The notes beneath the pieces were generated by a model. The model worked only from the letters and a program-made list of their open reading frames with translations, did not search any database and was not told the origin of the DNA. Made by a program: the position numbers and the translations under genes. From the NCBI GenBank assembly GCA_958296025.1, contig OY282430.1:2170001-2234000 (forward strand): a DNA stretch of 64,000 nt. The letters are read 5' to 3'. Position 1 is the first letter of the stretch; every line of letters begins with the position of its first letter. Source of the DNA: an uncultured Pseudomonadales bacterium (GTDB lineage Bacteria > Pseudomonadota > Gammaproteobacteria > Pseudomonadales > Azotimanducaceae). This document shows positions 1-64,000 of this stretch, piece after piece.

Positions 1-87
1 TTTGAGCATGAATATCTCGAAACCCTTAGCCACCTCCCGCAGCAGAATAACGGTGGCGGCGGGGCGAATGGGCTGGACTGGGTTCAT
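1..87 (-). CDS. Nudix hydrolase family protein, N-terminal fragment (cut by window edge)
   Basis: The reverse strand opens with ATG at 87 behind a strong AGGGAGGGGG ribosome site and reads 29 codons, MNPVQPIRPAATVILLREVA and onward, to the window edge. The pattern PAATVxLLR followed by a hydrophobic strand is typical of the first beta strand of Nudix hydrolases that act on CoA or nucleotide derivatives. The Nudix box itself lies outside the window, so the assignment rests on the N-terminal pattern only. Confidence 0.55.
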   Translation of the reverse strand, partial: MNPVQPIRPAATVILLREVAKGFEIFMLK

Positions 88-273
88 CCCCCTCCCTTGC
101 TTATTTTCCTCCCCTAAGGGCGTTTGCATGGGACCGCTCGCCAACAGGCAACCAAGGCAACAACTATAGTGGCGCAGGGCCGCACCGCCAATTCCGCCGC
201 CGGGCGCAAAAGCTGGCAACCGCCGTCCCACAACGCTAGAGTGCGCTCTTTTGCAAAGAGGCGGTTCAACACA

Positions 274-1203
274 ATGAAACTGTCCGTTGAATTTCCCAGC
301 GTCGCCTACCGGGAGGGGCCGGAGGCGGTGGCCCGGCTGGCTAAGGCGATTGAGGACATCGGCTACGATCAGCTCGACATCTTCGACCATGTGGTGATGG
401 GTTATCCGACGTCGTCCCGGGCCAAGCCCGTCTATCCGCCCAAGATGCCCATTCTGGAGGCGTTGGTGACCTTGGGCTACGCCGCCGCCGTCACTGAGCG
501 CATCGGCCTCGGCACCGAGGTTTTGGTGTTGCCGCAACGCCAACCGGTGCTGGTGGCCAAGCAGGTGGCCACTCTGGACATCCTCTCCGGCGGGCGCATG
601 AGGCTGGGGGTCGGCGTCGGCTGGCAGGCAGCGGAATACGAGGCACTGGGGGAGGATTTCGGCAATCGCGGTCAGCGCATGAACGAAGACATCGCCATCC
701 TGCGCGCCTGCTGGTCGGATGCGCAGATCGATTTTGACGGCAAGTTCAACCCCATTGAGGCCATGGCCATGGAGCCGAAGCCGCTCCAAGGTGGTCAGCT
801 CCCCATCTGGGTAGGCGGTTTCGCGCCCCAAGCACTGAAGCGCATCGGCGAATTGGCGGACGGCTGGCTGGCCCCCGCGCTTGCAGACCGGGAGCAGGCG
901 GCGCGCATGTTGGAAACCGTCCGTCGGCACGCTGCCGACGCCGGAAGAAACCCGGATGCCATCGGTCTGCAGATGATGCTGGACATGCCGCCCCGGGGCG
1001 ACCGCGGCAAGGGCTTCTACGGCGACCTGGACAACGTGCTGCGGCGCTGCAACCAGGTGGCGGAGATGGGCTTTGCTGGCGGCGCCCTCAACGCCACGGC
1101 CATCTTCCAAGCGGGGTTCCGTAGCGTCGATGCCATCATCGACAAGCTGGACGAGCTGCACGAGGCCATCCGGGCCGAAGTGGGGCACCCGGCAACCCCC
1201 TGA
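274..1203 (+). CDS. LLM-class flavin / F420-dependent oxidoreductase
   Basis: A 309-residue protein of the bacterial luciferase-like monooxygenase fold (TIM barrel), of the subgroup that usually binds coenzyme F420 or FMN. Visible family features are the N-terminal strand with 'DIFDHVV', the segment 'LGTEVLVLPQRQPVLVAKQVATLD', and the glycine-rich 'LGVGVGW' loop after 'SGGRMRLG', followed by 'NEDIAILRACW'. The open frame extends upstream to 124, but the first 50 residues there are low-quality and arginine/serine rich; ATG at 274 gives the family N-terminus (MKLSVEFPS). The substrate cannot be read from the sequence. It stands alone, 74 bp upstream of the symporter pair, and need not be related to it. 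Confidence 0.8.
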   Translation: MKLSVEFPSVAYREGPEAVARLAKAIEDIGYDQLDIFDHVVMGYPTSSRAKPVYPPKMPILEALVTLGYAAAVTERIGLGTEVLVLPQRQPVLVAKQVATLDILSGGRMRLGVGVGWQAAEYEALGEDFGNRGQRMNEDIAILRACWSDAQIDFDGKFNPIEAMAMEPKPLQGGQLPIWVGGFAPQALKRIGELADGWLAPALADREQAARMLETVRRHAADAGRNPDAIGLQMMLDMPPRGDRGKGFYGDLDNVLRRCNQVAEMGFAGGALNATAIFQAGFRSVDAIIDKLDELHEAIRAEVGHPATP

Positions 1204-1277
1204 GCGGGGCGATCCCTTTTAACCGGCGGCCTTCGCCCAACCTGAATGGGCAAGGCGCCCCTTGAGGCCTAGCGGAA

Positions 1278-1586
1278 ATGCAGGACAAGCACCGTGCGTA
1301 TTGGCGGGCCAACCTGCGCCTAATGGGCGTGTTGCTGGCCCTTTGGTTCCTGGTCTCCTTCGGCTTCGGCATCCTGTTGGTGGAACCGCTGAACCAAGTC
1401 CCGTTCTTCGGCTTCAAGCTGGGCTTTTGGTGGGCGCAGCAGGGCAGCATCTATGTCTTTATCGTGCTGATATTCGTCTATGCCGCCGCCATGCGTCACA
1501 TCGACCGGAAACACGGCGTGGATGATGAACGAGATGGAGGGAAAGGAGAACCGCCCTGTGAACCGCTGAGGAAGAACAGCAAGTGA
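1278..1586 (+). CDS. DUF4212 small subunit of a sodium/solute symporter
   Basis: A 102-residue inner-membrane protein with two hydrophobic segments (about residues 15-38 and 50-72) separated by 'PLNQVPFFGFKLGFWWAQQGS', the hallmark of the DUF4212 family. These small proteins are almost always encoded just upstream of a large sodium:solute symporter subunit, as here (next gene at 1690). The 103-bp spacing suggests co-transcription. The C-terminal tail after about residue 80 is charged and probably cytoplasmic. Confidence 0.85.
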   Translation: MQDKHRAYWRANLRLMGVLLALWFLVSFGFGILLVEPLNQVPFFGFKLGFWWAQQGSIYVFIVLIFVYAAAMRHIDRKHGVDDERDGGKGEPPCEPLRKNSK

Positions 1587-1689
1587 ACCCAAGTTTGATT
1601 TCCGCAACTCAAGGCCGCCTCGGTCAGGCGGAGGGTCCAAGCACGACCACCAAACCAACGTCAACCCACGGCTTCACCTTGGTGGCATA

Positions 1690-3462
1690 GTGTCCGTAGA
1701 AGCCCTCACCTATCTGTTCGTCGGCTTGAGCTTCGCGCTCTACATCGGCATCGCCATCTGGTCCAAGGCCGGCTCCACCGGGGAATTCTACGTTGCCGGC
1801 GGCGGCGTCCATCCCATCGCCAACGGCATGGCCACGGCAGCGGACTGGATGAGCGCCGCCTCCTTCATCTCCATGGCCGGCATCATCGCCTTCATGGGCT
1901 ACGACGGCGCCGTCTATCTGATGGGCTGGACGGGGGGCTACGTCCTGCTGGCGCTGCTGCTGGCGCCCTACTTGCGCAAGTTCGGGGAGTTCACGGTGCC
2001 GGACTTCATCGGCGCCCGTTATTACTCCAACGCCGCCAGGGTGGTGGCGGTGCTCTGCCTCATCGTGGTGTCCTTCACCTACGTCGCCGGGCAGATGCGC
2101 GGGGTGGGCATCGTCTTCAGCCACTTCCTGAACGTGCCCATCGTCTGGGGGGTGGTCATCGGCATGGCGGTGGTGTTCTTCTACGCCGTGCTCGGCGGCA
2201 TGAAGGGCATCACCTACACCCAAGTCGTCCAATACTGCGTACTGATCTTCGCCTACCTGACGCCGGCCATCTTCATCTCCCTGATGATGACGGGCATGCC
2301 CATCCCGCAGCTTGGCTTCGGCGCGGAACTGGCCGATGGCAGCGGCCTGCGGGCGCTGGAGAAGCTGGACCGAACCTTGGTGGAGCTCGGCTTCACCGCC
2401 TACACCAGCGGCAACAAGGCCAAGATCGACGTCTTCGCCATCACCCTGGCGCTGATGATCGGCACCGCTGGTTTGCCTCATGTCATCGTGCGCTTCTTCA
2501 CCGTGCCCAAGGTGTCCGACGCCCGCCGCTCAGCCGGCTACGCCCTGCTGTGCATCGCCCTGCTCTACACCACGGCCCCGGCAGTGGGCGCCTTCGCCCG
2601 GCTGAACTTCATCGACACCGTGCATGGCGTTCCCTACGCCGAGACTGCGGACTGGTTCAAGCGCTGGGAGAGCATCGGCCTGGTCGGCTGGCTGGACAAG
2701 AACGGCGACGGCACCATTCAGTACGCGCCCGGCCCGGCTTTTCAAGGCGCTCCCGCCTTTACCGGCGAGCTGGGTGAACAGGACCAGAAACAGTTGACCA
2801 ATGCGCCGACCGAGACCGCCAACGAAGTCTATGTGGACCGGGACATCATGGTGCTGGCCAACCCGGAGATCGCCGCCCTGCCCGGCTGGGTGATCGCCTT
2901 GGTGGCCGCCGGCGGCCTGGCGGCGGCCCTTTCGACTGCGGCGGGGTTGCTGCTGGTGATTTCCGCCTCCGTCTCCCATGACCTCATCAAGAAGACCTTG
3001 GCGCGGGGCATCAGCGACCGGCAGGAGCTGCGCGCCGCCCGCCTGGCCGCCGCCGCGGCCATCCTGGTGGCCGGCTACCTAGGCATCAACCCGCCGGCCT
3101 TCGTCGCCCAGGTGGTGGCGTTCGCCTTCGGCTTGGCGGCGGCCTCCCTGTTTCCGGCCATTCTGCTGGGCGTCTTCTCCATGCGCACCACCAAGGAGGG
3201 GGCCATTGCCGGCATGTTGGCGGGGTTGGCCTTCACCTTTCTCTACATCGCTTGGTTCAAGTTCGTCGCGCCGGAGCAAAACCACGCCGCCCACTGGTGG
3301 TTTGGCATCTCCCCGGAGGGCATCGGCGCAGTGGGCGCCCTGTTGAACTTCGCCATCGCCATCTTGGTCAGCCGCTTCACGGCAGGGGTGCCGGAAAGGG
3401 TGCAGGAATTGGTGGCCGCCATCCGAGTGCCGGCCGGCGTACAGCGCCCGCAAGGCCATTGA
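1690..3462 (+). CDS. Sodium:solute symporter large subunit (ActP/VC_2705-like)
   Basis: A 590-residue polytopic permease of the sodium:solute symporter (SSS) family, in the subgroup paired with a DUF4212 small subunit and generally associated with uptake of acetate or other short monocarboxylates. The family core is visible: 'GGGVHPIANGMATAADWMSAASFI' near the N-terminus and 'GGLAAALSTAAGLLLVISASVSHDL' at about residue 415. Around residue 336 a loop contains DKNGDGTI, matching the EF-hand calcium-loop spacing, inside a hydrophilic insert of about 65 residues (roughly 330-395). The start is GTG at 1690; no closer ATG fits. The substrate is inferred from family only. Confidence 0.85.
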   Translation: MSVEALTYLFVGLSFALYIGIAIWSKAGSTGEFYVAGGGVHPIANGMATAADWMSAASFISMAGIIAFMGYDGAVYLMGWTGGYVLLALLLAPYLRKFGEFTVPDFIGARYYSNAARVVAVLCLIVVSFTYVAGQMRGVGIVFSHFLNVPIVWGVVIGMAVVFFYAVLGGMKGITYTQVVQYCVLIFAYLTPAIFISLMMTGMPIPQLGFGAELADGSGLRALEKLDRTLVELGFTAYTSGNKAKIDVFAITLALMIGTAGLPHVIVRFFTVPKVSDARRSAGYALLCIALLYTTAPAVGAFARLNFIDTVHGVPYAETADWFKRWESIGLVGWLDKNGDGTIQYAPGPAFQGAPAFTGELGEQDQKQLTNAPTETANEVYVDRDIMVLANPEIAALPGWVIALVAAGGLAAALSTAAGLLLVISASVSHDLIKKTLARGISDRQELRAARLAAAAAILVAGYLGINPPAFVAQVVAFAFGLAAASLFPAILLGVFSMRTTKEGAIAGMLAGLAFTFLYIAWFKFVAPEQNHAAHWWFGISPEGIGAVGALLNFAIAILVSRFTAGVPERVQELVAAIRVPAGVQRPQGH

Positions 3463-3556
3463 CGCACCGCCGACGGCAGAGTTCGGCGGCAGGTTGTTGG
3501 CTTGCGGCCGGCGACGGAGCGATTGAGCCAGCAACGGCTTCATGGCTAGGAGGATG

Positions 3557-3632
<76 letters not shown>

Positions 3633-3807
3633 ATCTGCAACCTTGGGCGCACTGTGAAGCGCACCGACAAGGCGACATTCTAGCGTCGGCGCGGACAAGC
3701 GCAAGGCGTCCGCGCCTATGCATAAGTTGGGGCGGTCCGCCGGAGGCAGCCCTGAACATAGCTGAAATCCACAGACCAACGGCACCGGGGCAGTTTTATA
3801 TCACAGG

Positions 3808-5007
3808 TCATGCTGTCGTTTTCATGCGCCAGAGCTGGGAGCGAAAGCCCAGCAGCAGCATCACCGCAAACATGCCGGCGGCGGATACGCCAAGCGCCGC
3901 CTGAGCGCCGAATTCCTCCGCCAAAAAACCATTGAGCAGCGCTCCCAACGGCCCGGCGCCTATGAAGGAAAACCAGTGGAACGCCATCACCCGCCCCCGC
4001 TGCGCTTCAAGCGCCTGCTCCTGCATGATGGTTCGGGCCATAGTCATGGACACCCCGCCGCAAGCGCCCCAAAAGAACAGAATGCCCAAAAATATGGGGA
4101 AGCTCGGCGCCATAGCCACCAGCCCCAGCACCAAGGCGCCGGCAAACTGCGCCAGAATCAGCGCCCGGCCGCGCCGCGCCAAGTCGCCAATGCGCAACAG
4201 CAGCAGGATGGCGGACATCAGCCCAACTAGGTTGCAAATGTTCATCATGCCCAAGTCCGCCGCCGCACCGTTGAAAACCTCGCGCACAAAGAGCGGCAGG
4301 GTGACGATGTAGGCGCCCATGAAGAAGAGCCCCATGGCGAAGTTCAACAGGACCACCGTGCGCATCGACCTGTGGCGCAGCACGGCTTTCGAGCCTTCCA
4401 GAATCGAGCGCAGCAGGGAGGTCCCGCCGGCATCCCAATTGGCGTCCTGCTGTACGCTGGTCTGGACGATGCCGCGAAAGCCCCACAGGCCACCGGCCAG
4501 CACCGCCGCCTGGATGCCGAGGATAAGGGCGGCCCCTAGTTCGTCGGCCAAGGCGGCGATTAGGCTGCCGAGAATCTGCATGCCGAACTGCACCACGCTC
4601 ACCAGCATGACGGCGCGTTGAATGCGGCCTTCGGCCACCTGATTGAGCAGCCCGTCCCGGGCCGGCGTAACGAACGCCTGAGCGCAGCCCATCACCAAGG
4701 CGTAAAGCAGCAGGCCGGGAAAGGACAGGCGCTCCAAGGCCACCAATAGCAGCAGGATAAGCGGTGCCAACGTGGCTCCGGACTGGGCTGCCATCGCCAT
4801 GCGCCGCCCGCCATAGCGGTCCGCCAAGCCGCCTCCGGCCAATATCAAAAGGGTGCCCGGCAACAGCAGCGTCATCTGCGCGACGCCCACCATTTCCGGC
4901 GACTCCCGCAACACCATGATCAGCAGCCAAGCAAACAGGACGCTCTGCATGCCGAAAGCCAGGAACCAAGAGCTGGTGCCCAAAAGATAGTAGTGGAGGG
5001 GTCGCAT
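3808..5007 (-). CDS. MFS transporter
   Basis: A 399-residue major facilitator superfamily carrier with about 12 hydrophobic helices. The conserved loop between helices 2 and 3 is visible as 'GGGLADRYGGRRMAM', a good match to the GxLaDrxGrr signature. The frame is open upstream to 5274, but that extension is Cys/Arg-rich and non-membrane; ATG at 5007 (MRPLHYYLLGTSSW) gives the normal MFS N-terminus. The chemistry of the substrate is not evident; MFS proteins of this size are often drug or metabolite exporters. Oriented toward the tRNA-Gly gene. Confidence 0.85.
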   Translation of the reverse strand: MRPLHYYLLGTSSWFLAFGMQSVLFAWLLIMVLRESPEMVGVAQMTLLLPGTLLILAGGGLADRYGGRRMAMAAQSGATLAPLILLLLVALERLSFPGLLLYALVMGCAQAFVTPARDGLLNQVAEGRIQRAVMLVSVVQFGMQILGSLIAALADELGAALILGIQAAVLAGGLWGFRGIVQTSVQQDANWDAGGTSLLRSILEGSKAVLRHRSMRTVVLLNFAMGLFFMGAYIVTLPLFVREVFNGAAADLGMMNICNLVGLMSAILLLLRIGDLARRGRALILAQFAGALVLGLVAMAPSFPIFLGILFFWGACGGVSMTMARTIMQEQALEAQRGRVMAFHWFSFIGAGPLGALLNGFLAEEFGAQAALGVSAAGMFAVMLLLGFRSQLWRMKTTA

Positions 5008-5622
5008 CGGAGGTTTCCCAAGTGAACGGCGGCACCCGCAAAGGGAAAGTCCAGCGGCCGGCACCGCAAACGGGGCGCATGATACCCGTTGCGGCGAAAG
5101 GCAGCTGTGCGCATCTGTCCAGCCGTAGTCGCTGCCTTTCGCCAACGCCTTTGCGAGCCTTCTCCAGGGGGCCTGCCGCCTTTGCCCACAGGCTGCCATC
5201 AGGATGCTGGCGCAATCTGGAAATATGCCGGAAATGGCCTGTTGGACATTGCTTTCAAGGGGTGCTGGGGCCACTGTGGAGCACCTTTTTTTGTGGAGAA
5301 ACCCATGCGAACGCTTGACAACAAAGAGATGGCCAAAGCCGGCGGCGGCATGTTTGCGCCCAACTCTTGGTGGTGGCCACCCCTGCTACGTCCTCCTATG
5401 CGGGTGGTGGTGGAAAACCCCCAGCTAACCCTGCTGAGGCGGCTGCAGCGGATGCCGCGGTTCTACTGAGGCACGGGCCACGCAAAAGCGGCCTGCCCGA
5501 TGGGTGGGCTGCTGTTGCGCGACACCAACTGGCGAACAGCGCCGCCAGTTAACCAAAGGGGCGTGGCGCTCATAGCCAGCCCCTTTGTCTAGTTCCCCGC
5601 CGCTGCGGCCATTGCCGCACGC
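5008..5622. other. Intergenic stretch without a convincing gene (except a small ORF at 5305)
   Basis: Open frames here on both strands are Cys/Arg/Gly-rich and look like GC-driven shadows. The first 80 bp presumably hold the promoter of the leftward MFS gene. The only coding candidate is the 54-codon frame at 5305-5469, listed separately. Confidence 0.5.
5305..5469 (+). CDS. Small ORF with a double-glycine-like leader (speculative)
   Basis: Fifty-four codons beginning with ATG at 5305, preceded by GTGGAG about 8 bases upstream. The N-terminus MRTLDNKEMAKAGGG resembles the leader region of double-glycine-type peptides (short, with L..xEM.xxGG), followed by a Trp/Pro/Arg-rich tail including three consecutive tryptophans. 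No processing or ABC exporter gene is next to it, although a rhomboid protease lies 150 bp downstream. It could equally be a chance ORF. Confidence 0.25.
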   Translation: MRTLDNKEMAKAGGGMFAPNSWWWPPLLRPPMRVVVENPQLTLLRRLQRMPRFY

Positions 5623-6600
5623 ATGGGCTTCCCGTCAGCAACGGGTTATGCTGCACCGCCATGCGTGGCAGCGGCAAAAACTGTGCGGGCGGGGCCTGTG
5701 TCCGCTGAAGACAGTCTGAACGACAGCTGGGTGGTGCTGCGCTCGTCCTTTAACCGGCGCAAGATCACCGAGGCGGCCTTGGTGCTGGCCGCCATGCGGA
5801 TTCCTCACCGCACCCAATGGCGCAGCCATGCGTGGCTGCTGCTTATTCCAGCGGAGGACGTGGTCCGGGCGGAAGCGCAACTGCGTTCCTACGACGCGGA
5901 AAACCACCGTCCAGAGGCGCCGCCGCCCTACATCCACACCTTCGAACGCGGCTGGCTGGGGGTGCTGGTGTTTCTGGCCATCCTCTGGCTGCTGCCCAAT
6001 CTGGAATCCTGGGGCACATTCGGCTGGGATTGGCGGCGAGCCGGCCTCCTGCACGCCGGTCTGGTTGCGGACGGTCAATGGTGGCGCACCTTCACGGCGC
6101 TGACCCTGCACGGGGACCTGGGGCACATCGTCAGCAACTCCGTCTTCGGTGCGGTGTTCGGACTCTTCGTCGGCCGGCATCTGGGCACCGGTTTTGGCTG
6201 GCTGCTCGTGCTGTTGGCCGGCGCCTTGGGCAACTTCGCCAACGCCCTGATGCAGCCCCCCGCTTTCCAATCCCTAGGCGCCTCCACCGCCAACTTCGCC
6301 GCCTTGGGCCTGACCGGGGCTTTCATGTGGCGGCGGCGCCGTGCCGGAAAGGTGGCTTGGCGGCAAAGTTTCGCTCCCCTATTCGCCGCGGTGGCGCTGC
6401 TCGCCTACACCGGCGTCGGCGGCGAACGCACCGATGTGGTGGCGCACTTCACCGGCTTCGCCGCCGGCGTCGGCGGCGGCCTGCTGGCCTCCACCTTTGA
6501 CGTCCGGCGCCTCGGCAAGAGCGGCCAAGCCATCTGCGGCGGCTTCGCCCTGTGGCTTTTGGCCTACGCTTGGTTCAAAGCGGGGAGCGCGGGCCTGTGA
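5623..6600 (+). CDS. Rhomboid family intramembrane serine protease
   Basis: A 325-residue membrane protein. Residues about 30-100 form a soluble N-terminal domain; the rest holds six or so membrane segments of a rhomboid fold. The family landmarks are present: 'LHGDLGHIVSNS' (the HxxxHxxxN-like oxyanion region), 'LGASTANFAALG' carrying the catalytic serine in a GxSx context (GAST rather than the common GASG), and 'VVAHFTGFAAG' with the partner histidine. It should cleave transmembrane substrates within the inner membrane. The start is uncertain: ATG 5623 gives a low-complexity leader, and GTG at 5698 is an alternative giving VSAEDSLNDSWVVLRS. Confidence 0.8.
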   Translation: MGFPSATGYAAPPCVAAAKTVRAGPVSAEDSLNDSWVVLRSSFNRRKITEAALVLAAMRIPHRTQWRSHAWLLLIPAEDVVRAEAQLRSYDAENHRPEAPPPYIHTFERGWLGVLVFLAILWLLPNLESWGTFGWDWRRAGLLHAGLVADGQWWRTFTALTLHGDLGHIVSNSVFGAVFGLFVGRHLGTGFGWLLVLLAGALGNFANALMQPPAFQSLGASTANFAALGLTGAFMWRRRRAGKVAWRQSFAPLFAAVALLAYTGVGGERTDVVAHFTGFAAGVGGGLLASTFDVRRLGKSGQAICGGFALWLLAYAWFKAGSAGL

Positions 6601-6724
6601 TGGGAAACAACGGCTTCGGCTTGGCCATTCGGCAAAACTGGCGCAGCCTTGACCGCATAACGCCAACAATAACTGATTTTTCCAAAAAATTATTATAAAA
6701 CAATATGTTAAAGACTACCTCGGG

Positions 6725-7351
6725 ATGCCCCTAGCGCCGTTCATGCAGGCTTGCGCATTTGCCGCTCTGCTGGCTTGGCCGGCGCTGGCCACCGCCCACG
6801 GCGGCGTGGTGGCGGAGGAGGACATTTGCCTGTTGCGCATGGGCTTCCTGCAGGCCCACTTCACCCTGCATCAGCCGGAGACCCACGGCTCGGAGGAATT
6901 CTGCGAGGACCTGCCGGACATCGGCTCCAGCCTGTTCGTCGTCGAATATCTGCACGACATGATGAAGCGGATGGCCATCGACTTCCGCATCATTGCCGAC
7001 CATCAGGATTTCGGCATTTTCGCCAACTGGGAGGACGTGACCTCCATTGCCGACTTGGATGCGCAGACAGTTTTTCACCGCGTTCTGACGCCGCAGCCGG
7101 CCGGCGTTCTGGCCGTGCGCCACGATTTCGAGCAGCCCGGCGGCTACATCGGCATCGTCGTCGCCGAAAATCCCGACAACGGCAAAGCCTACAACGCCGT
7201 GTTCTACTTTGAGGTGGGCAACGCCGGTTACGGCTGGGTTCCGTTGTTCATAGCGCTCATCACCGTCGCACAGCTGCTGTTCTGGTTCAGCACGGGTACC
7301 CTGCAACGCTTTGCAGGCATCCCTAGAATGCTTTATAACCCATTGTTATAA
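6725..7351 (+). CDS. Secreted/membrane-anchored protein of unknown function
   Basis: A 208-residue protein with a clear signal peptide ending near ALATA-HGG (residues about 8-24) and a C-terminal membrane segment 'WVPLFIALITVAQLLFWF' near residues 174-191, so the body lies outside the cytoplasm. Two cysteines (in 'EEDICLLRMG' and 'EEFCEDLPD') could pair. I do not recognise a named family. AT-rich tracts containing similar TTATAAAA motifs flank the gene on both sides (6680-6715 and 7335-7370), in contrast to the GC-rich surroundings. Its neighbours (rhomboid, acyl-CoA dehydrogenase) do not suggest a pathway. Confidence 0.7.
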   Translation: MPLAPFMQACAFAALLAWPALATAHGGVVAEEDICLLRMGFLQAHFTLHQPETHGSEEFCEDLPDIGSSLFVVEYLHDMMKRMAIDFRIIADHQDFGIFANWEDVTSIADLDAQTVFHRVLTPQPAGVLAVRHDFEQPGGYIGIVVAENPDNGKAYNAVFYFEVGNAGYGWVPLFIALITVAQLLFWFSTGTLQRFAGIPRMLYNPLL

Positions 7352-7519
7352 AATATTTTTTCCTAATATTCGCGCAAAAGCTCTGGGACGCTAAGAGCCG
7401 TAACTCGCAAAATCCGGCGGCGGGGAACAGGCTGCAATCCGGCTTTGCCACCCTCCGAGCCGATGGCGATAATGAGGGTTGGGAACAAGGGAAGGGCCAA
7501 GCACTCCGAGGACACCTCT

Positions 7520-8707
7520 GTGACGAACCAAATCGACGAATTTCGCCAAACCACCCGGAATTGGCTGGCGGCCAACTGCCCGGAAGGGGTGCGCGGCCCT
7601 GGCCAAGTGGCTTGGGGCAGCTGCAGGATCGAACTGGCGCCAGACGTTCGCCTGTGGCTTGCGCGCATGGCCGAAAAGGGCTGGACGGTGCCAACTTGGC
7701 CCAAGGCTTACGGAGGCGCTGAACTGGACAAGGCCGAGTACCAGGTGCTCATCAGCGAACTGAAGCGCATCCGGGCGCGGACGCCGCTGACCGGACGCGG
7801 CGTCAACTACATCGGCCCCACCCTGCTGGAGTATGGCAACGAAGAGCAGAAGGCCCGCTGGTTGCCCGGCATCGCCCGGGGCGAAGGCGGCTGGGCGATG
7901 GGTTACTCCGAACCGGGGGCCGGCTCCGACTTGGCCAGCCTCTCCACGCGGGCGGTGCGCGAAGGCGACCACTTCGTCATCAACGGGCGCAAGATCTGGA
8001 CCTCCGACGCCATGGACTGCGACTACATCTTCGTGCTGGTGCGCACCAATCCGGGTGCGCCCAAACATCACGGGATCAGTCTGATCTTGGTCGATATGCA
8101 CCAGCCCGGCGTGCAGGTGCGCCCCATCCGCCTGATCTCCGGCGCCTCGCCCTTCAACGAGACCCTGTTCGAGGACGCCATCGCCCCCGCCAGCGACCTA
8201 GTGGGCGGCATCGACAACGGCTGGACCGTGGGCAAGCGCCTGCTGCAGTTCGAGCGCTCCACCCACGCCGGCATCAACATCTCCGGTTCCCAAGGGGGGC
8301 GCTCCGCAGAAAGCCATCTGCCGGAAATCGTCAAACGCTACGCGCCGCTGGCCGATGGCGTCATCGCCGACCCAGAACTGCGTATGTGGCTCATTCAGGC
8401 GGAGCAGAACGGCCATGCGCAACGGCTGACCCAAAAACGAGTGATCGAGGAAGTCCAGGCCCGCGCCCCCGGCTTCGCGTCCTCCGCAGTCAAGCTAACC
8501 AACGCCCTGCAGGTGCAGGACAGCCACGAACTCATCCTAGCCGCCATGGGCAGCCAGGGCATCGGCTGGGAAGGCGCAGCCTTCAGCCCGGAGGAAATCG
8601 AAGCCACCCGCACCTGGCTGCGCGACAAATCCCTCACCATCGCCGGCGGCACCAAGGACATCCAACGCAACATCATCGCCAAGCGGGTGCTGGGGCTGCC
8701 GGACTGA
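7520..8707 (+). CDS. Acyl-CoA dehydrogenase family protein
   Basis: A 395-residue FAD-dependent acyl-CoA dehydrogenase. The order of motifs is canonical: N-terminal helical domain ('IDEFRQTTRNWLAANCPEG'), 'GWTVPTWPKAYGG', the FAD/substrate strand 'GYSEPGAGSDLASL', 'INGRKIWTS', and the C-terminal 'AGGTKDIQRNIIAKRVLGLP'. It probably introduces a C2-C3 double bond into an acyl- or steroid-CoA; chain length cannot be deduced. The start is taken as GTG at 7520 because GAGGA lies 7 bases upstream and the longer frame (from 7445) adds only disordered basic sequence. Confidence 0.88.
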   Translation: MTNQIDEFRQTTRNWLAANCPEGVRGPGQVAWGSCRIELAPDVRLWLARMAEKGWTVPTWPKAYGGAELDKAEYQVLISELKRIRARTPLTGRGVNYIGPTLLEYGNEEQKARWLPGIARGEGGWAMGYSEPGAGSDLASLSTRAVREGDHFVINGRKIWTSDAMDCDYIFVLVRTNPGAPKHHGISLILVDMHQPGVQVRPIRLISGASPFNETLFEDAIAPASDLVGGIDNGWTVGKRLLQFERSTHAGINISGSQGGRSAESHLPEIVKRYAPLADGVIADPELRMWLIQAEQNGHAQRLTQKRVIEEVQARAPGFASSAVKLTNALQVQDSHELILAAMGSQGIGWEGAAFSPEEIEATRTWLRDKSLTIAGGTKDIQRNIIAKRVLGLPD

Positions 8708-8840
8708 CGCGACCAGCCATCCTAGTCCAAGGGCCGGGACACGGGTGCGCCTCTCGACCTGCGGACGGAGACGCGGTCAGGCAGGCGTTGTTCGGGCAAC
8801 GCCAGAATAGTCTGACTTAGTTTAACTAGGAGATGTGCTA

Positions 8841-9092
8841 GTGGAGTCCATGCTTACGCTCAGCGACGCCAAGGCCCGCTTTTCGAAAATCGTCGAAAAA
8901 GCCACCAACGGCGAGGAATTCATCATCACGCGCATGGGCAGCCCGGTGGTGCGGACCAGCCGCTTCCGTAAGCAAGGCCAACCGCCCAATCAGGGCGACC
9001 TCGCCGGACAGATACGAATCAGCGAAGACTTTGACGAGTGGCCCGCCGACCTGCAGGAAGCCCTAGGAATGGCCAGCCCCAATGAATCGTAG
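8841..9092 (+). CDS. Phd/YefM-family antitoxin, apparently orphan
   Basis: An 83-residue protein with the Phd/YefM fold: 'LTLSDAKARFSKIVEKATNGEEFIITRMGSPVVRTSRF' matches the N-terminal DNA-binding half of prevent-host-death antitoxins. The C-terminal tail (DEWPADLQEALG) is the kind of segment that wraps a toxin. GTG 8841 is chosen because AGGAG sits 8 bases upstream; GTG 8835 and ATG 8850 are alternatives. No toxin gene follows: the next gene is nudC on the other strand. It is therefore either an orphan or acts with a remote toxin. Confidence 0.7.
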   Translation: MESMLTLSDAKARFSKIVEKATNGEEFIITRMGSPVVRTSRFRKQGQPPNQGDLAGQIRISEDFDEWPADLQEALGMASPNES

Positions 9093-9139
9093 CCGCCTAG
9101 TCCGGCAGCGGCGGTCCATTGGCGTGTGCAGGTGAAGCC

Positions 9140-10063
9140 CTAAAACGCAACCCGCCCGGAGGCCCAGTCCTTGATGAGGTGGTGGGCGATGGCGATGGGG
9201 CCGGGGACTTTCAGGGTTGCGGAGGTCTCGTTCAGGGCGGCTAGGACTTCGCTGCGCTCGAACCAGCGGACGTCGGCCATTTCCTCCGGGTCCATGCGGA
9301 TGTCCTGGCTTTCGGCTTGACCGTGGCAGCCGATCATGAGGGATGAGGGGAAGGGCCAAGGCTGGGAGGAATGGTAGCGGACTTCGCCGACAGCTATCCC
9401 CGCCTCCTCGCGCACTTCGCGGCGCACCGCCTCCTCAATGGACTCGCCTTGGTCCATGAAGCCGGCCAAGGCGGAGTACATGCCGGTGCGCACCAGCGGG
9501 CCGTGGGGCTGGCCTAACAGGCAGCGCTCCCCAGCGTGAATGAGCATGATGACCACCGGGTCCGTGCGCGGGAAGTGCTCGGCGTCGCAAGCCGAGCAGC
9601 GCCGCAGATGGCCGCCCTTCTCCGGTGCCGTGCCGGTGCCGCACTGGCTGCAAAACCGATGCCGCCCATGCCAGCCAAGCTGCGCCCTGGCTTGGGCGAC
9701 CATCCCGGCGTCCCCCGGCGCCAAACGCATGGCCGCCACGCGGCAGTCCTCGAAGCGCCAGCCGCCGCCCAAACCCAGCCCAAGCCGTCCAAGGGGATCC
9801 TCTTGGCCGGAAACGTCCACCGCGAAATGGGCCACATCCTCGGCCAAGCCCAGCAGCACCGGCGGCGCCCCGTTGCCGGCGGCCTCGGCTTCGGCAACGG
9901 AAATCCAACCCAAGCCGCTGCCCTTGAGCAGCACCTGGAGGTCGGAGAACGGCAGGAAGCGGCTGGCGAAGTCCGCCTCGACCCGCGCCAGCCAAGCGGT
10001 GTCCCGCCGCAGCGCGTCGGCCCGGTCCAAGGGGTTGCCGCTAAAGGTGTGAATGACACTCAT
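9140..10063 (-). CDS. nudC: NAD(+) diphosphatase / NADH pyrophosphatase
   Basis: A 307-residue NudC. A four-cysteine zinc ribbon (CSQCG ... CSACD, about residues 138-160) separates the N-terminal domain from the Nudix domain, whose box 'GFMDQGESIEEAVRREVREE' is complete. The NudC-specific segment 'SQPWPFPSSLMIGC' follows. NudC hydrolyses NAD(H) to NMN(H) and AMP and can remove NAD caps from RNA. It is transcribed convergently with the preceding antitoxin and divergently from the Rieske gene. Confidence 0.93.
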   Translation of the reverse strand: MSVIHTFSGNPLDRADALRRDTAWLARVEADFASRFLPFSDLQVLLKGSGLGWISVAEAEAAGNGAPPVLLGLAEDVAHFAVDVSGQEDPLGRLGLGLGGGWRFEDCRVAAMRLAPGDAGMVAQARAQLGWHGRHRFCSQCGTGTAPEKGGHLRRCSACDAEHFPRTDPVVIMLIHAGERCLLGQPHGPLVRTGMYSALAGFMDQGESIEEAVRREVREEAGIAVGEVRYHSSQPWPFPSSLMIGCHGQAESQDIRMDPEEMADVRWFERSEVLAALNETSATLKVPGPIAIAHHLIKDWASGRVAF

Positions 10064-10221
10064 CCGGGGGGCCTTGCGCAGTGGCTATGTCCGCCAAGTG
10101 TAGCGGATGCGCCGATCGATGCGGTCTCAGCGGCGCTTGGCATCCACCGAAGACGCCTTGCCAACCGTTGCGCCCCGGCTAGACTAAGCCATGTCGTGCA
10201 ACCAAGAAGTGAAGAGGGTCG

Positions 10222-11502
10222 ATGAACAAAGAGGAAATCGCCCGGCTGCGGGAGTTGATGGAGTTTGAGGCGCGGCGCACCGAGCCGCCCATCGGCTTTC
10301 CGGTGCTGCCGGACATTCCCGGTGGACGCTACACGGACCCGCGCTTCCATCAATTGGAAAAGGAGCACATCTGGCGCAAGTCTTGGCTGTTGGCCAGCCA
10401 CATCGATGAGGTGCCGGAGCCGGGCTGCTTCCGGCTGTGGGAGAACGCTGGCCAGCCGGTGCTGATCGTCCATGCACAAAGCGGCGCCGTCAACGCCTTC
10501 TACAACACTTGCAGCCACCGCGGGGCGCCCATCGTCACCCAAGCCTTCGGCCAACGCCCCCGCTTGGTGTGCAAGTACCACGGCTGGACCTATAGCCACG
10601 AAGGCGACCTGCTAGCCATTCGGGACCCGGAGGATTTCCGCGGCCTGGACTTCTCCTGCCGCGGCTTGAAGCGCATCCGTTGCGAGCGGTTCGGCAACCT
10701 GATCTTCGTCAATTTCGACGAAAACGCCCCAACCCTGCTGGAATGGCTGGGTTCCATCGCCGACGAATGGGCGGAGTTCCAGTTCGACAACTGCCGCTTG
10801 GCGGCCCGCCACTCTTTTGACCTGAACTGCAACTGGAAGATCGCCATGGAGGCCAACACCGAGGTCTATCATGTGCGCAGCATCCATCCGAAGACCGTCT
10901 CCCCCATCCTGGACGACCGGCGCAACGTCAACACCCTCTACCCCAACGGCCATGGACGCATGGTGGCGCCGACGCCGAAGGGCGCCAACCACCTTCGGAC
11001 CGTGCGCCTGCCCAGCGAAATCAACGAAATCGAGACCGTCGGCGAAATCGCCCGCACCTGCACGCAGAGCTACGGCATCTTCCCCAACTGGGTTTCTCCC
11101 CTAAGCCATCTGAGCCTGCCGCCGCTGTTGTTCTGGCCGAACGGCATCGACAAGTGCCGGCTGGAGACTTGGACCCTAGCCCCGGACTGGCGGGACAACC
11201 CCAAACCGGACATGTGGACCGTCAACGACGGGGAAGAGCTCGCCCAAGTGCTGATTGAGGACACCGAGTTCGGCCAGTGGATCCAGAAGTCCGTGCAGTC
11301 CTACGGCTTCAAGGGTGTGCCGTTAAGCTACCAAGAGGCGCGCATCTACCACTGGAACCAAGCCGCCGACCGGATGATCGGCATCGACAACATCCCGGAG
11401 GAGCTGCGCGTGGTCCAAGTGATCGGGGACGAATGGATCCATCCCAACGACCCACGCCTCGGTCAGATGGCCGTCTTGGAATCTTGCAGAAAGTCCGCCT
11501 AG
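10222..11502 (+). CDS. Rieske non-heme iron oxygenase, alpha subunit
   Basis: A 426-residue aromatic-ring-hydroxylating oxygenase alpha subunit. The [2Fe-2S] Rieske motif is present as 'CSHRGAPI' plus 'CKYHGW' (about residues 97-120), and the mononuclear iron site as 'NTEVYHVRSIH' near residue 215; the bridging carboxylate is Glu where naphthalene dioxygenase has Asp. The start ATG 10222 has GAAGAGGG upstream. No reductase or ferredoxin partner gene is adjacent, so electrons must come from elsewhere. With the SDR and SnoaL-like genes downstream it may belong to breakdown of an aromatic, steroid or related substrate; this is inference. Confidence 0.85.
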   Translation: MNKEEIARLRELMEFEARRTEPPIGFPVLPDIPGGRYTDPRFHQLEKEHIWRKSWLLASHIDEVPEPGCFRLWENAGQPVLIVHAQSGAVNAFYNTCSHRGAPIVTQAFGQRPRLVCKYHGWTYSHEGDLLAIRDPEDFRGLDFSCRGLKRIRCERFGNLIFVNFDENAPTLLEWLGSIADEWAEFQFDNCRLAARHSFDLNCNWKIAMEANTEVYHVRSIHPKTVSPILDDRRNVNTLYPNGHGRMVAPTPKGANHLRTVRLPSEINEIETVGEIARTCTQSYGIFPNWVSPLSHLSLPPLLFWPNGIDKCRLETWTLAPDWRDNPKPDMWTVNDGEELAQVLIEDTEFGQWIQKSVQSYGFKGVPLSYQEARIYHWNQAADRMIGIDNIPEELRVVQVIGDEWIHPNDPRLGQMAVLESCRKSA

Positions 11503-11819
11503 CCGGGCCATTGCACCAAGGGCCGCACCCATCGCGCCGCACGGCCCGCAGCCTGTACGGACCCTTCAGCCGGGGAGCGCGAGGGGGAACCCCTCGCATA
11601 GAGACTGATTGAAGTCAAAAGGCGTTTTTTCCGGGGACAAGCCGGCTCGGTGCAATACCCGGGTTAGCCCAATAGCTTTTTGTCCTGATGGGCGGCAAGC
11701 CTTTCGTCCAACCTTTCTTGATGGTCGGCGAACCTCTCCTCCATACCGAGTCGGCAATTGACATTCGCCGATGAATCCCGAAGATAGCCCGTCGGCATCC
11801 AATTTATTGAGGACGACGC
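11503..11819. other. Intergenic stretch with one hairpin
   Basis: No gene is supported. An 8-bp perfect stem (11579-11586 with 11590-11597, loop GAA) lies 77 bp past the Rieske stop codon; it has no T-run immediately after it, so it is not a standard intrinsic terminator. The final 60 bp must contain the promoter and ribosome site of the SDR gene. Confidence 0.4.
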
Positions 11820-12656
11820 ATGGGAAAGAGGCTTGCCGGCAAGGTCGCCGCCATCACTGGGGCAGGCAGCGGCTTTGGAGCCGCAGCAGCGCGGCTGTTC
11901 GTCAGGGAGGGTGGCAAGGTGGCCTTGGGGGACATTCAGGAAGCGGCCGGCGCGGCCATCGCCGCCGAATTGGGGGATGGCGCCGTCTTCGTCCGTTGCG
12001 ACGTGACCGCCGAGGAAGACGTCGCCGCCTTGGTGGAGACGGCAGCGCAAGCCTTTGGCCGCTTGGACATCATGTTCAACAACGCCGGCATCGTCGGCGC
12101 CGTCGGTCCCATCGACACCACTCCGGCCGAGGAGTGGAAGGCCACCATGGACGTTCTGCTGAACGGCGTCTTCTACGGCGTCAAGCATGCTGCGCGGGTG
12201 ATGAAGCCGCAGGGTTCCGGGTCCATCGTCAGCATGTCCAGCACCGCCGGCATCCTCGGCGGCTTGGGCCCACATACCTACACCGCCGCTAAGCACGCTG
12301 TTGTAGGCCTGACCAAGAGCGCCGCCGCCGAGCTTGGTCGCTTCGGCATCCGCGTCAACTGCATCTCCCCGGCGGGGATGGCCACGCCCATGGTCGCCAA
12401 CGTCGTCACCGACGACCCCACAGCCATTGAGGAAACCAAAAAGGCCCTGGCCGCCAACTCCCCGTTGAAGGATCGTCCGGGACTGGCGGAGGATGTCGCC
12501 AACGCGGCGCTTTGGCTGGCCAGCGACGAATCCGGCTACACCAGCGGCCACACCCTGACCACGGACGCCGGCCTGACCACAGGCGCATCGCCGAATCCGC
12601 CGGCCTTCAATCAATACCAACCCATGATCCGGGAAGCCGGGCGCAGCGGGCTATAG
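11820..12656 (+). CDS. Short-chain dehydrogenase/reductase (SDR)
   Basis: A 278-residue classical SDR. It shows the cofactor loop 'TGAGSGFGAAAARLF' (TGxxxGxG), 'CDVT', 'NNAG', the catalytic serine region 'SIVSMSSTAGI', 'YTAAKHAV' (YxxxK) and 'RVNCISPAGMATPM'. The acid after the second strand (GDI) suggests NAD(H) preference. It oxidises or reduces an alcohol or ketone of unknown identity, and sits between the Rieske oxygenase and the SnoaL-like protein on the same strand. Confidence 0.9.
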   Translation: MGKRLAGKVAAITGAGSGFGAAAARLFVREGGKVALGDIQEAAGAAIAAELGDGAVFVRCDVTAEEDVAALVETAAQAFGRLDIMFNNAGIVGAVGPIDTTPAEEWKATMDVLLNGVFYGVKHAARVMKPQGSGSIVSMSSTAGILGGLGPHTYTAAKHAVVGLTKSAAAELGRFGIRVNCISPAGMATPMVANVVTDDPTAIEETKKALAANSPLKDRPGLAEDVANAALWLASDESGYTSGHTLTTDAGLTTGASPNPPAFNQYQPMIREAGRSGL

Positions 12657-12722
12657 ATGACCGGCGCACTCGCTGACCGGCCAGAAGGCTTATGGCCTGC
12701 TTAACCCGTGGAGGGGAATTTC

Positions 12723-13271
12723 ATGTCCATTTCCGCAGCAAAACCGAGCGCAATATCCGCGACACCGGCGCAAACGGCACAGGCTCGCCAAGAGATCGAG
12801 TACCTGCGCCGCCGCTACGCTAAGGCAACGGACCTAATTGGCGAGAACACGGATGCGTCGGTCGCCGAAGGCCGGCGCATCTACCAGCAAATCTTCACCC
12901 CAGACGCCCGTATTCGCACATCCAGCGGCGGGGAGGTCGGGTTGCAGTCCAAGGGGCCGGACAGCTGGATGGAGGTGGCGCAAAACGCCCTGCAGGAGTA
13001 CGTCGCCACCCAACACCTCATCGGCAGCCAGCTGGTGGAGTTGAGCCGGCTGGAGGTGGATGCAGACGACAACGTGACCGCCGGCGAAGCCAAGATGAGC
13101 AGCTACCTGCAGGCGTGGCACGCCCGCGAGGACAGCGTGTGGATCTTCATCGGCGTGTATGTGGACAAGGTGCGCCACTACGCCGGCGAGGGCTGGCGTA
13201 TTTACGACATGGAGCTCATGCAGCTGTCCGGCGACGACCGGCCGCTGGGCACACCGCGGCAGACGGACTAG
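12723..13271 (+). CDS. SnoaL-like / NTF2-fold protein
   Basis: A 182-residue protein with the SnoaL_4-type alpha+beta barrel pattern: an N-terminal helix 'QARQEIEYLRRRYAKATD', 'YQQIFTPDARIRTSSGG', and C-terminal strands 'VWIFIGVYVDKVRHYAGEGWRIYDMELM'. Members are polyketide/steroid-type cyclases, isomerases or of unknown function. ATG 12723 has GAGGGG 6 bases upstream, which decides it over the open GTG at 12708. The third base of its stop codon TAG is the first base of the inverted-repeat element that follows, so the C-terminus may have been set by that insertion. Confidence 0.75.
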   Translation: MSISAAKPSAISATPAQTAQARQEIEYLRRRYAKATDLIGENTDASVAEGRRIYQQIFTPDARIRTSSGGEVGLQSKGPDSWMEVAQNALQEYVATQHLIGSQLVELSRLEVDADDNVTAGEAKMSSYLQAWHAREDSVWIFIGVYVDKVRHYAGEGWRIYDMELMQLSGDDRPLGTPRQTD

Positions 13272-13469
13272 TGTCCTGTCGCGTAAATGAGTGCGCTTTG
13301 GATGCGAGGGATTTTTGGCTCCTGGCAAGGCGCGACAACGCCGTGTGGCAGGCACCACACAAGGCGGAGCAACGCAGCCAGGAGTTCTCGCAGCGGATTC
13401 GCTGCGCTGACGCGCAGGGAACCTGAGGGTGCGTCACGCGCTTCCAATATCCGATATAAAGGCGGTCGC

Positions 13470-13645
13470 GTTGGGCGCGAGGCCGTTCAGGCACTGGTGT
13501 GTGCGCACCCGTCCAGGAGTTTGGCCCGGGCTGTGATCGGCGTTTTAACGCTGGCGGCGCGGCCTTGTGCCGCGACCCCGTATGCAAGAGTGAACGTTTT
13601 GCCGCAGCCTCGCCCAACGCGACCGTTGGACAATAGTGGAGGGAT
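13470..13645 (+). ncRNA. Candidate IS110 bridge RNA
   Basis: IS110-group elements carry a structured bridge RNA in the non-coding end upstream of the transposase. Here the interval contains CCAGGAGTT at 13513-13521, identical to the genomic left flank of the insertion (13378-13386), as a left target guide would be. Further 3' it contains ATGCAAG at 13582-13588, identical to the right end of the element (15021-15027), as a left donor guide would be. The target-before-donor order matches the known architecture. The right-hand guides are less clear (GTTTTA at about 13552; CCGCAG at about 13602). The boundaries are approximate. Confidence 0.5.
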
Positions 13646-13650
13646 TTGAG

Positions 13651-14973
13651 ATGGCTGGCAAGAAAGCGGCGCCTTTGGAGGTCGTTCATCCGGACTGTGC
13701 GGGCATCGACGTGGGCAAGCGCAAGCACTACGTGGCGGTGGACCCCTCGCGGTTCGAGGATCCGGTGCGCAACTTCGGGACGTTCACGGGCGATCTGGAG
13801 GCAATGGCCGAATGGCTTGGGGCGTGCGGGGTTCGCCAAGTGGCGATGGAGTCCACGGGGGTGTACTGGATCCCGGTGTTCGAGGTGCTCGACCGGGCGG
13901 GTTTCGAGGTGTGCCTGGTGAACCCGAGGGCGACCAAGCAGGTGAGCGGGCGCAAGAGCGACGTGCTGGACTGCCAATGGGTCCGGCAACTCATGAGCTA
14001 CGGACTGTTGCGGGGAGCGTTCCGGGCGCCGGACGCACTGTGTCCGATGCGCTCCTACGTGCGCCAGCGCGGCCAACTCATCCGCGACCGCAGCCGCTCG
14101 GCGCAACACATGCAAAAGGCGCTGACGCAAATGAACGTGCAGTTGGACAATGTGCTGAGCGACATCATGGGCAAGACCGGCCAGTTGATCGTGCGCGCCA
14201 TCGTCGCGGGCGAGCGAGACGGGGCGGCGCTGGCGCGGTGCCGGGATGGGCGCTGCAAGGCCGACGAGGCGACCATCGCGGCAAGCCTGCAGGGCAACTG
14301 GCGCGGCGAGCACCTGTTCGCCCTGGAACAGGCGTTGGTCCGCCACGACGTGCTGCAAGGCCAGATCGAGGCGTGCGAGACGCGCATCAACGCCGAACTT
14401 GACGGACAGGCCCGGAACAGGGCGGCGAACCAGCCGTCCCCGACGGCGCGGAGCGCCCGCGAACGCCTCCTGCGGGAACGGTTGCGGCAAATGCTGGGGG
14501 CCGACTTGACCGCGATTCCGACCGTGGGCGTGGAGACGGCCCTGACGGTCGCCGCGGAGGTCGGCGCGGACTTGTCGCGCTTTGCCACGGCCGCCCACTT
14601 CTGCTCGTGGCTGGGCTTGGCGCCCGGGACCCGCATCAGCGGCGACAAGCGTCTGGGCGGCCCACCGGCTAGACAGACCAACCGGGTCGGTCAGGCGTTG
14701 CGCATGGCGGCGAGCACCGCCCGCAACAGCAAGACCGCCATCGGCGCAGCGCATCGCCGACGCCTCTCGCGCATGGACTCCGCCAAGGCGGTCAAGGCAA
14801 CCGCCCATCAACTGGCCCGGTTGATGTACGCCATGCTGACCCGCGGCGAGGAGTACGTCGAACGCGACTTGGCGGCCATGGAAACGGAGCGTCGCGACCG
14901 CCAGATCAAACACCTGCAGCGCCAAGCACGGCACTTCGACCTAGCGCTCGTGCCAGCGGAACAAGCCGCTTGA
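13651..14973 (+). CDS. IS110-family transposase (DEDD recombinase)
   Basis: A 440-residue protein with the two IS110 domains: an N-terminal RuvC-like DEDD domain ('CAGIDVGKRKHYVAV', 'AMESTGVYW', 'KSDVLDCQW') and a C-terminal Transposase_20 domain ('IPTVGVETALTVAAEVGADLS', 'SWLGLAPG...SGDKRLGG') holding the serine nucleophile. ATG 13651 with GGAGGG 7 bases upstream is preferred over GTG 13636. Full length without breaks, so probably active or recently so. Confidence 0.95.
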   Translation: MAGKKAAPLEVVHPDCAGIDVGKRKHYVAVDPSRFEDPVRNFGTFTGDLEAMAEWLGACGVRQVAMESTGVYWIPVFEVLDRAGFEVCLVNPRATKQVSGRKSDVLDCQWVRQLMSYGLLRGAFRAPDALCPMRSYVRQRGQLIRDRSRSAQHMQKALTQMNVQLDNVLSDIMGKTGQLIVRAIVAGERDGAALARCRDGRCKADEATIAASLQGNWRGEHLFALEQALVRHDVLQGQIEACETRINAELDGQARNRAANQPSPTARSARERLLRERLRQMLGADLTAIPTVGVETALTVAAEVGADLSRFATAAHFCSWLGLAPGTRISGDKRLGGPPARQTNRVGQALRMAASTARNSKTAIGAAHRRRLSRMDSAKAVKATAHQLARLMYAMLTRGEEYVERDLAAMETERRDRQIKHLQRQARHFDLALVPAEQAA

Positions 14974-15092
14974 AAACGGATCGCTCTCACGCCGAAAATC
15001 GGTGGTTGGCTGGATGTTCCATGCAAGTCTAAAAGACCCGCAGATCATGTGTGGTTATTTGCGGGACAGGACACAAGGGCCTGTTAACACTA

Positions 15093-15566
15093 TCAAAAGA
15101 CCAGCCGCAGTACGCTGTCGCCGACGCAGGCCGGCTTGGGCTGGCCCTCCACTTCCACGGTGAGCCGATTGACCACCTCGAGCATGTTGCCCTTGATCTC
15201 GACGCTCTGAATCTCGCCCCGGGTGCGGATGCGGGCACCGACCGGCACCGGGGCCGGAAAGCGCACCCGGTTCCAGCCGTAGTTGATTCCCATCTTTACG
15301 CCCGGTACTTGGGGTATGCCAACGCCCTGCCCGCCAGGTAGGAAGGTCATCAGCGACATGGTCAGCTGGCCGTGGGCGATGGCTGCCCCGAACGGCCCCC
15401 CCTTGGCCCGTTCCGGGTCCACATGAATCCACTGATGATCCAAGGTGGCGTCCGCGAAGTCGTTGATGCGCTGTTGGGTCATCTCAAACCATTCGGTCGG
15501 CTCAGACGCCTGCCCCATACGGGCGGCCAGCGCCTCCCGGCTCTTCTCCAAGGCTTCGTTGGCCAT
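15093..15566 (-). CDS. MaoC-family dehydratase
   Basis: A 157-residue hot-dog-fold protein of the MaoC/(R)-specific enoyl-CoA hydratase family. 'FADATLDHQWIHVDPERAKGGPFGAAIAHG' contains the hydratase catalytic Asp/His pair (D..H context) and 'IAHGQLTMSLM' is the usual second helix. NodN-like members share this length. ATG 15566 is preceded by GGAGGA; the longer frame to 15599 has no ribosome site. It likely hydrates an enoyl-CoA. Transcribed leftward, ending 19 bp from the repeat element. Confidence 0.85.
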   Translation of the reverse strand: MANEALEKSREALAARMGQASEPTEWFEMTQQRINDFADATLDHQWIHVDPERAKGGPFGAAIAHGQLTMSLMTFLPGGQGVGIPQVPGVKMGINYGWNRVRFPAPVPVGARIRTRGEIQSVEIKGNMLEVVNRLTVEVEGQPKPACVGDSVLRLVF

Positions 15567-15656
15567 GCGAGTCCTCCGCGTCCATGAGTGAGCAATCATT
15601 ATGCGGATGTAGGCTTGCGCGATTCAAGCGGGAATTTCCGCTGCGGCGCGGTTGCT

Positions 15657-17090
15657 TCAACAGGATGCGGCCGCTGCGCCTCTGGCGATGATTTCCGCCT
15701 CAACCCGCCAAAGACGATCCTGCCCCCAGCAACTAAAGCGGTCGGGCTTGGCGCCGCCGGAAACGGCATGGCTGGGCACCCCCCAAAGCCCCAATTCGTT
15801 CAGAGCGGCCAGATTGCGGGCAAGCCCTTCTCCCCAGCTGTCCTTGCCAAGCCGCGCCGCCCCTTCGCTCCAAGGCAGCCCGGCCCGTTCCACAACGACA
15901 CGCAAGCCCCTTCGGGAACTGATGTCGATGCCATCGGCGAAAGCCGCATCCAAGTAGGATTGAAGATATTCGGCGGCCCGCCCCCTTTCCCGTGCCCAAG
16001 GATAGAGCGAAAACGCCTGCTTCACCGGTTCGCCAAAGGGGTCCACGATGCGCCCAAAGCGCTCCCCAGCAGACTCCGCCTCGCGCTTAGCGTCATTCAC
16101 GATGTACATGCCCTTGGCCGCCGGCGCCGGCACCCCGCGCATCATCATCGGCATAATCGGCCTAAGCTCGATCTTGGCCTCGTGGCGGGCCGCCATCTCC
16201 AAGGTGCGGCGGAAGCTGATCGCGGTATAGGGGCTGCGCAGGGAAACGTAGAATTCCAAAATGACCTGCCCAAGCCTAGGCTGCTCTTGTGCGGTTGCGC
16301 CTTCGGCGGCATCTTCTGCCGGCAGGGGCGCAGCGCATCCCTCTGCCGGGTTTGCCTCGTCAACCGGCAAATTTGCAGAAGCATCCTTGGCGCGAATCAA
16401 CCGAGCAGCGTCCTCCGCCCTCGGCCGAGGAACGCAAAGAGGCGCATCGGCCGCCCGGCTGAATCCCTCCGCCACGAGTCGCTCCTCCAGCCGGCAAAGG
16501 CGATCCACGCCCCAATACCACTCGCCCTCGAAATGGAGCATTCCGCCGCGATAATGGCCCAACCGTCGGCGCAGCTCGTCACCTTTTCGCAAAGCGCCCA
16601 GCGCCGCCGCCTCCGAACCGTCCCCAATATCCAAGTCAGCTCCTCGCCACAGCGCGTCTCCCACCGCCACCGCCGCTTCCGCAAACCGATCCCAATCCAG
16701 CCGCCCAAGCAAGGCGCGATTGGCGGCCGTCACCTGACCCGCCGCCGGCAACGCCGCGTTTCCAGGAAAAACAAAGCCGTAAAAGGGCGCGATGTCCGCC
16801 GCATCCGCGAGCGCCCAGCGAGGATAGCGTTGCGCATCGCCAGCGAAGGCTGCTCCCTGCTCCGACGCCAGATGCGGCAGAAACCGCACCCTGTATCTCT
16901 CGTGCAGCCGCGAAAGCGCCTGCACGACCAAGTGGCTGTAGGGATCATCGACCTGATGGAAGTAGTGGACAGTCGGCTCACCGCCGCTCAATCGCCGCCG
17001 CATCCGCCCGCGAAAGTGGAGCAAGCCGCACCGCCAACGGCTGGCCAAGGCCCGCATGACCAACGACCTGACGGCGGTTTCAGTCCTCAT
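15657..17090 (-). CDS. Tandem DsbA-like / 2-hydroxychromene-2-carboxylate isomerase-type protein
   Basis: A 477-residue protein with two thioredoxin-like DSBA domains in tandem. The first begins at about residue 40 ('VHYFHQVDDPYSHLVVQAL') and the second at about residue 280 ('LEFYVSLRSPYTAISFRR'). The second has the Ser-Pro-Tyr motif of HCCA isomerases/GST kappa, where Ser activates glutathione; the first has Asp-Pro-Tyr instead, so only the second may be catalytic. A linker of roughly 40 Ala/Glu-rich residues joins them. Neither domain has a CxxC pair, so a disulfide oxidase role is unlikely. Substrate unknown. Confidence 0.75.
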   Translation of the reverse strand: MRTETAVRSLVMRALASRWRCGLLHFRGRMRRRLSGGEPTVHYFHQVDDPYSHLVVQALSRLHERYRVRFLPHLASEQGAAFAGDAQRYPRWALADAADIAPFYGFVFPGNAALPAAGQVTAANRALLGRLDWDRFAEAAVAVGDALWRGADLDIGDGSEAAALGALRKGDELRRRLGHYRGGMLHFEGEWYWGVDRLCRLEERLVAEGFSRAADAPLCVPRPRAEDAARLIRAKDASANLPVDEANPAEGCAAPLPAEDAAEGATAQEQPRLGQVILEFYVSLRSPYTAISFRRTLEMAARHEAKIELRPIMPMMMRGVPAPAAKGMYIVNDAKREAESAGERFGRIVDPFGEPVKQAFSLYPWARERGRAAEYLQSYLDAAFADGIDISSRRGLRVVVERAGLPWSEGAARLGKDSWGEGLARNLAALNELGLWGVPSHAVSGGAKPDRFSCWGQDRLWRVEAEIIARGAAAASC

Positions 17091-17229
17091 AAGCGGCGTA
17101 TGAATTCACGACATCCATAAGCAAATTCCGTTTGCCTGGAGTGGGATGAATGGCGCCCATCGTCGGCTGCGACGGTCAACCAGCGCATCGGACGATCTTA
17201 GAGTGGAGGACTAGGCCCTTGGGGGGCCC

Positions 17230-18141
17230 CTAGACCAGAATGGCCGTCGGCATGATTTGCCCGTCCCGAGGACAGTTGCGGCCCACGGCGCAAACCTCCC
17301 AAGCATCGTCGCAGCGCAGCAGGGCCCTGGCCAGCTTGTTGTTGAGAACGTGGCCGGACATGTAGCCGGTGAAGGCACCGAGGATGGGACGGCCAAGCAA
17401 GTACAGGTCGCCAATGGCATCAAGCAGCTTGTGCCGCACAAACTCGTCCCGGTAACGCAACCCGTCCTCGTTCATGATGCTGTGGTCGTTGATGCCCACG
17501 GCGTTTTGCAGGCTTGAACCCAAGCACTTGTTAATGGTTTGCGCTTGGTCCAACTCGCTGAGCAAGCCGAACGACCGGGCGCCGCTCACCTCATCCACAT
17601 AGGACACCCGGGAAAAGTCCAGGCAAGCCGTTTTGGGGAAGCGGTTATAAACCGGGTGGTCCGCCACAAAGGTATAGGACGCCTTGAAGCTTTGATGGGG
17701 TTTCAGCTCCGCGAACGCCTCCCCTTGCGTGACCCGGATCTCCCGCTTGATGCGGATGTGCTCCTTGACGGCGTTCTGTTCGACGACGCCAACGGCATTG
17801 ATGAGGTTCACGAAGGGCGCGGCGCTGCCATCCATGATCGGCACCTCCTCGGCATTGAGTTCGACGAGGAGGTTGTCCACGCCGAGACCCCAAAGCGCCG
17901 ACATCAGATGCTCCACCGTGGCGACCTGAACGTTGTCCTCCATGAGGCTGGTGGCCAACGTGGTGTCCGACACGTTCTGCGCCAAGGCCCGCAGGCGAGC
18001 CACCGGGCGGATGTCGGTGCGGACAAACAGAATGCCAGCGTTCTCCCCGGCAGGGCGCAATGTCATGCGAACTTTCTGGCCTGAATGGACGCCAATGCCG
18101 ATGGCATGCACCGGCTCACTGATGGTGCGCTGTGGAATCAT
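17230..18141 (-). CDS. lpxC: UDP-3-O-acyl-N-acetylglucosamine deacetylase
   Basis: A 303-residue LpxC, the zinc amidase of the committed step of lipid A synthesis. Zinc ligands are visible: His in 'TVEHLMSALWGLG' and the HxxxD pair in 'RHKLLDAIGD'; the later 'SGHVLNNKL' carries the catalytic histidine. The start 'MIPQRTISEPVHAIGIGVHSG' is the normal N-terminus. Normally lpxC follows ftsZ; here it stands alone and divergent from the Dus gene, with an AT-rich 118-bp promoter region between them. Confidence 0.97.
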   Translation of the reverse strand: MIPQRTISEPVHAIGIGVHSGQKVRMTLRPAGENAGILFVRTDIRPVARLRALAQNVSDTTLATSLMEDNVQVATVEHLMSALWGLGVDNLLVELNAEEVPIMDGSAAPFVNLINAVGVVEQNAVKEHIRIKREIRVTQGEAFAELKPHQSFKASYTFVADHPVYNRFPKTACLDFSRVSYVDEVSGARSFGLLSELDQAQTINKCLGSSLQNAVGINDHSIMNEDGLRYRDEFVRHKLLDAIGDLYLLGRPILGAFTGYMSGHVLNNKLARALLRCDDAWEVCAVGRNCPRDGQIMPTAILV

Positions 18142-18259
18142 GGACCCCTATCCTCACCGTTTCAGCCGCATCATGCAAGGACTTTATCGCAACTTAACAA
18201 AAAAAGTGAATCAAAAATGGAGAAAGAACCAAAAACAGGTTGGCTACAATGGCGGCACA

Positions 18260-19249
18260 ATGAAAAATGAACCCCAACAACCCAAGATCTTAGCGGTGGC
18301 GCCGATGATGTCCTGGACGGATACCCATTGCCGCCACCTGCATCGCCTGTTCAGCCCCCACGCCCTGCTGTTTACGGAAATGGCGCCGGCGGACGCCATC
18401 GTGCATGGTCCGAAGGTGCGTCTGCTGCAGCACCACCCAGACGAACGACCCTTGGCCTGCCAGCTGGGCGGCAGCCGGCCCAAGCAGTTGGCCTTGGCGG
18501 CGGCGGAGGCGGCAGCGGCCGGCTTCGCGGAAGTCAACCTCAATGTGGGCTGCCCGTCACCCCGTGCAGGCAAAGGCGGCTTCGGCGCGGCTCTGATGGC
18601 GGCACCCAAGCTGGTGGCGCAATGCGTCCAAGCCATGCAGGCTGCTTGCGGACTACCCGTGACCGTCAAGTGCCGGTTGGGCATAGATGGCTTGGACACG
18701 GACGACCACTTGACCGGCTTCATCGATACGGTTGCCGCCGCCGGTTGCCGCACGTTCTACATCCACGCACGCAAAGCCGTTCTTAACGGCCTGACCCCGG
18801 CGCAAAACCGCAGCATTCCTCCCTTGCAGCCGCAACGGGCCTATGCGCTGAAGGCGCACTTTCCGACCCTGACCTTCGTCATCAACGGAGGCATCACCGA
18901 TCTGGCCACGGCCGGTGAGCATCTAAGGCGCATGGACGGCCTGATGATCGGCCGCGCCGCTTGGCACGGTCCAAGCTTCTTGAACGAATTGGACATTCTG
19001 ATGTTCGGCGGCCAGCCCGTGGACCAGTGGGATGCGGCGACCGCCTACCTCGACTACGCAAGGCAGCAGCTGGCCGCCGGGACGCCTCTGGCCGACTTGG
19101 CCAAGCCGATGCTCGGCCTGTTCAAGGGTTGGCCTGGCGCCCGCCACTACCGACGCGCACTCAGTTCGCCACGGACCCTGCACGGCACGAATCTCACCGC
19201 CCTGCGGGATGAAGTGGCCGCGATGCAGCCAAGGGCCGAGGCGGCCTGA
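18260..19249 (+). CDS. dusA: tRNA-dihydrouridine synthase (DusA type)
   Basis: A 329-residue FMN enzyme that reduces uridine in the tRNA D-loop. Seen: the N-terminal FMN strand 'LAVAPMMSWTDTHCRHLHRLFSP', the catalytic-cysteine motif 'NVGCPSPRAGKGGFGAALM', 'TVKCRLGID', 'HARKAVLNGLTPAQNR' and 'INGGI'. The last set and the length fit DusA, which modifies U20. ATG 18260 is used; the upstream extension of the open frame overlaps lpxC's promoter. Confidence 0.9.
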   Translation: MKNEPQQPKILAVAPMMSWTDTHCRHLHRLFSPHALLFTEMAPADAIVHGPKVRLLQHHPDERPLACQLGGSRPKQLALAAAEAAAAGFAEVNLNVGCPSPRAGKGGFGAALMAAPKLVAQCVQAMQAACGLPVTVKCRLGIDGLDTDDHLTGFIDTVAAAGCRTFYIHARKAVLNGLTPAQNRSIPPLQPQRAYALKAHFPTLTFVINGGITDLATAGEHLRRMDGLMIGRAAWHGPSFLNELDILMFGGQPVDQWDAATAYLDYARQQLAAGTPLADLAKPMLGLFKGWPGARHYRRALSSPRTLHGTNLTALRDEVAAMQPRAEAA

Positions 19250-19320
19250 AGTTCGACCGCCCGCCGGCAACGCCGACAATCGCCGCTGAGTTAGAGGCGA
19301 AGCTCGGCGAGTGCGGCAGC

Positions 19321-19881
19321 CTAGCCGCGCCCACTGCCGGCTTCACCGTTTATCTCATTGAAGGTGTCGCCGGAATCCCCGTGCGGCGACTCCTCCTGAC
19401 CCTCCGTTTCCAAGGCAGCGACCAAATCCTTGAAGGTGTCATGGTTGCGAGCGCTCATCGACATCAGGGTGCAGTGGGCGTCGATGACCTTGCGGCGGAC
19501 CTGGTCCTCGTCCATGTTGGGCACTTCCGGCAGTTCAGCGAGCTGACCGGTCTCCTTGAGGGGCAAGTGGGTGATGTGGAAGACGTCGTCAAAGCCCATC
19601 GTCACCAATATTCGGTTGATGTCGTCATGCGTGGAAACCAGCGTCGGCTCGTGGCCGAAGCGCCGATTAGCGGCGATGGCTAGCTTGGCCAACAGGCCAA
19701 GGGAGGTGCTGTCGATGCAGTCCACCTCGGAAAGGTCCACCACCACGGCGTTGACCTCCTGGCTGCCGAACATGCGCTTCATGAAGCCTTCGATGGCGCT
19801 GCTCAGGGTCAGCCGAACGTCGCCAACGAACTTCAATTCACAGAGGCCTTCGTAGGTGGCGACCATGATCCTACCGGACAT
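19321..19881 (-). CDS. STAS-domain anti-sigma-factor antagonist-like protein
   Basis: A 186-residue protein with an N-terminal STAS domain (about 1-110) containing 'VVVDLSEVDCIDSTSLGLLAKLA', where the serine after DST is the usual phosphorylation site. The C-terminal 75 residues are an acidic extension (NMDEDQVRRKVIDAHCTLMSMSARN). It lies 48 bp downstream of a SpoIIE-type phosphatase gene on the same strand, so it is the probable substrate of that phosphatase in a partner-switching relay. No serine kinase (RsbW-like) is seen nearby. Confidence 0.85.
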   Translation of the reverse strand: MSGRIMVATYEGLCELKFVGDVRLTLSSAIEGFMKRMFGSQEVNAVVVDLSEVDCIDSTSLGLLAKLAIAANRRFGHEPTLVSTHDDINRILVTMGFDDVFHITHLPLKETGQLAELPEVPNMDEDQVRRKVIDAHCTLMSMSARNHDTFKDLVAALETEGQEESPHGDSGDTFNEINGEAGSGRG

Positions 19882-19915
19882 GCTGGGGCGTTCTCCAATG
19901 GGCTAGGCGTTGCTG

Positions 19916-19932
19916 TGCGGGACAGGACACTA
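19916..19932. repeat. Solo tip of the MITE-like inverted repeat, overlapping a stop codon
   Basis: Reads TAGTGTCCTGTCCCGCA on the reverse strand, identical over 17 bases to the tip at 57858 and, apart from the leading TA, to the right tip of the 13271-15074 element. Its TAG is the stop codon of the SpoIIE gene. No second tip is found nearby. Confidence 0.6.
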
Positions 19933-21039
19933 GGGTTCCCTTCGCACCATCAGGCAAGTAATGTCGTCGGGACCGTGGGCGTCCTCCCCGTCGTCGAGTT
20001 CGAGGAAACGCCAAAGGCCGTCCATCGAATCGTTCTCTTTGACCGCACGCAGCAGGATTCGTTCTTTTTCCGCCAAGGTTTTCGCCGGCAGAAGGTCGAG
20101 CGCACCGTCCGTGCAGATCACCAAGCGGTCCCCCGGGGATAGATGCAGGGTGGCCACTTCGTAGCTGACGGCGTCGAACAGTCCGATCGGCTTGCCCGTC
20201 AAGTCCAGGAAGCGGGCGTCGCCGTTCATGATCTGGGCCAACTGCGGATAGTGGCCGGCGTTGGCGATGTGGAAACTGTCCTCCGCAAGGTCGCAGACGG
20301 CGATCAGCAGCGCCACATGCTTGTCCATGTGCTGATCAAGCAGTTCCTGGTTGAGCCATTGCAATATCAGGCCGGGGTTCTTCATCATGGCCGGCCGGTA
20401 TTCCCGCCGCAGCCGACGGGAGAAATTCTTCAACAACACGGTGATGAAGGCCGAAGAGGCGCCGTGGCCGGAGACGTCGGCGACATAGAAGGCGAAGTAA
20501 CGGTCGCTGATGCGGAAGTAATCGACGAAGTCGCCGCTCAGGAGCAGGGAAGGGACGATGCGGTGGTGCAGCCGGTAACGATCGATGGCCATGGGATTGG
20601 GTGGTAGCATGCCGAGTTGCACACGGCGGCCGGCACGTTGGTCGCGCTTCAAGTCCTGAACGAACTGATCCAGCCGATCCTCCAGCTGGCCAGCCACCGC
20701 TTTGACTCGGTCCAAGACCACGGCAACGCGCTTTTTCAGGTGCGTCGGCTTGGCCGGCATCCGCCAGACATCCGCGAGCCCAGCTCGCAAAGCCTTGAAC
20801 AGGACCTCCGCGGACAGTTCGCTTGAGGCCAGCACTACCGGGATATAGCGGAATTGCCCGGCCAGCGACTCGGCCCACCTGAGCCGACAGCAGACGATGA
20901 GTTCGGGATGCGCATGATCGCAAACCCGAACCGCGGCTTTGAGGTTCGATGCGGGCAACGGCGCATATCCCAGCCGACCTAACTGGTTGGTGAGCGACGC
21001 AGCCTCCCCTGGATCAGATTCGACGACCAGAAGGCTCAT
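19930..21039 (-). CDS. PP2C-type SpoIIE phosphatase with degenerate receiver domain
   Basis: A 369-residue regulator. Residues about 1-115 are a response-regulator receiver fold ('LLVVESDPGEAASLTNQLGRLGY'), but where the phospho-acceptor Asp is expected the sequence is 'ELIVCCRLRW', so the domain seems unable to be phosphorylated normally; the late lysine (MPAKP) is kept. Residues about 150-369 are a SpoIIE/PP2C domain with 'GDFVDYF', 'ADVSGHG' and 'HGPDDITCLMV'. It should dephosphorylate the STAS protein encoded next to it. ATG 21039 is preferred to TTG 21066. Its stop codon lies in a solo repeat tip. Confidence 0.85.
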   Translation of the reverse strand: MSLLVVESDPGEAASLTNQLGRLGYAPLPASNLKAAVRVCDHAHPELIVCCRLRWAESLAGQFRYIPVVLASSELSAEVLFKALRAGLADVWRMPAKPTHLKKRVAVVLDRVKAVAGQLEDRLDQFVQDLKRDQRAGRRVQLGMLPPNPMAIDRYRLHHRIVPSLLLSGDFVDYFRISDRYFAFYVADVSGHGASSAFITVLLKNFSRRLRREYRPAMMKNPGLILQWLNQELLDQHMDKHVALLIAVCDLAEDSFHIANAGHYPQLAQIMNGDARFLDLTGKPIGLFDAVSYEVATLHLSPGDRLVICTDGALDLLPAKTLAEKERILLRAVKENDSMDGLWRFLELDDGEDAHGPDDITCLMVRREP

Positions 21040-21118
21040 TTTTCGGCAAGGCAAAAGTTCACGCAAAAGCGTTGGCGAACCTTACTCCCATTGGGGCGGC
21101 CATTACAAGACGGTGCGC

Positions 21119-21349
21119 TTAGGAAATGTAGCTTAGGTGCTCGGGGTAGGCGAGGATGCCATAGCGATTCAAAAAGGCATTGATGTCCGCAAGGATGGGC
21201 TGCCGATGGATAAAAAAACCGTGGCGAACAAGGGAAAACCTTTCCGCCGATAGGCGAAGTTGACGGCCGCGGCGGCCGCCAACCCCGATCCAGTTTTCCG
21301 CCGCAAGCTCCGTCCATCGCTCACGGCCCGGAGGCCATGATTGGCCAAA
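21119..21349 (-). pseudogene. Start-less coding-like remnant
   Basis: Between the SpoIIE gene and the repeat-protein gene one reverse frame reads about 75 sense codons ending in ILADINAFLNRYGILAYPEH..., with a protein-like composition and no start codon before the upstream stop near 21349. The rest of 21040-21413 shows no gene. It may be the C-terminal relic of an unrecognised gene; family not identified. Confidence 0.25.
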
Positions 21350-21413
21350 AAACTACCGACGCAGACCGAGGCCGGCACCAGCAACAATGGCGCACTCATG
21401 GCACCGGGTGGGC

Positions 21414-21998
21414 CTAGGCGTTAGCGGTGCCGCCCTGGTCCGCCAGAAGGCTGCGGTCGGAGTCCTCCGCGTCGTCCTCATCAGCCTCGGCCTCGTCCTC
21501 CTCCTCGGCGTCGCCGTGCATGTCCGCCAGAAGGCTGCGGTCGGAGTCCTCCGCGTCGTCCTCATCAGCCTCGGCCTCGTCCTCCTCCTCGGCGTCGCCG
21601 TGCATGTCCGCCAGAAGGCTGCGGTCGGAGTCCTCCGCGTCGTCCTCATCAGCCTCGGCCTCGTCCTCCTCCTCGGCGTCGCCGTGCATGTCCGCCAGAA
21701 GGCTGCGGTCGGAGTCCTCCGCGTCGTCCTCATCAGCCTCGGCCTCGTCCTCCTCCTCGGCGTCGCCGTGCATGTCCGCCAGAAGGCTGCGGTCGGAGTC
21801 CTCCGCGTCGTCCTCATCAGCCTCGGCCTCGTCCTCCTCCTCGGCGTCGCCGTGCATGTCCGCCAGCAGCACATAGCTGTCGGTGAGCTCCTCGGCCGCG
21901 AACAAATCGGCCTCAGCATCAGCAAGGGCCAAAGAGGCCACGGACGCAGCAAAAGCGGCACCGACGCCAAGGGCGATGGGCTTCAGTTTGTCGTTCAT
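21414..21998 (-). CDS. Secreted acidic tandem-repeat protein
   Basis: A 194-residue protein: an N-terminal export signal (MNDKLKPIALGVGAAFAASV..., cleavage likely after ALA near residue 26), a 20-residue spacer ending DSYVLLAD, then five perfect copies of a 28-residue unit dominated by Asp/Glu (MHGDAEEEDEAEADEDDAED...) and a short tail LLADQGGTANA. It contains no cysteine. ATG 21998 has AGGAGA 9 bases upstream. The leader and the 'L/YVLLAD' junction recall the leader of Cys-repeat HvfA-like copper-buffering peptides, but the metal-ligand cysteines are absent and there is no DUF692 partner here; that resemblance is an inference. A role in binding cations at the cell envelope is possible. Confidence 0.75.
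   Translation of the reverse strand: MNDKLKPIALGVGAAFAASVASLALADAEADLFAAEELTDSYVLLADMHGDAEEEDEAEADEDDAEDSDRSLLADMHGDAEEEDEAEADEDDAEDSDRSLLADMHGDAEEEDEAEADEDDAEDSDRSLLADMHGDAEEEDEAEADEDDAEDSDRSLLADMHGDAEEEDEAEADEDDAEDSDRSLLADQGGTANA
21438..21857. repeat. Five perfect 84-bp tandem repeats
   Basis: The 84-bp unit recurs at an exact 84-base period from 21438, with a sixth partial copy beyond 21858. The copies appear identical at the nucleotide level, so the array is young or homogenised and its copy number can be expected to vary between strains. The period is a multiple of three, so frames remain open on both strands. Confidence 0.95.
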
Positions 21999-22363
21999 TC
22001 CAGTTCTCCTTTCCCCCCAAGGGGTTAGCCAATGTTTGCCGCCCACACGCAACTGAATCACCACGCCAAGCAGCGTCCTAAAAGAAGGCACCTCCGCCCT
22101 CTGCATTGAATCGAACAGGCCGGAGCGTAGCACAGTGCTTTGACATAATGCCAACACTTTTGTTGCAGCGAACCGGCAAACTGGCCACCGCAGTGTTTGT
22201 AGGCTACGGCAACCCGGCAAATGAGCCGGATTTTCGGCCAGCAACGCTAGTGTCCTTAAGGTCTCGCCTTGCGGGTTCCACACCCCTAGGCACCCGCGGA
22301 CGAAGACGGCAAGGCAAAGCCGTGCGCCGTCCGTCCGCCGGCCGGCGGCATCGCCCCACCAGC
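21999..22363. other. Intergenic region upstream of the repeat-protein gene
   Basis: No gene is supported. It must contain the leftward promoter of the acidic repeat protein and the 3' flank of the VWA gene; I could not pick a convincing -35/-10 pair. A CTAGTGTCCT string at 22248 resembles the MITE tip but only over 10 bases. Confidence 0.4.
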
Positions 22364-23527
22364 CTACTTGGTCAGGGCGCTCATGCCCTCCTCCAATCCG
22401 CGGAGGGTCAGCGGGTACATGGCCCCGTTGACCAAAGCCCGAGTCATGCCCACCGAGGTGGAGTACTCCCAAGTCTCCCGGGGTGTGGGATTGATCCAGA
22501 CCAGCTTGTCGTAGCTGTCCGCGAAGCGCTGCATCCACAGGGCGCCCGGCTCCTCGTTCCAGTGCTCGACGCTGCCGCCGGCGTGGGTGATTTCGTAAGG
22601 GGCCATCGTGGCGTCGCCGAGGAAAACCACCCGGTAGTCCCGGGGATATCTGTTCAGGATTTCCCAAGTGGGAATGCGCTCGGTCATGCGTCGGCGATTG
22701 TTCCTCCATACGGACTCGTAGATGAAGTTGTGGAAGTAGAAGCTCTCCATGTACTTGAACTCCGTGCGGGTGGCGGAGAATAGCTCCTCGCAGATCTTGA
22801 CGTGTGCGTCCATGGAGCCGCCGATGTCCAAGAACAGCAGCACTTTCACCGTGTTCCTACGCTCCGGCTGCAGACGGATGTCCAACATGCCGCCGTTATG
22901 GGCAGTGCTGCGGATGGTGCCGTCCATGTCCAACTCCTCGTCCTTGCCGACGCGGGCGAACTTGCGCAGGCGGCGCAGGGCCATCTTGATGTTGCGTGTG
23001 CCAAGCTCCAGGGAGTCGTCCAGGTTCCGGTACTGCCGCTGATCCCAAACCCGCCTGCCCTTGCGCTTCTTACCCTTGCCGACTCCTCCCGGGCCCTTGC
23101 CGCCCGACTGGTTCGGGTCATCCCCCTCCTGGCCCTCCCGGCCCTGTCTAGCCTGCTCGGCCTCGGCCTGCTCCTTGGCCTCCCGGAAGGCTTCGATCAG
23201 CTTCTCCAAGCCACCCAACGACTTGATTCGCTTCAGGTCCTCCGGGGTAAGGGAGCGCTCGAATTCGCGACGCAGCCACTCGTCTGGAATGAGGGATTGC
23301 AAAAGGCCGTGCAAGTCCTCAAGGCCGCGGAAGTAGGCGCTGAAAGCGCGGTCGAACTTGTCGTAGTTCTTCTCGTCCTTCACCAAGCAGGTGCGGGTGA
23401 GCAGATAGAAGTCATCCAGGTTGGCGTACGCCAAGCGCGACCTGAGCGCCGCTAACAGGTCCATCAGCTCCCGAACAGTGACCGGCACCCCATAGTTGCG
23501 CAGGGTCAGGAACAAGTTGACGAGCAT
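22364..23527 (-). CDS. VWA-domain protein (CoxE-like) partnered with MoxR ATPase
   Basis: A 387-residue protein with a Gly/Lys-rich linker (about 130-170) and a C-terminal von Willebrand A domain starting 'VKVLLFLDIGGSMDAHVKI'; DxGxS is the metal-ion-dependent adhesion site. N-terminal residues 1-120 match the CoxE-type 'FLTLRNYGVPVTVRELMDLLAAL' start. It begins 4 bp after the MoxR gene ends, a standard MoxR-VWA operon. Such pairs act as metal-dependent chaperones in assembly or activation of enzyme complexes; the client here is unknown. Confidence 0.88.
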   Translation of the reverse strand: MLVNLFLTLRNYGVPVTVRELMDLLAALRSRLAYANLDDFYLLTRTCLVKDEKNYDKFDRAFSAYFRGLEDLHGLLQSLIPDEWLRREFERSLTPEDLKRIKSLGGLEKLIEAFREAKEQAEAEQARQGREGQEGDDPNQSGGKGPGGVGKGKKRKGRRVWDQRQYRNLDDSLELGTRNIKMALRRLRKFARVGKDEELDMDGTIRSTAHNGGMLDIRLQPERRNTVKVLLFLDIGGSMDAHVKICEELFSATRTEFKYMESFYFHNFIYESVWRNNRRRMTERIPTWEILNRYPRDYRVVFLGDATMAPYEITHAGGSVEHWNEEPGALWMQRFADSYDKLVWINPTPRETWEYSTSVGMTRALVNGAMYPLTLRGLEEGMSALTK

Positions 23528-23531
23528 GGCT

Positions 23532-24380
23532 CTAGCCGCGTGCGTCGCGGCGGTTCATGAAGGCCAGCCGCTCCAGCAAATGCACGTCCTGCTCGTTCTT
23601 GACCAAGGCGCCGTACAGAGGCGGAATGGCCTTGCTGGTGTCCCGGTTGATGAGGATTTCATCCGGGATGTCGTCCGCCATCAGTAGTTTCAGCCAGTCG
23701 ATCAACTCAGAGGTGGAGGGCTTCTTCTTGAGGCCCGGCACCTTGCGCACGTCAAAGAAGACCTCCATGGCCTCCTTGACCAGCTCGTTCTTGATGGAGG
23801 GGAAATGCACCTCAATGATTTCCTGCATGGTCTCCCGGTCTGGGAAGTTGATGTAGTGGAAGAAACAGCGGCGCAGGAAGGCGTCCGGCAGCTCCTTCTC
23901 GTTGTTGGAGGTGATGACGACGATGGGCCGATGCTCGGCGAGGATGGTCTGCGACAGCTCGTAAACGAAGAACTCCATGCGGTCGAGCTCCTGCAGGAGG
24001 TCGTTGGGGAACTCAATGTCCGCCTTGTCGATTTCGTCGATCAGCAGCACCACCCGCTCATCGGACTCGAACGCCTCCCACAGCTTGCCTTTCTTGATGT
24101 AGTTGCGGATGTCCCCAACCCGCTCGTCACCTAACTGGGAATCCCGCAGCCGGGAGACGGCGTCATATTCGTAGAGGCCGTTGATGGCCTTGGTGCTGGA
24201 TTTGATGTGCCATTGAATGAGCCGTAAACCGAGAGTCTTGGCGATTTCCTCGGCCAGCAGGGTTTTCCCGGTGCCCGGCTCCCCCTTGACCAGCAGCGGC
24301 CGCTCCAACTTGACGGCCGCATCGACAGCCATGCTGAGCTCATCGGTGGAGATGTAGGTGTCGGTGCTCTGAAAAATCAT
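23532..24380 (-). CDS. MoxR-family AAA+ ATPase
   Basis: A 282-residue AAA+ ATPase. Walker A is 'GEPGTGKT' (about residue 37), Walker B 'VVLLIDEIDKAD', sensor 1 'VVITSNNEKELPDAFLRRC'. Start ATG 24380. First gene of the operon with the VWA protein; the pair probably remodels a metalloenzyme or envelope complex using ATP. Confidence 0.93.
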   Translation of the reverse strand: MIFQSTDTYISTDELSMAVDAAVKLERPLLVKGEPGTGKTLLAEEIAKTLGLRLIQWHIKSSTKAINGLYEYDAVSRLRDSQLGDERVGDIRNYIKKGKLWEAFESDERVVLLIDEIDKADIEFPNDLLQELDRMEFFVYELSQTILAEHRPIVVITSNNEKELPDAFLRRCFFHYINFPDRETMQEIIEVHFPSIKNELVKEAMEVFFDVRKVPGLKKKPSTSELIDWLKLLMADDIPDEILINRDTSKAIPPLYGALVKNEQDVHLLERLAFMNRRDARG

Positions 24381-24477
24381 GCGTTCTCTCTTGGTTTACG
24401 GGAACCCCAGCCGACCGGCGGCCCCCCTGCCCGCCGCCCCACGCGAAGGCCCGCTACTTTAATGGAGCCTGCAAAGT

Positions 24478-24807
24478 TCAATCAAGCGCCGTTCGCTTGC
24501 GCCGCTGAAACCAAGACCAGAGCCAAGCCCAGGCCGTCGCCGCCAGGAGTGCCGCCAACAGCAGCTTCAAGGATTGCGCCGGTTGGCCGTCGATCTGAAA
24601 GAGCGTCTCAAAAAGCGCGACCATATAGGCTGGGGCGAAGTAGCCGGGAAAGCCAGGCACCGGTGCCGGCGTCAACATCAGCGGCAAGCACAGGCTGCGC
24701 AGCCAAGCCCGGGCAAAGCCCCGGCGCCGCCGGGTCAGGGCGCATACGCCAATGAAGATTGGCAGGGCCGACGCGGCAGCCACCGCCCATGCGATTAACT
24801 CACCCAT
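24478..24807 (-). CDS. Small inner-membrane protein of unknown function
   Basis: A 109-residue protein with three hydrophobic segments (about 5-25, 44-66 and 80-101) and a basic C-terminus (RRKRTALD). ATG 24807 (MGELIAWAVAAASALP) is preferred over a TTG at 24840. Located 49 bp downstream of rnd on the same strand, so possibly co-transcribed. No family recognised. Confidence 0.6.
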   Translation of the reverse strand: MGELIAWAVAAASALPIFIGVCALTRRRRGFARAWLRSLCLPLMLTPAPVPGFPGYFAPAYMVALFETLFQIDGQPAQSLKLLLAALLAATAWAWLWSWFQRRKRTALD

Positions 24808-24856
24808 AACGGACTTGAATTCTAGTCCGAAGCTGGGCAAGCAGGCGGTTCATCCG

Positions 24857-26014
24857 TTAAGCGGCCGTGCGTTCGAGAACGGCGGAGAAGTCCGCGCCGA
24901 TCACTTCCTTGCGCCAGCCCCGATAAAAGTCGGGAAGAACGCCCTCGGCCGCATAGTGCCGCAAGCAGGCTTCCAAGTCCCGCTTTCTGGACAGCAGTTC
25001 TGGAGCCAGCCCCAAGGCTTGCGCACGGCGACGGCCCAAGTCGCGCAGTTCCTTGAGGGCCGCGGCTTGGCCTCGGCTTAGGGGCCGCGGCAAGGTCCTG
25101 GCCACCGGCGCCTTGCGCCCCAGCTGGTGTGCTTGCATCAATGCGCTACCGTAGCGTCGAGCCGCACGACGAGGTAGCTGGGAGTCGATCAAGGATCGTG
25201 GCAGCGCCGGCTTGCGGGCGAACTCCAACAGGCATTCATCACCAACCACCCATTGGCGCGGCCTGTCCTCATCCTGCGCCCTGGCCTCCCGCCAAGCGCA
25301 GAGCGACTGCAAGGCGCCGAGCTCCTCTGGAAGCAGCCGCCAAGCGCCCTTGACGCCGACATAGTATTCCCTAGGGTCCGCACACAAACCGGAGCGCCAT
25401 CCAGCTTCCCGCCTGGACGTCTCCTCTTCGAACCAAGGCAAGCGGCCGCGGGCTTTCAGTTCCCCACGCAAGCGCCGGTGCAGTTCCGGCAGATACGCCA
25501 CATCCTCACAGGCGTAGCGCCGTTGGGCGACGGATAGGGGGCGGCGCAGCCAGTCGGAGCGGGTTTGCTGCTTGGGCAATTCGATGCCGAGAACGGCCTC
25601 CGCCAACGCGGCGTAACCCATGTTGAAGTGCTCCGAAAGAAAGGCGTGGGCTAATTGCGTGTCGAACAGGTTGCACGGGCGTACGCCCAAGTGATGCTGG
25701 ATCAAATCCAAGTCCTCGGAGCACGAGTGCAGGACCTTGACGCAAGCCGGGTCTTCGAACAACCGCTTCAGCGACGTCCAATCGTCGATCGCCAACGGAT
25801 CGACCAGCCAAAGGCCGGCCGGGGACGCCAATTGGTAAAGGCCGACGATGGGAAAGAAGGTGTTGATGCGCTGAAACTCCGTGTCCAGCCCCACCACCGG
25901 ACTGCAGCGCCCGACAGCTTCCGCCAGGGTATCGGCGTCGGCCACCCAGGCGTGGCTTGGCCCTTTAACGGAGACGGCGGCGCCCTTGCAGGGCGTGGAC
26001 GATGGTGCCGCCAT
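24857..26014 (-). CDS. rnd: Ribonuclease D
   Basis: A 385-residue 3'-5' exoribonuclease of the DEDD family that matures tRNA 3' ends. Exo motifs: 'VVGLDTEFQ' (motif I), '[15 protein letters not shown]' (motif II), and '[13 protein letters not shown]' (motif III with YxxxD), followed by HRDC domains. ATG 26014 has GGAG 7 bases upstream but overlaps recR by 50 bp; GTG 25945 is a later possible start, nearer the Escherichia coli N-terminus. Confidence 0.88.
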
Positions 26015-26561
26015 CGACGTACTCCAATTCGCCGCCGACGGGCACGCCGTGGGCGATGCGCGAGATGTTGCCCACATCGTCCTTGATGAGGTCGGAGATG
26101 TAGAAGGCGGTGGCCTCCCCCTCCACAGTGGGGTTGGTGGCCAGGATCACCTCCTCCGGCTGACGCTCCCGCACGTTGGCGGCCAACTGCGCCAAGCCGA
26201 GCTCCTCTGGGCCGATGCCATCTATCGGCGAGAGCCGCCCATGCAAGACGAAGTAACGCCCGCTGTAGCCGCCGGCCTGTTCGATGGCGACGATGTCCGC
26301 CGGGGACTCCACCACGCACAGCAACCGGTCGTCCCGCTTGGCGTTGGCGCACAGGCGGCACAGGGCGGTCTCGGCCAAGGTGCGGCAGCTTTGGCAAAGC
26401 CCCACCTTGGCCACCGCATCGGCCAACGTCTCCGCCAAACTTCGGCCGCCCTCCCGGTTTTTCTGCAGTAGGTGAAAGGCCATGCGCTGGGCACTCTTCG
26501 GCCCCACGCCCGGCAGCACCTGCAGGGACCGCACCAACCGTTCAAGCAGTGGGCTGAACAC
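25965..26561 (-). CDS. recR: Recombination mediator protein
   Basis: A 198-residue RecR. The N-terminal helix-hairpin-helix '[20 protein letters not shown]', the C4 zinc finger 'CQSC...CRLC' (about 57-72), and the Toprim domain ('[15 protein letters not shown]', '[19 protein letters not shown]') are all present. RecR works with RecF/RecO to load RecA on gapped DNA. It is part of the conserved dnaX-ebfC-recR order. Confidence 0.97.
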
Positions 26562-26649
26562 GTCTATTGGGGCGTTGCGTCAGAGCGGCGAAGGGCCGCC
26601 GCACGGTTGTGGATGTAGCTCACGGGCTGCTCCTGCACGGTCAAGAAAA

Positions 26650-26967
26650 CTAAGTGAACAGCTTGCCAATCGGCAGCTCCAGCCCTCCGGTCAACTGCGA
26701 CATCTTCTCCTTATGGGCCGCATCCAGCTTGTGGGCGCCATCGTTGCAGGCGGCGGCCACTAAGTCCTCCAGCATCTCCTTGGGCTCCGTCATGAGGCTG
26801 GCGTCAATCTCCACCTTGGTGACCTCGTGGGCACCGTTCATCACCACCCGGACCAAGCCGGCGCCGCTTTCGCCCACGATTTCCAGCGCGGCGATTTCCG
26901 CCTGCAGGCCCTCCATTTTGGCCTGCATCCGCTGAGCCTGCTGCATGAGGTCGCCAAGGTTCTTCAC
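26650..26967 (-). CDS. ebfC: YbaB/EbfC nucleoid-associated protein
   Basis: A 105-residue YbaB/EbfC protein: 'KNLGDLMQQAQRMQAKMEGLQAEIAALEIVGESGAGLVRVVMNGAHEVTKVEIDASL' is characteristic. It binds DNA as a dimer. The start is GTG 26967 with AAGGAA upstream; longer frames into dnaX lack support. Placed between dnaX and recR as in most gammaproteobacteria. Confidence 0.95.
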   Translation of the reverse strand: MKNLGDLMQQAQRMQAKMEGLQAEIAALEIVGESGAGLVRVVMNGAHEVTKVEIDASLMTEPKEMLEDLVAAACNDGAHKLDAAHKEKMSQLTGGLELPIGKLFT

Positions 26968-26992
26968 GGCGGTTTCCTTAACCTCGCTGATC

Positions 26993-28369
26993 CTAGTGCG
27001 CTTGAGCCGAGCCCGAAGGCTGCATCGCTTGACCCTTTCCGCGGCCCTCGGGCATTCCGACATCGGCCCCTCGTTGCGCGGGGTCAGGGTAGTGCGCCTC
27101 CACCACTGTGCCGCCAAAATGGTCGATCAGGGAGCGGACGGTGCTGTCCTGCTCAAACAATCGCCGCGCCTCCTCCCCCTCGCTCCGTGACGATGGAGAC
27201 GCCGCGTCCAACGGCTGCGCTAACGCGGATGCGCTGACAACAGGCGCCGAAGACCCAGGCGGTCTTGCCGAGGCCGGCGGCACGGCGGCAGCGCCGGCGT
27301 CGTCCGGAGCGAACGCCAACATGCGCAGCAAGGTCATCTCGAAGACGGTCTTCGGGTCTGGCCCGACACGCATATCCCGGTAGCCCATCAGCGCGATCTG
27401 GTAGTACAGCTGCACGGCTTGCGCCCTGAGGCCGGAACCCGGCACGGCTTCCATCCCGGCGCCTCGGTCCTGGCCCAAGGCCTTGGCGACGGCAAGGTCG
27501 TGCAGCGCCTGCAGCAGTTCCGCTAGAGCGGCCTCAAAGTCGGCGCTGCGCTCGGCCAATTCCGCGCTGACCTTGACGACAGCCTCGGCCCGGCCGCTTT
27601 CGATGGCGCTGAGCACTGCCGCCAACTCGTTTCGGCCAACCGCGCCGAGCAGGTCCGCTAAGTCCCGCCCGGTCAATTTGCCTTGGCCAAAGGCGATGGC
27701 CTGGTCAGCGATGGATAGGGCGTCGCGCATGCTGCCTTGGGCGGCCTTGGCGATGAGGTCCAAGGCTTCTTGCTCAAACTCGACGCCTTCGGCGGCCATC
27801 GCCTCCGCCAAATAAGCGGCGATGCGTTCCTTGGAAATATTCTTCAATTGGAATTGCAGGCAGCGGGACAGCACCGTGATGGGCACCTTCTTTGGGTCCG
27901 TGGTCGCCAACAGGAACTTGACGTGATCCGGCGGCTCCTCCAAGGTCTTCAGCAAGGCGTTGAAACTGGAGGTGGAGAGCATGTGGACTTCGTCGATCAG
28001 ATATATCTTGTAGCGGCCCCGGGCCGGCAAGTATTGGGCCTTGTCCAACAGTTCACGGGTGTCGTCCACTCGGGTGCGGGAGGCGGCGTCCACTTCGATC
28101 AGATCGACGAAGCGGTTCTCCTGCACCTCCCGGCAAGCGGAGCACCTTCCGCAAGGACTGGAGCTGACCCCGGCCTCGCAATTCAGGCACTTGGCCAGAA
28201 TGCGGGCGACGGTGGTTTTGCCGACGCCCCGGGTGCCGGTGAACAGGTAAGCGTGGTGCAGCCGGCCGGCATCAAGGCCATGCCGCAGCGCCCGAACGAT
28301 GTGATCCTGGCCGACCAAGCCGCCGAAGTCCGCCGGGCGCAGCTTGCGGGCGAGTACCTGATAGCTCAT
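26993..28369 (-). CDS. dnaX: DNA polymerase III tau/gamma subunit
   Basis: A 458-residue clamp-loader ATPase. 'GTRGVGKTTVARILAK' is Walker A, the zinc module is 'CEAG...CGRCSACRE', Walker B 'IYLIDEVHMLS', and sensor 'LATTDPKKVPITVLSRC'. It is shorter than E. coli tau (643): domain IV is abbreviated and the last about 35 residues ('LFEQDSTVRSLIDHFGGTVVEA') look like the usual end of DnaX. I did not find a clear slippery heptamer, so separate tau and gamma forms are not claimed. Confidence 0.95.
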   Translation of the reverse strand: MSYQVLARKLRPADFGGLVGQDHIVRALRHGLDAGRLHHAYLFTGTRGVGKTTVARILAKCLNCEAGVSSSPCGRCSACREVQENRFVDLIEVDAASRTRVDDTRELLDKAQYLPARGRYKIYLIDEVHMLSTSSFNALLKTLEEPPDHVKFLLATTDPKKVPITVLSRCLQFQLKNISKERIAAYLAEAMAAEGVEFEQEALDLIAKAAQGSMRDALSIADQAIAFGQGKLTGRDLADLLGAVGRNELAAVLSAIESGRAEAVVKVSAELAERSADFEAALAELLQALHDLAVAKALGQDRGAGMEAVPGSGLRAQAVQLYYQIALMGYRDMRVGPDPKTVFEMTLLRMLAFAPDDAGAAAVPPASARPPGSSAPVVSASALAQPLDAASPSSRSEGEEARRLFEQDSTVRSLIDHFGGTVVEAHYPDPAQRGADVGMPEGRGKGQAMQPSGSAQAH

Positions 28370-28448
28370 CCGCGCATTCTAGCCCAAATTCCGTTCCAGG
28401 CGGTCGGCCCCGGCGGCTGCCGCCAAGTCCGCCGACGACGAGGCGGCT

Positions 28449-28964
28449 TCAACCCCTGCCAGGCACCTTGTTGATTTTGTTGAACTCCTTTTGCAACTCG
28501 TAGCGCTCGGACGTGATATGGGCCTCCATGCGACGTAGGCGCAGCTCCGCTTGCATCAGATCCGCCTGCAGGTTGCGCAGGCTGCGGCGCGGCGAGACGC
28601 CGACGCCCAGCTCCGGCGCCTCCGGGGCATGGGCGGTGCCGGCTTCGGGCTGGGCGCTGCGCCCCTTGCGTCTTCGCCGACGGTCGCGGGAAGGGTTCAT
28701 GACGAAGAAAAACAGAACCCAATACGCCACAAAGGTGAGGCTGGGCAGAAAGATCAGGCCCGTTAGGGCGATGCAACGCACCAGCCACGGCTCGGCGCCG
28801 TAATACTTGGCGATGCCGGCGCAAACGCCGCCGATGATCCGGCGCTGGGAATCCCGGCACAAGCGTTTGGTTCGGGCCGGCCCGTTGGCCCAGCGACCCT
28901 CCCACCGACGGCCTCCCCTGCGTTGGGAACGCTGTTCATAGGAGCTGTCCTGCTGCCCGTTCAT
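28449..28964 (-). CDS. pspC: Phage shock protein C
   Basis: A 171-residue inner-membrane protein. The PspC domain spans about 45-105: 'LCRDSQRRIIGGVCAGIAKYYGAEPWLVRCIAL' followed by hydrophobic 'LIFLPSLTFVAYWVLFFFVM'. The C-terminal third is basic and coiled-coil-like. ATG 28964 has GGAGA upstream and overlaps the stop of pspB by 4 bases. PspC with PspB senses membrane stress and releases PspF from PspA. Confidence 0.93.
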   Translation of the reverse strand: MNGQQDSSYEQRSQRRGGRRWEGRWANGPARTKRLCRDSQRRIIGGVCAGIAKYYGAEPWLVRCIALTGLIFLPSLTFVAYWVLFFFVMNPSRDRRRRRKGRSAQPEAGTAHAPEAPELGVGVSPRRSLRNLQADLMQAELRLRRMEAHITSERYELQKEFNKINKVPGRG

Positions 28965-29215
28965 GAACTTTCTCCAACAGACGGGCGCCGCCGCCACTCC
29001 GGTGTTTGCGCGTCCAGAATGGCCTCCAGGGTTTCGATGCGGTCGTTCATCCGCTCAACGGTTTGCGCCAAGGCCTCCAGCTCCGCCCTCTCATCCTCCG
29101 ACAGGGCGCCCTGCGCCTCTTGCTTGCTGCGGTAGTGCATGATGATCCAAATGGGCGCAACGATGCACAGGAACAGAACCGTGGGTACAAAAAAGGCGAC
29201 TACAATACCGTCCAT
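28961..29215 (-). CDS. pspB: Phage shock protein B
   Basis: An 84-residue protein with a single N-terminal membrane helix ('VVAFFVPTVLFLCIVAPIWIIMHY') and a cytoplasmic coiled coil ('LEALAQTVERMNDRIETLEAIL'), the layout of PspB. Overlaps pspC by 4 bases and lies 17 bp after pspA. Confidence 0.93.
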   Translation of the reverse strand: MDGIVVAFFVPTVLFLCIVAPIWIIMHYRSKQEAQGALSEDERAELEALAQTVERMNDRIETLEAILDAQTPEWRRRPSVGESS

Positions 29216-29232
29216 CGCAGCACTGCTCCGCC

Positions 29233-29919
29233 CTAACCTTGGGGCCCGGCCGCTTCGGTCTGGTCGGCCTTCAGGCCAACCTTCAGCGCCGCGAGCTGGC
29301 TTTCAACAAGCTCGTCCTCTTCCAAGTCCGCAATCTCGTCCGCCAAGGTTTTCTGGCCGAGGTCATAGGACTCCACCTGACCTTCAAGGTCGTCCATCTT
29401 ACGCTCATACTGCTCAAAGCGGCGCATGGCGTCATCGACATTGTGGTCATTGAGTTGACGGCGCAGGCCGAGCCGGGTCTTGGCCGCCTGGCCGCGCATG
29501 GCGATGGCGTGCTGCTGGGTCTTGGCGTCCTTGATCTTGGCCAGAAGGGCGCCGATGTCCCCGTTCAGTTTGTCCAGAGTTTCGCCAATCAGTCCCAACT
29601 CCCGGTCGAAGGCGGCGGCTGCGTCCCGGGACCTGTTGCGCTCCGCCAAGGCGCGCTTGGCCAAATCGTCGCGGCCCTTGGCCACGGCCACCTCCGCCTT
29701 GTGCTGCCATTCATCCGCCTCGGCGGCATGCCACTGCTGACGACGCAGCAGATCCTTGCGGTCGGCGATGGCGCGGGCGGCGGTGGAGCGCACCTCCACC
29801 AACACGTCCTCCATTTCCTTGATGATCAGCCGCACCATCTTCCCCGGATCCTCGGCCTTGTCGAGCAAGGCGTTCAGGTTGGCGCCAATGATGTCGGTTA
29901 TTCGCGAAAAAATGGTCAT
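29233..29919 (-). CDS. pspA: Phage shock protein A
   Basis: A 228-residue coiled-coil protein of the PspA/IM30 family ('MTIFSRITDIIGANLNALLDKAEDPGKMVRLIIKEMEDVL' is diagnostic). It binds damaged membranes and inhibits PspF. ATG 29919 follows AGGAGG; the frame to 29949 lacks support. First gene of pspABC, with a sigma-54 promoter 54 bp upstream. Confidence 0.96.
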   Translation of the reverse strand: MTIFSRITDIIGANLNALLDKAEDPGKMVRLIIKEMEDVLVEVRSTAARAIADRKDLLRRQQWHAAEADEWQHKAEVAVAKGRDDLAKRALAERNRSRDAAAAFDRELGLIGETLDKLNGDIGALLAKIKDAKTQQHAIAMRGQAAKTRLGLRRQLNDHNVDDAMRRFEQYERKMDDLEGQVESYDLGQKTLADEIADLEEDELVESQLAALKVGLKADQTEAAGPQG

Positions 29920-29972
29920 CTTGGCTTTGCCTCCTTGTGACCTGACCAATTAAAGGCCGTTGCCGCTCTCCC

Positions 29973-29988
29973 ATCAAGTTCCGTGCCA
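29973..29988 (-). promoter_or_regulatory. Sigma-54 promoter of pspA
   Basis: Reverse strand TGGCACGGAACTTGAT matches the -24/-12 consensus TGGCACG-N4-TTGCW at all fixed positions but one (A for C in the -12 element), at a suitable distance from pspA and beside the PspF activator gene. Confidence 0.8.
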
Positions 29989-30064
29989 AACTGAAGCCGA
30001 TCAAATTTTTTATTATTTTTCAAACAGTTAACAGATAAAGACAACACCATCTTCCGTCATGGTG

Positions 30065-30095
30065 GTGAAAAAAGCCAATATTTGGCAAAATTCAC
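30065..30095. promoter_or_regulatory. 31-bp dyad, candidate PspF binding site (UAS and autoregulatory operator)
   Basis: Outer arms GTGAA/TTCAC and inner arms GCCAA/TTGGC are perfectly symmetrical with 4-base spacers. The dyad ends 3 bases before the pspF start codon and lies about 80-120 bp upstream of the sigma-54 promoter, the position expected for an enhancer that also represses pspF. The AT-rich tract between (about 30000-30040) could accommodate IHF bending. Confidence 0.65.
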
Positions 30096-30098
30096 CCC

Positions 30099-31214
30099 AT
30101 GTTGATGAGGCCACAAACCCCCATCGGTGAATCCGCCGCCTTTCTGCAGGTGCTGGAGGAGACCTCCCAGGTCGCGTCCTTGGAGAAGCCGGTGCTGATC
30201 GTCGGCGAGCGGGGCACGGGCAAGGAGTTGATCGCCGATCGGCTGCACTTCCAATCCAACCGTTCGGCCGAAGTCTTGCTCAAGATGAACTGCGCCGCCA
30301 TCTCCGAAGCGCTGCTCGAAAGCGAGCTGTTCGGCCACGAGGCCGGCGCCTTCACCGGTGCCACCAAGACCCACCGCGGCCGCTTCGAACGGGCCGATGG
30401 CGGCACCCTGTTCCTGGACGAGTTGGCGACCACTTCGCCCTTGGTGCAGGAGAAGTTGCTGCGGGTGATTGAATACGGCGAGTACGAACGGGTGGGCGGC
30501 AACCGGACCCTGCGCACCGACGTGCGCCTGATCGCCGCCACCAACGAGGATCTGCCGCGCTTGGCGGACGCGGGGAAGTTCCGCACCGACCTGCTCGACC
30601 GGCTGGCCTTCGACGTCATCACCCTGCCACCCCTACGCGAGCGGCGCGAGGACATCCTGCTGCTGGCCGAGCGCTTCGCCATTGGGATGGCGGTGGAACT
30701 GGGGCGGGCGGTGTTTCCGGGATTTTCCCGAGCCGCCCAAGAGCGCCTGCTGACCCATGGCTGGCCCGGCAACGTCCGCGAACTGAAGAACGTGGTGGAG
30801 CGCTGCGTCTATCGGGCCGAAGCGGATGCGCTGGTGGACGCCATCATCCTGGACCCTTTCGACTCTCCCTACCGACCGCGGCGGGGCACCGGGAAAGGGC
30901 TAAGCCCGCCGACGGCAAGCCAGGCAACCCAATCGCCGGTTGATCCGCATCCGAACCCACCGCCATCAACCGATTCAGCAACAACCGTTGCTTCAGGGCT
31001 GGAGCAGGCCGCCCCGAGAATCCCGCAGCCAGTCCACTCCGAGGACCTGACCATTAACCTCAAGGAGGCGGTTCGGGACTTCGAGGTAGCTGCCATCCGA
31101 CAAGCGCTGACGGCGGCCAAGCACAACCAGCGCAAAGCCGCCGAACTGCTCTCCTTGACCTACGACCAACTGCGCGGCTATTTGAAAAAGTACGACATCC
31201 TGAAGGATGCCTGA
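30099..31214 (+). CDS. pspF: Sigma-54-dependent activator of the psp operon
   Basis: A 371-residue bacterial enhancer-binding protein lacking a receiver domain, as PspF does. 'GERGTGKELIADRLH' is Walker A, 'ELFGHEAGAFTGA' contains the sigma-54-contacting GAFTGA loop, and 'GGTLFLDELATTSPLVQEKLLRV' is Walker B. A Fis-type helix-turn-helix closes the protein. Between AAA+ and HTH there is a Pro/Ser/Thr-rich linker of about 55 residues (about 262-318), making it longer than E. coli PspF (about 325). Divergent from pspABC. Confidence 0.93.
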   Translation: MLMRPQTPIGESAAFLQVLEETSQVASLEKPVLIVGERGTGKELIADRLHFQSNRSAEVLLKMNCAAISEALLESELFGHEAGAFTGATKTHRGRFERADGGTLFLDELATTSPLVQEKLLRVIEYGEYERVGGNRTLRTDVRLIAATNEDLPRLADAGKFRTDLLDRLAFDVITLPPLRERREDILLLAERFAIGMAVELGRAVFPGFSRAAQERLLTHGWPGNVRELKNVVERCVYRAEADALVDAIILDPFDSPYRPRRGTGKGLSPPTASQATQSPVDPHPNPPPSTDSATTVASGLEQAAPRIPQPVHSEDLTINLKEAVRDFEVAAIRQALTAAKHNQRKAAELLSLTYDQLRGYLKKYDILKDA

Positions 31215-31368
31215 AGGCGCGTCCGGCGTTCCTAAACACAAACCAACTGAGTCGATTTCGCCGACGGCAAGCGGACGCATCCAGCCCTACTGCGCCCAAA
31301 GTTGGGATGGGGGCGCCGATAGGGCTGATTCGGGCCAGCGTTGGCCGACCGGCCAGAGGGAGGCCGCC

Positions 31369-31920
31369 CTAGGACGCCTTCCGGGCGATGTCTCCCACAC
31401 GCACGACGCCCGCCTCGACCACTTTGGCGTTAATGCCGCGCAGGTTAAGCCGCCGGCCGAGGCGCGAGTTGACGAACTTCATGGCCTCCATGCCGAATCT
31501 GGACACGAATTTGCGGCAGCCCGTATGCGGCGGCGGGGTGACTTCGAGCAGGGCCTCACCGAGCCGCAGACGGCTGCCGGGCGGCAGGTTGACAACGCTC
31601 AATTCCAAATCCAGGTAGAGTTGATCCCCGGCCAAAGGCCAGCGCTCCCGGCTGCCGGCCACAAGCGCCGCCGCCCTGGCGTTCATGATGTTGAGTTGCA
31701 TCTCTGGGTCGGCGCACCCATCCGCTGTCGAGGAACTGCCTCGGCGCCGCCAGTTATCCCCAACCAAGCCTTCGGCCAAGTCCAGCACACCTGCATCCAA
31801 CACCTCCCGTGCGTCGGTTTGCGGGCGGCGGACGATCATCTCCAAGGTGCCGCCATCCTGGGGCGAGGCTTCAATATGCGCTAGCCCGGCCTGCAGCTCC
31901 GCCGCGCTGAGATGCCTCAT
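31369..31920 (-). CDS. MOSC-domain protein
   Basis: A 183-residue MOSC (molybdenum cofactor sulfurase C-terminal) protein. 'LVGDNWRRRGSSS' and 'LPPGSRLRLGEALLEVTPPPHTGCRKFVSRFG' carry the conserved cysteine expected to hold a sulfur atom. Such proteins pass sulfur to metal cofactors. Its ATG at 31920 overlaps the stop of the upstream STAS gene (ATGA), indicating translational coupling. Confidence 0.85.
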   Translation of the reverse strand: MRHLSAAELQAGLAHIEASPQDGGTLEMIVRRPQTDAREVLDAGVLDLAEGLVGDNWRRRGSSSTADGCADPEMQLNIMNARAAALVAGSRERWPLAGDQLYLDLELSVVNLPPGSRLRLGEALLEVTPPPHTGCRKFVSRFGMEAMKFVNSRLGRRLNLRGINAKVVEAGVVRVGDIARKAS

Positions 31921-32264
31921 TCCCCCGGCTTCTGAACGCTCGCCGCAGCCTGCGCCACGGTGTCGTAGATTTTCATGAAGCGCACGAAGCCGCTCACCTC
32001 CAGCACTTCCCGAATGGGAGTGGACAGCTGACACATGATGAACGCCCCGCCCAAGGCGTCGACCTTCTTGATGGTTAGCAACAGGCAGCGCAGGCCGGCG
32101 CTGCTGATGTACTGCAACTCCGCGCAGTCAAGAACCAAGTAGTTGCCAGCCTCGTTGACGGCCGCCGCCAAGGCGGTTTCAAAATCCCGCGCAGACATGG
32201 AATCCACCCGACCCCTAACGGCGGTCACCACCAAGCCGTCACGCTGGCTTGTCGTCACCTCCAT
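31917..32264 (-). CDS. STAS-domain protein (anti-anti-sigma-like)
   Basis: A 115-residue single-domain STAS protein. 'YLVLDCAELQYISSAGLRCLLLTIKKV' includes the SSAG motif with the phospho-serine position. ATG 32264 (MEVTTSQRDGLVV) is the family start. It is coupled to the MOSC gene rather than to a kinase or phosphatase; the SpoIIE phosphatase at 19930 could serve it in trans. Confidence 0.85.
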   Translation of the reverse strand: MEVTTSQRDGLVVTAVRGRVDSMSARDFETALAAAVNEAGNYLVLDCAELQYISSAGLRCLLLTIKKVDALGGAFIMCQLSTPIREVLEVSGFVRFMKIYDTVAQAAASVQKPGE

Positions 32265-32344
32265 TGCGCATCCCCGCGAAAGCTGCCCGAAGAGGCGATG
32301 ATTGTAGCCGCCGCCTTTGCGTAGCCGCAAGCTGCCATTCGGGC

Positions 32345-35308
32345 TTAGCCGATGCGCCGCTTAAAGATTTCGGCCACCCTTGCCTGGGTTTCCCTGAGCT
32401 TGGCGTCAAGCGCAGCGAAGCTGGCGCACTCGAAGATGTTGGCGACGCGGCTCTGCAGCGTGTGCGGTGCGTCGCGGACGGTAGCGGGGCCGCTCCAGGT
32501 CAGGCGCAGGAAGGCTTGCACGGCGCGTTGCAGGTGTGCGGCGTCGGTCAGAAAAAGGGCCTCATCCGCGGCCATGCCGCCGGCACGGGCAAACGCCTTG
32601 AAGCAGGCCGCGGCGCTGCCGGGGACGGCGGATGGTTCGTCGCCGTGCTGCAATTGAAGATGCCGGGCTAGCAGCTCGATGTCCGCCAGGCCGCCGCGGA
32701 CATGCTGGAAATCAAACGGATCCTCGCTGGAACGCTGGGTAGCGAGGTGGCTGCGCATGGCGGCGAAACCTTGACGCAGACCATCCGCATCAAGGGACTT
32801 GGACAAGCCTTGGCGGATTGCGGTCCGCACCTGTTCGACAGCGGCTGGATCGCCGCACAGGACCTTGGCTCGGGACAAGGCCAACAAGCGGTGGGTTTGC
32901 GGCCAAGCGGCGGCGACCGGTGCCGGCCAAGCCGGGCGGTGCAGCGGCCCATCATGGGGCAGCAACGTCAAAGCCACGTCGTCGTACAAATGATTGCCGA
33001 CGCTGGTTCGGCGGCGCAGGGCGGCGGCCAAGCGCTTGGCGGTGCGGGCGTGGAAGCGTTCGGTGCTGATCGGATGGGCGCCGTCGGTCATCCGCTGCCC
33101 GTTCTGGAAGGCCGTTGCATATACGAGGTTCAAGGACGAGGCGTAAATCATGTCGCCGCTGCCAAGATCGTCCAAGGCGACCAAGGCGCAACCGCCGGCG
33201 GGCTGGCCGTGACGCTGCCTCAAGTCCGCAACGGCGACCCGCAACAGGACCTCGATGGCCACCTCGGCGATGTGGGCGCGGGAGGCGGCGGCTTCGTCCA
33301 AGGTGATGAGATTCTGAAGGGTTTGCACACCCACCTGAAAGCGCCGGTCATCCGTCCAGGAAGCGACTCTGTCCACGCACCGCCGGAAGTCCCGCTCACC
33401 GCCAAGCCGCTCTTCGACTTCCTCAAGCAAGGCAGCCTGTTCCGGTATGGGCAGAAAGAAGGAGGGGTCCAACACCGCCTGCAGCAGTTCCGGCTTGCCG
33501 GCCAGCCGGTCCGCGATGCGCGGAGCGCCGCCCATCACCACGGCGACCAAGTCCAGTAGCCAAGCGTTGGCCCGCAGCATCGACCAAAGGGCGGTGCCCT
33601 CCCGCAACGCCGCCAGAAATCCGTCGAAGCGTTTGAGCGCCCGGTCCGGGTCCGGCGTCCTGCCGAGCGCTTCGACGATGTGCTGCAAGAGTGTCCGCAC
33701 ACTGGCCCTGGCCCGCTCCGAGGCGGTGCAGGGATGGCGTCCTTCCGCCCAACCGCGGAAGGTGTCGAAGGCCGACGGCGCATCCTGAAAGCCCGCCGCC
33801 CGCAGCCGATCAAGGGCGTCGGGGCTGCCCTCCGGCCCGGTCAGAATGGCTTCGGCAATGTCCTGCTCCCGTTCCGGCACATCGAAGCGGGCGCGATAGA
33901 GCGCATGAACCTCCACCGAAATCGGCCCAAGCAAAGCCCCAAGCGCCTCCCGGGAATCCAATTGCAGGAAGGCGGCGATGTGCTCCAAGCCGGCGTTCGT
34001 CTCCGGCAGGGTTTGGGTCTGGTTGTCGTTGACCATCTGCAGGCGGTGCTCCACCCGACGCAGCAGCAGGTAGGCGTCCCGCAGAGTGCCGGCTTCCCTA
34101 GGCATCAGATGGTGCTGCTCCTCCAGCAGCGCCAGCATCGACAACACCTGCCGCCCGCGCAGGCGCCGGTTGCGCCCACCGTAGGCCAGTTGGTGCATGT
34201 GGACGAAGAATTCGATCTCGCGGATGCCGCCGCGGCCCAGCTTGACATTCTGCCCGGCCAGCTGGACCGCGCCGTGACCGTGAAAGTCGTGGATCTGCTC
34301 GCTGATGGCGCGAATCTCCTCTACGGAGCGGAAGTCCAGGCCCTCCTCCCAAACGAATGGAGAGAGGCTTTCCAGAAATGCCTCCCCGGCGGCCAGATCC
34401 CCGGCCACGGGGCGCGCCTTAATCATCGCGGCGCGCTCCCAGGTGCGGCCCCTGTTGTAGTAGTAGTCCAAGGCGAAGCCCGTGGTGATGGCCACCGGAG
34501 TGGAGGCGGCGTCCGGACGCAGCCGCAAATCCATGCGGAAGACGTAGCCGCCGGCGTCCCGCGTCTCCAAGATGGAGACCAGATCCCGGGTCAGCCGTGC
34601 GCAATGCTCCCGCTGGGTCTTGCCGCCCAAGTAGCGGATGCGCTCTGGATCGTAGAGGGCGATGAGGTCGATGTCCGACGAGTAGTTCAGTTCGCGAGAG
34701 CCGTGCTTGCCCATAGCCAGCACGAAGTAGCCCCAACGGTCGTCCTCGGGCTGCTCCACCTCTCCGCGGGCAACGCTTTGCCGCAGCAGATGGGAAACCG
34801 CAAGACGCAGGGCGTGGTCCGCCATGTCGGAGAGCAGTTCGGCGCAACGCATCACGTCCCAAATGCCGAAACAGTCATAGACGGCGGCGATGACCGCCAC
34901 CCGGTTCCGCTGCACCCGCAGAAAGCGCATCAGTGCGTCACGCGCCATGCCCGGGTCGGCGGCGGCCAACGCGCTGCGCACCCGTTCGGCAAGGGCGTTT
35001 GGCGGTTCGGTGACCAGAGCGGCGGTGCATTCCAAGTCCCGCAGCAGCAGGCCGGTGAGATGCGGGCTGTTGCCGAACAGATAGGCAAAGAAGGCTTGGC
35101 CGTGCGCGGTTGCCAGCGCTTCGGTGAGCGCGTCTAGGTTGCGCCGCGCCGCCGCTTTGCGCAGCCGGTTGAGGCCGGCCTCGGCCCCCTCCTGCCGATG
35201 TGCCCGCAAACGGCGCAAATCCGTCGCTTCTGCCGCCGCCGCCAATACGCCGCTGGCGGCGCCCGTTTCAGCGGATGAGGATTCCACCGCAATCGCCGGC
35301 AATTGCAC
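32345..35308 (-). CDS. glnE: Glutamine synthetase adenylyl-removing/adenylyltransferase (C-terminal site degenerate)
   Basis: A 987-residue two-headed nucleotidyltransferase. The N-terminal (adenylyl-removing) head is intact: 'MGKHGSRELNYSSDIDLIALYD' at about residue 205 has the G-S...DxD motif. In the C-terminal (adenylylating) head the corresponding strand reads 'LDDLGSGDMIYASSLNLVYA' at about residue 710-728, with Ser and Asn where family members have the DxD metal-binding aspartates. The fold otherwise aligns, including the GlnD_UR_UTase-like central linker. If correct, this GlnE may only de-adenylylate. Confidence 0.93.
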   Translation of the reverse strand: MQLPAIAVESSSAETGAASGVLAAAAEATDLRRLRAHRQEGAEAGLNRLRKAAARRNLDALTEALATAHGQAFFAYLFGNSPHLTGLLLRDLECTAALVTEPPNALAERVRSALAAADPGMARDALMRFLRVQRNRVAVIAAVYDCFGIWDVMRCAELLSDMADHALRLAVSHLLRQSVARGEVEQPEDDRWGYFVLAMGKHGSRELNYSSDIDLIALYDPERIRYLGGKTQREHCARLTRDLVSILETRDAGGYVFRMDLRLRPDAASTPVAITTGFALDYYYNRGRTWERAAMIKARPVAGDLAAGEAFLESLSPFVWEEGLDFRSVEEIRAISEQIHDFHGHGAVQLAGQNVKLGRGGIREIEFFVHMHQLAYGGRNRRLRGRQVLSMLALLEEQHHLMPREAGTLRDAYLLLRRVEHRLQMVNDNQTQTLPETNAGLEHIAAFLQLDSREALGALLGPISVEVHALYRARFDVPEREQDIAEAILTGPEGSPDALDRLRAAGFQDAPSAFDTFRGWAEGRHPCTASERARASVRTLLQHIVEALGRTPDPDRALKRFDGFLAALREGTALWSMLRANAWLLDLVAVVMGGAPRIADRLAGKPELLQAVLDPSFFLPIPEQAALLEEVEERLGGERDFRRCVDRVASWTDDRRFQVGVQTLQNLITLDEAAASRAHIAEVAIEVLLRVAVADLRQRHGQPAGGCALVALDDLGSGDMIYASSLNLVYATAFQNGQRMTDGAHPISTERFHARTAKRLAAALRRRTSVGNHLYDDVALTLLPHDGPLHRPAWPAPVAAAWPQTHRLLALSRAKVLCGDPAAVEQVRTAIRQGLSKSLDADGLRQGFAAMRSHLATQRSSEDPFDFQHVRGGLADIELLARHLQLQHGDEPSAVPGSAAACFKAFARAGGMAADEALFLTDAAHLQRAVQAFLRLTWSGPATVRDAPHTLQSRVANIFECASFAALDAKLRETQARVAEIFKRRIG

Positions 35309-35320
35309 CAGAAATTGCGG

Positions 35321-36682
35321 CTAACCGGACCTTTGCGCCGAAGCTAGGGATTCGTCAATGACGACCAAGGCTTCTTCGACTTGCGCGGCACTGACGGTTA
35401 GCGGCGGGGCGATGCGGATGACGTTGCCGTAAGTGCCGCCGCGCCCCATCAGCAGCCCGCGCTCACGGGCGGCGTCCAGCAGGGCTAGGGTGAAGCTGGG
35501 GTCTGGCGTCCGCTCCCCGTTCTCGGCATCCTCGACCAGTTCAATGCCCTGCATGAGGCCCATGCCGCGCACATCCCCCATGTGCAACGGATGCTTGCGC
35601 TGCAGGCGCTCCAAACCCTCGCGCAGCAGGGTGCCCTGGCGGGCGGCGTTGTCCGCCAGATTGTCCCGCTGCACCACCTCGACCACCGCGTTGGCGGCGG
35701 CGCAACTGACCGGGTTGCCGCCGAAGGTGGAGAGGGTGGACTTCTGCAGGGAGTCCGCTATCGGCGCGGTGGCGATCAGGGCGCCCAAGGGCAGGCCGTT
35801 GGCGATGCCCTTGGCCATCGTCATCATGTCCGGCTCCACCCCGTAGTGCTCGATGCCCCACATGCGCCCGGTGCGGCCAAAGCCGGTCTGCACCTCATCG
35901 GCGATGAAGACGCCGCCGTGCTTGCGCACGATCTCGGCGGCGATGGCGAAATATTCCAGCGGCGGCGTGACGAAGCCGCCGACCCCCTGAATGGGTTCCG
36001 CCAACAGGCCGGCGACCCGGCCACTGGTGGTGGTGGCGATGAGCTCCTCAAGATCCTTGGCGCAGGCCACGCCGCACTTGGGATAGGTGAGCTTCAATGG
36101 ACAGCGGTAACAGTACGGCGCCGGCGCGTGGCGCACACCGACCGCCAAGTGCGCCGAGGCCCGCCACCCGGCGTTGCCGGTCAGCCCCTGGGCTATCAGG
36201 GTGCGCCCGGAATAACCGTGGCGCAGGGCGATGATTTCCGTGTTGCCGGTGTAACACTGCGCCATCATCACCGCCGCCTCGTCCGCCTCGCTGCCGGAAG
36301 CGGTAAAGAAGCACTTCTGCAGGGCGCCCGGCGTAATCCGCGCCAGCCGCTCCGCCAACTCCCCCATGGGCAGGGTTGGATACAGCGTCGATATGTGGCT
36401 AAGGCGCCCCACCTGAGCGATGACCGCCCGGTTCACTTCCTCGTTGGCGTGGCCCACGGAAATCGTGAGAATGCCACCGAAGAAATCCAGATAGCTCTCG
36501 CCCTCCAAATCCTTCACTCGACAGCCTCGGCCTTCGGTGACCACCACCGGCTCCGTGTGCAGGCTCTTGACTTGGGGAAATAGATGCGCCTGATACTGCT
36601 TGAGTACCGCCTCCGTGCTTGTGGGCCCCGAAAGCTCCAGCCCCCCGAACCCCGATTCGCTTGCTGCGTCCATGGTTTTCAA
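35321..36682 (-). CDS. Class III PLP aminotransferase (AGXT2-like)
   Basis: A protein of about 450 residues in the class III omega-aminotransferase family. 'FFTASGSEADEAAVMMA' binds PLP phosphate, 'IADEVQTGFGRTGRMW' holds the PLP-N1 aspartate, and 'MTMAKGIANGLPLGA' contains the Schiff-base lysine. The cysteine-rich 'YCYRCPLKLTYPKCGVACAKDLEEL' resembles alanine-glyoxylate/beta-alanine-pyruvate aminotransferases (AGXT2 group). TTG 36682 lies 6 bases after AGGAGA and is the best-placed start; ATG 36673 is the alternative. The frame is open to 36904 only because it reads through the tRNA-Ser gene. Confidence 0.88.
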   Translation of the reverse strand: MKTMDAASESGFGGLELSGPTSTEAVLKQYQAHLFPQVKSLHTEPVVVTEGRGCRVKDLEGESYLDFFGGILTISVGHANEEVNRAVIAQVGRLSHISTLYPTLPMGELAERLARITPGALQKCFFTASGSEADEAAVMMAQCYTGNTEIIALRHGYSGRTLIAQGLTGNAGWRASAHLAVGVRHAPAPYCYRCPLKLTYPKCGVACAKDLEELIATTTSGRVAGLLAEPIQGVGGFVTPPLEYFAIAAEIVRKHGGVFIADEVQTGFGRTGRMWGIEHYGVEPDMMTMAKGIANGLPLGALIATAPIADSLQKSTLSTFGGNPVSCAAANAVVEVVQRDNLADNAARQGTLLREGLERLQRKHPLHMGDVRGMGLMQGIELVEDAENGERTPDPSFTLALLDAARERGLLMGRGGTYGNVIRIAPPLTVSAAQVEEALVVIDESLASAQRSG

Positions 36683-36801
36683 GATTGCTCTCCTAGTTGC
36701 CGCTGAGCAATATTGAATCGAAAACCCCCAACCCGCAACCGTCGCGGCACAATTGCCGTTATACTGACGCCCCCGCCCAAACAGACAGGGCGGCGCATTC
36801 C

Positions 36802-36892
36802 GGAGAGGTGGCCGAGCGGCTGAAGGCGCTCCCCTGCTAAGGGAGTATGGGTTGATAGCCCATCGAGGGTTCGAATCCCTCCCTCTCCGCCA
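36802..36892 (+). tRNA. tRNA-Ser (GCT)
   Basis: A class II cloverleaf with a long variable arm: acceptor GGAGAGG/CCTCTCC, anticodon loop CTGCTAA with GCT, T arm GGTTCGAATCC, discriminator G and encoded CCA. Reads AGC/AGT. Its 3' end is repeated at 39896-39905. Confidence 0.97.
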
Positions 36893-36916
36893 TAGCCGTT
36901 CCATATTTTGGGATCA
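36893..36916 (+). repeat. 24-bp inverted repeat, left copy
   Basis: Begins with the base after the tRNA CCA and contains CCGTTCCATATTTTGG. Its exact reverse complement is at 39871-39894. Confidence 0.9.
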
Positions 36917-36972
36917 CTTTGGGTATACTGTCCCCACCTTTTAGCACTAATGGTTTCGGGGGCATTGCCTAC

Positions 36973-37269
36973 ATGGACGAGTCACAACCCATATTGAGCC
37001 AAACGCTTGGCGTGGTGAGCGGCGCCGTGGTTTTCACCGGCACGCGAGTGCCTGTTGAGATGCTGTTCGACTATCTGGCGGCAGGCGAGTCGCTGGACTG
37101 TTTTTCATCGGCCTTCGACATCCCCCGAGAGCAGGCGTTGGCGGCCATTAGGCTGGCGGGCGAATCCTTGCGCGACTCGCCCCCGGAGTGGGCTGTCTTA
37201 AGAAGGCGGCGCGCCACGAGTCCCGCACTGCGAGTGAGGCCGCCGAACAGAATGGGAATGAACACTTGA
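36973..37269 (+). CDS. DUF433 antitoxin-like protein
   Basis: A 98-residue protein with the DUF433 winged-helix pattern: 'GVVSGAVVFTGTRVPVEMLFDYLAAGESLDCF' (G-x-PVFxGTRVPV...L..G) and 'FPIPREQALAAI'-type helix. DUF433 proteins are the antitoxin-like partners of DUF5615 PIN-like toxins, and the remains of such a toxin overlap its 3' end by 4 bases. ATG 36973 is chosen over 36919 as the family start; the about 25-residue tail after 'WAVL' is basic and not conserved in the family. Confidence 0.8.
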   Translation: MDESQPILSQTLGVVSGAVVFTGTRVPVEMLFDYLAAGESLDCFSSAFDIPREQALAAIRLAGESLRDSPPEWAVLRRRRATSPALRVRPPNRMGMNT

Positions 37270-37383
37270 GTCGGGTGTTGCTGGACCATAATGTTGACCC
37301 AAGAATTGCTGGGCTTCTGCCGGGCCATGCTGTTGCTCGCGCTTCGCGCGAGGGGTTGCACGACGTCAGCAACGGCGATTTGA

Positions 37384-39026
37384 CCCCAATCCCCGCTTAA
37401 GAAATCGCTGAAGTGCTTTGAAAGGCGCACCGTGCAAGGGTTTTTCCGGCAAAATGCCGGTTGCACAAAAACCACCCTGCAGGTGCGCCGATGGCAAGCA
37501 TAACACCCCGCCCGCTGAAGGTTGAGCACGAGTTCACGGACGCCCGCTTGACGGGCTTCGGGGGCTGGTCCGCCTTGGCCCTGACGGCGGAGCGTCTGGG
37601 TCTTTTCGGGGACTTGTCGGAGGGCGTGTCGGTCAAGGTTCGGCGGCGCGGGGCGTCGGACGGCGAGTCGCTTTGGGCGCTGGTGGCGTCGCTTGCGGCG
37701 GGCGGCGGGGCGCTGTCCGATCTGGACGAGTTGCGTGCGGACCCGGGGGCGTGTCGGCTGTTGGGGCTTTCCCATGCGCCGTCGGGCCGGCGGATGGGGG
37801 AGTTTTTGGCGAAGGGTTCCGGGGCGGACCTGAACGGGTTGCTGGAGGCGGCGCGTCGGCTGGCCCGTCGGGTTGCGCCGGCCGTCATTGAGCATGAGGT
37901 TGCGGCGAGGGGCTGGGTTCCGGTGTTCGTGGACGGCACGGAGATTGAGGTGGGCGGGGAGTTGTTCGAGGGGGCGGGGCGCAGCTGGGGGGCGGAGCGG
38001 GCCTTGGTGCTGCACGGCGCGTTCGTCGGCGGGTTGTGGGCGTCCGGGCGGCTGCATCCGGGCGGGGTCCACGCGGCGCACGGCTGGCGGGAGCAAATGG
38101 AGTCGGACGTGGCCCCTCTGCTGCCCGAGGGGACGCCCGTTTGGGTTCGGGCGGACAACGCCTACTACAGTTGGCGCTTCGTGGAGTTCTGCCGCAAGCA
38201 AGAGTGGGACTGCTCGGTCAGCGTCACGCACCCCAACTACAAGGCTCCGGTGCTGGCGCAGCTTCAGGGCCTGCCGGAGTCCGCCTGGGAGGACGTCGGC
38301 CTTTGCGAGGAGGCGGTGCTGGTGCGCCACAGGCCGGATGGATGGGTCGAGCACCCCTACGTCGTGGTCCGCAAGTTCCTCGAGGACGCCCAAGGGGACC
38401 TCTTTCCCGTCCACACGGTCATCCTCGTCTCCCGGGATGACCTGCCGCTTGCGGAGTTGGTGCGCCGCCACCGAGGCAAGCAGGGCCAGGAGAACGCCTT
38501 CAAGGGGCCGCTGCGGGACCTGGACCTGCACCACCCGCCCTGCCGCAAGCTGCTGGCCAACCAAGTCTTCTACGCCTGCGGCCAACTGGCGCAGATGCTC
38601 CTGCGCGCCGTGCAGTTCAACCTGCTGCCCAAGTCCGCCCGCAAGCACGGACTGCGACCCCTCATCCGGCACTTCATCCGAACGGTCGCCCGACTGGTCA
38701 AGGCCGCCGGGCGCTGGCGCCTCGACTTCGCCAAGTCCAACCTCCGACTCGACTGGATCTACGCGGCCGCGGTTCAACTGGAGTGAGCTGCAGCGCCCGG
38801 CGAACCCAACCCGAACCCCCGCCTAAACACGCCTTGACAACCCAAGGCGGGACGCCCTTCGGCCCAATGGCCGAAAAACACCCCTCCCGCCAAGCCCCCC
38901 ACCGCTTCACAGCCCCCAACAAACGCCAAACCCGGCGCAAACGCCCCGCCAAACCTTGACGTCAGACCGAACCGCCGCCAAATTCCCTCAAACTCCACCC
39001 AGCAGACCCTTATTAGGGGATTAGGG
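37384..39026 (+). mobile_element. Complete 1643-bp DDE insertion sequence (IS1380/IS4-like)
   Basis: Flanked by an 8-bp direct duplication CGATTTGA (37376-37383 and 39027-39034). Ends are imperfect inverted repeats: left CCCCAATCCCCGCTTAAG, and right end read inward CCCTAATCCCCTAATAAG. It contains one intact transposase gene and, before it, a hairpin CCGGC-AAAAT-GCCGG (37447-37461) that may block read-through transcription. About 240 bp of non-coding DNA follows the gene. A small fragment of a relative lies at 50351-50505. Confidence 0.9.
37491..38786 (+). CDS. DDE transposase (IS1380/IS4-like)
   Basis: A 431-residue transposase. The DDE residues can be placed in 'VPVFVDGTEIEV' (first D), 'VWVRADNAYYSWRFVEFCRKQEWDCSVSV' (second D) and 'RRHRGKQGQENAFK' (E), followed by 'LLANQVFYACGQLAQMLLRAVQFNL', typical of the IS1380-type C-terminus. 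The 8-bp target duplication is longer than usual for IS1380, so the family is left open. ATG 37491 follows AGGTG; TTG 37461 is an upstream alternative. Confidence 0.88.
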   Translation: MASITPRPLKVEHEFTDARLTGFGGWSALALTAERLGLFGDLSEGVSVKVRRRGASDGESLWALVASLAAGGGALSDLDELRADPGACRLLGLSHAPSGRRMGEFLAKGSGADLNGLLEAARRLARRVAPAVIEHEVAARGWVPVFVDGTEIEVGGELFEGAGRSWGAERALVLHGAFVGGLWASGRLHPGGVHAAHGWREQMESDVAPLLPEGTPVWVRADNAYYSWRFVEFCRKQEWDCSVSVTHPNYKAPVLAQLQGLPESAWEDVGLCEEAVLVRHRPDGWVEHPYVVVRKFLEDAQGDLFPVHTVILVSRDDLPLAELVRRHRGKQGQENAFKGPLRDLDLHHPPCRKLLANQVFYACGQLAQMLLRAVQFNLLPKSARKHGLRPLIRHFIRTVARLVKAAGRWRLDFAKSNLRLDWIYAAAVQLE

Positions 39027-39315
39027 CGATTTGATCCGTACGGCAAACGCACTAGGCTATGATGTTTTGCTCACCAAAGATCGGAAAATGCGCCACCAAA
39101 ACAATCCCCATACTGCCTTGCCGGTGATTGTGTTGGAATGTGGCAATCCGTTTTCGGACTTGGCGGATCTGGCCCCCGCCATCAACAAGTTGCTTCAAGA
39201 TTCCCTCGAAAGGCGATTTCATGTTGTGGCGGGCGAAGCAATGCCACGATCTGACCGCACACGGAAAAGACATGAGACGCCACGCCGGAACGTCCCCGAC
39301 ATCGACCTCGGATGA

Positions 39316-39870
39316 AGCCTCGGACGGGTGCAAAATGTCGCCCATCCAAGGGGCAGGATGGGGCGGAGCATAGCCCCGCCGCAAACCAAGGTTGCGCCGG
39401 GATGCCATGCGCGCGGTCGGGCACATGTTCCGTCAAAACGACTGGGGTTGCGTCGCCGATGCGTGGGCCTTTAGCCAATAGCATCTAGTCGGCATCCTGC
39501 AGACAGGGATGCCTTGTCCCCCTAATCTGTGCTTACATGGCAGGCGGCGATACGCCGTCTCCCCCAATCGCCCGATGCGCTTTGGGCATCAACAGGTCCA
39601 CCCGCTAGGGCGGCGACGGCCGCATCAGCCCATCGATCATCTGATTGAAGGCGTTCGACATCACATCCGGTCTGAAACTGCAGACCCGAAGGCCATCCTC
39701 GCTTGGACAGGGCTAGAGCATCACCGAAGTGAAGTCGTCATTGGGCATGGCCAATGCGCTGGCGACCATGCGGGTTGGGAACTAAACATGGACGACTTCC
39801 CTGAAAAATCCAAAACCGCCACTTTTGCGGGGGATAAAAATCTTTGTAAATCAATGAGGTTATGGATATA
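39316..39870. other. Unassigned DNA in the tRNA-associated cassette
   Basis: Several open frames of 80-130 codons exist but none has convincing composition, ribosome site or family resemblance. The last about 90 bp (39785-39870) are distinctly AT-richer than the surroundings. Confidence 0.45.
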
Positions 39871-39894
39871 TGATCCCAAAATATGGAACGGCTA
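39871..39894 (-). repeat. 24-bp inverted repeat, right copy
   Basis: Exact reverse complement of 36893-36916; followed after one base by a copy of the last 10 bases of tRNA-Ser. Confidence 0.9.
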
Positions 39895-39905
39895 GCTCTC
39901 CGCCA

Positions 39906-40071
39906 AGCTAAACAAGGCTATGCTCCGAAGCGGTCGGATGGGCAACTGGGCCATGCGGAGGGCTCGCTGCCGCGCAGGGCAGGACTCTTGTTTTTGGTTG
40001 GTGCCCTGTTGGCGGCGAATGGTCGGGGGGCCGAGTCGCCGCCAAGGAACAGCAGCAGCGCAGCGGCGTAG
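39906..40071 (+). pseudogene. Duplicated 5' fragment of the metzincin/LRR gene and its upstream region
   Basis: Bases 39906-39965 resemble 42210-42270 and bases 39966-40045 resemble 42672-42750, including the signal-peptide segment LLFLVGALLAANGRGAESPP. The copy lacks the intervening 400 bp that holds the MITE-like repeat, so it either predates that insertion or lost it. The reading frame ends at 40071 without the rest of the protein. Confidence 0.7.
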
Positions 40072-40257
40072 AGGGCCTCCCAATTCGACACTGCTAAGAC
40101 CTTGACCCGGACATTGCATCAAGGGCCGCGCTGGCGGTGCCGGTTCTTCGCCGCCAGCACAGCTCACTTAGGCCAAAATTCTTCAAATGTTCTTATAACT
40201 TTATGAAATAAAAAGGATTTTCAAAAGGAACTTAGGTTTGTTCATTGCGGAACTACC

Positions 40258-40869
40258 TTAAACAACAGCGAAAAACAGCAATCCGCCAGCCCCGCCGATC
40301 AGGTAGTTGCGCCGCAGGAAGGCGGCGTCTATGTGGGCGAACGCCTCCGCCGGCTGCACCCGGCCTTGGCGGACGCGGGCGATGATGGGCCACTCGATGA
40401 CGCTCGCGAACAGCGCGAAGGCCAAGGCCGTGCCCACGAACGCAGCTTGCCCAGGCGTGCTCAGCGGCAGAAGAACAAGCAAGCCAAGGAATGCGGACCA
40501 ATGGGCGATGTTGCCGCCTAGGCTCATGGCGGTGAACTGCCCCAAGCTGTTGTTTTCCAAATCAAAGCGGTAGCGGAAGAACGACAGGCCCTGAGCTTGG
40601 ATGCGCGGTGCGACAGCGCCGCTGAGCTTGGCGCCGGCGTAGTGCCCCCACTCATGCAGCAAGCTGGTGATGACCCAACTGGCGACGACGCCGTCGCCAA
40701 CAGCCGCGGCAGTGGCGACCGCCAAACCGCTGGCCGCCGCCCAAGCATCCGCGCCGCCCCAGATGCCCAGCGCCGCCAGCACCAAAACGGCGTCCCGCAG
40801 CGCCATGCCCGCCAAGGCCGGCTCCTTGGCACCTTCGCCACCCGCATCGCCAAACAATTCATCCGCCAC
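40258..40869 (-). CDS. M50-like (site-2-protease type) membrane metallopeptidase
   Basis: A 203-residue membrane protein with about four hydrophobic segments. 'ITSLLHEWGHYAGA' provides the HExxH zinc-binding motif inside or next to a membrane helix, as in site-2 proteases and related M50 proteins. The second-motif aspartate (NxxPxxxxD) is not obvious, so activity is uncertain. The start is GTG 40869, with AGGAGGA 5-6 bases upstream. An AT-rich stretch (40165-40255) lies past its end. Confidence 0.7.
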   Translation of the reverse strand: MADELFGDAGGEGAKEPALAGMALRDAVLVLAALGIWGGADAWAAASGLAVATAAAVGDGVVASWVITSLLHEWGHYAGAKLSGAVAPRIQAQGLSFFRYRFDLENNSLGQFTAMSLGGNIAHWSAFLGLLVLLPLSTPGQAAFVGTALAFALFASVIEWPIIARVRQGRVQPAEAFAHIDAAFLRRNYLIGGAGGLLFFAVV

Positions 40870-41017
40870 TGTCTTCCTCCTGCAATCTTTTAACGCCGTC
40901 CATTATGAGGGTATCGCCACGCTGCGCCACTACTAGGCGGCTTAGTCAAGGGGGCTTGGTGTGACGGATGCAGGCGAATGGCGGTTTGGGTTTTGTCCAT
41001 GATGCGCACTGGCGCGG

Positions 41018-42184
41018 CTAGGGAGTGATTTCATCTCCCCATAGCCGCTCCAGGAACCGTTGCCAAGGCAGCACCCAGATGCCGTCGCTGGTGCGTTTGG
41101 GGGCGTCCCCATTGCAGACGACGATGGCTTGATGGGGTTGGTGTTCTTCCATGTAGGCCCGAATGCCCTTGAACTCCCTTGGGCGGGGGTTGGCGCCGCC
41201 CTTGACCTCAATTGCCACGGACCCAGTGCGGCCGAGAATGAAATCGCATTCCAATCCCGCCTTAGTGCGCCAATAGCGCACTGGAAAGTCGTTTTCCCGG
41301 TAGGCCCGCCAAGCGAGCAGCTCCATCAGCAGGAAGTGCTCCAAAGCGCGCCCGAATTCAGGACCGCTGGTGCTTTCGATACGGCGCCCGGTGAGCTGTC
41401 CGGCCACACCCACATCGAATAGATAGAACTTAGGCGCACGAGTGATGATGGCGCGGGAACGACGGCGGCTGAACGGCTCAACGAACACGCCCAGCAAGGT
41501 GTCCACGAGGATATGGAAATACTCGCGCACAGTCTTGGAGTCCACCCCGCAATCTCGGGCGACGCTGCTGTAGTTAAGCGGCTCTCCGTGGCAAAACGAC
41601 AGCGCTTCAAAGAATCGGGCGAAAGCGGAGACGTTCCGCGTCAGGCCCTCGTCAAAGACCTCCTCCTTAAGGTAGTCCTCCACATAACCGGCCAGTGTCC
41701 GCCGATGGTTGGTCGCGTCATAGTGCTGTGGAATCAACCCTCGGTTCAACGCCCTCAGCAAATCGAAAGCCGGAATTTCCGGCCATGTCAGCGGATGCAA
41801 GCTGTAGCGCCAAGCGCGTCCGCCAAGCATGTTGGCCCGTCCCCGCTTCAATTTCCTGGCGCTGGAGCCGCACAGCACGAAGCGCAGACCTTGGCCCTCG
41901 ATCAGCCGATGCACCTCATCCAAAATGGCCGGTGCCTTCTGCACCTCGTCAACCACGATGGGCCTAGCCCGCACGGCGGCGTCCAATGCCTGCACCCGTT
42001 CCGCCAAGGACCAAGGCGCCCGCGTCCATTCCAGCAATAGCTGCGTTTCGAGGAGGTCAAAGTGGGCGGAGTTGGGGAATAGCTGGCGCAGCAACGTCGA
42101 TTTGCCGGTCTTGCGGGGGCCCCAAAGGAAGGCCGACTGGCGCGGGGGCAGGTCGATGCCGAGGGAGCGGGCGTATCGAGCCAT
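41018..42184 (-). CDS. AAA_14/DUF4143 family ATPase
   Basis: A 388-residue protein: AAA_14 P-loop domain ('FLWGPRKTGKSTLLRQLF' Walker A; 'RPIVVDEVQKAPAILDEV' Walker B; 'FVLCGSSARKLKR' sensor) followed by DUF4143 ('FHILVDTLLGVFVEPF', 'KFYLFDVGVAGQLTGR', 'GLECDFILGRTGSVAIEVKGG', a PD-(D/E)XK-like strand pattern). Widespread accessory genes of unclear role, possibly defence or toxin-like. A palindrome abuts its start codon, suggesting autoregulation. Confidence 0.85.
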   Translation of the reverse strand: MARYARSLGIDLPPRQSAFLWGPRKTGKSTLLRQLFPNSAHFDLLETQLLLEWTRAPWSLAERVQALDAAVRARPIVVDEVQKAPAILDEVHRLIEGQGLRFVLCGSSARKLKRGRANMLGGRAWRYSLHPLTWPEIPAFDLLRALNRGLIPQHYDATNHRRTLAGYVEDYLKEEVFDEGLTRNVSAFARFFEALSFCHGEPLNYSSVARDCGVDSKTVREYFHILVDTLLGVFVEPFSRRRSRAIITRAPKFYLFDVGVAGQLTGRRIESTSGPEFGRALEHFLLMELLAWRAYRENDFPVRYWRTKAGLECDFILGRTGSVAIEVKGGANPRPREFKGIRAYMEEHQPHQAIVVCNGDAPKRTSDGIWVLPWQRFLERLWGDEITP

Positions 42185-42202
42185 TTCGGAACAAACTCCG
42201 AA
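42185..42202. promoter_or_regulatory. Palindrome abutting the DUF4143 start codon (candidate operator)
   Basis: Perfect inverted repeat TTCGGA-N6-TCCGAA whose last base touches the ATG at 42184. A second half-site, CTCCGAATTGGTC, occurs about 34 bp upstream, repeating CTCCGAATTAGTC. Such placement would let a bound protein block translation start or transcription. Confidence 0.5.
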
Positions 42203-42361
42203 TTAGTCAAGCTAAATGGGAATATGCTCCGAATTGGTCGGATATGCAACCCGGCCATGCTGAGCGGCTGCATCCGCCTAGTCTATTTTGACTATTGGCC
42301 GCCGCCAGTGCCTAATCCGGTCTTGTCCTCAGACTCATAGTAAGTCCCAATGTGTCGGTCA

Positions 42362-42521
42362 GTGTCCTGTCCCGTAAATAAGCGCGCTTTGGATGCGAGG
42401 GATTTTTGGCTCCTGGCAAGGCGCGACAACGCCGTGTGGCAGGCTCCACACAAGGCGGAGCAACGCAGCCAGAAGCCCAAAAGACCCGTAGATAATGTGC
42501 GGTTATTTGCGGGACAGGCAC
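42362..42521. repeat. Intact copy of the MITE-like inverted-repeat element (160 bp)
   Basis: Tips GTGTCCTGTCCCGTAAATA (left) and GGTTATTTGCGGGACAGGCAC (right, one base short) are inverted complements. The interior shares more than 100 bases with 13271-13386 and 15031-15074, including TTTGGATGCGAGGGATTTTT. No ORF of its own, though the frame of the downstream metzincin gene opens inside it. Confidence 0.85.
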
Positions 42522-45050
42522 TATGTTGGAGCGGCTACAAATCATCCCCCAAACGACAGCCCGGCTACGCTGTTCCGCACCCGTTGCGGTTTCTTTGATC
42601 TTGGTGTTTGGAATCTTGGGGCAGCGACCTTGTTGTGCCTATCCCTAGACGAAGTTGGCCGGCGGCCGGGCTTGCTGCGGCGCACGGCGGGACCCTTGTT
42701 TTTGGTTGGCGCCCTGTTGGCCGGAAATGGTCGGGGCGCCGAGTCGCCGCCTAGCCTGTTCTCGCCCTTGGGTGCCGGTGGGGTCAGCGGCAGTGCGGCG
42801 TTGCGAATCGACGCCCCACGCATGGGTGCGCCGCGGCGGTTGGTGCGGGTCGAATGGGCACTGCTAGAACAGGCGCGGCACCTAGTCGAACTGCGTGGCG
42901 AAGCGGCCTTGCTGTTCAACCTTTCGGATGCCGCGGTCCTTCCAGTGATCTTCGAGCACAGTGCGCCCACCAAGTCGGGCTACTCGTTGGCCGGACGGGT
43001 TGCCGATGCGGCCGGCGGCCGGGTGGTGCTGGTGGTGAGTGGGGAGGTGTTGGCCGGTGTACTTTGGACGCCCCAAGCCAGCTACAGAATCCGCACCCGC
43101 GGGGCCGGTCTGCACAGCATTGAGCGGGTGGATGCAGCGGCCGCGCCGCCCTTGGCCAATCCTTGGATTCCCCCGCTTGAGCGCCGCGCCGCAGCAATCG
43201 AGGCGCAGGCGCAAGCGGAGGACGGCATGACGCAAATCGACGTGCTGATTCCTTGGACGCCGGCGGCGCGCAGATTGGTCGGCGGGCTGCGGCAAATGCA
43301 GGCCAAGGTGGATCTTTCGGTGGCCGTCGCCAATGACGCCTACGCCACCGGCGGCGTCGCCCAGCGCCTGCGGTTGGTGGGCGCTGCGGAAATAGATTAT
43401 GAGGACGCCACGATAGACGACATTGACCGCCTGCCGGTGGTGGATGATGGCTTCCTGGATGAGCTGCACGAACTCCGCGACAGCACCGCCGCCGACCTCG
43501 TCAGCCTGTTCGTCAAGTTTGAGGTGGGCGGCGTCGCCGCGCTGATGGCGGAACTGACGCCGGCCTTTGCACCCTTGGCCTTCAGCATGGTCGATGTGCG
43601 TGCGGCGGAGACCATTCTGGCCCATGAGCTTGGCCACAACATGGGCCTGCAGCATGATCGCTACGTCGTGCCCACCGACATTCCGCCGGACGTGAAGGTG
43701 GCGCTTTTTCCCTACAGCTTCGGCTATGTCAACCAGCGGGCGTTTGCTCGCGGCAGTCCGTGCTGGCACACCATCATGGCCTATCCCGACCAGTGCGATG
43801 ACGCCGGCCTTGCGCCTATGGGATTGCCGCGCTTCTCCAACCCGGACCAGAACTACCCGTCGGCGGACGGAGACCCGCTCGGTGTGCCGGTGGACCAGCC
43901 CGCCATCGGCTGGAACGGCCCGGCCCACGCGGTGCGCAGCCTCAACGAGGCCCGCCATGTGGTGGCCGGCTTCCGCGACGGGGCGGGCCGTTGCGCCTAC
44001 GCCCTGTCATCCGGAGAGGCCACTTTGCCGGCCAGCGGCGGTGCCTTCACCGTTCGCGTGGATACGAAAGAAGGCTGCCCTTGGACAGCGCATCACCAAA
44101 GCGGCTTCCTTAGCGTGGCGGCGGGCGGCGCCAACACTGGCGGCGCTGAGGTGACCTATCGAGCGCAGCCCAATGGCGGCTTGGCGAGGGCCGGAGTGGT
44201 GTCCATTGGCGGCGAGACCATTGCTGTGCGTCAGTTGGGGGCCGTGGCGCCGGCTTCGGTTTGCCGGCGCACAGAGGCGATCCGCGACGCCATTGCCGCG
44301 GCGCTGTCCAAGGACAGCTGTGCAGCAGTGACAGTGTGGGATTTGCGGGAGGTCACCGCCCTGTCCTTTTTGGGCCGGAACATCACCGCCCTGCGCCCCG
44401 ACGATTTCCAAGGCTTGGTCAATCTCTGGCGGTTGGAATTGAACGAGGCGATCACGGACCTTGCGCCCCTAGCCGGCCTGATCAATCTAGGGGAGCTTTC
44501 CCTAGTCGGCAACGGCGTCGCCGACCTTTCGCCCTTGGCGAACCTAGCCCAACTCGAATACCTAAGCCTGGACGACAACGCCATCGCCGACCTCGCCCCT
44601 CTCGCTGGCTTGACGAGGTTGCTCATCCTGTCCTTGTCCCGCAACCAGATCGAGGACTTGGCGCCGCTGGCCGGGTTGACTGATTTGCTGTCCCTGGACT
44701 TGACCGGCAACGCCATTTCCGACCTTTCGTCCTTGGCCGGCCTCGGCAACCTGTTCGTGCTGTTTTTGGGCAACAACCAGATCGCGGACGTTTCGTCCTT
44801 GGCCGGCCTGGACAACCTGTTCTTGTTGGGGCTTGCCGGCAACGCCATAGAGGACCTCTCGCCGCTGTTGGCCTTAAGCCAGCTAAGGCAACTGGACCTG
44901 CGCGGCAACCCGCTGAGCGATGCGGCGCTCGACACCCAGATTCCGGCGCTGCAGGCGCGCGGCGTGTTGGTGCTGTTCGACGAGCCGGATGCCCCTCCGC
45001 GCCGACCGTCTTGGTGGTGGCTTTTGCTGGACGGCTTGGCTAAACCCTGA
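42495..45050 (+). CDS. Secreted metzincin-type metalloprotease with BACON-like and leucine-rich repeats
   Basis: The frame has 851 codons. A signal peptide is visible at about residues 60-85 (GPLFLVGALLAGNGRGAE), so translation probably starts near TTG 42672 rather than in the repeat element at 42495. The protease domain has 'AHELGHNMGLQHD' (HExxHxxGxxHD) at about 378 and a Met-turn 'CWHTIMAYPD'. Residues about 495-585 look like a BACON beta-sandwich ('ALSSGEATLPASGGAFTVRV'). Residues about 600-830 are eight or so 22-residue leucine-rich repeats of the internalin/SDS22 type (LxxLxxLxLxxNxIxDLxPL). The C-terminus 'RRPSWWWLLLDG' could anchor it. Likely acts on host or environmental proteins. 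Confidence 0.88.
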   Translation: MCGYLRDRHYVGAATNHPPNDSPATLFRTRCGFFDLGVWNLGAATLLCLSLDEVGRRPGLLRRTAGPLFLVGALLAGNGRGAESPPSLFSPLGAGGVSGSAALRIDAPRMGAPRRLVRVEWALLEQARHLVELRGEAALLFNLSDAAVLPVIFEHSAPTKSGYSLAGRVADAAGGRVVLVVSGEVLAGVLWTPQASYRIRTRGAGLHSIERVDAAAAPPLANPWIPPLERRAAAIEAQAQAEDGMTQIDVLIPWTPAARRLVGGLRQMQAKVDLSVAVANDAYATGGVAQRLRLVGAAEIDYEDATIDDIDRLPVVDDGFLDELHELRDSTAADLVSLFVKFEVGGVAALMAELTPAFAPLAFSMVDVRAAETILAHELGHNMGLQHDRYVVPTDIPPDVKVALFPYSFGYVNQRAFARGSPCWHTIMAYPDQCDDAGLAPMGLPRFSNPDQNYPSADGDPLGVPVDQPAIGWNGPAHAVRSLNEARHVVAGFRDGAGRCAYALSSGEATLPASGGAFTVRVDTKEGCPWTAHHQSGFLSVAAGGANTGGAEVTYRAQPNGGLARAGVVSIGGETIAVRQLGAVAPASVCRRTEAIRDAIAAALSKDSCAAVTVWDLREVTALSFLGRNITALRPDDFQGLVNLWRLELNEAITDLAPLAGLINLGELSLVGNGVADLSPLANLAQLEYLSLDDNAIADLAPLAGLTRLLILSLSRNQIEDLAPLAGLTDLLSLDLTGNAISDLSSLAGLGNLFVLFLGNNQIADVSSLAGLDNLFLLGLAGNAIEDLSPLLALSQLRQLDLRGNPLSDAALDTQIPALQARGVLVLFDEPDAPPRRPSWWWLLLDGLAKP

Positions 45051-45095
45051 CCTTTCGTTGCCGCTGCGGGAGATGCGGTGGAAGCGAGGGCTGCG

Positions 45096-46114
45096 TTAAT
45101 CATGCAGCCCGGCAAGCGCTTGAAACTCCCGCAGCGCCTCTGGGTTAGCTAGCGCTGCGGTGTTTTTGACCGGTCGCCCGTGAATCGCCTCGCGCACGGC
45201 GAGCTCGGCGGTCTTGCCCCATGCGCCATCTATCATTCGCGCCTGTGCAAAATTGTCCTTCGCCAATTCTCTGACTTCCTGTTGGGCGGCCAAATGCATA
45301 AGCCTAATGGCCGCGGCCAACGCCGCATCGTCCTGCAGGTCAACGTCCGGCTCGGCGCAATACTCCGTCCAGTGGAGGGCGGGTGATTCCCTGCGCTCAC
45401 GGATGCGCTCAAAGATTTCACTGTCTCCCCGGATGCTGATCGAGAAAACCCTGCCGTCCCTTCCGCCTGCGGCTGAAAGCAGTGAGTTGTAGAGTTGGCC
45501 GTTTTCAAGCAAGCCGGTCTTGTCGCAGACGCCAAGGTCAATGCCGATGGCGTGTCCGCTCGATCTGTCGGCGGCCAGAATGTCAACGCGGGTTCCCTGC
45601 CGGCCCAACATGAAGCCCGGAACCGGGCTGGCCCTCACTGCGACTTGATCTCCCAACCCGCTTGCTTCGGCAATCTGGCGAACGGCCTCCCGCAACTCGG
45701 ATGCGAGCTTGCCGGTCAAGCTCACTACGGCAGCCCGCCAGTTCGCCCGACACAGTGAGCCGCATAGGTGCGCAAGCAACACAACGCCAATCAGAAATGA
45801 CTTGCCGTTGCGCCTGGCTATCGACAACGCGGCTTCCTTGACGCACGGAGCGAATGCGTCCTGAAGCCAAGACGATTGCCAGTCAGCCAAGCGGAAGGGT
45901 TCCCCTTGTCGGGGGGGGGGGGTGAGACAACTAGTTTCCGGGCGCTCCAGTCGGATATGGCCTTGGCGGCCTTTGCGCCGGTGAGCTTCGCCGCGTTGGG
46001 CTTGGCGCTGCCGTTGGCAGCCCGTCCAGTGCGCCGCGCTGCGGCTTTCCGAGCGTTCAGCCTGCCCTTGTTCCGTTGGTGGTAAGCCGCTTGGTAAGCC
46101 TTCCAATCACCCAT
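45096..46114 (-). pseudogene. Phage terminase large-subunit-like gene, frameshifted at a C12 tract
   Basis: The N-terminal frame starts at ATG 46114 (MGDWKAYQAAYHQRNKGRLNAR...) and ends within a run of 12 C (45911-45922 as G on the + strand). The ATPase region continues in another frame: 'FRLADWQSSWLQDAFAPCVKEAALSIARRNGKSFL' carries the terminase Walker A variant (RRNGKS). One base lost, or two gained, in the tract would join the two. About 300 residues are present; the C-terminal nuclease half of a normal terminase is missing. Fragments of its 3' end recur at 49531 and 55028. Confidence 0.7.
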
Positions 46115-46506
46115 CCAATCCTCAAAGGCACCTTTTGCCTATGAGGACTGTTGAGACAAAATTGCGCGGCCGAAAGTTGGGGCTGCGGTATCGATGGAAG
46201 GGAACTCAAGCCGGGTGGCCCATGCCCCTAGCTGGCTGCTAGACTGCGCCTATTTGCCGACAGGGGGAAGAATGAAAGCAGAGGACGAAATCAAGCAAGG
46301 GTTGGATAAGGTTCTTGGCATTATGACGACGCGAAGGGTTGTTATCGGCGCCTTGGCGGTCATGGCGTTTTTCGTGCTGAGTGCTTTATTGTCAGACGTT
46401 GAAAGTGGGCCTCAACAAGCAGCAGTTCTCATTTTGGGTGTTGTTCGCGGCTCCGGTCGAGTTCGTGGTGTTCGGTTGATGTCGGGTTGGGAGTGGGACG
46501 CGGAGT

Positions 46507-47796
46507 TCAGGGCGGCTGGGCGGCGGTACCGCCGGTAGCGAGCAGTGACAGGAGGTTGTTCCAGTCGGGGAACAGCCGGTATTCGGTGACGGTTCGCAGG
46601 TGTTCGAACAATCGGCGCCGGGTGCCGAGGCGCCGGCGGGCGCTCTGCCAGAGCGTCTCGGCGAGTTCGCAGGCGCTGTGGAGCGAGAAGGCGAGCAGGT
46701 TGAGGACGACCAGCACGCCGGCGAGGGTGTCGTTGCCGTGGCCGAAGTTGTGTTTGAGGTGGTAACCGTGCTGCTTGAGGACGTTGAAGGTCTCGTTCTC
46801 GATCTTCCATCGGGCGCGGGCGCAGTCGGCGAGTTCGGCGACGTTGTCGCGGTCGACGTCGAGGCTGGTGACGAAGGTGCCGCGGTGGGTGACGGTGCCG
46901 TCGGGTCGCGCGCTGGTGATCTCGAGCCAGTTGACGCGCAGGGCGTCGTCGCCGTCGCGGATGGGCAGGTCGGTCATCCACCGGTAGCGGTGGATGCGCC
47001 GGCGGGCGCCGGCGCCGGCGGTGGCGCGGCGGGTGGGCGGGCGGATGCCGTCGAGGTGCTCGCAGAGGGTCTTGTGGCTGGCCGGCTTGGCGGTGAGCAG
47101 GAAGTCGCCGCCGCTGTCGAGCATCGCCCGGCAGACGGGCTGGCAGGCGTACAGGTCGTCGCCCAGGTAGACGGGGCGCAGTGGCGCGCAGCGGGTTCCG
47201 TGGCGTTGCAGCCAGCGCTTGGCCGCCTCGCGTTCGCAGTCCTGCTTGGCGGCGCCGTCGCGGGGCGCCACGAACTCCGGGGGCAGCGGCAGCGTGCGGG
47301 CGTGGCCGGGCGCCACCAGGGTGGCGGCCAGCATCTGGTGGAAGTGCTCCGTGGCGCCGTCGCTGCGCTTGCGGGTCGCGCAGTGCGGGCAGTGGATGCT
47401 GCGCGAGCGGAAGAACTCCGTGCCGTCCAGGGCGACGAGCAGCCGGCCGTCCAGGCGGCGCATGGATGCCAGGGCGCCGTGCGCGTCGAGGTCCGCGGCG
47501 ATGGCGTGGAACTCGTCGTCGAAGTGCGCCGTCGGCACGCCGTCGAGCAGTTGCCGGATGTGGTTGTCGCAGGGGATGCGGGCCAGGCCGAACAGCGTGT
47601 GCGCGTTGGACCGCGTGCGTCCCTCGGCCAGCGCGCGCTGATGCGCCAGGAACGACGGCGACTGCATGAAGAACACCGACAGCGCCGCCATGGCGACGTC
47701 CGCCATGGCGTACCGGCGGTTGCGGCCGCGACGCGGGTCCGGCAGCCCGGCGAAGCACGCCCGGAGCCGTTCCAGATGGCCGCCGAGGAGCTTCAC
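46507..47796 (-). CDS. DDE transposase (ISNCY-like) of the methyltransferase-carrying element
   Basis: A 429-residue transposase. 'RLLVALDGTEFFRSRSIHCPHC' (first D, followed by a CxxC), 'PVYLGDDLYACQPV' (second D) and 'RARWKIENETFNVLKQHGYHLKHNFGHG' (E) mark a DDE_Tnp_1-type core; 'KQDCEREAAKRWLQRHG' is a further conserved stretch. It starts at GTG 47796 within the stop of the methyltransferase gene (GTGA overlap). Longer frames to 48282 are antisense-shadow extensions over the methyltransferase. The sequence is intact. Confidence 0.88.
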   Translation of the reverse strand: MKLLGGHLERLRACFAGLPDPRRGRNRRYAMADVAMAALSVFFMQSPSFLAHQRALAEGRTRSNAHTLFGLARIPCDNHIRQLLDGVPTAHFDDEFHAIAADLDAHGALASMRRLDGRLLVALDGTEFFRSRSIHCPHCATRKRSDGATEHFHQMLAATLVAPGHARTLPLPPEFVAPRDGAAKQDCEREAAKRWLQRHGTRCAPLRPVYLGDDLYACQPVCRAMLDSGGDFLLTAKPASHKTLCEHLDGIRPPTRRATAGAGARRRIHRYRWMTDLPIRDGDDALRVNWLEITSARPDGTVTHRGTFVTSLDVDRDNVAELADCARARWKIENETFNVLKQHGYHLKHNFGHGNDTLAGVLVVLNLLAFSLHSACELAETLWQSARRRLGTRRRLFEHLRTVTEYRLFPDWNNLLSLLATGGTAAQPP

Positions 47797-48467
47797 GGCG
47801 GCGCCTGCGCTTCCACTGCCATGACCGCGGCCAGCACCGCCAGGCGCTCCGCCGGAGGCATCGCCCGGTAGCGCCGGCCCCAGCTCGCCGCCTTGCGCTT
47901 GACCGTCTGCCGGTGCGTGAAGTCCCGCCCCGCGCACGACGCCCAGTGCACCCGGTCCGGTTCGAAGTTGAACCACACCTTCTCGGTGACCACGCCCGCC
48001 TGGTTCATCACCTGCAGCGCCACGCTGCGCCAACCGCAAAGCAGCTCGTCGTAGAGCGCCGACGGGTACCCCGACACCATCACCGCGCACGGCAGCCCCT
48101 TGAGCAGTTCCAGCAGCGCCGCGTGGTCCGCGTCCCCGTAGTCGTGCCGGTAACGGCGCCCGGACTTGCGCGCCGCGCGCAGGTACGGCGGGTCGCTGTA
48201 GACCAGCTCCGAACCGTCGAACGCGAAATCGGCCAGATACCCGTGGCAGTCCGCGTTGACCAGTTCCACCGCATGGCCGCACTCGAATGACGACAGCGCC
48301 CGCGCGTCCAGGTCGATCCCGATGTTGCGCAGCGCCGCCGGCTTGCGCTTCATCACCGCGCCCCCGCCCAAGTGCGTCTCAATGTACACCGCGTGCGGCG
48401 GCATCAGCGCGACCAGCGCCTGCCACAGCCCCGACGACGCCTTCGATCCGAACCACGGGTTGCCCAT
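47793..48467 (-). CDS. D12-class (Dam-like) N6-adenine DNA methyltransferase
   Basis: A 224-residue protein with the D12 order: 'GNPWFGSKASSG' (AdoMet-contacting N-terminus), 'YIETHLGGGAVMKRK' (motif I region) and 'LVYSDPPYLRA' (DPPY, motif IV), then 'HAALLELLKGLPCAVMVSGYPS'. It should methylate adenine at an unknown DNA target. ATG 48467 is favoured because the promoter at 48475-48503 would start transcription about there, giving a leaderless mRNA; ATGs at 48479 and 48485 lie in the promoter. It lies inside an insertion sequence and is coupled to the transposase. Confidence 0.88.
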   Translation of the reverse strand: MGNPWFGSKASSGLWQALVALMPPHAVYIETHLGGGAVMKRKPAALRNIGIDLDARALSSFECGHAVELVNADCHGYLADFAFDGSELVYSDPPYLRAARKSGRRYRHDYGDADHAALLELLKGLPCAVMVSGYPSALYDELLCGWRSVALQVMNQAGVVTEKVWFNFEPDRVHWASCAGRDFTHRQTVKRKAASWGRRYRAMPPAERLAVLAAVMAVEAQAPP

Positions 48468-48474
48468 GGCCCGC

Positions 48475-48503
48475 ACCATAGGCACAACGTCCTATGCTGT
48501 CAA
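48475..48503 (-). promoter_or_regulatory. Sigma-70-type promoter inside the insertion sequence
   Basis: Reverse strand TTGACA (48498-48503), a 17-bp spacer, and TATGGT (48475-48480). It points toward the methyltransferase and transposase, with the expected start site at the methyltransferase ATG. Confidence 0.65.
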
Positions 48504-48637
48504 GCCTCCCTCAATCCGGCGCTATGTAAAAATGCCAAAATGAGAACTGCTGCTCAACAAGCTTTCCAGTGGATTCAGATGTGCTTTTGGGTGATCCTGC
48601 CTTATTGCGTGGCTAGGCTCATCCTTCAGCTACTCAA

Positions 48638-48958
48638 ATGAGACTGCTATTCGCTGCGGCCTTGGCGCTGGCTTCGGCTTGGGCGCTTGGTCAAGACGAA
48701 CAGGCTGAAGCCATCAATGATTTCCATAAGGGTGCGGCCCTCTTGCTCGAAACCTTTGCCTGCAGGACGCAAGGCGCTGTTTTGTGCGGCCATGAGCATG
48801 AGGGGACGGAAACGCTTATGTGGTCACAGGCCTGCCGAATGGCCGCCATGCAGCGGGACTTGGGCCAAGGTTACGATGGGGATTCGGAGTTGGTCGGCAA
48901 GTACATGGATGCGGTCCTGTTTTGGGATCAGTATTGCGATGCCCATCCCGAATACTAG
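48638..48958 (+). CDS. Small secreted protein of unknown function
   Basis: A 106-residue protein with a signal peptide (MRLLFAAALALASAWALG, cleavage about residue 18) and four cysteines in the mature part (FACRTQ, VLCGHE, QACRMA, QYCDAH) that could form two disulfides. Its start overlaps the stop of the split membrane-protein gene, so the insertion may have altered its expression. Family not recognised. Confidence 0.6.
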   Translation: MRLLFAAALALASAWALGQDEQAEAINDFHKGAALLLETFACRTQGAVLCGHEHEGTETLMWSQACRMAAMQRDLGQGYDGDSELVGKYMDAVLFWDQYCDAHPEY

Positions 48959-49127
48959 GCGCACTGTGAAGCCCGCCAGCGGGCGCTGAACTGACCCTAT
49001 GAAGCCCCCCCCATAGGGTTATGCCCTGAAAATCGCTTAGACGGCTTCCCAGTGGGCCGATATTCCCGTCCAAGGGCTTGAAAACCCTGACTTTGGCGGT
49101 TTGGAGGCGTTGTTTCCCTGTTTCTGG

Positions 49128-49355
49128 CTAGTTGGCTAGGACATGCGCCCTCTCCGGGCATTCGTCGCCAAGGTCGCATTCCCGCACATGGCCGCCCTGG
49201 TCAACGGCCTGCCGAAGCGCCAAGTGCGCCGCCTGTTGGATGCGGAACCATGGGCGAACAAGTCGCTTGCTCCCGCGGGCCTCCTGCCGCTTGACTTCGG
49301 CCTTGGTCAACGGAGCGGACACCACGATTTGCCTGTCGGCGGCAAAGAGCCTCAT
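49128..49355 (-). CDS. Hypothetical protein (weak)
   Basis: A 75-codon reverse frame with 'TKAEVKRQEARGSKRLVRPWFRIQQAAHLALRQAVDQGG', a plausible amphipathic helical composition. It is positioned like a small phage gene beside terminase-derived fragments. The overlapping forward frame at 49143 is also open, so the coding strand is uncertain. Confidence 0.3.
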   Translation of the reverse strand: MRLFAADRQIVVSAPLTKAEVKRQEARGSKRLVRPWFRIQQAAHLALRQAVDQGGHVRECDLGDECPERAHVLAN

Positions 49356-49530
49356 TCATTATTAGCCGGGCCGCAGCTAACACGGGTCAATTTGGGCACT
49401 GCCGTGGCGGAAAGCGAGTTTCTGGGCGAATTCGCTGGCGACGCCATCGTCTTTGGCAAAGATCACGCCCATCGGCTGCTGGGAGTGGCCGCACGAGGGT
49501 CTGGTAGGTTCAAGATTGATCCTCTTGAAA

Positions 49531-49623
49531 GGCTTGCAGCGCCTCAGGGTTGGCCAGCGCTGCGGTGTTTTTGACGGGTCGCCCGTGAATCGCCTCGCGC
49601 CCGGCGAGTTCGGCAGTCTTGCC
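49531..49623 (-). repeat. Copy of the 3' end of the terminase gene
   Basis: About 93 bp closely similar to 45126-45218 (the codons for the last about 30 residues, including [16 protein letters not shown]). Similarity stops at CAGTCTTGCC; 8 bp later a half CRISPR repeat begins. Confidence 0.75.
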
Positions 49624-49630
49624 GCCTAGG

Positions 49631-49644
49631 GTGCGGGGGAACCC
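49631..49644 (+). CRISPR. Half CRISPR repeat (type I-E-like), relic
   Basis: GTGCGGGGGAACCC equals the 3' half of the full repeat at 50107. It has no partner at normal spacer distance, so it is read as a decayed array end. Confidence 0.45.
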
Positions 49645-49712
49645 CAGCGCGATGTCGTCGGGCATGCTAGGCTGCCTGCACCATGGGGCGAGGAACGAAA
49701 GTGCGGGATCGA

Positions 49713-49909
49713 ATGAACGCGGTGGAGTGGGCGTCGCTCGCCGTCGGATGCGTCTCGGCCATCGCCTTCTGGCCCGCCGCCATCGCCTTCATACTCAGCC
49801 TCAGCCCCGGATGGCGGCTGCTGATGGCGGGGCGGGGGGCGGGATGCTGGCGCTTTGGGCCGTCCTAGGCCTGCTGGCCGCTGTCGTCGGCCTCATCAGC
49901 CGCCGCTGA
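49713..49909 (+). pseudogene. Two-helix small membrane protein, frameshifted (possible phage holin-like relic)
   Basis: One frame encodes [20 protein letters not shown]... with a membrane helix. The second helix (MLALWAVLGLLAAVVGLISRR) is in another frame after a G-rich run at about 49832-49845. A single indel there would join them. Small size and location suggest a phage or cassette gene; not identified. Confidence 0.35.
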
Positions 49910-49961
49910 CGGCCCACAGCTGCAGCGCCTCCCCCTCCATTAGGGCCACGGCCTCGAAGAC

Positions 49962-50100
49962 CTACCGCCACTCGATCCCGAGCTCCTCCGCAGCGGCCTT
50001 GGCGGCGGCGTAATCCAGTGCCAGCGGCTCTCTACGCGGCCCGCGCCGCCACTGCCCGGCGGCGGCGAGGAACACCCGCACCGACCGCCAATTCTCCGGC
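49962..50100 (-). pseudogene. DUF1799 phage tail-assembly protein remnant
   Basis: The reverse frame reads ENWRSVRVFLAAAGQWRRGP...LALDYAAAKAAAEELGIEWR and stops at 49962. The pattern ENWxxVxxFLxxxxQWRxG...LDYAA matches DUF1799 phage proteins. The N-terminus is missing, replaced by the CRISPR repeat at 50107. Confidence 0.5.
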
Positions 50101-50106
50101 AAAAGG

Positions 50107-50134
50107 GTCTATCCCCGCGTGTGCGGGGGAACCC
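50107..50134 (+). CRISPR. Isolated type I-E CRISPR repeat
   Basis: A 28-bp sequence starting GTCTATCCCCGCGTGTGCGG with the I-E palindrome (CCCCGC...GCGGGG) and the GGAACC ending. In translation it gives the well-known SIPACAGEP pseudo-peptide. No second full repeat lies at spacer distance on either side, so the array is essentially gone. Confidence 0.7.
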
Positions 50135-50350
50135 ACGGTGGACCCGACGGGCAGACTGCTCTACAACTTCATCCCGTCGCGGCTGAAGTCTCTGGACCGC
50201 AGCCGGGTCGGGCTGCTGGCCTACGCGGCGGATCGGGACGGGGGGGAGCGATGGCGAGCGCGGCGGAGCGGACTGGATATCGTCTCTGCGTCGGGGAACA
50301 GGCGTCCGGCCTCCCCGACCCGTTGGGCCCCAACCGCGGCGGGGGGCGGA

Positions 50351-50505
50351 GCGCACGGCGCGTTCGTCGGCGGGCTGTGGGCGTCCGGGCGGCTGCATCC
50401 GGGCGGGGTCCATCCCGCGCACGGCTGGCGGGAGCAAATGGAGTCGGACGTGGTTCCGCTGCTGCCCGAGGGGACGCCCGTTTGGGGTCGGGCGGACAAC
50501 GCCAA
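50351..50505 (+). mobile_element. Internal fragment of the IS1380/IS4-like transposase gene
   Basis: About 155 bp nearly identical to about 38008-38162, encoding 'HGAFVGGLWASGRLHPGGV...WREQMESDVVPLLPEGTPVW' of the transposase. Ends and the rest of the gene are absent. Confidence 0.85.
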
Positions 50506-50546
50506 CCCTCCACATGGCCCGCTAACGGGTCCAGACCAAAATAATA

Positions 50547-50576
50547 TGTTGATAAAACTGTCAACAGCGCTCAACA
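50547..50576. promoter_or_regulatory. Candidate operator for the XRE-methyltransferase
   Basis: Perfect inverted repeat TGTTGA-N8-TCAACA (50547-50566) plus a further TCAACA half-site (50571-50576) exactly 10 bp after the previous one. It ends 10 bp before the ATG of a protein with an N-terminal XRE domain, as in controller-protein boxes of restriction-modification loci. Confidence 0.6.
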
Positions 50577-50586
50577 TAGTGGACCT

Positions 50587-53082
50587 ATGGAAGTCGGAGC
50601 ATTCATACGCCAGAGCCGGATTGAGCTTGGTTTGTCCTTACGCGGTGTGGCGCAGCGGCTTGATCTGGATGTGGCGTACCTTTCGCGCATTGAGAGTGGG
50701 CAGGTTCCGCCATCGGCGCAGATACTGGGAAAACTGGCGGATTTGCTCGGCTGCAGCGGGGACGGGTTGCTGCTTCTCTCTGGACGGCTCCCGGAGCGGA
50801 TTCGGGCGTTGGTCTCGCGTCAGCCAGAGAAGGCTGCGGCTGCGTTGACGACCATGGCCGAGCTGTGCTTGGCGGACTCAGGTTCGGCCGCTGGTGCGGC
50901 GCTGGTTGCGGGGCACGGTCGGCGTGTGATCGAAGATCGCTTCCCGTTCGAGCAGCTGAGCGAGGTTGCGGAAATCGAAAGCTGGCGGAAGGAGCTGTAT
51001 CGGCCCATCTACCACATGCACAAGTGGTGGGCGCAACGATTGGGATCGGTCTTTCGGGCAGCGATCATTGCGGCTGCCGCCCCGAAGGGCTCATCGGTGA
51101 TGGACCTTTTCTACGAACCTGTGCGGCTACCGGGGCTAGTGGTTTTTGACCCCTTCATGGGCAGCGGCACCACGGTGGGCGAAGCGCAGAAGCTCGGCTG
51201 CACGGTCATTGGCCGTGACATCAATCCGGTGGCGCATCGAGCGGTTCGGGTTGCTCTCGGCGAGATCAGCCGAACCGAGGTCCAAGCCCAATTCAAGCGG
51301 ATTGAGACAAGCGCCGGGCGCGAAATTAGGTGCCTATATCAATCCACTGACGGTGACGGACAGCCCTGTGAGGTACTCTACTTCTTTTGGGTTAAATTCC
51401 TGCCTTGTCCTCAATGCGGGGGTGCCGTCGATCTTTTTTCCAGCTACATCATCGCTTCCCACGCGAACAAAGCCCGGCATCCTCAGGCAAGGGCGTTCTG
51501 CCCTAACTGCGGCGCACTGCCTGTGTGTCGTTACGACGCAACATCCGTAAGTTGCTCATGCGGTGCCAAATTTGATCCTCGAAATGGTCCCGCCCGACGG
51601 ACAACCGCCGTTTGCGGGGGCTGCGCCCATGAATTCCCGATCGCGAAGACTGCCGCAAGCGCCGGTGGCCCGCCGAGCCATCGGCTTTACGCCAAGCTCG
51701 TCCTTAGAGCTGACGGCGGCAAGGAGTATCTGCCGGCGACGACGGACGATGTGCAGGCTTTTGATGCGGCCCGTGAGCGTCTGGTGAAAATCAGTCCACC
51801 GATTCCTTCCACACCAATAGAGGACGGGCACAACACCAAGCAGATTCTTAACTATGGCTACCGCTACTGGCACGAACTGTTCAACGCACGTCAACTTCTC
51901 GCCCTCACCACCTTGGCGACCTCGATCAGAGACTTGCCCGATGGTGGTGCCCGCGATGCGCTGTCGCTACTCTTTTCGGGGGTCTTGGAGTTCAATAACA
52001 TGTTCGCCTCCTACAAGGGCGAAGGAACAGGTGCCGTGCGCCATATGTTTTCCCATCACATCCTGAAACCAGAACGAACGCCCATCGAAGCGAACCTGTG
52101 GGGCACTGCCAAGAGCTCCGGCGCATTCTCAACGCTTTACAAAAGCCGACTGCTTCGAGCTTTAGCGTATCGAGAAGCTCCGTTCGAGATTTCTGTGGAA
52201 TACAAAGGCAAGCGGAAGTCAGGCCGAAAGGTCTTTGGCGCAAGTTCGCCTATGGGAGGCGAGGTGCTGGACGGGCTGCCAAAACACGCCCCAAAGGCCG
52301 GCACCACTTACGTTTCCTGCGGTGATTCGGCGAGAACTAGCCTTGCCGACCAAAGCGTGGACCTCGTTGTGACCGATCCACCGTTCTTTGACAACGTTCA
52401 CTACTCAGAACTAGCGGACTTCTTTTTCGCTTGGCAGCAGACCTACTTCTTTCTGGGCGTCGGTCAGCATACAACCAGACGTGCGGAGGAAGTGCAGGAC
52501 ACAGATGTTCGCATGTTTGCTAAGAAGTTGAGGATGGTTTTCACGGAGTGCAATCGGGTCCTTCGGGACAGAGGGCTAATGGTGTTCAGCTACCACCATT
52601 CCAGGGAAAGCGGGTGGACCGCCTTGGCGGAAGCTGTAGTTGGCGCAGGGTTTTCAATCATTCAATCCCAACCTGCGAAATCGGAGATGTCGGTGGCGGC
52701 ACCCAAAAGCCAAGCCAAGCAACCCATCAATCTGGACGTGCTGATCGTTTGCCGTAAGCGGCAAATGGACCGGCGTGAGCGCAAAGCCGAAAAGGCCGCG
52801 TTTGCGGCGTCTCAGGAGTCGGGGGCGGATCAGGTTCGGCGATTTAATGCAGTCGGCAGAAAGCTGTCACGCAATGACGTGCGAGTTGTGCTCTTGAGTC
52901 AATTGCTGGTTGAGTTGTGCGCGGATAGAAACGTCGATGACGTTCGAATGAGTTTGGATATGCTCCTCCCGAGAATGGATCGAGTAACCGAGGACATTTG
53001 GTGCGCTCAGACTATCCGGGAGTCACCGGAGCAATTGACGTCGATAGGTGGGGCCAAACAGCTTTCCATGCTTGAGACATAG
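50587..53082 (+). CDS. XRE-HTH/zinc-finger/DNA methyltransferase fusion
   Basis: An 831-residue protein. Residues about 1-60 are an XRE helix-turn-helix ('FIRQSRIELGLSLRGVAQRLDLDVAYLSRIESG'). Residues about 135-160 resemble DUF1156-type methylases ('YRPIYHMHKWWAQRLGSVFRAAI'). Motif I is 'FDPFMGSGTTVGEAQKLG' (about 188), an inserted zinc-finger region has CPQC, CPNC, CSC and CGGC pairs (about 275-345), and motif IV is 'LVVTDPPFFDNVHYSELADFF' (about 594). DPPF suggests N6-adenine or N4-cytosine modification. Control and modification in one chain is unusual. It converges with a nuclease-like gene, stops 1 bp apart. Confidence 0.85.
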   Translation: MEVGAFIRQSRIELGLSLRGVAQRLDLDVAYLSRIESGQVPPSAQILGKLADLLGCSGDGLLLLSGRLPERIRALVSRQPEKAAAALTTMAELCLADSGSAAGAALVAGHGRRVIEDRFPFEQLSEVAEIESWRKELYRPIYHMHKWWAQRLGSVFRAAIIAAAAPKGSSVMDLFYEPVRLPGLVVFDPFMGSGTTVGEAQKLGCTVIGRDINPVAHRAVRVALGEISRTEVQAQFKRIETSAGREIRCLYQSTDGDGQPCEVLYFFWVKFLPCPQCGGAVDLFSSYIIASHANKARHPQARAFCPNCGALPVCRYDATSVSCSCGAKFDPRNGPARRTTAVCGGCAHEFPIAKTAASAGGPPSHRLYAKLVLRADGGKEYLPATTDDVQAFDAARERLVKISPPIPSTPIEDGHNTKQILNYGYRYWHELFNARQLLALTTLATSIRDLPDGGARDALSLLFSGVLEFNNMFASYKGEGTGAVRHMFSHHILKPERTPIEANLWGTAKSSGAFSTLYKSRLLRALAYREAPFEISVEYKGKRKSGRKVFGASSPMGGEVLDGLPKHAPKAGTTYVSCGDSARTSLADQSVDLVVTDPPFFDNVHYSELADFFFAWQQTYFFLGVGQHTTRRAEEVQDTDVRMFAKKLRMVFTECNRVLRDRGLMVFSYHHSRESGWTALAEAVVGAGFSIIQSQPAKSEMSVAAPKSQAKQPINLDVLIVCRKRQMDRRERKAEKAAFAASQESGADQVRRFNAVGRKLSRNDVRVVLLSQLLVELCADRNVDDVRMSLDMLLPRMDRVTEDIWCAQTIRESPEQLTSIGGAKQLSMLET

Positions 53083-53083
53083 G

Positions 53084-54016
53084 CTATAATTCGAACGGTA
53101 GGGTGAAGCGGCCTCTGGGCCGGGTTCTTGTGTCGCGCACTGGCGTCAAGAAGGGATCTTCTAGAACTCGAATGGGGCCGCTCTGCGCATTCTGAGCATA
53201 ACGATAGCAACAAAATTTGCGCACTTCGTCTTCTGAAGTGGATCGCTTTAGAATGAAAACCTTCTTTAGGTCATCGGACTGTTCCGCTAGCGTATCATCC
53301 GCATGAATCAGCGTCGCTGTGTGATCGAGCTCAGGTATGCCAAGAGGGTTGCCGAAGATTAGCATAGGTCGGGCGCGGTCAATGCCGTCGGAATAAGTGC
53401 CAAGCTCAATCTTCTTGGTACGTTCTCCGGTGACGTTCAGGTAGAGTTCGAAATCTTCATTCAAGGCATTTCCGTCCACTAAAGCAAGCGCTGAAACAAC
53501 TACAAATCCTTCGGCCTGGGATGCCGGCTCGATGCAGACGAATAGATAGAACCCGCGGATGTCACATGGAGCTGTATTCATGTCAAACACTCGGATTTTG
53601 CCGCAGGGAGGCGTCGTATTGAAGTCTATTCCGGAAGCACGTGCGACGCGCCCCGAACCAGACCGTTCCACCTTTTTTACCTCAATGCCCACTATTTGTG
53701 TTAGGTCGTCGGCGCGACTGATTTGCGTATTGGACTTGTGGAGTACCATGTCTGGCGTGATCAAAGGTCCTGGTGCCTTTACGCAATCCACGCCGCTCCA
53801 TCTCGAAAAGACGGTGCTCGCCAGAAACTCATCAAAGGGGTCATCTTGAGTGTTGCGCTTATCACGCAGCCGGAAAGGAACAGGATGGCCGCCATCATCA
53901 AAGAACCGCCTTTGAAGCCTTAAAAAGGCGAGCAACGGAATGTCCACTAATTGAGGCCGCCCTGTGCGTTTACGCCGCGAAAGACCGGCAAACCTAGGTT
54001 CGCCATGTGCGTCCAC
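53084..54016 (-). CDS. PD-(D/E)XK-like restriction endonuclease (putative)
   Basis: A protein of about 310 residues with no strong named family. 'GPLITPDMVLHKSN' followed about 20 residues later by 'IVGIEVKKVE' matches PD-x(n)-ExKK, the catalytic core of PD-(D/E)XK nucleases; 'GIDFNTTPPCGKIRV' follows. Its tail-to-tail position against the methyltransferase argues for a restriction role. GTG 54016 with GAGGAG just upstream is taken as start because bases beyond it (54027 on) encode a transposase relic on the other strand; GTG 53947 is another option, so the N-terminus is uncertain. Confidence 0.65.
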   Translation of the reverse strand: MDAHGEPRFAGLSRRKRTGRPQLVDIPLLAFLRLQRRFFDDGGHPVPFRLRDKRNTQDDPFDEFLASTVFSRWSGVDCVKAPGPLITPDMVLHKSNTQISRADDLTQIVGIEVKKVERSGSGRVARASGIDFNTTPPCGKIRVFDMNTAPCDIRGFYLFVCIEPASQAEGFVVVSALALVDGNALNEDFELYLNVTGERTKKIELGTYSDGIDRARPMLIFGNPLGIPELDHTATLIHADDTLAEQSDDLKKVFILKRSTSEDEVRKFCCYRYAQNAQSGPIRVLEDPFLTPVRDTRTRPRGRFTLPFEL

Positions 54017-54026
54017 CTTCTCCTCA

Positions 54027-54150
54027 TCCTTCCTCAAGTTCGCCAACGAAATCGCATGGAACCTGCACGAAATCCTGCGCATCCTTCAGCTGAACCTGTT
54101 CGACCGCCGGCCCATCATGGACCTGCTCAAGCCCAAGCCACCGGAACCAT
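54027..54150 (+). pseudogene. Transposase C-terminal remnant
   Basis: The forward frame reads FLKFANEIAWNLHEILRILQ...NLFDRRPIMDLLKPKPPEP, the kind of helical C-terminus seen in IS4-type transposases. The start and catalytic core are missing. Confidence 0.5.
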
Positions 54151-54274
54151 CAGCACAGAGGTGGTCCCACTTTCCGACACAACTGGTGGCCCGAAATAAG
54201 GTGGACCTTCCCAGTTGAAAATCCCTCTGGCATGGACATTACATGCCGATGAGGGGCCTTGTCAAAAACTTTGC

Positions 54275-55104
54275 TCACGCCGCCTGTCTCCAAGGCGCAT
54301 GAGCGCCCTCATAGACCATCCTTGGCGTGTGTCCGTTGAGCGCGGTGGGCGGGCGGCGGTCATTGTGGAAGCGCATCCACGCGCCAATGACCCGATGGGC
54401 GTCGAAAGGCGCTTGGTAGGGGAAGAACCTCTTGTCTGAGCCGACCCAGTCGGCCAGCGAGATGAACCCGGCGACCATGTGGTGGAAAGGCGGTTCGGTT
54501 GGCAAGGCACCGTCGTCCTGCTGGAAAGCCTTGGCGAACCATTGGCGCAAGGCATCGTTGATGGCTGCGGCTTCCGCCCGCCAGTCGTAGTGGTGCAAGG
54601 ATGGCCAATCTCGTTCCGTTGGGTCGGGCGGGTGTGAGATGGGGCGGCCGTGGTGGGCGAAAGCGGCTACCAGGATGGATGAGGCGGCGTCTCCCCATTC
54701 CGTGATCTTCGTCACCAGCGCATGCAAGGGGTGTTCCGCTTTCCCCAAGCCAATTGCAATAGCGCTGAACCCTCCTGCAAATGCCCGCGAAGTGGTCCGC
54801 GCCACAGACCTGACGGCCATCCTTTGGCCTGAAAGCCTGGATGCAGCTTGCCGATGTCGTGTAGAAATGTCAGCACCGACAGCCGTTGGCAATCCATGTC
54901 GGAAAGCGGCCTTTTGGCCGCCGTCTCCAAACGGCTGCGAATGACCGGCAGTGCAACCATACGCGCAAACACGGCCGCCACATCCATGCAGTGATGGGCA
55001 AGTGGATGAAAAGTGGCGCTTTTTTTATCGGTCTTGCCCCATGCGCCATTTATCATTCGCGCCGTTGCGAAACCTTCGCCAATTCGCTGACTTTCTGCCT
55101 GCAA
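54275..55104 (-). pseudogene. cas3: cas3 HD-nuclease domain relic, frameshifted and fused to transposase and terminase pieces
   Basis: The 55104 frame contains 'AWGKTDKKSATFHPLAHHCMDVAAVFARMV' and 'LTFLHDIGKLHPGFQAKG', the Cas3'' HD signature of type I-E. A one-base frameshift near 54775 moves to the frame 'FSAIAIGLGKAEHPLHALVTKITEWG', which continues through 'FAHHGRPISHPPDP' and 'ISLADWVGSDKRFFPY'. After about 54420 it switches to an IS3/IS481-type transposase tail ('RFHNDRRPPTALNGHTPRMVYEG'). The helicase is absent. The first residues derive from a terminase fragment joined at a shared GAWGKT segment. Confidence 0.75.
55028..55095 (-). repeat. Second terminase-derived fragment, at the N-terminus of the cas3 relic
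   Basis: Similar to 45208-45277 (CGGTCTTGCCCCATGCGCCA... and AATTC.CTGACTT). It begins at the same TCTTGCC point where the copy at 49531-49623 stops. Confidence 0.7.
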
Positions 55105-55141
55105 CTGTTGCCTCGCTTCCTATAAGCCTACCATCGCCGCC

Positions 55142-56338
55142 ATGTCCTATACTCCGCGGATGCCGCCTCGCAACCTGGCCCTCTACTTCCTCGCCCAGGC
55201 CATCTTCGGTTCCGGCACAGTGCTGATCCTCACCGTCGGCGGCCTTGTCGGCAGCCAGATGGCACCCGACCCGGCCTTGGCCTCCCTGCCACTCTCCGTG
55301 GTGGTGGTCGGCACGGCGTTGGGGACGGTGCCGACGGCCATGCTGATGCGGCGCATCGGGCGGCGCTACGGGTTTTGCATTGGGGTGCTGATTGGCCTCG
55401 GCAGCGCCTTGCTAGCCGCGCTGGGATTGGCGTTGGGCAGTTTTGCGCTGTTTACAATGGCGGTGGGGGGCATTGGGGTGACCGCGGCGTTCGCCGCCCA
55501 CTTGCGGTTCGCCGCCGCAGAGAGCGTTGCGCCACAGCGGGCCGGATGGGCGGTCTCGATCATTCTGCTCGGCACCATCGGCGGTGCCTTGGTGGGGCCG
55601 GAACTGGCCACCCGCAGCCCGGCTTGGACGCCGGAGACACCCTATCGAGGGGCGCTTCTAGTGCTGGCGGGGTTCTATGCACTAGGGCTTGGCCTGCTGC
55701 TATGCACCAGCAATCCGGCGCTGGGCGGCGGTTCGCAAGGCAGGCAGGGCGGCCGTACCCTTCGGGAGCTGGTCAGTCAGCCGGGGTTCATGGTCGCCGT
55801 GCTGGCCGGAGTGATCGGCCAAGGAGCGATGGTATTCATCATGACGGCCACGCCCATCGCCATGCATGTACTGGACGGGCACGGCATCGACCATACGGCG
55901 CGAGTGATTCAGGCCCATATGGTGGCCATGTACCTGCCGTCCCTGGTTTCCGCGCCCCTCATCAGCCGCTTCGGCGCCCGCAAGCTCGCATTGGGCGGGG
56001 TAGCCGCCATGGCTCTGACCGTGGCGGTCGGCCTCGCCGGGCGGGAATTCCTGCATTACTGGTGGGCGTTGGTGCTGCTCGGCGTCGGCTGGAATTTTCT
56101 GTTCGTCGGCGGCACCACGGCACTGGTGACCGCCTATCGCCCCGAGGAGCGGTTCCGCGCCCAAGCCTTCAACGACTTCAGCATCTTCGGCGTCTCCGCC
56201 CTGGCCAGTTTTGGGGCCGGCGCCCTGCTGCACAGCTTCGGCTGGCCGGCGGTGCTCCTATCCACCCTGCCGGCGCTGGCGCTGGTGCCGCTTGCCATGG
56301 CCTATGCCATGCGGGCGAATCGTCCAACAACGGCTTAA
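55142..56338 (+). CDS. MFS transporter
   Basis: A 398-residue major facilitator carrier with about 12 helices. The loop 2-3 motif appears as 'MLMRRIGRRYGFCIG', and helix 4-5 contains 'RFAAAESVAPQRAGWAVSIIL'. Families of this layout (YbjJ/YfcJ-like) export small metabolites or drugs; substrate unknown. ATG 55142 is immediately inside the end of the relic region and its promoter must lie within the terminase/cas3 debris. Confidence 0.85.
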   Translation: MSYTPRMPPRNLALYFLAQAIFGSGTVLILTVGGLVGSQMAPDPALASLPLSVVVVGTALGTVPTAMLMRRIGRRYGFCIGVLIGLGSALLAALGLALGSFALFTMAVGGIGVTAAFAAHLRFAAAESVAPQRAGWAVSIILLGTIGGALVGPELATRSPAWTPETPYRGALLVLAGFYALGLGLLLCTSNPALGGGSQGRQGGRTLRELVSQPGFMVAVLAGVIGQGAMVFIMTATPIAMHVLDGHGIDHTARVIQAHMVAMYLPSLVSAPLISRFGARKLALGGVAAMALTVAVGLAGREFLHYWWALVLLGVGWNFLFVGGTTALVTAYRPEERFRAQAFNDFSIFGVSALASFGAGALLHSFGWPAVLLSTLPALALVPLAMAYAMRANRPTTA

Positions 56339-56399
56339 CGCCCAGCTTGCCCGACCGGCGCCACGGTGGAGCGCCGGCGCTGCCCATATCTCCTGCCGC

Positions 56400-56852
56400 C
56401 TACCCCTCCTGCATCGGATTCAGCACCCGGAACCCTTCGCGCTGCGCCGATTCGCAAAGCTCGCTGTCGGCGCAGACGAAGGCCACCGGCGGCGGCACAC
56501 TGGCGCAGGCCACTAGACAGCCGGCCAGCTGCAGGGCCTCCTGGGTCTTGAGAGGATGCTTGTCCAGCAGGCGGGCGGCCTCCTGCATCACGTTGGCGTT
56601 CAGTGGCTGGATCACATAGGCGGCCACGCCGTCTTGGTCGAACTGCTTGAGGAGGGCGGCGGCGTCCGCTTCGTCGATGTCCCCGTCCCTTTGCCGTTGG
56701 CGCACGGCGGAGCGCAACTCGATGCGGGCGATGTCGAGGACCACTAAGCGGCTCCTCTCCCGGTCCTCCGCGATGGACAGCACCTTGTCGCTGCCCTCCT
56801 CCTCAACGTACAGCTTCACCAAAGCGCTGGTGTCGAAGTAGAAGCTCTTCAC
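56400..56852 (-). CDS. PIN-domain ribonuclease toxin (VapC-like)
   Basis: A 150-residue PIN protein: 'YFDTSALVKLYVEEEGSD' (first acid), 'DIARIELRSAVRQR' (E), 'ALQLAGCLVACA' and 'AFVCADSELCESAQREGFRVLNP' (late D). The metal-binding acids of VapC toxins are all identifiable. It starts 6 bp after an unrecognised gene that takes the place of the usual short VapB antitoxin. Confidence 0.88.
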   Translation of the reverse strand: MKSFYFDTSALVKLYVEEEGSDKVLSIAEDRERSRLVVLDIARIELRSAVRQRQRDGDIDEADAAALLKQFDQDGVAAYVIQPLNANVMQEAARLLDKHPLKTQEALQLAGCLVACASVPPPVAFVCADSELCESAQREGFRVLNPMQEG

Positions 56853-56858
56853 GACGGC

Positions 56859-57665
56859 CTACCGGCGCTGGCCGACGACGGTGGAGGACAGGACATCCCC
56901 GCGGATGCGAACCGGCTTGAACCTCGGCTGTTCGGACGGCTGCCCCATGTCCTGACAGCGCGGATGATTGCGGTTTAGGCGGATGGCGGTAACTGGATGC
57001 TGCGGGTTCTTGGGGTTGGTGACCTGATGGGTCACCACCAACTCATCCTCCGTGCCGATGCGCAGCATGGCGCCGCAAGTGCGCGGGTCGTTCGACCAGC
57101 TGAAGTTCTGCTCCGGCAAGAAGCGGTCCCGAAACCACTTGATGCCCACGAAGCGGCGCTCCCGCTCCGCCCGTTGGAGGGCTTCCAGCATTTGCGTCAG
57201 CGCCTCTTCGTAGTCGATGCGCTCCTCCCGCATCGGCGGCGGGGGCGACGTTGCGGAATGGTTTTCCGCCCGCACATAGCCCTGCGGCCGGGGGCGGCGG
57301 CGGCCTTGGTCATAGCCGCGCGACGGTGGTGAGGACGTGTCATAACCCCTGCGCGGCGTTGCCGATGGGTCATTACCGGCCCGCGGCGGAGAGGATGGCG
57401 TTGCGGAAGCCTGCTGCTGGGCCTGCTCCCCCTCCGGGGCCGGCACGAAGTGAATGACCACTTCGCACTTAGCCGGATCAAAGTGGCTGGCGCCGGCATC
57501 ATCGCGGATCTTCTTGTGCGTCTCGGCATAGTGGATGGCCACTTGCGGGCGGAAGTTGGCGAAGGCGAGGTGCCTTAGCCCCTCCAACTCCCCCTCCGCA
57601 ATGCGCGTGGCGTCCAGCCCCGCCAGACTGACTTGAAGATCGCTAGCGATATCTCCAATCTGCAT
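56859..57665 (-). CDS. Unrecognised protein upstream of vapC
   Basis: A 268-residue protein with an ordered N-terminal part (1-75, 'MQIGDIASDLQVSLAGLDATRIAEGELEGLRHLAFANF'), a Pro/Arg/Ser-rich low-complexity middle (about 85-150, repeated RAGNDPS/RRGYD/SRGYD) and an ordered C-terminal part ('ALQRAERERRFVGIKWFRDRFL', 'FSWSNDPRTCGAMLRIGTED'). GGAGG lies 6 bases before ATG 57665. No family recognised. The 6-bp gap to vapC suggests one operon, but it is far larger than known VapB antitoxins. Confidence 0.7.
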   Translation of the reverse strand: MQIGDIASDLQVSLAGLDATRIAEGELEGLRHLAFANFRPQVAIHYAETHKKIRDDAGASHFDPAKCEVVIHFVPAPEGEQAQQQASATPSSPPRAGNDPSATPRRGYDTSSPPSRGYDQGRRRPRPQGYVRAENHSATSPPPPMREERIDYEEALTQMLEALQRAERERRFVGIKWFRDRFLPEQNFSWSNDPRTCGAMLRIGTEDELVVTHQVTNPKNPQHPVTAIRLNRNHPRCQDMGQPSEQPRFKPVRIRGDVLSSTVVGQRR

Positions 57666-57871
57666 ATTCTACCTCCAACTAATGTACGGAAACCCTTTAG
57701 CTTCTACGGAAACGTGAACTCCAAGGGATGTGCGAACACTTACGCCTTAAACGCCTGATGTCAACCTTCATCTTCATGCGGAGGCTGCCGACGCACGGAA
57801 AATTGCCAGTCCTGACCTTGGTGCGGGTAATGGCAGCCTTCGCTCAACGCCGAGGATTGCGGGACAGGACA
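57666..57871. other. Intergenic region between two operons
   Basis: No gene supported. It should hold the leftward promoter of the gene ending at 57665; its right end contains the solo repeat tip at 57858. Confidence 0.4.
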
Positions 57872-57874
57872 CTA
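57858..57874. repeat. Solo tip of the MITE-like inverted repeat at a stop codon
   Basis: Reverse strand TAGTGTCCTGTCCCGCA, 17 bases identical to the tip at 19916. Its TAG is the stop codon of the ASKHA/ferredoxin gene. Confidence 0.6.
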
Positions 57875-60154
57875 AGAATGCGGCTGCGGCCGCCGCCGTC
57901 TGGGGCGGGCCGCCCCTTGGCTTTTCTTCGCTGGCGGCAAGGACATGCCCTTCGCCAATTCGGGGAAGGGGTCAACCTTGTGGGGGATGGCCATAGCTTG
58001 CACGAACTGCTCCTGGAAGTCCGGCGCGGTGGCGGTTTCGATTTTCTCCACACGCTTAACCAGCGCCTCGATCTCGGACCGCGAGGCGCCGTCCAACAGG
58101 GCCATGCGGGCACCGGTGCCGGCCGCGTTGCCGGCCGAGGAAACCTGGTCGAGGGGGCAATCCGGGATCAGGCCCAAGACCATCGCGTAACGCACGTCAA
58201 TGGTGCTGCCGAAGGCGCCAGCCAAGCGGATGCGGGCCACTTTTTCGGCCCCGAATCTAGCTAGCAGCAGCTTGACGCCGGCGTACAGGGCGGCCTTAGC
58301 CAACTGCACGGCGCGCACGTCGTTTTGCGTGAGCTCGATGTCCGGCGCACCCTCCCCTCCTTGGTGCAGCAAGTAGGCGCAGGTGCGCCCTTGGCGGCGA
58401 ACGCGGGGGCAGCGCTCCATGAGGCCGGCATCGATCACGCCATCCGGGTCGATCACTCCGGCCAAGTACAGCTCCGCCAGGGCCTCAATGATGCCGGAGC
58501 CGCAAACGCCAGTGACGCCGGTACCCGCCACCGCCTCCGCAAAGCCCGGCGCATCGGACCAAAGCTCACAGCCGATGACCTTGAAGCGCGGCGCCAAGGT
58601 CCGCCGGTCGATGCGCACCCGTTCGATGGCCCCTGGCGCCGCCCGTTGGCCGCAACTGATTTGGGCGCCCTCCAAGGCCGGCCCCGTGGGGCTGGACGCC
58701 GCCAACAGCCGCTCCCGGTTGCCCAACATGATTTCGGCGTTGGTGCCCACATCGACGATGAGGTTCAGTTCGCTGCGTTTGTGCGGCGCCTCCGCCAATA
58801 GCACCCCGGCGGCATCGGCTCCCACATGGCCGGCAATGCAGGGCAGGCCATAGACCTGCGCCCCAGGGTTGACGGCGAGGCCGAGATCCGCCGCCGCCAC
58901 CGTCAAGGCGCCATCCGCCGCCAAGGCGAAGGGGGCGCCGCCAAGCTCCACCGGACTCAAGCCGAAGAAGAGATGGTGCATGATGGGATTGGCGGCGATG
59001 GTGAGGGCCAATACCTCGTCGGGACGAATGCCGGCCTGCGTGGTCAGTTTCCCGATCAGCCCGTTGAGCGCTTCACGCACCGCCTCGGTCAATTCCCGCT
59101 CGCCGCCGGGATGCATCATTAACCAGGACACGCGGCTCATCAGATCCTCGCCGAAGCGGATTTGTGGGTTCATGCGCCCCGCCCCGGCCAACAGTTTCCC
59201 GCTGGCGAGGTCGCACAGATGAGCGGACAGCGTGGTGGACCCGACATCCACGGCCAAGCCATACAGCCGATCCCGCAAACCCGGCCAAAGGGCAACCACC
59301 CTGCCCTGCCCCGCAACTTGGACATCCATCCGACCCGCTGCGGCCCGCGGCGCGTCAACCCGGACCGCGCCATCGTCTGGCCGGCCAGCCTGGCCTGTGC
59401 GCCTCCTTGCCCGGCTTTCTCCGCTTTCAGCACCTCCATCACCCGTCCCACTGACCTGATCCAAGGCGGGCGCACCGGCGGCTGGGTCAGCTGCATGGGG
59501 TTGCGGCCAGTCATTCGTTTGCACCGCCGCCGTCACCCCCCACCGGCCTTCCCGCAGCACCCCTTGCAGACCAGGCAGCAAGCGGAAGTCCAAGCTCGGG
59601 CGGGGGATGCGCCACTGCTCGGCGAGGGCGGCGAGAAGGCGCTCCTGATCACCGGAGGGATGGTCCATGTCTGGCGCCGGCACCTCCACATAGCACAACC
59701 GCAGCACAGGGTTCAGCCGGATGTTCCGGGCTTGCGCCTCCTTGCGCACCACTTGGCGATGCACTTGGCTTTCCGGCGGCACGTCGATGACCACATCGCC
59801 GAGCAGCTTGGTGTGGCAGCTTAAGCGCCTTGCGCCTAAGGCCCGCCGTTGCACCGCGAAGCGCCGCTCCGGCTCGCTCAAGGGGGAAACGTGCTCGACG
59901 GCGGAAGTGATGCCGTGCTTGGCGAACTGGCCGACGGTCAACATCACCTGGCAGCGCCCGCAGATGCCGCGCCCGCCGCAGACCGAATCGATATCCACGC
60001 CCAAGGCCCGCGCCGCTTGGAGCAAGGGCGTACCTAAGGGAAAGCGCCCGCGGCGACCGGATGGCGTGAACACCACCAAGGCGTCTGCGGGAGATGAATG
60101 CGTCACTTTGCCAAACCCACCTGCATCAAGAGGACCCCTGGAGAAAAGCTCCAC
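57872..60154 (-). CDS. ASKHA/2Fe-2S protein (RACo-like corrinoid activator, DUF4445)
   Basis: A 760-residue protein. Residues about 25-105 are a plant-type ferredoxin domain with 'CGGRGICGRCQV' and 'LSCHT' cysteines. A Pro/Ala/Gly-rich linker covers about 210-290, and the rest is an ASKHA ATPase-like domain ('GLAVDVGSTTLSAHLCDLASGK', 'LNLIVDVGTNAEIMLGNRE', 'GVCGSGIIEALAELYLAG'). Such proteins (RACo/RamA) use electrons and ATP to reactivate oxidised cobalamin of corrinoid methyltransferases, fitting the next gene. The Arg/Pro-rich C-terminus ends at a stop codon supplied by a repeat tip. Confidence 0.88.
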   Translation of the reverse strand: MELFSRGPLDAGGFGKVTHSSPADALVVFTPSGRRGRFPLGTPLLQAARALGVDIDSVCGGRGICGRCQVMLTVGQFAKHGITSAVEHVSPLSEPERRFAVQRRALGARRLSCHTKLLGDVVIDVPPESQVHRQVVRKEAQARNIRLNPVLRLCYVEVPAPDMDHPSGDQERLLAALAEQWRIPRPSLDFRLLPGLQGVLREGRWGVTAAVQTNDWPQPHAADPAAGAPALDQVSGTGDGGAESGESRARRRTGQAGRPDDGAVRVDAPRAAAGRMDVQVAGQGRVVALWPGLRDRLYGLAVDVGSTTLSAHLCDLASGKLLAGAGRMNPQIRFGEDLMSRVSWLMMHPGGERELTEAVREALNGLIGKLTTQAGIRPDEVLALTIAANPIMHHLFFGLSPVELGGAPFALAADGALTVAAADLGLAVNPGAQVYGLPCIAGHVGADAAGVLLAEAPHKRSELNLIVDVGTNAEIMLGNRERLLAASSPTGPALEGAQISCGQRAAPGAIERVRIDRRTLAPRFKVIGCELWSDAPGFAEAVAGTGVTGVCGSGIIEALAELYLAGVIDPDGVIDAGLMERCPRVRRQGRTCAYLLHQGGEGAPDIELTQNDVRAVQLAKAALYAGVKLLLARFGAEKVARIRLAGAFGSTIDVRYAMVLGLIPDCPLDQVSSAGNAAGTGARMALLDGASRSEIEALVKRVEKIETATAPDFQEQFVQAMAIPHKVDPFPELAKGMSLPPAKKSQGAARPRRRRPQPHS

Positions 60155-60250
60155 AGTTTTACGTTGCTGTCGCGCCCCGTTGACTTTTCCCTACAGAGGC
60201 CCCTGCATGGAAATTCCCGCCTCAGAGCGGGGCGCCGCCAATGCCTTCCC

Positions 60251-61153
60251 TCAAACGCGGCGGCGGTTGCCCCGGCGGCGTTCGCGGCCTGCTCCGGCAC
60301 CGGCGGCGGATGGGTCGCGGTACGCCTGCATCCAGCGACGGCATTCCGGGTCCTGCCCCATCATCACGTCGGCGCCGCGCACGGCGGCCATCACTTCGCC
60401 GTGCAGGGGGTTGGTGATGGCCGAGGTCATGCCGACGCCGGCCGCCATGGCCAGGAAAACGCCGTTCAGGGCGTCCCGGTTGGGCAGGCCGAAGCTGATG
60501 TTGGAGGCGCCGCAAGTGGTGTTGACCTTCAGCTCCGTGCGCAGGCGACGGATCAACTGCATGGCCTTGCGCCCGGCGTCGTTGAGGGCGCCCACCGGCA
60601 TCACCAGCGGATCCACCACCACGTCGCTGGCCGGGATGCCGTAGTCGGCGGCGCGTTGCACGATCTTCTCGGCCACCGCGAAGCGGACGTTGATGTCCTC
60701 GGAAATACCGGTCTCGTCGTTAGAGATGGCCACCACGGCGCAACCGTATTTCTTGACCAAGGGCAGCACCCGATCCAAAGATTCATCCTCCCCGGTCACC
60801 GAGTTCAGCAGCGGCTTGCCCTGATAGGCGGAAAGCCCCGCGGCCAAGGCGTCGATCACCGAGGAGTCGATGGACAAGGGCACGTCGGTGATCGCCTGCA
60901 CCCGGCGGATGGACTCGGCCAGAAGGCCCGGCTCATCGGCCAAGGGGATGCCGGCGTTAACGTCCAAGACCTGGGCGCCGGCGGCCACTTGCGCGAGGGC
61001 GTCCGACTCCACCCGGGAGAAGTCCCCGGACTTCATTTGTGCCGCCAGCAGCTTGCGACCAGTGGGGTTGATGCGCTCGCCGATGATGACGAAGGGGCGT
61101 TCAAAGCCAATGACCACCTCGCGGCTGGCGGAGCTAATAACAGTTTCCGTCAT
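60251..61153 (-). CDS. Methyltetrahydrofolate:corrinoid methyltransferase (pterin-binding)
   Basis: A 300-residue pterin-binding TIM barrel: 'FVIIGERINPTGRK' near the start, 'GAQVLDVNAGIP', 'VPLSIDSSVIDALAAGL', 'PLLNSVTGEDE', 'VVAISNDETGI', and 'NTTCGASNISFGLPNR', all standard for MtgA/AcsE-like enzymes moving methyl groups between a corrinoid and tetrahydrofolate. ATG 61153 follows GGAGG; the frame to 61198 is an extension. The basic C-terminal tail (GRERRRGNRRRV) is unusual. No corrinoid-binding (MtbC) gene is present in the window. Confidence 0.9.
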   Translation of the reverse strand: MTETVISSASREVVIGFERPFVIIGERINPTGRKLLAAQMKSGDFSRVESDALAQVAAGAQVLDVNAGIPLADEPGLLAESIRRVQAITDVPLSIDSSVIDALAAGLSAYQGKPLLNSVTGEDESLDRVLPLVKKYGCAVVAISNDETGISEDINVRFAVAEKIVQRAADYGIPASDVVVDPLVMPVGALNDAGRKAMQLIRRLRTELKVNTTCGASNISFGLPNRDALNGVFLAMAAGVGMTSAITNPLHGEVMAAVRGADVMMGQDPECRRWMQAYRDPSAAGAGAGRERRRGNRRRV

Positions 61154-61350
61154 GTGACCGTCCTCCTTGTCTTCTCGAACAGGAGACAACCTAACCAAGG
61201 GGCCAATTCATCCAGTCGCGCCCTATCCTCTCGTCCTCCAGAGGCTATGCGCCGCCGTTTACGACAGTCCGCTGAGATCATCCCGGATAACTTTTCGCGA
61301 CTCAAGGGACGAAATGCCCTGTTGGCTCCGTAAACATGCACATTTTGCAG

Positions 61351-61998
61351 CTAGCGGGCCTTATGCCACCTCAATGGTTGAACGACGTCGAGGCTGTTCA
61401 ACGCCCGCGCCAAAGGCGCTAACCCGGTGTAACGGTACAAAAAACACAACCCCAGCATTTGGGCGTGGGCAGCGGCTTCACGGCGCAAGGCTTCGTCACC
61501 GCTTTGCGAAAGATACACAAGACAGCGGTAGTTGCGGAAGTACTCGTCGCGCAGTTGCGGGTGGCGGGCCAACCCCAAACCTTGGACGATCAAACGGTCG
61601 AAGTGGCGCACTAGGAAATCCGTCAGATAGAAGGTGCCCGGCTCCTCATCGGCCAAGGCCGCAAATGCCTCCGCCCCAGTGAGGAACTCGTAACAATGGG
61701 CACCGGGCAGGCGGGGTGTGCCGGTCTTGGCCAGTTCCCTGTCCAACAGGCCGCCAGTGCCGCAATCCGCGTAGGCCACAAACAGTTGATCATGTCGGCT
61801 TTCGATGGCAGCCAGCTTGGCCGCCACCGCCGCCGGGATCCGTTCCGGGCGATTGTGCAGATCCGCCGGCAGGCAGTACAGCGCCATGTTGGTCCAACCG
61901 TTCAAGCGCCTCAGCTGATTCAGTTCCCGGGCGATGGCGCCGCAGGCCACCACCCCGAGGGAGTGGGCGCTGAAGTCTTCCCTTTCAGCAACAAGCAT
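61351..61998 (-). CDS. DUF1638 protein
   Basis: A 215-residue DUF1638 protein: 'SLGVVACGAIARELNQL', 'LPADLHNRPERIPAAVAAKL', 'FVAYADCGTGGLLD', 'HCYEFLTGAEAF' and 'FYLTDFLVRHFDRLI'. These proteins occur beside corrinoid methyltransferases and RACo in methylamine/glycine-betaine type gene sets; the exact function is unknown. The conserved Cys/His residues suggest metal or sulfur binding. Confidence 0.85.
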   Translation of the reverse strand: MLVAEREDFSAHSLGVVACGAIARELNQLRRLNGWTNMALYCLPADLHNRPERIPAAVAAKLAAIESRHDQLFVAYADCGTGGLLDRELAKTGTPRLPGAHCYEFLTGAEAFAALADEEPGTFYLTDFLVRHFDRLIVQGLGLARHPQLRDEYFRNYRCLVYLSQSGDEALRREAAAHAQMLGLCFLYRYTGLAPLARALNSLDVVQPLRWHKAR

Positions 61999-62178
61999 GG
62001 CACCCCCAATCCATCGGCTAGCAGAACAATGCCCTAGGGCCTGTTCACTCTATCTGATTTGGCCCTGCCGAGAGACGTTTTTTCGGCCGGCAAGACGGAT
62101 CCGGCACCCTGTGGCCCGCCCCACATGGGCCAGCGACAACGCCGCCGGGCGGAACAATGGGCTCGGACGAACGACATG

Positions 62179-63495
62179 TTAAGCCACCTTGGTGAAGCAC
62201 AGGTTCAACTCCAAAGTTCCCAACATGATACCTGGCTGGTGCATGAAGTTGTTGCCGGGGACGTACTCCAAATGGTCGATGCGGTCTAGCAGCCGGTTCC
62301 AAGCGATGGTCTGCTCCAGCCTGGACAGGTGGGCGCCCGGGCACACCCTCGGCCCTTGGGAGAAGGCCAGGTGGCGGCTGACGGCCCTGCGCTCCAGATT
62401 GAGTTGGTGAGGGCACTCGAACGCGTCGGCGTCAATGTTGGCCGCCGCCCAGCGCAGGTGCAGCAGGGAGCCGGCCGGCACGCTGACGCCTTGGAACACC
62501 TCATCCTGGGTGGTGATGCGCGTGGACAGGCCCTGGGTGGGGGAGCGCAGGCGCATCGCCTCCTCCGTGAAGTGGCGCAGCTTGCTGCGGTCCGACTTGA
62601 TCTCCTCAAACACGCCTTGCCGCTCGCACAGCAACTGCGCCTGCTCCTCAATGGCGTACTGAGTGGTCTCCAAGCCGCCGATGACCATGGCGTAAACGAT
62701 GCCGTTGATCTCCAAGTCGCTGAGCTTGCGGCCGAGGGCTTGGTAGGTCACCTGGGTGAGGAAGCTGATCATGTCGCCCTTCGGGTTGCGCCGCCGGTCC
62801 TCGATGCGCTGCTGCACATAATCCTTGAACGCGTTGAGGGCGGTACGCTGCGCCTTGCGCTGCTCCTCATTGAGGATGTTGCGATGGCCTTCCCCATAGA
62901 CGAAGGGCGCCACCTGGGCGGCGCCCCATTTCTCCACTAGGGCGATGTCCTCCTGGGGGAAGCCGAGGATGCCGTTCATCACCCGCTGCGGCAGGGGGCG
63001 GGCGAACTCGGAGACGAACTCCACCTGCCCCTTGTCGATCCAGTTGTCGATCAGGTCATCCACATGGCCCTTGATCATCTCCGCATTGCGGGCGGCGCCG
63101 GGACCAACCCAAGGGTCGGTGAGCTCCTGGCGATGGCTGCGGTACAGTTCGTTGCTGGGGCGCAGGGTCATCATGGACGCCATCATGGTGTTGATGTCCG
63201 GAATCTCCTCCGGCGCCTTGCCGGACTCATTCAGCGTTTTCAGCCCTAAGGACATCGTCGGCGGAAAGCGCACCGGATCCCGCACCACTAAGGCGATGTC
63301 ATCGTATTTGGTGAGGATGAAACCGTCCGTCCCCGCTGCCAAGCCCTCCCCCGGAATGACGTGTACGGGCGCCTCGCTGTGCAGAATCTCGTAGGCTTCG
63401 TACCAGTGCTCCGCGGCGCCTGAACCGAACAGGTCCACATCCTCCAGCGTCACTGGGCACTTCATGGGGCTCAATGCATGGTTCGGCGTCTTCAC
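62179..63495 (-). CDS. Cytochrome P450
   Basis: A 438-residue soluble bacterial P450. The I-helix oxygen-binding region is 'YAMVIGGLETTQ', the K-helix ExxR is in 'TEEAMRLRSP', and the heme-cysteine loop is 'FSQGPRVCPGAHLSRLE'. GTG 63495 follows AGGAGG and is preferred; ATG 63465 (MKCPVTLEDVDLFG) is the alternative. It hydroxylates an unknown organic substrate; redox partners are not adjacent. Divergent from the TonB receptor gene. Confidence 0.92.
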   Translation of the reverse strand: MKTPNHALSPMKCPVTLEDVDLFGSGAAEHWYEAYEILHSEAPVHVIPGEGLAAGTDGFILTKYDDIALVVRDPVRFPPTMSLGLKTLNESGKAPEEIPDINTMMASMMTLRPSNELYRSHRQELTDPWVGPGAARNAEMIKGHVDDLIDNWIDKGQVEFVSEFARPLPQRVMNGILGFPQEDIALVEKWGAAQVAPFVYGEGHRNILNEEQRKAQRTALNAFKDYVQQRIEDRRRNPKGDMISFLTQVTYQALGRKLSDLEINGIVYAMVIGGLETTQYAIEEQAQLLCERQGVFEEIKSDRSKLRHFTEEAMRLRSPTQGLSTRITTQDEVFQGVSVPAGSLLHLRWAAANIDADAFECPHQLNLERRAVSRHLAFSQGPRVCPGAHLSRLEQTIAWNRLLDRIDHLEYVPGNNFMHQPGIMLGTLELNLCFTKVA

Positions 63496-63700
63496 GGGCC
63501 GGCCCCCTCCTTGCTCAATCGCCGGCCGCCAAGAATGAACCAGAATCCCATCAAGAGCAAGGCGGAGCAGCCGCCAACCGAAACCCGTGCGCCACTCGCC
63601 GCACATCAGGGCGGCGTTGGCTCGAGGCCAATACCTTGCTGACACACCAACCCGAGTCATGCTACATTGGCGTGGCGCGACCAACAAGGAGGGAAGTCAA

Positions 63701-64000
63701 ATGTCAATAAGCGCACACTCCATTGCCCGCATCATCGGTTCGGCCCTGTTCGGGGCGGCAGCCGTCGTATCGAGCCTTGGCGCAGGGCCAATCCAAGCAG
63801 CCGGCGACGAGGGCACCGAGGTTCTGGAGGAAATCATCGTCACCGCCCGCAAGCGCGACGAGTCCCTGCAGGAGATTCCCGAATCCGTCTCCGTCATCTC
63901 CGGGTTCGAGCTTGAGCAGGGCGCCATCACCCACATCAACGACCTTGGCCTCAAGGTCACCAACCTGAACCTGTCGTCCCGGGCGGACGGCAACCCCAAC
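63701..64000 (+). CDS. TonB-dependent receptor, N-terminal part (cut by window edge)
   Basis: One hundred codons from ATG 63701 (GGAGGGA upstream) to the window end. Signal peptide about 1-32, then a TonB-box-like strand and plug start 'LEEIIVTARKRDESLQEIP', 'SVSVISGFELEQGAITHINDLG', typical of outer-membrane receptors of the CirA/FecA-like class common in marine gammaproteobacteria. Could import the substrate of the neighbouring P450; this is inference. Confidence 0.9.
   Translation, partial: MSISAHSIARIIGSALFGAAAVVSSLGAGPIQAAGDEGTEVLEEIIVTARKRDESLQEIPESVSVISGFELEQGAITHINDLGLKVTNLNLSSRADGNPN

Follow-up and report, generated by a model that had tools for sequence, protein, structure and literature searches.

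The window, that is, the whole stretch of 64,000 nucleotides that was analysed, contains an insertion sequence (IS) in which a gene for a Dam-like adenine methyltransferase stands upstream of the transposase gene. The features of the element, from left to right, are as follows.

46411..46419: target duplication CTCAACAAG, left copy, 9 bp
46420..48552, minus strand: insertion sequence, 2133 bp, seven copies in the host genome
46420..46437, plus strand: 18-bp terminal repeat at the transposase end, CAGCAGTTCTCATTTTGG
46507..47796, minus strand: DDE transposase gene, GTG start, 429 aa, with weak DDE_Tnp_1_assoc and DDE_Tnp_1 matches
47793..47796, minus strand: GTGA overlap of the methyltransferase stop and the transposase start
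47793..48467, minus strand: D12/Dam-like adenine methyltransferase gene, ATG start, 224 aa, DPPY intact; a longer GTG frame runs from 48485
48475..48503, minus strand: promoter TTGACA-N17-TATGGT, with TTGACA at 48503-48498 and TATGGT at 48480-48475
48477..48496, minus strand: dyad CATAG-N10-CTATG, lying between the -35 and -10 elements and over the -10; proposed operator or methylation target
48522..48526, minus strand: third CATAG, between the terminal repeat and the promoter
48535..48552, minus strand: 18-bp terminal repeat at the methyltransferase end, CAGCAGTTCTCATTTTGG inverted, a perfect match
48553..48561: target duplication CTCAACAAG, right copy, 9 bp

The perfect 18-bp inverted repeats and the 9-bp target duplication that a sequence-only reading of the window had placed around 46420-48552 are present at both ends. 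The locus thus has all that is expected of an insertion sequence: terminal inverted repeats, a target duplication, a transposase and several copies. The host genome carries seven full copies, each flanked by a different 9-bp duplication, and because all seven have the same ends and a private duplication, the ends and duplication of the window copy are not due to chance. Six copies are 2133 bp long, those other than the window copy differing from it by 0-3 substitutions; the remaining one (L006, 2132 bp) is 1 nt shorter and its transposase frame is broken. The methyltransferase frame is intact in all seven. The element is a recently active insertion sequence. When it is removed in silico together with one duplication, the insertion site is spanned by an open frame. 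The same reading had proposed a search for empty sites and for the two-gene unit in other genomes. No empty site was found in eight congeners queried with 400 bases of the right flank; the query aligned to one of them (G005) only from its base 69 onward, and the 75-aa frame spanning the insertion site was not matched at either G005 locus of the two tested. The same unit with the same ends is found in 7/7 host copies, and a related one in G006, of the same genus, where the methyltransferase is 87% and the transposase 82% identical. Two further contigs linked with G006 (L045, L046) stop inside the element; their flanks differ, and the end, CAGCAATTCTCATTATGG, is of the same kind.

As had been read from the sequence, the two genes, both leftward, share 4 bases (GTGA); the methyltransferase gene runs from 48485 or 48467 to 47793 and the transposase gene from 47796 to 46507. 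They fill 46507-48485 of the element, in which no restriction endonuclease gene is seen; judged on these two genes, the partner endonuclease of a restriction-modification system is absent. The transposase scores 26.3 bits against Pfam DDE_Tnp_1_assoc (cut-off 32.3) and 19.9 bits against DDE_Tnp_1 (cut-off 23). The former family we take to be the mark of ISAs1-type transposases, and the protein does not reach its curated score. A plasmid protein 37% identical to the transposase is annotated ISNCY, and we call the transposase, a DDE enzyme, ISNCY-like.

The methyltransferase also scores below the family cut-offs, with 25.3 bits against the Dam family TIGR00571 (NCBIfam cut-off 114.85) and 17.1 bits against Pfam MethyltransfD12 (cut-off 22); it matches the phage DNA methyltransferases of phrog_56 at E 2.4e-23. 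A single-sequence search of solved structures gave no useful match. The best match of its AlphaFold model (mean pLDDT 80.5) among solved PDB structures is E. coli Dam (E 3.9e-7, TM 0.53 by query, rmsd 6.0). It is because of this fold match and the presence of DPPY that we call the protein Dam-like, despite the sub-cut-off family scores. In the model, residues 1-13 are unstructured and of low confidence, the catalytic domain comes next, and two long helices (residues 189-208 and 211-227) form the C-terminus. No helix-turn-helix family in Pfam matches at E up to 1, and the N-terminal helix-turn-helix domain of the fused regulatory methyltransferases is lacking. Compared with Dam, the stretch between motifs II and IV, with the target recognition domain, is presumably short. 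Another D12 methyltransferase (68.4 bits) is encoded elsewhere in the host genome.

The promoter TTGACA-N17-TATGGT that had been noted near the right end is present at 48503-48475. As proposed with it, the methyltransferase mRNA would be near-leaderless: the ATG at 48467 follows the -10 by 7 nt. The GTG at 48485 is not usable from this promoter. Since the GTG lies upstream of the -10, the usable start is the ATG, giving 224 aa. Allowing one mismatch, the promoter with its dyad occurs once in the 64,000-nt window and in none of 100 shuffles. The element has three CATAG/CTATG in all, at 27, 57 and 72 from the methyltransferase end, where 1.7 are expected by composition. The count is near this expectation; only the placement is notable.

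Matches to the transposase were found in 10 of 97 genomes scanned, the element's own genome among them. Close transposases (57-100% identity by piece) in G000, G006, G007 and G004 have the methyltransferase directly upstream, the copies in G007 and G004 being decayed. In G001 a C-terminal transposase remnant (67-75% identity) is left, in a stretch with neither the transposase N-terminus nor a methyltransferase. Fetched loci with a transposase at about 43% identity or less have no methyltransferase. Nor does the cousin in G044 (37% identical), whose simple elements are about 1657 bp long and begin with CAG at their ends; an exact 9-bp duplication flanks four of the five copies examined, and around the fifth 8 of 9 bases agree. 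The presence of the methyltransferase with close transposases and its absence from the G044 cousin and the loci at about 43% or less indicate that the association is clade-specific. Relatives of the transposase that have the same ends and lack the methyltransferase had been named as evidence against a linked unit; only distant cousins such as that of G044, with CAG ends, answer to this, the exception among close relatives being the G001 remnant. Methyltransferase genes beside the transposase without terminal repeats, named likewise, were not seen.

Genomes with a match to the methyltransferase numbered 17 of 369 searched in the class (E up to 1e-3), 6 of 390 in the order (E up to 1e-20), 5 of 398 in the phylum and 3 of 95 among relatives of G341; these sets overlap, the first three include the element's own genome, and short partial hits of G290 and G354 are excluded from every count. 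Members of the methyltransferase clade lie upstream of, and co-directional with, four types of transposase: ISNCY-like, IS66, IS701-like and IS4/IS50. The IS66 partner is seen in G328 (L048, E 3.8e-40), in decayed copies (L040, E 4.2e-20; L107, E 6.5e-12) and, by tblastn, in L066 and the decayed L044. In G341 the partner is IS701-like (NCBIfam IS701_3, E 5.4e-44, 150.7 bits with a cut-off of 170; also Pfam DDE_5). In G333 it is an IS4 transposase with a Tn5 dimerisation domain (E 6.8e-71, above cut-off), in a broken copy whose transposase lacks its N-terminal part and whose methyltransferase is frameshifted. The types other than IS66 were each observed in a single lineage. A co-directional transposase or its remnant is found downstream in 14 of 18 IS-clade loci (the 16 in the tree described below plus L044 and L055), L041 counting among them only by a weak match: the frame after it is weakly IS66 (E 0.0054, under cut-off), has no convincing match in five other IS66-linked loci tried or in L042, and bears its IS66 label tentatively. 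In three loci (L043, L073, L077) the contig ends before any downstream transposase could show, and in L042 none was found with four reference transposases and the L041 and L107 frames as queries. Acquisition of the methyltransferase by the window element alone was considered and rejected, because its clade also has members ahead of IS66, IS701-like and IS4 transposases.

All 16 IS-linked methyltransferases fall together in a maximum-likelihood tree with 33 rows (100/99; 100% of 200 bootstrap trees), and the plasmid, phage and chromosomal enzymes sampled lie outside their group. The tree omits the short fragments L044, L054 and L055, and is built with eight plasmid sequences and one phage sequence (of 178 and 83 records) and no viral-contig homologues. 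Within the IS group, rows linked to IS66 are found at several positions. Those of the ISNCY type are nested next to L041 (100/96), the IS701-like ones join G328 (87/81), and the IS4 row joins G009 (98/90). With four partner types, the clade has to have changed partner at least three times.

For each transposase type there is an example with both genes between terminal repeats, the IS4 example being the broken one. G341 has nine close copies of the methyltransferase and a tenth, divergent one. A unit of about 2678 bp is common to the seven regions fetched. Its ends, CTCAAGAGTCCCGAGTTCTCG, match the opposite end at 19 of 21 bases (18 in some copies); exact 7-bp duplications are present in three of the regions, and two regions seem to have exchanged flanks. 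The terminal repeat is GTAACTGCTCACCC in G328 (L092) and a perfect 22-bp repeat in G333 (L094), whose ends fit the IS50 end consensus (PMC2266710). In G215 (L096), a deletion derivative, the methyltransferase start is joined to an IS66 end. No clear target duplication was found at L092, L094 or L096.

The usual layout upstream of the IS-linked methyltransferases is TTGACA, one base, CRTAG, ten bases and CTAYG, in most cases with the second arm over the -10. Because of this overlap, part of the conservation of the second arm is conservation of the promoter. In an ungapped alignment of 15 IS-clade promoters (omitting L022, whose first two bases are missing), the half-site cells pair in 88%, against 21-60% for slid partners, and at one pair A-T, G-C and C-G all occur. 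The covariation score of the half-sites was reached by 7 of 500 shuffles, and the number of half-site cells changed on both sides by 16 of 500; two half-site pairs have a change on both sides, a number that 306 of 500 shuffles reached. The strict form, CRTAG-N10-CTAYG, occurs seven times in the 107,676 bases of the 16 IS-clade loci, every time at the methyltransferase promoter and in only 7 of the 16 loci. It is absent upstream in all five loci of methyltransferase-less cousins. The first arm is decayed in L040, L042 and L044. CATAG/CTATG is found 17 times against 4.0 expected in the 14 of 16 IS upstream regions covered (present in 9 of 14), and 27 times against 5.4 expected in 23 non-IS regions (present in 9 of 23).

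A perfect 5-bp dyad with a 10-base gap is found upstream of 7 of 16 IS genes and inside 3 of 16. As the L042 dyad is a different repeat, the effective count is 6 of 16; letter-shuffled upstream regions gave a mean of 1.7 and at most 7 in 2000 shuffles. Among non-IS homologues the dyad is upstream in 14 of 23 and inside the gene in 6 of 23 (shuffled mean 2.8, highest 9), the other nine upstream regions lacking it. In many non-IS promoters CATCG-N10-CGATG takes up the same position; 9 of the 23, chosen for their shared register, were aligned. An independent viral set, the 80 best of 444 loci reduced to 43 by dropping 37 near-duplicates, has the dyad upstream in 17 of 43 and inside in 9 of 43 (shuffled mean 4.4, highest 11 of 300), and CATAG or CACAG accounts for 11 of the 17 dyads printed. 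From the sequences compared, a dyad of the same geometry is common upstream of methyltransferase relatives on plasmids, phages and chromosomes. The idea that it is a unique signature of the family was rejected, since most exact matches in viral contigs stand elsewhere. With the CATAG form of promoter and dyad, 16 of 21 matches have no adjoining methyltransferase of this family, and five lie 37-41 nt before one, four of them sharing one dyad sequence; with the CATCG form, 77 of the 80 examined (of 114) have none adjoining and three precede one.

The likeliest reading of these results is a methyltransferase that represses its own promoter and so sets the expression of the transposase, high on entry into a cell or after replication and low later; we put this at about one chance in two. 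The transposase gene comes second in an operon, after the gene for the Dam-like methyltransferase, which travels with its own promoter. The methyltransferase would repress this promoter by methylating the inverted half-sites CATAG...CTATG or by binding them, and the overlap of stop and start codons would tie transposase output to methyltransferase output. The promoter would be accessible, and transposase produced, in a naive cell or briefly after replication; once the promoter is methylated or bound, the element would fall quiet. That the enzyme is active, acts on the dyad and affects transposition is what we infer. Action on its own promoter is suggested by the dyad being common to transposon, plasmid, phage and chromosomal relatives, with no shared regulator gene noticed beside the dyad-bearing methyltransferases in the annotated plasmid, phage and chromosomal regions opened. 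Control by the methyltransferase would also explain why the same module is found in the same place in four transposon types. The sequence-only reading had suggested that a passenger methylase could control transposition or mark the ends of the element. The methyltransferase is a fixed part of the mobile unit, being present in every host copy and upstream of the transposase in G000, G006, G007 and G004. Control is plausible since members of the clade also precede other transposases in the same gene order and the promoter dyad is conserved; the marking of ends, discussed below, is not supported.

Methylation control of bacterial transposition is known as the action of host Dam on an element. Dam represses IS10, IS50 and IS903, limiting transposase to the time after replication (PMC9296519). 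The control proposed here is similar in that adenine methylation in the promoter for the transposase would be the brake; unlike the Dam-controlled elements, which rely on a host enzyme, this one brings its own Dam-like enzyme and has no GATC in its ends or promoter. If the proposal is true, an element with its own adenine methyltransferase would be a case of self-regulation of the Dam-control kind. The methyltransferases of the CfrBI, AhdI and LlaDII systems control promoters by methylating them, those of AhdI and LlaDII the promoter of their own gene, and operator binding by helix-turn-helix-fused methyltransferases is also known (PMC12707154). The window element resembles these restriction-modification systems in the paired candidate sites in the methyltransferase's own promoter, whose methylation is here a proposal; it differs in having no visible restriction enzyme gene and a transposase gene downstream. 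CATAG as a methylation motif did not appear among the literature matches listed.

An extra gene between IS ends is also a property of transporter IS, as passenger-gene IS are called. Methyltransferases are reportedly included among IS passengers in a 2014 review by Siguier and others. Passages in two papers name passengers with regulatory, resistance, virulence, metabolic or unknown functions and, in contrast to the present case, no adenine methyltransferase (PMC3129680, PMC2266710). Methyltransferases in transposons had, to the knowledge of the authors of a 2013 paper, not been reported before (PMC3627910); the virus-borne Mariner elements, like the present element, carry a methyltransferase, but reside in viruses of eukaryotes and have an endonuclease as third protein. 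Tn3 transposition modules have toxin-antitoxin passengers whose control may extend to the transposition genes (PMC7157771). There, too, the passenger is so positioned that its control may reach those genes, although gene type and transposons are different. A bacterial IS with an adenine methyltransferase operonic with the transposase was not found in the literature searched (mostly titles and abstract starts, with few subscription journals).

The close relatives with a similar promoter in three other kinds of transposon suggest that the methyltransferase clade may be a portable switch for controlling transposition. In the fullest form of this idea, the methyltransferase gene and its dyad promoter would make up a portable cassette for epigenetic control that has been combined with four kinds of transposase. 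Self-methylation of the paired half-sites would let each element transpose in a burst when it enters a cell and then in a window tied to replication, with no dependence on host Dam. We offer this form tentatively, the odds being rather against it. The question can be tested directly because the module recurs with four transposase types and is present in seven fresh copies in one genome.

Other roles for the methyltransferase have to be weighed. It could be anti-restriction or host-benefit cargo, as orphan methyltransferases on plasmids and phages may be, with no role in transposition. Matches to it were found in 178 plasmid records, 130 of them typed conjugative, and in 83 phage records, and its closest non-IS relatives seen are plasmid and phage genes, with no transposase directly after them in the annotated regions opened (L128 has no annotation). 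The IncP gene upf31.0, called a methylase (PMC6266692), encodes a homologous enzyme, on pAOVO02 42% identical over query residues 5-226, behind a dyad of the same geometry, CATCG-N10-CGATG, but is a plasmid gene with no transposase. A dyad common to such relatives did not arise for transposition. The cargo role leaves unexplained the repeated upstream, co-directional placement with four transposase types, as well as the overlapping stop and start codons, and we consider it doubtful.

The overlapping codons fit an upstream gene that is an expression device only, providing a promoter and translational coupling that keep the transposase low, its catalysis being incidental. The promoter travels with the gene, and the stop and start codons, with start codons assumed, overlap by 4 in the window element and L041 and are separated by 8 nt in L107, 18 nt in L092 and L066 and about 56 nt in G341. 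Against this, DPPY is invariant in 13 of 13 aligned members, and in an alignment of 35 its D, first P and Y are invariant and its second P nearly so. In one pair of genomes, G000 and G006, the methyltransferase has a dN/dS of 0.22 and the transposase one of 0.44; in this single comparison the methyltransferase is under stronger constraint. An incidental enzyme is unlikely, and repression by the methyltransferase of its own promoter remains our preferred reading.

Methylation of sites at the transposon ends to tune transposase binding, the main idea of the sequence-only reading, is very improbable. In its favour, no CATAG/CTATG of the 2133-bp element is more than 76 bp from the methyltransferase end, the three being placed in the promoter and beside the right end. 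Against it, neither 18-bp repeat contains one and the other end has none, and the G341 element has no CATAG and two CTATG, both internal. GATC, also absent from the 18-bp repeats and the promoter, occurs in the window element at 105, 235, 1632 and 1749 from the methyltransferase end.

In genome G341, the methyltransferase relative is joined to an IS701-like transposase in units of about 2678 bp. The tenth methyltransferase copy of this genome, L107, is partnered instead with a decayed IS66 transposase, and a single genome therefore has the methyltransferase module with two transposase families. In the G341 elements about 500 bp separates the end from the methyltransferase gene (about 505 bp in locus L086). 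This stretch seems, as judged by eye, to hold a small antisense frame, and the putative frame is a possible second passenger.

The half-sites of the promoter dyad, CATAG and CTATG, occur multiple times upstream of five homologous methyltransferase genes that lie outside insertion sequences (L078, L079, L115, L122, and L123). Across the 23 upstream regions of such relatives, the most enriched 5-mer is GGCCA (35 occurrences vs. 8.3 expected). The repeated half-sites together with the GGCCA enrichment resemble multi-site regulatory regions. In plasmid loci L119, L120, and L125, the gene after the methyltransferase relative encodes an 8-oxoguanine glycosylase or is hypothetical, and a 7-cyano-7-deazaguanine synthase gene is close by; the neighborhood recurs.

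The insertion sequence of the window (46420-48552) has the following neighbors:

42495-45050, protein of 851 aa: reprolysin-like metallopeptidase domain, then leucine-rich repeats
46272-46419 and 48562-48641, short membrane-protein-like frame split by the insertion
50587-53082, 831-aa frame with a helix-turn-helix and an N6/N4 DNA methylase domain, from Pfam matches

Joining the flanks of the insertion sequence gives a membrane-protein-like frame of 75 aa. The 831-aa frame, 2 kb away, has an N-terminal helix-turn-helix (HTH_31, E 1e-12) and a methylase domain matched in two stretches (N6_N4_Mtase, E 6.2e-14).
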